Source: Clostridia bacterium (GTDB lineage: Bacteria > Bacillota_A > Clostridia > Christensenellales > Aristaeellaceae). Taken from it: a stretch of DNA of 12,744 nt. The translations under genes and the position numbers were made by a program. Shown here piece by piece: positions 1-12,744 of the stretch. The stretch lies in assembly GCA_017938785.1 (NCBI GenBank), contig JAGBAU010000070.1:1-12744 (forward strand). Reading direction: 5' to 3'. The notes beneath the pieces are model-generated. The model made no database searches, was not told where the DNA came from, and worked only from the letters and a program-made list of their open reading frames with translations. Positions within the stretch are counted from its first letter, which is position 1. Each line of letters opens with the position of its first letter.

Positions 1-329
1 CCAACAACATCATGAAGCCCATTGACGTCATCTGGGGTGCTGTAGATAACGCTGCTATCGGCGCTGCTACTGCTCTTGAGCAGAATGGCGCAGAAGGCAC
101 CATCGTTGTATCTGCAGGCGGCTGGGGTGCAGAGCCCTTCGGCAAGATCAACGCCGGCGATCCCTACTACAAGATGTGCATCGGCGTTTCCGCAGCCAAC
201 ATCGTTGCTCTGACCCTGGATTCCATCGCCCGCTACCAGGCTGGTGAGGAAGTTGCCAAGTCCCAGAACATCGAACTGGCAGTTATCGACAGCAGCAACA
301 TCGCTGACTACATGAAGTACGTCGCATAA
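1..329 (+). CDS. C-terminal end of an ABC transporter solute-binding protein, type-1 periplasmic binding fold (partial, 5' cut by window)
   Basis: The reading frame is open from the first bases of the window (frame starting at base 3) to TAA at 327-329, so about 109 codons of the C-terminus are present. The visible part reads as the last lobe of a ribose/xylose-type (Peripla_BP_4) binding protein: a segment with 'AVDNAAIGAATALEQNGAEG' is the typical 'nD..A.GA..AL...G' strand-helix unit, followed by a strand ending in a Gly-rich turn and a final helix near 'NIVALTLDSIARYQAGEEV'. Proteins of this family bind a sugar or similar small polar solute outside the membrane and deliver it to an ABC permease. 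The ATM at base 12 is an internal Met, not a start. Neither permease nor ATPase is in view, so they would have to lie upstream. The solute cannot be told from this fragment. Confidence 0.8.
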   Translation, partial: NNIMKPIDVIWGAVDNAAIGAATALEQNGAEGTIVVSAGGWGAEPFGKINAGDPYYKMCIGVSAANIVALTLDSIARYQAGEEVAKSQNIELAVIDSSNIADYMKYVA

Positions 330-339
330 TTGAACCCTT

Positions 340-373
340 CCGGGAGAATCGAAACCGGTTCTCCCGGTTTTTT
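340..373 (+). terminator. Intrinsic terminator after the solute-binding protein gene
   Basis: A 9-bp perfect stem, CCGGGAGAA (340-348) with TTCTCCCGG (359-367), is followed by six T residues (368-373). It begins 10 nt after the stop codon of the binding-protein gene. Because I see no good promoter between it and the next gene at 411, it may be leaky: binding-protein genes are often expressed more strongly than downstream genes through such partial terminators. That last point is inference. Confidence 0.85.
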
Positions 374-410
374 CAAAGAGATTTATTCAAGTGAGAGGAG
401 TAATTAACAA

Positions 411-1589
411 ATGAGCAAAAAGGTTATGCAGCTGCCCCGCCAGGAATATGATCTCCGCATCACCCGCGTACAGGAAGGCATGAAAAAGGCTGGGATCGAC
501 CTGCTTGTGGCCCATGCCTGCGAATGCGAATCCGCGACTGTACGTTATTTAACCGGTTTCTGGTCTGTATTTGATTTTGTAGGCGTGCTTGTTCCTGCAG
601 AAGGCAAACCCATCTTCCTCACCGGTGGCCCCGAATCCTATGATTTTGCCGTACAGTTTGCGCAGATGGATGATGTGCGCGTACATCCGATGTATGTTGA
701 AACCTGCGCGCCTGAATGGGACAAGCCCACCAATCCCTGGAATTATACCATGATCCTCAACGAGCTGCGTGAACGCATGCCCATCAAGAAAATCGGCATT
801 GCAAATGTAAACACCCTCCCCCACGTTATCTATGCAGACATCATGGAAGGCGCACAGGACGCTGAAATTGTACCCGCCGAGGAAATCATACTCAATGAGC
901 GCGTAATCAAATCCGCCGGTGAGATTGCCCTTCTGAAGGAAGGCTACCGTATCACTGAGGAAGCCCTCAAAAAGACCATGGAAATGGTTCGGCCCGGCGT
1001 CAGCGAGCGCGAAATCCTGGCCCGCTGGAAGGCGCTGGCCTTTGAGATGGGCTGTGAGGGCTTTGGTTATCCCTGCTGGGTAACCAGCGGCCCCAACACC
1101 TACCAGAGCCTGTGCAAGTCCACCGACCGTGAACTGGTTGGCAACGAAATGGTTCAGTTCTCCGTCGGCGCAAAATACAATGGCTACTGCGGCAATATCG
1201 GCCGCGTTGCAGTGCTAGGCAAGCTGCCTGAGAAGCATATGGACATGATCAAGGTTGCACGCGACAGCCTGGACGAAACCATCGAAACCATGCGCCCCGG
1301 CGTTCCCTTTGCCGAGGTTTACAATAAGTTCCAGGCACGCCTGACCAAGTACGGTTTCGCAGGCTTCTCCCTCTATGGTCCTGCCCATTCCACCGGCTTG
1401 CAGGAATGTGAAGCTCCCTGGGTGGACAACCGTACCAGCAAGATTCTGCTGCCGAACATGGTATTCAACATCGACATCTGGCTTGCAGACGACAAGTATG
1501 GCGTACGCCTCGAGGACGGTATTCTCATCACCGAAAATGGCATTGAGGAACTGACCACCTGGCACCGTGATATTATCCAGATCGACTAA
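411..1589 (+). CDS. M24 (creatinase / Xaa-Pro peptidase fold) family protein with degenerate metal site
   Basis: 392 aa, ATG at 411 with GAGGAG (395-400) ten bases upstream. Residues about 10-155 form the creatinase-type N-terminal domain and 165-385 the pita-bread C-terminal domain. Aligning by eye to the five metal ligands of Xaa-Pro aminopeptidases (Asp, Asp, His, Glu, Glu): the first Asp is Ser251 ('VQFSVGA'), the second is Asn262 ('GYCGNIGR', 11 residues on, the usual spacing), His326 is kept ('YGPAHSTGL'), the first Glu is Asp355 ('FNIDIWL') and Glu368 is kept ('GVRLED'). Two of five ligands are therefore lost, so a dimetal aminopeptidase is unlikely. Metal-free creatinase, which cleaves a C-N bond of creatine, is the known precedent. 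It heads a three-gene set with an M20 amidohydrolase 16 nt downstream. The product may be a hydrolase of an amide- or guanidino-type compound, or a non-catalytic protein; the substrate is unknown. Confidence 0.85.
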   Translation: MSKKVMQLPRQEYDLRITRVQEGMKKAGIDLLVAHACECESATVRYLTGFWSVFDFVGVLVPAEGKPIFLTGGPESYDFAVQFAQMDDVRVHPMYVETCAPEWDKPTNPWNYTMILNELRERMPIKKIGIANVNTLPHVIYADIMEGAQDAEIVPAEEIILNERVIKSAGEIALLKEGYRITEEALKKTMEMVRPGVSEREILARWKALAFEMGCEGFGYPCWVTSGPNTYQSLCKSTDRELVGNEMVQFSVGAKYNGYCGNIGRVAVLGKLPEKHMDMIKVARDSLDETIETMRPGVPFAEVYNKFQARLTKYGFAGFSLYGPAHSTGLQECEAPWVDNRTSKILLPNMVFNIDIWLADDKYGVRLEDGILITENGIEELTTWHRDIIQID

Positions 1590-1605
1590 TCCGGAGGAAA
1601 GGCAC

Positions 1606-2844
1606 ATGAACGTCTGGAAATCTAGTGAAGAAATGAATGCTCTCCTGGCGGAATTGGTGCGCTGTCCCACTGAAAACCGTCCGCCCTATGGCTATGAAGC
1701 CGCAGGGCAGGCGGTGCTTTGCAAGGCTTATGAGGATATAGGCCTGGAAACGCATCGGGTTTGTCCGTCAGATTTGAAGGAATACCCTGACCATCCAGCC
1801 TTTCTTCCCAGGGTTTTCGATGATCGCGAGAACGTTGTTGGAATCTGGAAGGGCTCTGGAGAGGGCAAATCCCTGCTCCTCACCGGGCACATGGACGTTG
1901 CGCCCAAGGAGCCCATGCCCTGGGTCATTACCCAACCATACGAGCCCTTGTTAAAGGACGGGCGCATGTACGGACGTGGAACCGCCGATATGAAGGCAGG
2001 TCTGGTGTGCGCATGGGAGGCTGTTCGCAGACTGAAGGCACAAGGGTTTGTTCCGAAAGGCGACATCATCCTGGAGAGCGTCGTCGATGAGGAATATGCC
2101 GGAGCAAACGGCACAATAGCCGGGCGACTCAGCGGCTACAATGCTGATTTCGGCATCGTACTTGAACCCAGCGGCTTGAATATCTGCCCGGCCTGCGTTG
2201 GCGGACTGGTCATCAAGCTCAGCGTTCAGGGAATTGCCGGTATGCCCTACACCGGCGAGGAAATTGGCAATCCTGCATTCGACATTGCCGAATTGATTCA
2301 GCTGGTCAAGCAGTTCAGCGAAAAGCGCATGGGAGAAGCCGTCGCTCCTCAGCTCTGGGAAGGAACAGTACAGGGTGCGCAGGTGGTCATCACCAAGGTC
2401 AAGGCCGGCGAAGTCGGCGAGGAAGGCCAGCTCTCCTCTCCCATTGACGCCTGGATGGAAATCGTCATGCAATCCTATCCCGGTGAAGAGGAAGATGAAC
2501 TGATCGGAGCGTTACGGGATTTCATGAATGCAAATTACCATGATCCGGCAGGCCTGACCATCACCCGTCTTTACCGTTACTGCCGTCCCGCCGCTACGGA
2601 TGCAAACGAAACCGGCATCCAGACTCTTGCCGAATGTGCAGCGCCCTATACGAATCTTTCAAAGGTCTGCGGCGCTATGTTCTCCTGTGATATGTTTGCA
2701 CTGACCGAACTGGGCAAGATTCCTTCCGTCATCTTCGGACCGGTTGGCGGCCGCCTGCATGCGCCGGACGAGTGGGTGGATCTGGAAAGTATGGAAATCT
2801 GTACGCGCTCGCTGATGGATTTCATCATCAAATGGTGCGGCTGA
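1606..2844 (+). CDS. M20 family metallopeptidase / amidohydrolase (ArgE/DapE/CPG2-like)
   Basis: 412 aa from ATG 1606. The frame is open further upstream to 1567, but the GGAGG at 1593-1597 sits eight bases before 1606 and the upstream codons overlap the M24 gene, so 1606 is the better start. All ligands of the co-catalytic two-zinc site are visible: His95 and Asp97 in 'TGHMDV', the bridging Asp128 in 'GRGTADMKAG', catalytic Glu162 with Glu163 in 'VVDEEYAG', Glu187 in 'VLEPSG', and His385 in 'GRLHAPDEW'. The central segment (about 200-310) is the lid/dimerisation domain. The family removes acyl groups from amino acids or cleaves C-terminal amides or dipeptides in the cytoplasm; no signal peptide is present. 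It is 11 nt from the oxidoreductase gene that follows, so the three genes should be co-transcribed. Which N-acyl or peptide substrate it uses cannot be read from the sequence. Confidence 0.9.
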   Translation: MNVWKSSEEMNALLAELVRCPTENRPPYGYEAAGQAVLCKAYEDIGLETHRVCPSDLKEYPDHPAFLPRVFDDRENVVGIWKGSGEGKSLLLTGHMDVAPKEPMPWVITQPYEPLLKDGRMYGRGTADMKAGLVCAWEAVRRLKAQGFVPKGDIILESVVDEEYAGANGTIAGRLSGYNADFGIVLEPSGLNICPACVGGLVIKLSVQGIAGMPYTGEEIGNPAFDIAELIQLVKQFSEKRMGEAVAPQLWEGTVQGAQVVITKVKAGEVGEEGQLSSPIDAWMEIVMQSYPGEEEDELIGALRDFMNANYHDPAGLTITRLYRYCRPAATDANETGIQTLAECAAPYTNLSKVCGAMFSCDMFALTELGKIPSVIFGPVGGRLHAPDEWVDLESMEICTRSLMDFIIKWCG

Positions 2845-2855
2845 AAGGAAAAGAT

Positions 2856-3902
2856 ATGAAGAAGATTCGATTTGGCATCATCGGAGCTGGCGGAATTGCC
2901 GACAGGCGTACCATCCCGGGATTGCTTAAGAGTGAAAAGGCCGAGCTCATCGCCGTAATGGGACCCAATGCGGAAAGAACGGAGGCGATCCGGGCAAAGT
3001 ACAATGCAAGGTTTGCTTACACCAGTGAGGAAGACCTGCTGAAGAATCCTGAAATCGACGCTGTTTACATTGCTTCCCCCGTCAATATGCATCTTTCACA
3101 GGCTAAGCTTGCAGCGGATTACGGCAAACACATTCTGTTGGAAAAGCCGCTCGCTCTTACAGCTGAAGATGCGCAGGAACTTCTTGAATACTGTGAAGCT
3201 CGAAAGGTTCGGGTTGCCGCAGGCTTCATGATGCGCTTCGGAACCTGCATCAACGCCATGAAAGATGCCTACAGGAGCGGTAGAATTGGCAAGCTGGTTT
3301 CTGCTTACGCACAGTTCACCTGCTGGTATCCGGACATCAAAGGAAGCTGGCGGCAGCAGAAGTCCCTGGGCGGCGGCGGTGCGCTGATGGATATGGGTGT
3401 ACACATGATCGATCTGATTCACTACGTCACCGGCTCCAGAACCTGCCAGGTCGCTGCAATGCACGATACACTGGCCTTCAGTTATGAGGTTGAAGACTCC
3501 TCCAATGTGATGCTTCGGTTGGAAAACGGCGCGCTTTGCACCGTACAATCCAATTTCAGCATCCCTGACGAGGCTGCAAAGTGGCGTTTTGAACTCTTCG
3601 GAACGAAGGGGCGCCTGATGGGCAGCGAAATCATCGGCCAGGTGGACGCCGGAGATGTAGAGGCGCTCTTCCTTGAAGAAAACAGTGCTTATGATGCGCA
3701 GCAGGGCGGAAATAAGCCTGCATCTGTTCAGCATCTGACAGGCGAATTCGGCGATCTGTACCAAAGGCAAATTGATTCCTTCTGCGATTCACTTCTGAAT
3801 CATAAACCGTTGGAGGTGGACGCACGTGAAGGTTTGTTCGCACAGCGGGTTGTACAGGCTGCCTACCAATCCAATGATGAAAACCGAATCATCTTCCTGT
3901 AA
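2856..3902 (+). CDS. Gfo/Idh/MocA family NAD(P)-dependent oxidoreductase
   Basis: 348 aa from ATG 2856. An open frame reaches back into the M20 gene, but an AAAGGA-type ribosome binding site (2844-2849) and the Rossmann start right after Met ('KKIRFGIIGAGGIA', Gly10-x-Gly12) fix the start here. The N-terminal half (1-120) binds the dinucleotide. Glu96-Lys97-Pro98 is the family's EKP signature, and 'DMGVHMIDLIHY' supplies Asp179 and His183, matching the Lys/Asp/His triad known from inositol dehydrogenase. The C-terminal half (about 125-340) is the beta-sheet substrate domain. These enzymes oxidise or reduce a hydroxyl/keto group on sugars, cyclitols or related compounds. Last gene of the block, directly followed by a terminator. 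The catalytic set is intact, so it is probably an active dehydrogenase; the substrate is not determinable, although a preceding sugar-type binding protein is consistent with a sugar or sugar derivative. Confidence 0.9.
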   Translation: MKKIRFGIIGAGGIADRRTIPGLLKSEKAELIAVMGPNAERTEAIRAKYNARFAYTSEEDLLKNPEIDAVYIASPVNMHLSQAKLAADYGKHILLEKPLALTAEDAQELLEYCEARKVRVAAGFMMRFGTCINAMKDAYRSGRIGKLVSAYAQFTCWYPDIKGSWRQQKSLGGGGALMDMGVHMIDLIHYVTGSRTCQVAAMHDTLAFSYEVEDSSNVMLRLENGALCTVQSNFSIPDEAAKWRFELFGTKGRLMGSEIIGQVDAGDVEALFLEENSAYDAQQGGNKPASVQHLTGEFGDLYQRQIDSFCDSLLNHKPLEVDAREGLFAQRVVQAAYQSNDENRIIFL

Positions 3903-3904
3903 AT

Positions 3905-3940
3905 GAAAAGAGCTTGAAACTTGAGTTTCAAGCTCTTTTC
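3905..3940. terminator. Bidirectional intrinsic terminator between convergent genes
   Basis: A perfect 17-bp inverted repeat (3905-3921 and 3924-3940) with a 2-nt spacer. The outer part is AAAAG on the left and CTTTT on the right, so both strands give a stem followed by a U-rich end. It starts 2 nt after the oxidoreductase stop and ends 4 nt before the stop codon of the opposing pepF gene, as expected for a shared terminator. Confidence 0.9.
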
Positions 3941-3944
3941 TAAC

Positions 3945-5714
3945 TTATTTGCTCATCAACGATTCAAATTCGTTCAAAGTCTCCTCGAAAACCTTCAGCG
4001 CACGTTCAATGGGTTCCGGAGTTGTCAAATCAACGCCTGCAATCTTCAACTCATCCAGCGGATACATGCTGCCGCCCGTCGAGAGGAAGCGCAGATAGTC
4101 TTCGGTACCCTCGCCACTGAGAATGCGGTCCGCAATGGCGACTGCACTACAAAAGCCGGTTGCATACTGGTAAACATAGAACGCACGATAGAAATGCGGA
4201 ATCCTCGCCCATTCCAGGTCAGTATACGGCGTGCCTTCAGCGTTGGGATAATAAGCCTCGTTCATTTCACGATAGAGATCATTGAGCGCCTGCGAAGTCA
4301 GAGGCGTTCCTGCCTCATACATCTCATGCGCACGCTTTTCGAACTCTGCAAAGAGGGTCTGGCGGAAAACCGTCGTACGGAAGCCATCCAAAAGATGGTT
4401 CAGGATGTATGCACGCTTCTTCTCATCCGTTTCAACGGACAATAAATAGCGCGTCAGCAATACTTCATTCACCGTCGAGGCCACTTCCGCCACGAAAATG
4501 GAATACTCGTTGTTCACATAAGCCTGCTTTTCGGAGGAAAACCAGGAGTGCATTGCGTGGCCCAACTCATGCGCAAGTGTAAACGCATCATCATACTTAT
4601 TGGTATAATTCAGCAATACATAAGGATGCACACCAAACACGCCGCAGGAATAGGCGCCTGTCGTCTTGCCCTTGTTCTCGTAGACGTCAATCCATTTTTC
4701 ATTGAAAGCGCGCTCAAGCAGGCCCTGATAGGTGGAGCCCATGGGCTTCATAGCTTCCAAAACAAGGCGTCTGGCTTCTTCATAAGGCATTTCCGCGTCC
4801 ACATCCTCAACAAGGGGAACATAGAGATCGTACAGGCTGAGCTTATCAAGTCCCAGCAGGCGCTTGCGAAGCTCCAGATAACGGCTCAGCTCCGGCACAA
4901 ATCCTCGCACGCTTGCGATCAGATTATCGTACAGCGTTACAGGCACATTATCTGCATGCAAACCGGATTCCAGCGCACTTTGATACCTTCTTGCCTGGGC
5001 AAAATAGCTGTCGAACTTCACGCTGCCGGAGTACAGGGAGGCCATGGTATTGATATACTTGCCGAACTCGCCGAAATACTTTTCGAAAGCTTCCTTGCGG
5101 ATATCCGCACCGCGTGCTTCGCGATAATTACCGAAGAGTGCATGCGTCAGCGGACTGCCGTCGGACATATTTTCAAACCGCATGTCTACGCTTTCAAAGA
5201 GATCGTAGGTCTTGATGGGCGTTTGAGATGCATCTCCGAGCATCGCAAGCAGGCGCTCCTCCCCTTCGCTGAGGGTGTGTTCGCGTCCGCGGCATACATC
5301 AAAGAGCATATGGCGGTAGACTTCCAGTTCAGGCAACTCCATCCAGGCGTTCAGGCGCTCAGTATCTATGGAAAGTATCTCGGGATTCAGGAAAGCAGAA
5401 GCCGTGGAAAAGTCGACGAAAAGCCGCGTTGCGCGCGCTTCCATCTCCTGCGCCTCAGCATTCCCGTTGTCTCCCGAAGAATTGAGAAATGCATATACAT
5501 AGACGCGCTCCGCCTTTTCAGCAGCGGCATAGAGCTTATCAAGTCCCGCCTTCAGCGACTCTGCGGATTCGCCGAGGGTACCTGCAATGGCAGGCACCTC
5601 AGCGACTGCTTTAGTAGCTTCCTGGAATGCCCGTTCCCAGGCCTCACGATTTTTAAAAATGTCTGAGAGATCCCACTGGAACGCCGGATTCATCTCGCTG
5701 CGCAACTTATCCAA
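3945..5714 (-). CDS. pepF: Oligoendopeptidase F (M3 family zinc peptidase)
   Basis: 589 aa, normal for the family. The zinc site is intact: His382-Glu383-x-x-His386 in 'FTLAHELGHAMHSW', with the third ligand Glu410 in 'VAEVASTVNE'. N-terminal residues 10-200 match the helical PepF N-domain ('WDLSDIF' near residue 14). The enzyme cleaves short peptides (about 7-17 residues) in the cytoplasm; no signal peptide is seen. Start choice: the best initiator is TTG at 5714, ten bases after a strong AGGAGG (5725-5730). An ATG lies only 3 nt after that Shine-Dalgarno but is in another frame and hits a stop after four codons. A later in-frame ATG at 5693 (residue 8) is the alternative start. It is the last gene of the nadD-rsfS-paaK-ACT-pepF row, 32 nt from the ACT gene, and shares a bidirectional terminator with the convergent oxidoreductase. 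Confidence 0.93.
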   Translation of the reverse strand: MDKLRSEMNPAFQWDLSDIFKNREAWERAFQEATKAVAEVPAIAGTLGESAESLKAGLDKLYAAAEKAERVYVYAFLNSSGDNGNAEAQEMEARATRLFVDFSTASAFLNPEILSIDTERLNAWMELPELEVYRHMLFDVCRGREHTLSEGEERLLAMLGDASQTPIKTYDLFESVDMRFENMSDGSPLTHALFGNYREARGADIRKEAFEKYFGEFGKYINTMASLYSGSVKFDSYFAQARRYQSALESGLHADNVPVTLYDNLIASVRGFVPELSRYLELRKRLLGLDKLSLYDLYVPLVEDVDAEMPYEEARRLVLEAMKPMGSTYQGLLERAFNEKWIDVYENKGKTTGAYSCGVFGVHPYVLLNYTNKYDDAFTLAHELGHAMHSWFSSEKQAYVNNEYSIFVAEVASTVNEVLLTRYLLSVETDEKKRAYILNHLLDGFRTTVFRQTLFAEFEKRAHEMYEAGTPLTSQALNDLYREMNEAYYPNAEGTPYTDLEWARIPHFYRAFYVYQYATGFCSAVAIADRILSGEGTEDYLRFLSTGGSMYPLDELKIAGVDLTTPEPIERALKVFEETLNEFESLMSK

Positions 5715-5746
5715 AGGCCATAGTCCTCCTGATTTGATTTAAGGAA

Positions 5747-6184
5747 TTAAAGGCTGTCCACTTCTTCCTGGGTGCGCAGACGCACACCATAGGCATTGAG
5801 AACCGCGAGACCGCGCTCCTTTTCGGAGAGGCGCAGAACCATCAGGCCCTGAGTCTCGGAAGTTCTGCGGAAGGAATACATGTATTCGACAGACAGGTTT
5901 TCGTTTTCAATGATGGTCAGAAGATTGGCAAGTCCGGAGGGCTTGTCATCGATTTCAGCACAGATGACGTTGTTGATGCGGGCAGTATAACCGGCGCCCT
6001 TCAGCAGGGACATCGCCTTATCAATAGAATCGGACTTGATGATCAGGCGAACAATACCGAAATGCTGGGTATCCGCAACGGAAATTTCACGGATATCGAT
6101 GTTGCCGGAACCGAGCAGAGCGGTCATTTCGCGCAGGGTGCCAGGACGATTTTCAAGAAAAACAGAAATCTGCTTAATAAACAT
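5747..6184 (-). CDS. Small protein with two tandem ACT domains, paired with the PaaK-like ligase
   Basis: 145 aa from ATG 6184; an AAAGGGG ribosome binding site lies about 10 bases upstream, and the open frame beyond that runs into the paaK gene and is not likely translated. Residues about 3-68 ('IKQISVFLENRPGTLREM...') and 72-140 ('VICAEIDDKPSGLANLL...') are two ACT repeats, each with the typical 'v.v.dkPG.La.l...L...gini' start; the second has Ser in place of the usual Gly. ACT domains bind amino acids or related ligands at subunit interfaces. This stand-alone two-ACT form is well known next to phenylacetate-CoA ligase-like genes in Clostridia and archaea, and here starts 19 nt after the ligase stop. 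The likely role is a ligand-sensing partner or regulator in aromatic amino acid or aryl-acid metabolism. That role is inferred from context; no enzyme activity is expected. Confidence 0.88.
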   Translation of the reverse strand: MFIKQISVFLENRPGTLREMTALLGSGNIDIREISVADTQHFGIVRLIIKSDSIDKAMSLLKGAGYTARINNVICAEIDDKPSGLANLLTIIENENLSVEYMYSFRRTSETQGLMVLRLSEKERGLAVLNAYGVRLRTQEEVDSL

Positions 6185-6203
6185 ATCTTTTGAACCCCTT
6201 TCT

Positions 6204-7523
6204 TTACAGCTTGCGGCGGTCAACCACATGCTTTGCCTTGCCTTCGAATCTCGGAATGGACTTGGGAGCAACCAGTGTAACCTTCGTACTGATACCAACG
6301 GTGGACTTCACCTTTTCAACAATCAGCTTGCGAAGGGCTTCGATTTCGGAAACGGTATCGGAGAACATGGATTCCGTCATTTCAACCTGGATTTCCAGGG
6401 TGTCGGCAGAATTCACACGATCAGCATAGAGCATGTAGTGAGGCGCAACGCCATGAATGCCCACCAGAACGGATTCAATCTGGCTCGGGAATACGTTTAC
6501 GCCGCGGATGATGATCATATCATCAGTACGGCCGGTGATGCGGCCCATGCGCACCAGGGTACGACCGCACTCGCAGGGTTCGTCGGTCAGGGTGCACAGG
6601 TCATGGGTGCGGTAGCGAAGCATCGGCATACCGCGCTTGGTGATCGTCGTGAACACCAGTTCACCCTCCTGACCATAAGGCAGGGGTTCGCCGGTTGCGG
6701 GATTGATGATTTCAGCAATCACGTGGTCCTCGTTGATGTGCATGCCCTGCTTTGCCAGGCATTCGAATGCAACACCGGGGCCACAGATTTCAGTCAGGCC
6801 ATAGATATCGCAGGCATCGATGCACAGCAGCTCTTCAATCTTCTGACGCATGGCCTCAGACCAGGGTTCTGCGCCGAAACAGCCCGCCTTGAGCTTGAGA
6901 TCCTTTTGGGGATCAAGGCCCGCTTCGCGAATGCTTTCACCGAGGAATACCGCATAGGACGGCGTGCAGCACAGCACCGTGGAGCCCATTTCCTGCATCA
7001 TCATGATCTGGCGCTGGGTATTGCCGCTGGACATAGGGATGACCATTGCGCCGATCTTGTCTGCGCCCTGATATGCACCGAAACCGCCGGTGAACAGGCC
7101 GAAGCCGTAGCCAACCTGCACGATGTCTTCCTTGGTGGTGCCGGCAGCGGTCAGCGTACGCGCCATAAGCTCAGACCAGATATCTACATCTTCGCGAGTA
7201 TAGCCGGAAACGATGGGCTTGCCGGTGGTACCGGAAGAACCATGGATGCGCACAATTTCGCTCTTGGGAACTGCCAGCAGTCCGTAGGGGAACTCGTCAC
7301 GAAGATCCGTTTTTTCGGTGAAGGGCAGGTAGCGCAAATCTTCAATGGTGCGGATATCTTCGGGCTTAACTCCCTTGGCGTCCATGCGGTCACGGTAGAG
7401 CTTGACGTTGTCGTACTCATGGCGAACAACTTCGCGAAGCCGCTCGTTCTGAAGAGCAATGCGCTCGTCGCGGCTCATACATTCCATTTCGGGATTAAAA
7501 ATAATGTGTTCACGTTTTTCCAT
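6204..7523 (-). CDS. Phenylacetate-CoA ligase-like AMP-forming enzyme (PaaK family)
   Basis: 439 aa, the usual PaaK length; ATG at 7523 with GAGAGG about 9 bases upstream. Adenylate-forming signatures are all present: the phosphate-binding loop 'SSGTTGKP' at residues 96-103, 'DIYGLTEICGPG' at 239-250, the hinge/A8 region 'GRTDDMIIIRGVNVFPSQIE' at 331-350, and the C-terminal 'PRFEGKAKHVVDRR' at 424-437, with Lys429 as probable catalytic lysine. The enzyme would activate an aryl acid (phenylacetate, indoleacetate or similar) with ATP to an adenylate and then to the CoA thioester, in the cytoplasm. In anaerobes such ligases serve aromatic amino acid fermentation, usually beside indolepyruvate:ferredoxin oxidoreductase (iorAB); iorAB is not in this window. 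It lies 42 nt after rsfS and 19 nt before the ACT gene in the same direction. The exact acyl substrate is uncertain, so I give no gene symbol. Confidence 0.9.
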   Translation of the reverse strand: MEKREHIIFNPEMECMSRDERIALQNERLREVVRHEYDNVKLYRDRMDAKGVKPEDIRTIEDLRYLPFTEKTDLRDEFPYGLLAVPKSEIVRIHGSSGTTGKPIVSGYTREDVDIWSELMARTLTAAGTTKEDIVQVGYGFGLFTGGFGAYQGADKIGAMVIPMSSGNTQRQIMMMQEMGSTVLCCTPSYAVFLGESIREAGLDPQKDLKLKAGCFGAEPWSEAMRQKIEELLCIDACDIYGLTEICGPGVAFECLAKQGMHINEDHVIAEIINPATGEPLPYGQEGELVFTTITKRGMPMLRYRTHDLCTLTDEPCECGRTLVRMGRITGRTDDMIIIRGVNVFPSQIESVLVGIHGVAPHYMLYADRVNSADTLEIQVEMTESMFSDTVSEIEALRKLIVEKVKSTVGISTKVTLVAPKSIPRFEGKAKHVVDRRKL

Positions 7524-7565
7524 AGTCTTACCTCTCGCCCGTTAGCGTTTCGATTTATTCTGGGT

Positions 7566-7928
7566 TTATTGTTCGTCCAGCGGAATGAATTCCACCTGAT
7601 TGGAACCATCCTGCCAGAGTCTTTCGATGTTGTAGAAATTACGTTCTTCAGGGTGGAAGATATGTACAATCACATGTGCATAATCCAGAACAATCCACTT
7701 GGAATCGCGCTCGCCCTCCTTGCGGCGGGGTTCGATACCTTCAGCAGCCAGCTTATCCTCCAGATCCTCCGCCAGGGAACGTACGGACTGAATGTTACGT
7801 CCGTTTGCAAATACAAAATAATCGGTAATCGAGGTCAGATGGGAAACCTCAAGAATCTGAATATCATTTGCACCCTTTTCGTCCAGGAATTTTGCTGCCT
7901 TAAGCGCCAAAGCCTTGGAATCGATCAT
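7566..7928 (-). CDS. rsfS: Ribosome silencing factor RsfS (Iojap / YbeB family)
   Basis: 120 aa, typical length. The family pattern is clear: 'SITDYFVFANGRNIQSV' at residues 33-49, 'SKWIVLDYAHVIVHIF' at 76-91, and the C-terminal 'RNFYNIERLW' at 95-104. RsfS binds ribosomal protein L14 (uL14) on the 50S subunit and blocks subunit joining when nutrients are short. The ATG (7928-7926) overlaps the TGA stop of the upstream nadD-yqeK gene as ATGA, a translational coupling arrangement, and a strong GGAGG (7936-7940) lies eight bases upstream inside that gene. The nadD-yqeK-rsfS order is a conserved Firmicutes gene cluster. Confidence 0.95.
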   Translation of the reverse strand: MIDSKALALKAAKFLDEKGANDIQILEVSHLTSITDYFVFANGRNIQSVRSLAEDLEDKLAAEGIEPRRKEGERDSKWIVLDYAHVIVHIFHPEERNFYNIERLWQDGSNQVEFIPLDEQ

Positions 7929-9097
7929 TGTTTTTCCTCCTTTATACTGTGATAGAATGCTTCCAGCATGGCCAGCGACCTGGGATGAGGCCGCCTGCCC
8001 TGACTTTTTACATGTTCATTGGTAAGCTGTGCACACTTGCACATTGCCCTGTAAATATCTGTTTCGGCAAGCTGACGTGCCTCAGCCAATCCCGGGAAGT
8101 CTTCCCGTCCAGGTTCAATAAAATCAGCCGTATAGATGAGCGCCTCCAGCGGGCTCATACTGACGTCCCCCAGCGTATGCTTTCGAATCGCTGAAAGAAT
8201 CTCAGGATCACGAATTCCAAATTCCTGCGCAGCATATACTGCGCCCGCAGGGGCATGCAGTACACTGACTGCCTCCAGTTCCAATTCGTCTGTGTCCGGA
8301 ATATACTTCTTCACAAGGCTTTGCATTTCTTCCAGAGGCATATACTTCGCACAATCGTGCAAAAGCGCGGCAAACTCTGCCCGTACCGGATCAATGCCAA
8401 AACGCTCCGCCAGGCGTACAGCCGTTTCAGCCACCCCCATCGTATGCTTCATACGCGCAGGCTTCAGGTTTTTTCGCAGATGCTCAAGAATTTCGTCCTT
8501 TGACCGGTTGGAAATATACAAACCATGGTCTTTTATATATTTACAGACCGAAGTCGGTACGATTGTGTCAATCTCAAGTCCCTCTGCGACGCGTTTTCTC
8601 ACTTCGGAAGAGGAGATGTCCGGTCCCGAAAAGTTCAACAGAACAAATTGGGCTCCGTATTCATCCTGGAGCGCTTTTGCCTTCGCCCTGCTGGCATCCG
8701 CATCTGCACGGCCGGTTACCGCAAAGATACAAAGCTTCGCAACCTCTTTAAAACTGCGCCATGTATCCAATACATCCAGCGTGTCCGCGCCAATCAGATA
8801 ATACCATTCCACCGAAGGATTCTCCCTATGCAGCTGGCGCAGGGTATCCACGGTATAGGTTGTTCCCTTTCGGTTGATTTCAATATCACTGGGAAACAGG
8901 CCCTTCACTTCCCCAGCTGCCAGGCGGACCATTTCAAGGCGGTCCTGCTTGGATATGGGGTTGCTCTTATGGGGCGGATCACCGGCCGGCAGGAGCATTA
9001 CGCTGTCCAGGCCGAGCTGATCAAGCGCAGCCTTCGCTACCTGGATGTGGCCGTTGTGCACAGGATCGAGCGTTCCGCCCATGATGCCAACACGCAT
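7925..9097 (-). CDS. nadD: Fused nicotinate-nucleotide adenylyltransferase (NadD) and YqeK HD-domain hydrolase
   Basis: 390 aa from ATG 9097, preceded by GGGAGGG with a 7-nt gap; the frame is open to 9313 but the upstream codons overlap the divergent gene and lack family similarity. Residues 1-195 are NadD: 'GIMGGTLDPVHNGH' at 4-17 contains the HxxH nucleotidyltransferase motif, and 'ISSSEVRKRV' (161-170) is the C-terminal ATP-binding signature. NadD joins nicotinate mononucleotide and ATP to deamido-NAD. Residues about 200-390 are a YqeK-type HD domain: His218 ('RMKHTMGVA'), His247-Asp248 ('LLHDCAKY'), His281, His307 ('IRKHTLGD') and Asp325 ('YTADFIEPGR'), the metal ligands of the diadenosine tetraphosphate (Ap4A) hydrolases. 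In many Firmicutes these are two adjacent genes; here no stop separates them. The fusion is also known in some other lineages. First gene of the leftward operon. Confidence 0.93.
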   Translation of the reverse strand: MRVGIMGGTLDPVHNGHIQVAKAALDQLGLDSVMLLPAGDPPHKSNPISKQDRLEMVRLAAGEVKGLFPSDIEINRKGTTYTVDTLRQLHRENPSVEWYYLIGADTLDVLDTWRSFKEVAKLCIFAVTGRADADASRAKAKALQDEYGAQFVLLNFSGPDISSSEVRKRVAEGLEIDTIVPTSVCKYIKDHGLYISNRSKDEILEHLRKNLKPARMKHTMGVAETAVRLAERFGIDPVRAEFAALLHDCAKYMPLEEMQSLVKKYIPDTDELELEAVSVLHAPAGAVYAAQEFGIRDPEILSAIRKHTLGDVSMSPLEALIYTADFIEPGREDFPGLAEARQLAETDIYRAMCKCAQLTNEHVKSQGRRPHPRSLAMLEAFYHSIKEEKQ

Positions 9098-9185
9098 GCT
9101 GCATCCCTCCCGTTCCAAATCTATCGGATGTATATTCTTTTTTATTTCGTCAAAACTATTCAAAAACCCTTCACGGAGGAAGCTC

Positions 9186-9932
9186 ATGGGGAAAAAAATT
9201 GACAGATTTGTCCTTACTTCCGTCCTGGCCGCAGGCTTGTTTCTGTATTTCGAGGCAGCATTCCAGAACCATGTTCTTGCAATCCTGCTGGCCGTGGTGT
9301 GCTGCGCGGTCATTTTGAAAACGCTTGCAAAACTAAGCCGGCTGATCTGCCGGACCGCATGGCATCAGCGAAAGCTTCTGCGCATGAAATCCGGCAGCAC
9401 GCTGATGCAAATCGCCTGCATGGATACGGAAGATGCCCGTCAGATCATACAGAACCTGATTTCCGGCAGCTACCCGCACGAAGCGCCCGTTTCCATCGAA
9501 TTACTGCATCCTTCCATGCAGCTTGCTGAAACGGATGTTTTTCGTATATGGCGGGAATTTCGCGGAACGGACAGGCTCATCATCTGCACCAGCGGAAAAT
9601 GCAGTTCTGAAGTGCGCTCATTCGCCTCTTCCCTGAAAATGCCCAGGCTGGCGATTGTGGATGGAGATATACTCTCCCAGCTCATTGCCGAACATCCGGA
9701 AATTTCCCTTCCCACTCAGATTGAAAAAAAGAGACAACTGCTGAAGTTCAAGCACCTCGCCCAGCTGCTCTTCAACCGGCGCAATGCTCCGCGCGGCTTA
9801 CTCTTTTCGTTTACGATGCTGGTTATGTACGTATTCAGCGGAAACGGCAGTTACCTCTTTGCATGCCTGTTTCTCCTCTTCACGGCATTGGTCTCCTTCA
9901 GAAGGGTCAACCGTCCTGCAAAACTATTTTGA
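9186..9932 (+). CDS. Four-helix membrane protein with a restriction-endonuclease-like (Mrr-type) soluble domain, function unknown
   Basis: 248 aa from ATG 9186, with GGAGGA (9175-9180) five bases upstream; the longer open frame from 9045 overlaps nadD and has no ribosome binding site. Hydrophobic segments are at about 8-24, 28-46, 203-218 and 221-237, giving a TM-TM-soluble-TM-TM layout. I do not recognise a named family with certainty. Residues 131-167 ('LIICTSGKCSSEVRSFASSL' followed by 'KMPRLAIVDGDILSQLI') resemble the last strand-helix-strand of Mrr-cat/restriction-endonuclease-like domains, where the pattern is 'fvTtg.fs.eA..fA....i.liDg..L..ll'. I do not see the catalytic D...(E/Q)xK motif in residues 70-130, so the nuclease may be inactive, or the likeness may be by chance. 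It is divergent from nadD with an 88-bp gap and is monocistronic, ending in a hairpin shared with the convergent kinase gene. Confidence 0.75.
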   Translation: MGKKIDRFVLTSVLAAGLFLYFEAAFQNHVLAILLAVVCCAVILKTLAKLSRLICRTAWHQRKLLRMKSGSTLMQIACMDTEDARQIIQNLISGSYPHEAPVSIELLHPSMQLAETDVFRIWREFRGTDRLIICTSGKCSSEVRSFASSLKMPRLAIVDGDILSQLIAEHPEISLPTQIEKKRQLLKFKHLAQLLFNRRNAPRGLLFSFTMLVMYVFSGNGSYLFACLFLLFTALVSFRRVNRPAKLF

Positions 9933-9962
9933 GCGTCTGGTCATAAACCAGACGCTCAAAAT
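9926..9962. terminator. Perfect hairpin between convergent genes, probable bidirectional terminator without a U tract
   Basis: A 16-bp perfect inverted repeat (9926-9941 and 9947-9962) with a 5-nt loop. The core is GAGCGTCTGGT / ACCAGACGCTC. The stop codon TGA of the + strand gene (9930-9932) lies inside the left arm and the opposing pfkB-family gene stops at 9975. On both strands the GC-rich core is followed by AAAAT rather than by T residues, so it is not a textbook intrinsic terminator, though its position between convergent genes argues for one. Confidence 0.6.
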
Positions 9963-9974
9963 GAGCTATTCCAT

Positions 9975-10976
9975 TCAACGAAGTTCTGCGTAGAGCTTCT
10001 TCACATCCGCTTCAGTACGCATGCCGTCGGTTGCGTTTGCTTCGCTGAGGGAAGCTGCGGCGGATGCAATGCCCAGAACGATTGCGTCCTCGAGGCTGTC
10101 GCCGTGCTCCGCACCGCAGAGCACGCCTGCGCAGAATGCGTCGCCTGCGCCAACACTGCCCTTGATGTAGCCTTCCGGCAAGTGCAGGCTTTCCTTGGCG
10201 ATGTAATTTCCGTTTTCATCGATGCCGAATCCGCCTTCGGGGCTATGGATAACCGCCCAGGTGGAAACGCCCATTTCCTTCATGCGCTGAAGTGCCTTGG
10301 GCAGGTTTTCGTAAATCAGCTTATCCTCCGCATCGCGCAGTTCGATACCAGTGGTCTGGGAGGCCTCCAGTTCGTTGATGATGCAGTAGTCGGTGTACTT
10401 CAGTGCCGGAGGCACCAGGCGGCGGAAGCGGTCGCTGGCTTCGCTGACAACGTCGATGGAGGTCTTGATGCCATGCTCCTTCGCCTTGGAGAGCAGGCGT
10501 GCCATGCGGCTGCCATACTCCGGATCCTCCTGGTCCAGCGCGTTGAGCAACAGGATATAGCCGATGTGCAGGATGTTGCAGTCCAGCTTATCCCAATCCA
10601 CATCGTCCACATCGAACTTTGCATTCGCGCCCAGGTAGGTAAAGAAGGTGCGCTCCTTGGATACGGTATCGGAAAGAACCAGGGTAATGGCGGATATGCC
10701 ATCCTGGATTACGTTGGCGGTATCAATATTTTTATGCTCGCCGAGCTTTTCCATGATCAGCTCGCCCTCGGCGTCCTTGCCGATCTTGCCCAGTGCATAG
10801 AGGGGCATATCGGGGTCAAGCTTTGCCAGATCGATAATAACATTGCAGACAGCGCCGCCGGTCGCGCGGGAAATGCCGTCCAGAATATGTACCAGCTGGC
10901 CCTGCTTCGGCCAACCCATAGTCGGATAGATAATATCTACGATCATATTGCCAGCAACACAAATACCTTTGCCCAT
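9975..10976 (-). CDS. PfkB / ribokinase family carbohydrate kinase
   Basis: 333 aa, normal for the family; ATG at 10976 with AGGGGTG about seven bases upstream. The signature near the C-terminus, 'GSVGAGDAFCAGVL' (273-286), contains the anion hole GAGD with Asp279 as the catalytic base. 'ATGGAVCNV' (38-46) is the N-terminal Gly-Gly sugar-binding turn, and Asn201-Glu202 is the phosphate/Mg motif of the family. It transfers the gamma-phosphate of ATP to a hydroxyl of a sugar or nucleoside in the cytoplasm. Ribokinase, fructokinase, 2-keto-3-deoxygluconate kinase and nucleoside kinases all share these features, and I cannot choose among them. It is monocistronic with its own strong promoter (see 11010-11038) and no neighbouring sugar genes that would reveal its substrate. 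Confidence 0.9.
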   Translation of the reverse strand: MGKGICVAGNMIVDIIYPTMGWPKQGQLVHILDGISRATGGAVCNVIIDLAKLDPDMPLYALGKIGKDAEGELIMEKLGEHKNIDTANVIQDGISAITLVLSDTVSKERTFFTYLGANAKFDVDDVDWDKLDCNILHIGYILLLNALDQEDPEYGSRMARLLSKAKEHGIKTSIDVVSEASDRFRRLVPPALKYTDYCIINELEASQTTGIELRDAEDKLIYENLPKALQRMKEMGVSTWAVIHSPEGGFGIDENGNYIAKESLHLPEGYIKGSVGAGDAFCAGVLCGAEHGDSLEDAIVLGIASAAASLSEANATDGMRTEADVKKLYAELR

Positions 10977-11009
10977 GATTTCACCCCTGTACGTTATTTC
11001 AGTGACTTT

Positions 11010-11038
11010 ATTTTAACACAGACCAATTCAAATTTCAA
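11010..11038 (-). promoter_or_regulatory. Sigma-A type promoter of the PfkB-family kinase gene
   Basis: On the minus strand: -35 TTGAAA (11038-11033), 17-bp spacer, -10 TAAAAT (11015-11010) with a TGT just before it, i.e. an extended -10. The transcript would start near 11003, about 27 nt upstream of the kinase ATG at 10976, leaving just enough leader for the ribosome binding site. Confidence 0.8.
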
Positions 11039-11090
11039 CAGCTTTATACGAAGCCGTGCGCTTTTCCGTGAAATTCTTAGCTGCGTAGTA

Positions 11091-11119
11091 TTGACGGACA
11101 AAGTGCTTTGTGCTAAACT
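11091..11119 (+). promoter_or_regulatory. Sigma-A type promoter of the cobalamin-riboswitch transcript
   Basis: -35 TTGACG (11091-11096), 17-bp spacer, -10 TAAACT (11114-11119) preceded by TGC, an extended -10. Transcription would start near 11126, just before the riboswitch aptamer and about 296 nt ahead of the first ATG. The spacer holds an inverted repeat ACAAAG-TG-CTTTGT (11098-11111). The promoter is divergent from the kinase promoter, about 52 bp away. Confidence 0.8.
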
Positions 11120-11126
11120 AACACTT

Positions 11127-11251
11127 GAAGTAAAATTCATATTTTTCAGAGGAAGTACGGTGCAAATCCGTCGCAACCACCATTACCGTAATTGCCGCAG
11201 GCATAAGTCGGGTCGACTGGGAAATCTGAGCATAATCACAGCTTGCTGTGA
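11127..11251 (+). promoter_or_regulatory. Cobalamin (vitamin B12) riboswitch-like aptamer
   Basis: The core 'GGAAGTACGGTGCAAATCCG' at 11151-11170 matches the conserved cobalamin riboswitch pattern GGGAA..cGGTG.AA.TCCg, followed by CGC and 'ACCGTAA' (11185-11191) where the family has C-GTAA. Visible helices: TCAGA (11146-11150) with TCTGA (11225-11229) closing the core; ACGG (11157-11160) with CCGT (11168-11171) as P5; GCC/GGC (11194-11202); AGTCG/CGACT (11206-11218) followed by GGGAAA, as in the conserved hairpin-GGGAA element. Just after it, TCACA/TGTGA (11236-11240 and 11247-11251) forms a P13-like hairpin whose loop TTGC (11243-11246) is complementary to GCAA (11162-11165) in the P5 loop: a possible L5-L13 kissing contact. 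No canonical B12 box (AAGCCAGGAGACCTGCC) is found, so this may be a class-II or variant aptamer. The genes downstream fit cobalamin sensing. Confidence 0.75.
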
Positions 11252-11280
11252 AAAAAGGCAACCGTTTTTGGGTAGGAAAA

Positions 11281-11331
11281 GCGCAGCCTTTGGGAAACGA
11301 GGGTTCTGCCTCGATTTCCGAAGAACTGTGC
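11281..11331 (+). promoter_or_regulatory. Antiterminator hairpin of the riboswitch expression platform
   Basis: GCGCAG (11281-11286) pairs with CTGTGC (11326-11331, one G-U), CTTT (11288-11291) with GAAG (11320-11323), GGAAA (11293-11297) with TTTCC (11315-11319), and CGAGG (11298-11302) with CCTCG (11309-11313), leaving small bulges and a 6-nt loop. The 3' arm covers most of the left arm of the terminator at 11328, so the two folds exclude each other. The function as antiterminator is inferred from this overlap. Confidence 0.6.
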
Positions 11332-11368
11332 GTCCGAAGCCATATGTGGCAAGGCGCACTTTTTGTTT
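11328..11368 (+). terminator. Riboswitch-controlled intrinsic terminator
   Basis: GTGCG (11328-11332) and CC (11334-11335) pair with GG (11353-11354) and CGCAC (11355-11359), with one bulged T. Inside, GCCA (11339-11342) pairs with TGGC (11347-11350). Five T residues follow (11360-11364), then GTTT. It lies within the leader, about 54 nt before the first ATG, as expected for a B12-dependent 'off' switch by premature termination. Confidence 0.8.
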
Positions 11369-11421
11369 ATCCTGCATTTCATCCCAAAGCGATGCACATT
11401 CAAAAGAAAAGAGGTCATCTT

Positions 11422-12093
11422 ATGAAGAAGTATTTGAGCATCGTTCTGGCACTTGTTTTCCTGAACGGCATCGCAGCTGCGGAAACCATCTATGTCACCA
11501 TCAGCGACGACCAGGGCAATCTGGTCATGGCCTCCGAAGCCGTGAATGTAAATGATATGGACGGCGACGGCGTCGTCAACTTCCACGAAGCTCTGATCGC
11601 TGCCCATGATCTCGTCTACCCCGGCGGTTCCGAAGCCGGCTACGCAGCCGCGGACCAGGGCTACGGTCTGAGCATGAGCCGCCTGTGGGGCGTTGAAAAT
11701 GGTGGAAGCTATGGCTATTACGTGAACAATGTATCCGCCTTCAGCCTGCTGGATCCTCTCAGTGACGGTGACTGCATCTATGCTTATGCATTCACTGACC
11801 TTGAAAACTGGTCTGATACATTCAGTTTCTTTGAACTTGATGAAGTCGATGCAGACGGCAGTTTCAAGCTGTCCCTTTCCGCTCAAACTTACGATGCAGA
11901 CTGGAACGCGGTGTATGTTCCTGTGGAAGGCGCGGTGATCACCGTGAACGGTGAAGATACCGAGCTCAAAACCGATGCAGAAGGCAAGGTTACCATTTCA
12001 CTGGAAGCCGGTGAATACCTGATTTCTGCTCACAGTGAAACCATGACCCTCGTGCCTCCTGTATACAAGGCAACCGTTTCCGCTGCAAAATGA
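11422..12093 (+). CDS. Exported DUF4430 (transcobalamin C-terminal-like) protein with EF-hand loop and Ig-like tail
   Basis: 223 aa; ATG 11422 with GAGG (11411-11414) seven bases upstream. The open frame extends back to 11248 but would cross the riboswitch terminator, so 11422 is the start. Residues 1-20 are a signal peptide (KK, hydrophobic stretch, 'IAAA' before Glu21) without a lipobox. Residues 45-56 ('DMDGDGVVNFHE') form a complete EF-hand calcium loop: Asp45, Asp47, Asp49, Gly50, Glu56. Residues about 75-125, with 'YGLSMSRLWGVENGGSYGYY' then 'VNN' and 'DPLSDGDCIYAYAF', match the DUF4430 pattern, the fold of the C-terminal cobalamin-binding domain of intrinsic factor and transcobalamin. 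Residues about 160-205 ('VPVEGAVITVNG...TDAEGKVTISLEAGEY') look like a carboxypeptidase-regulatory/Ig-like beta-sandwich. There is no LPXTG or C-terminal TM, so it is free or held by a partner. It follows a cobalamin-type riboswitch and overlaps the next gene: probably part of a B12-capture system. Confidence 0.85.
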   Translation: MKKYLSIVLALVFLNGIAAAETIYVTISDDQGNLVMASEAVNVNDMDGDGVVNFHEALIAAHDLVYPGGSEAGYAAADQGYGLSMSRLWGVENGGSYGYYVNNVSAFSLLDPLSDGDCIYAYAFTDLENWSDTFSFFELDEVDADGSFKLSLSAQTYDADWNAVYVPVEGAVITVNGEDTELKTDAEGKVTISLEAGEYLISAHSETMTLVPPVYKATVSAAK

Positions 12094-12744
12094 GAATGAA
12101 AAAACTGTTTAACTGGGCATTGGTGCTTATATTTGCGCTCACGCCCTTTTCAGCTTTGGCGCAGGAGGTCTATCAGGATATCTCTGACGGCATTCTCACC
12201 TTTGCCGGCAATGGAAAAACCGTGCAGGAATGGCTGGATGAAACCGTTTCTCCCGCAGCCGGCAGCACGATGGATTATTATGTTCTCCTGTTGAACAGGT
12301 TTGGAACTGATCTGGATTATACGGAATATGTTCGATATGCCGCCCCCCTGCTTGAAAAGGATGGAATCAGCAATCCCGTTACCCGCCAGAAATGTGCGCT
12401 TGCTGTGAACGCCTGCGGTGCTGCAGATATGATTCCAGGCGGCATTGCAGACGAAACCATCGGCAAGCTTGGAGTAATGAGCTATGTCTACGGCCTCCAT
12501 CTTCTGAACAATGGTGCAGAATCTGAGCAATGGACGATTGAAGCCGTGATTGAAAAGTTGCTGGAAATGCAAAAGGCAGACGGTGGCTGGGCTGTAATGG
12601 GCCAGTACGGAGATACGGACGTAACCGCCATGTGCATTCAGGCGCTCGCTTGCAACCGCGGTAACAATATTCGGATCATCGAAGCCATCAATGAAGCTCT
12701 GAACTTTCTCAGCCAAAGCCAGCTTGAAAACGGAGGTTTCATCG
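12090..12744 (+). CDS. Exported prenyltransferase-like alpha/alpha-barrel protein, intrinsic-factor N-domain-like (partial, 3' cut by window)
   Basis: No stop is reached before the window ends; 218 codons are visible. The start is ATG 12090, overlapping the TGA of the previous gene as ATGA, or ATG 12096 two codons on; no strong Shine-Dalgarno is seen, so translation is probably coupled. Residues 1-24 are a signal peptide (Arg/Lys start, 'WALVLIFALTPFSALA' before Gln25) without a lipobox cysteine. The mature part is helical, with prenyltransferase/squalene-oxidase-type repeats: 'MQKADGGWAVMGQYGDTDVT' (about 174-193) has the 'Q..dGGW......d...T' signature, and another begins at 'SQSQLENGGFI' at the edge. 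This alpha6/alpha6 barrel is the N-terminal half of intrinsic factor and transcobalamin. With the DUF4430 gene and riboswitch upstream, a cobalamin-binding or presenting role is likely but inferred. The C-terminus, including any own DUF4430 or anchor, is outside the window. Confidence 0.8.
   Translation, partial: MRMKKLFNWALVLIFALTPFSALAQEVYQDISDGILTFAGNGKTVQEWLDETVSPAAGSTMDYYVLLLNRFGTDLDYTEYVRYAAPLLEKDGISNPVTRQKCALAVNACGAADMIPGGIADETIGKLGVMSYVYGLHLLNNGAESEQWTIEAVIEKLLEMQKADGGWAVMGQYGDTDVTAMCIQALACNRGNNIRIIEAINEALNFLSQSQLENGGFI

What the first reader, a model, noticed from the sequence alone, without database searches (positions are those of the whole stretch)
11091..12744. B12-riboswitch-controlled pair of exported proteins that split the intrinsic factor / transcobalamin architecture
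The sequence shows a promoter, a cobalamin-type aptamer, a terminator, then two overlapping genes with signal peptides. The first carries a DUF4430 domain (the transcobalamin C-terminal type), the second the prenyltransferase-like alpha-barrel. In vertebrate B12 carriers these two domains lie on one chain in the order barrel then DUF4430, clamping cobalamin between them. Here they are on separate genes in reversed order. A two-component extracellular cobalamin trap feeding an uptake transporter, perhaps ECF-type, is a sensible inference. The second gene runs off the edge and could still carry its own DUF4430.
Basis: partly seen in the sequence, partly recalled or inferred. Interest (0 to 1): 0.8.

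Follow-up and report, generated by a model that had tools for sequence, protein, structure and literature searches.

The report
Bacterial intrinsic-factor-like vitamin B12 uptake operon
A bacterium, probably of gut or rumen, appears to switch on, when vitamin B12 is scarce, a pair of exported proteins built like our own stomach B12 carrier, and in relatives these sit in one operon with an ATP-driven B12 importer; the general idea was predicted in 2007 and I found no experimental test of it.

The parts
11091..11119 (+). sigma-70-type promoter-like site
   Evidence: TTGACG-17-TAAACT, TG before the second hexamer; consensus match only
11124..11270 (+). cobalamin (AdoCbl) riboswitch aptamer
   Evidence: RF01482, 50.3 bits, gathering 50; own model R1 gives 82 bits (the window was among the 21 sequences it was built from)
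11328..11364 (+). terminator-like hairpin and U run (inferred expression platform)
   Evidence: stem 11328-11359, -16 kcal/mol, z -2.3; not listed by the pattern scan
11422..12093 (+). gene 1 (P1): exported protein of 223 aa
   Evidence: 563 relatives at E<=0.001
11422..11481 (+). signal peptide of P1, residues 1-20, AAA before E21
   Evidence: by eye from sequence; hydropathy
11473..11805 (+). P1 beta-grasp domain, transcobalamin-beta / DUF4430 fold (residues 18-128)
11554..11589 (+). EF-hand-like loop DMDGDGVVNFHE (residues 45-56) inside the beta-grasp domain
   Evidence: motif in 77 of 77 complete P1 of the loci and 119 of 120 listed protein hits, against 27 of 2400 shuffles; acidic residues 45, 47, 49, 56 conserved in 42 sequences
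11818..12090 (+). P1 C-terminal Ig-like / CarboxypepD_reg-like domain (residues 133-223)
   Evidence: (CarboxypepD_reg at E<=0.1 in 37 of 42 members; below cut-off for the window)
12090..12743 (+). gene 2 (P2): exported alpha-toroid protein, 218 aa before the window edge
   Evidence: full-length relatives of about 500 aa
12090..12161 (+). signal peptide of P2 (residues 1-24)
   Evidence: by eye; hydropathy of the relative P0124 residues 6-24
12165..12743 (+). first part of the alpha-alpha toroid; in relatives followed by a membrane hairpin and DUF4430
   Evidence: (P0124, 82% identity), model

Best explanation
This is the start of a B12-repressed cobalamin (corrinoid) uptake operon. When B12 is scarce the riboswitch lets transcription pass the terminator. 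P2 is exported and, judging from relatives, is a membrane-tethered counterpart of intrinsic factor: an outer alpha-toroid, a two-helix membrane hairpin and an outer DUF4430 beta-grasp domain that together clamp a corrinoid. P1 is a second exported beta-grasp protein with an EF-hand-type calcium loop and an Ig-like domain; it probably assists capture or hand-over at the surface. The cargo goes to an ECF transporter (EcfT, fused double ATPase, CbrT-like S component) that is encoded next in related operons and presumably just beyond this window. Shown here: riboswitch match, gene order in relatives, predicted folds, S-component kinship. Inferred: ligand binding, calcium binding, topology, hand-over, and the presence of DUF4430 and the ECF genes in this very contig.
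Confidence: 0.82

Rival explanations
1. One reading: P1 supplies the beta lid and P2 the barrel, together one split cobalamin clamp.
For: P1's first domain has the right fold; a toroid gene follows P1 in 78 of 80 loci; in L035, L040 and L058 the toroid ORF itself has no DUF4430.
Against: The toroid's own chain carries DUF4430 in 69 of 80 loci and in 120 of 120 listed relatives (the query included a DUF4430 end). In the three genomes where the toroid ORF lacks it and no DUF4430 ORF follows it, a separate DUF4430 gene exists, so P1 coexists with DUF4430 rather than replacing it (the loci were found through P1, so its presence there is by construction).
Confidence: 0.08
2. The system imports another ligand (cobalt, another tetrapyrrole, or mainly cobinamide or precursors).
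For: B12 riboswitches also control cobalt and precursor uptake (PMC3766115, passages); ECF-CbrT also takes cobinamide (PMC5997447); L028 lies beside a cobU-like gene (25.9 bits, just under the cut-off of 27); NCBIfam places the S components nearest to a folate-family model, below cut-off in the member shown.
Against: Closest S component among PDB sequences is CbrT by a wide margin; the P2 fold is that of B12 carriers.
Confidence: 0.09
3. P2 is an extracellular enzyme of the terpene-cyclase/prenyltransferase fold rather than a carrier.
Against: The DXDD motif of class II cyclases (recalled) is broken: position 178 is V or A in 47 of 47; DUF4430 fusion, riboswitch and ECF neighbours do not fit an exported cyclase.
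Confidence: 0.01

Closest known systems
Bacterial transcobalamin-like SLBB proteins in predicted B12-scavenging operons (Burroughs et al. 2007, PMC1796856; passages read)
   Same: Exported toroid + beta-grasp proteins, a second extracellular SLBB protein in the operon, CbiO-like ATPase and CbiQ-like membrane protein, frequent lack of B12 synthesis.
   Different: The word riboswitch occurs 0 times in its main text; in the passages that I saw there is no S component, membrane hairpin between the domains, EF-hand loop, or gene-split lineage. Prediction only.
Human intrinsic factor / transcobalamin / haptocorrin
   Same: Toroid then beta-grasp domain on one chain; fold match over both domains.
   Different: The bacterial P2 has a two-helix membrane hairpin between the domains (68 of 69 loci with both on one ORF); sequence identity in the Foldseek alignments 12-14%.
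ECF-CbrT of Lactobacillus delbrueckii (PMC5997447; passages)
   Same: S component related to CbrT; ECF module.
   Different: [quoted passage not shown] here T and a fused double ATPase are encoded with the S component, and exported binding proteins accompany them.
BtuG / BtuH surface B12 binders of Bacteroides (PMC6977713, PMC8941943; passages)
   Same: Extra surface B12 binders in riboswitch-controlled loci; Ig-like domains in BtuH; one Eubacterium siraeum btuH homologue lies near a predicted ECF cobamide transporter.
   Different: BtuH's binding domain is reported to have no known structural homologue; P1 has the transcobalamin beta fold.

Membership tests
Cobalamin riboswitch (RF01482/RF00174) | Covariance-model match at Rfam's gathering score | tested here: met
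   50.3 bits against 50 (narrowly)
Cobalamin riboswitch (RF01482/RF00174) | Binds a corrinoid and controls expression | not testable with these tools
   needs in-line probing or a reporter
DUF4430 (PF14478): gene 1 | Pfam match over the curated cut-off | tested here: not met
   no PF14478 match at E up to 1 nor among the 25 commonest of 38 families matched by 42 relatives; profile alignment with P2's DUF4430 fails
DUF4430 (PF14478): gene 1 | Transcobalamin-type beta-grasp fold | tested here: met
   [not shown]
Transcobalamin/intrinsic factor-type two-domain carrier: gene 2 | Alpha-toroid | tested here: met
   window part: weak Pfam; model of the closest full-length relative
Transcobalamin/intrinsic factor-type two-domain carrier: gene 2 | C-terminal beta domain on the same chain after the toroid | tested here: inconclusive
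   beyond the window edge; present in P0124 (82% identical), 120 of 120 listed relatives and 69 of 80 loci
Transcobalamin/intrinsic factor-type two-domain carrier: gene 2 | Soluble secreted protein | tested here: inconclusive
   not so in relatives: two hydrophobic helices between the domains in 68 of 69 loci and 120 of 120 listed protein hits; that part lies beyond the window edge
Transcobalamin/intrinsic factor-type two-domain carrier: gene 2 | Binds cobalamin between the domains | not testable with these tools
   needs binding assay or structure
ECF transporter with CbrT-type S component (in related operons) | EcfT, two ECF ATPases and an S component | tested here: met
   T 56, A 55, S 56 of 62 loci; S matches 6fnp_A E 4.5e-14
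ECF transporter with CbrT-type S component (this contig) | ECF genes following P2 | not testable with these tools
   window ends in P2; no whole genome held
BtuH | BtuH-type B12-binding domain | tested here: inconclusive
   profile of P1 against PDB sequences lists only fatty acid kinase A chains at E 0.6; that a BtuH chain is in that set was not checked

The most novel reading that the evidence does not exclude
P1 is a calcium-dependent hand-over factor: a second transcobalamin-type beta-grasp domain that docks on the membrane-tethered toroid-DUF4430 clamp, opens it, and passes the corrinoid to the CbrT-like S component. That would be an extracellular relay feeding an ECF transporter, whose S components are otherwise described as catching their substrates directly.
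Probability: 0.25. Interest if true: 0.75.

Novelty: new variant of a known kind. Interest (0 to 1): 0.55.

Why it matters
[quoted passage not shown] A recurrent riboswitch-controlled operon (161 confirmed loci, 80 kept) that pairs intrinsic-factor-like receptors with a CbrT-type ECF importer gives a concrete, testable system. [quoted passage not shown] An exported receptor ahead of an ECF S component would also extend what is known of ECF transport.

Tried and rejected
The window's own genome: none held, so the contig could not be extended to the right; relatives were used instead. A pattern scan for terminators found none; a hairpin was found by folding. Profile-profile alignment of P1 with P2: only the signal peptides align; P1 beta domain against P2 DUF4430 gives no meaningful match (probability 2.4%, 10 columns), so the kinship of the two beta domains rests on fold alone. 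Sequence profile of P2 against PDB returns terpene cyclases and, weakly, alpha-2-macroglobulin, not transcobalamin or intrinsic factor. PDB sequence hits of P1 to calmodulin (E 0.16 and worse) cover the EF-hand-like loop. PF02965 (MetH activation domain) was uninformative: matches in 19 of 36 genomes, 12 over the cut-off. PF02310 is in all 36 genomes but also in 12 of 14 controls. Rfam scan of split-gene loci: 0 hits in 8 sources. Upstream genes of L036, L044 and L052 look unrelated by eye. Literature: 'DUF4430' occurs in 6 held papers, none of whose titles concerns bacterial B12 uptake; only PMC4350170 (one passage) was opened of these. The other searches were seen as listings; passages were read in PMC5997447, PMC3766115, PMC1796856, PMC6977713, PMC8941943 and PMC2667541, no paper as a whole. 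A further paper on ECF transporters was tried by an id recalled from memory and is not held. I did not test the B12-contacting residues of transcobalamin, because no residue-level structural alignment was at hand.

Full report
WHAT IS THERE. The right end of the window holds a promoter-like site (11091-11119), one cobalamin riboswitch aptamer (11124-11270, RF01482, 50.3 bits against a gathering score of 50), a hairpin at 11328-11359 followed by a U run, and two genes that overlap by four bases: P1 (11422-12093) and P2 (12090 to the edge). Both proteins begin with a signal peptide (by eye).

NEIGHBOURHOOD. 80 of 161 confirmed loci were kept by the scan of a collection of one genome for each of 84,980 species; by their titles they are nearly all MAGs of Clostridia, many from rumen and gut, with one isolate, Ruminococcus flavefaciens YRD2003. 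A toroid ORF follows P1 in 78 of 80, within 110 bases in 77 of those 78; of the two others, L075 ends one base after P1. Toroid and DUF4430 are on one ORF in 69 loci, on separate ORFs in 2 (L028, L051), and of the 7 without DUF4430, 4 are cut by the contig end and 3 are complete (L035, L040, L058). Of the 62 loci with at least 5.5 kb downstream of P1, toroid is found in 61, DUF4430 in 58, EcfT in 56, a fused double ATPase in 55, an S component in 56, all five in 55, in all 55 in the order toroid, T, A, S. Exceptions: L038 (P1 alone), L035, L040 and L058 (see below), L062 and L065 (no ECF genes), L053 (no ATPase). Pfam and NCBIfam identities for L012: PF14478, PF02361 CbiQ, ECF ATPase TIGR04520, PF07155/PF12822. 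A profile of 22 S components, chosen from 49 stand-alone ones, finds 6fnp_A, the S-component chain of ECF-CbrT, at E 4.5e-14; the next S component has 0.012. NCBIfam places them nearest to folate-family and riboflavin models, below cut-off in the member shown.

RIBOSWITCH IN RELATIVES. A model built from 21 sequences including the window and run over 81 sources (1.25 Mb, both strands) matched 21-785 nt upstream of the P1 ORF in 57 of 77 loci with at least 300 nt upstream; 20 of these were in the training set, 37 were not. One more locus (L062) has a match 3.8 kb away, 19 have none, and 3 loci have too little upstream sequence. The only other listed match had E 0.26. Rfam's own models at their cut-off found a cobalamin riboswitch upstream of P1 in 5 of 16 and 3 of 8 loci and in 0 of 8 sources of split lineages.

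REAL SPLITS. L028 and L051 hold toroid and DUF4430 on separate ORFs of one operon (L028's DUF4430 by Pfam). In the genomes of L035 and L040 the toroid gene has no DUF4430, but a DUF4430 gene stands on another contig with EcfT and the ATPase, and the S component on a third. In the genome of L058, DUF4430-T-A-S lies head to head with P1-toroid. So P1 coexists with a separate DUF4430 in these genomes and does not replace it. All loci were found through P1, so P1's presence is by construction; absence of P1 elsewhere was not searched for. 35 of 36 genomes have exactly one PF14478 match, one has two; P1 is not counted by that model.

GENOMES. Of 36 genomes searched (of 80 loci), 35 have the S component, 7 have CbiD and 36 have PF02310. 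Most therefore seem unable to make corrinoids, but completeness is not told and most are MAGs, so absences are weak; PF02310 is common in controls. L028 lies beside a cobU-like gene (25.9 bits, cut-off 27) and a histidine phosphatase (CobC by guess). L018 lies beside a CO dehydrogenase/corrinoid protein cluster.

PRIOR WORK. Burroughs et al. 2007 (passages of PMC1796856) described bacterial transcobalamin-like beta-grasp domains fused to toroids, often with a second paralogous extracellular protein in operons with CbiO-like ATPase and CbiQ-like protein, in bacteria that usually lack key B12 synthesis enzymes, and proposed B12 scavenging. The kind of system was therefore predicted. The word riboswitch does not occur in its main text, and in the passages shown I saw no CbrT-type S component, membrane hairpin, EF-hand loop or unlinked splits. 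I found no experimental test in the searches, which cover only openly licensed PMC papers and were seen mostly as listings.

MECHANISM. Low B12: riboswitch read-through, expression. P2 clamps a corrinoid outside and is held at the membrane by its hairpin. P1 assists, perhaps in a calcium-dependent manner. The CbrT-like S component with EcfT and the double ATPase imports the corrinoid. High AdoCbl: termination. Shown: sequence, predicted folds, synteny, riboswitch matches. Inferred: binding, calcium, hand-over, import, and continuation of this contig.

VERDICT. Observation confirmed; interpretation partly supported: the B12 and ECF parts hold, the split-architecture headline most probably does not for this gene pair. 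A well-defined variant of a predicted class for which I found no experiment.

Noticed in passing
L022:9224-10675: P1 ORF of 483 aa contains two consecutive P1-like units (two separate matches).
   Followed up: no
L028:13337-16045, L051:7252-9648, L031:4155-7415: The S component match lies on the same ORF as the double ATPase (902, 798 and 1086 aa), an apparent A-A'-S fusion.
   Followed up: no
L028:9863-10801: The P1 of this locus ends in what looks by eye like a LysM cell-wall module instead of a membrane helix.
   Followed up: no
L044:12327-13145 and L052:8744-9556: A gene of about 270 aa (by eye a sugar-phosphate isomerase-like TIM barrel) sits between P2 and EcfT.
   Followed up: no
L018:2940-8167: CO dehydrogenase/corrinoid Fe-S protein cluster on the opposite strand upstream of the operon (PF03063, PF03599).
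   Followed up: partly
P0124 residues 395 and 484 (alignment A3): Cys395 is invariant (47 of 47) and Cys484 nearly invariant in the DUF4430 part of P2; a disulfide or a cobalt ligand is possible.
   Followed up: no
L001, L003, L049, L063, L077: The aptamer ends roughly 430-590 nt before P1 in these loci, against about 150 nt in the window; the long leader was not examined for further elements.
   Followed up: no
window 7925-9313 (-): One ORF joins a cytidylyltransferase-like domain and an HD domain, by eye a NadD-YqeK fusion.
   Followed up: no
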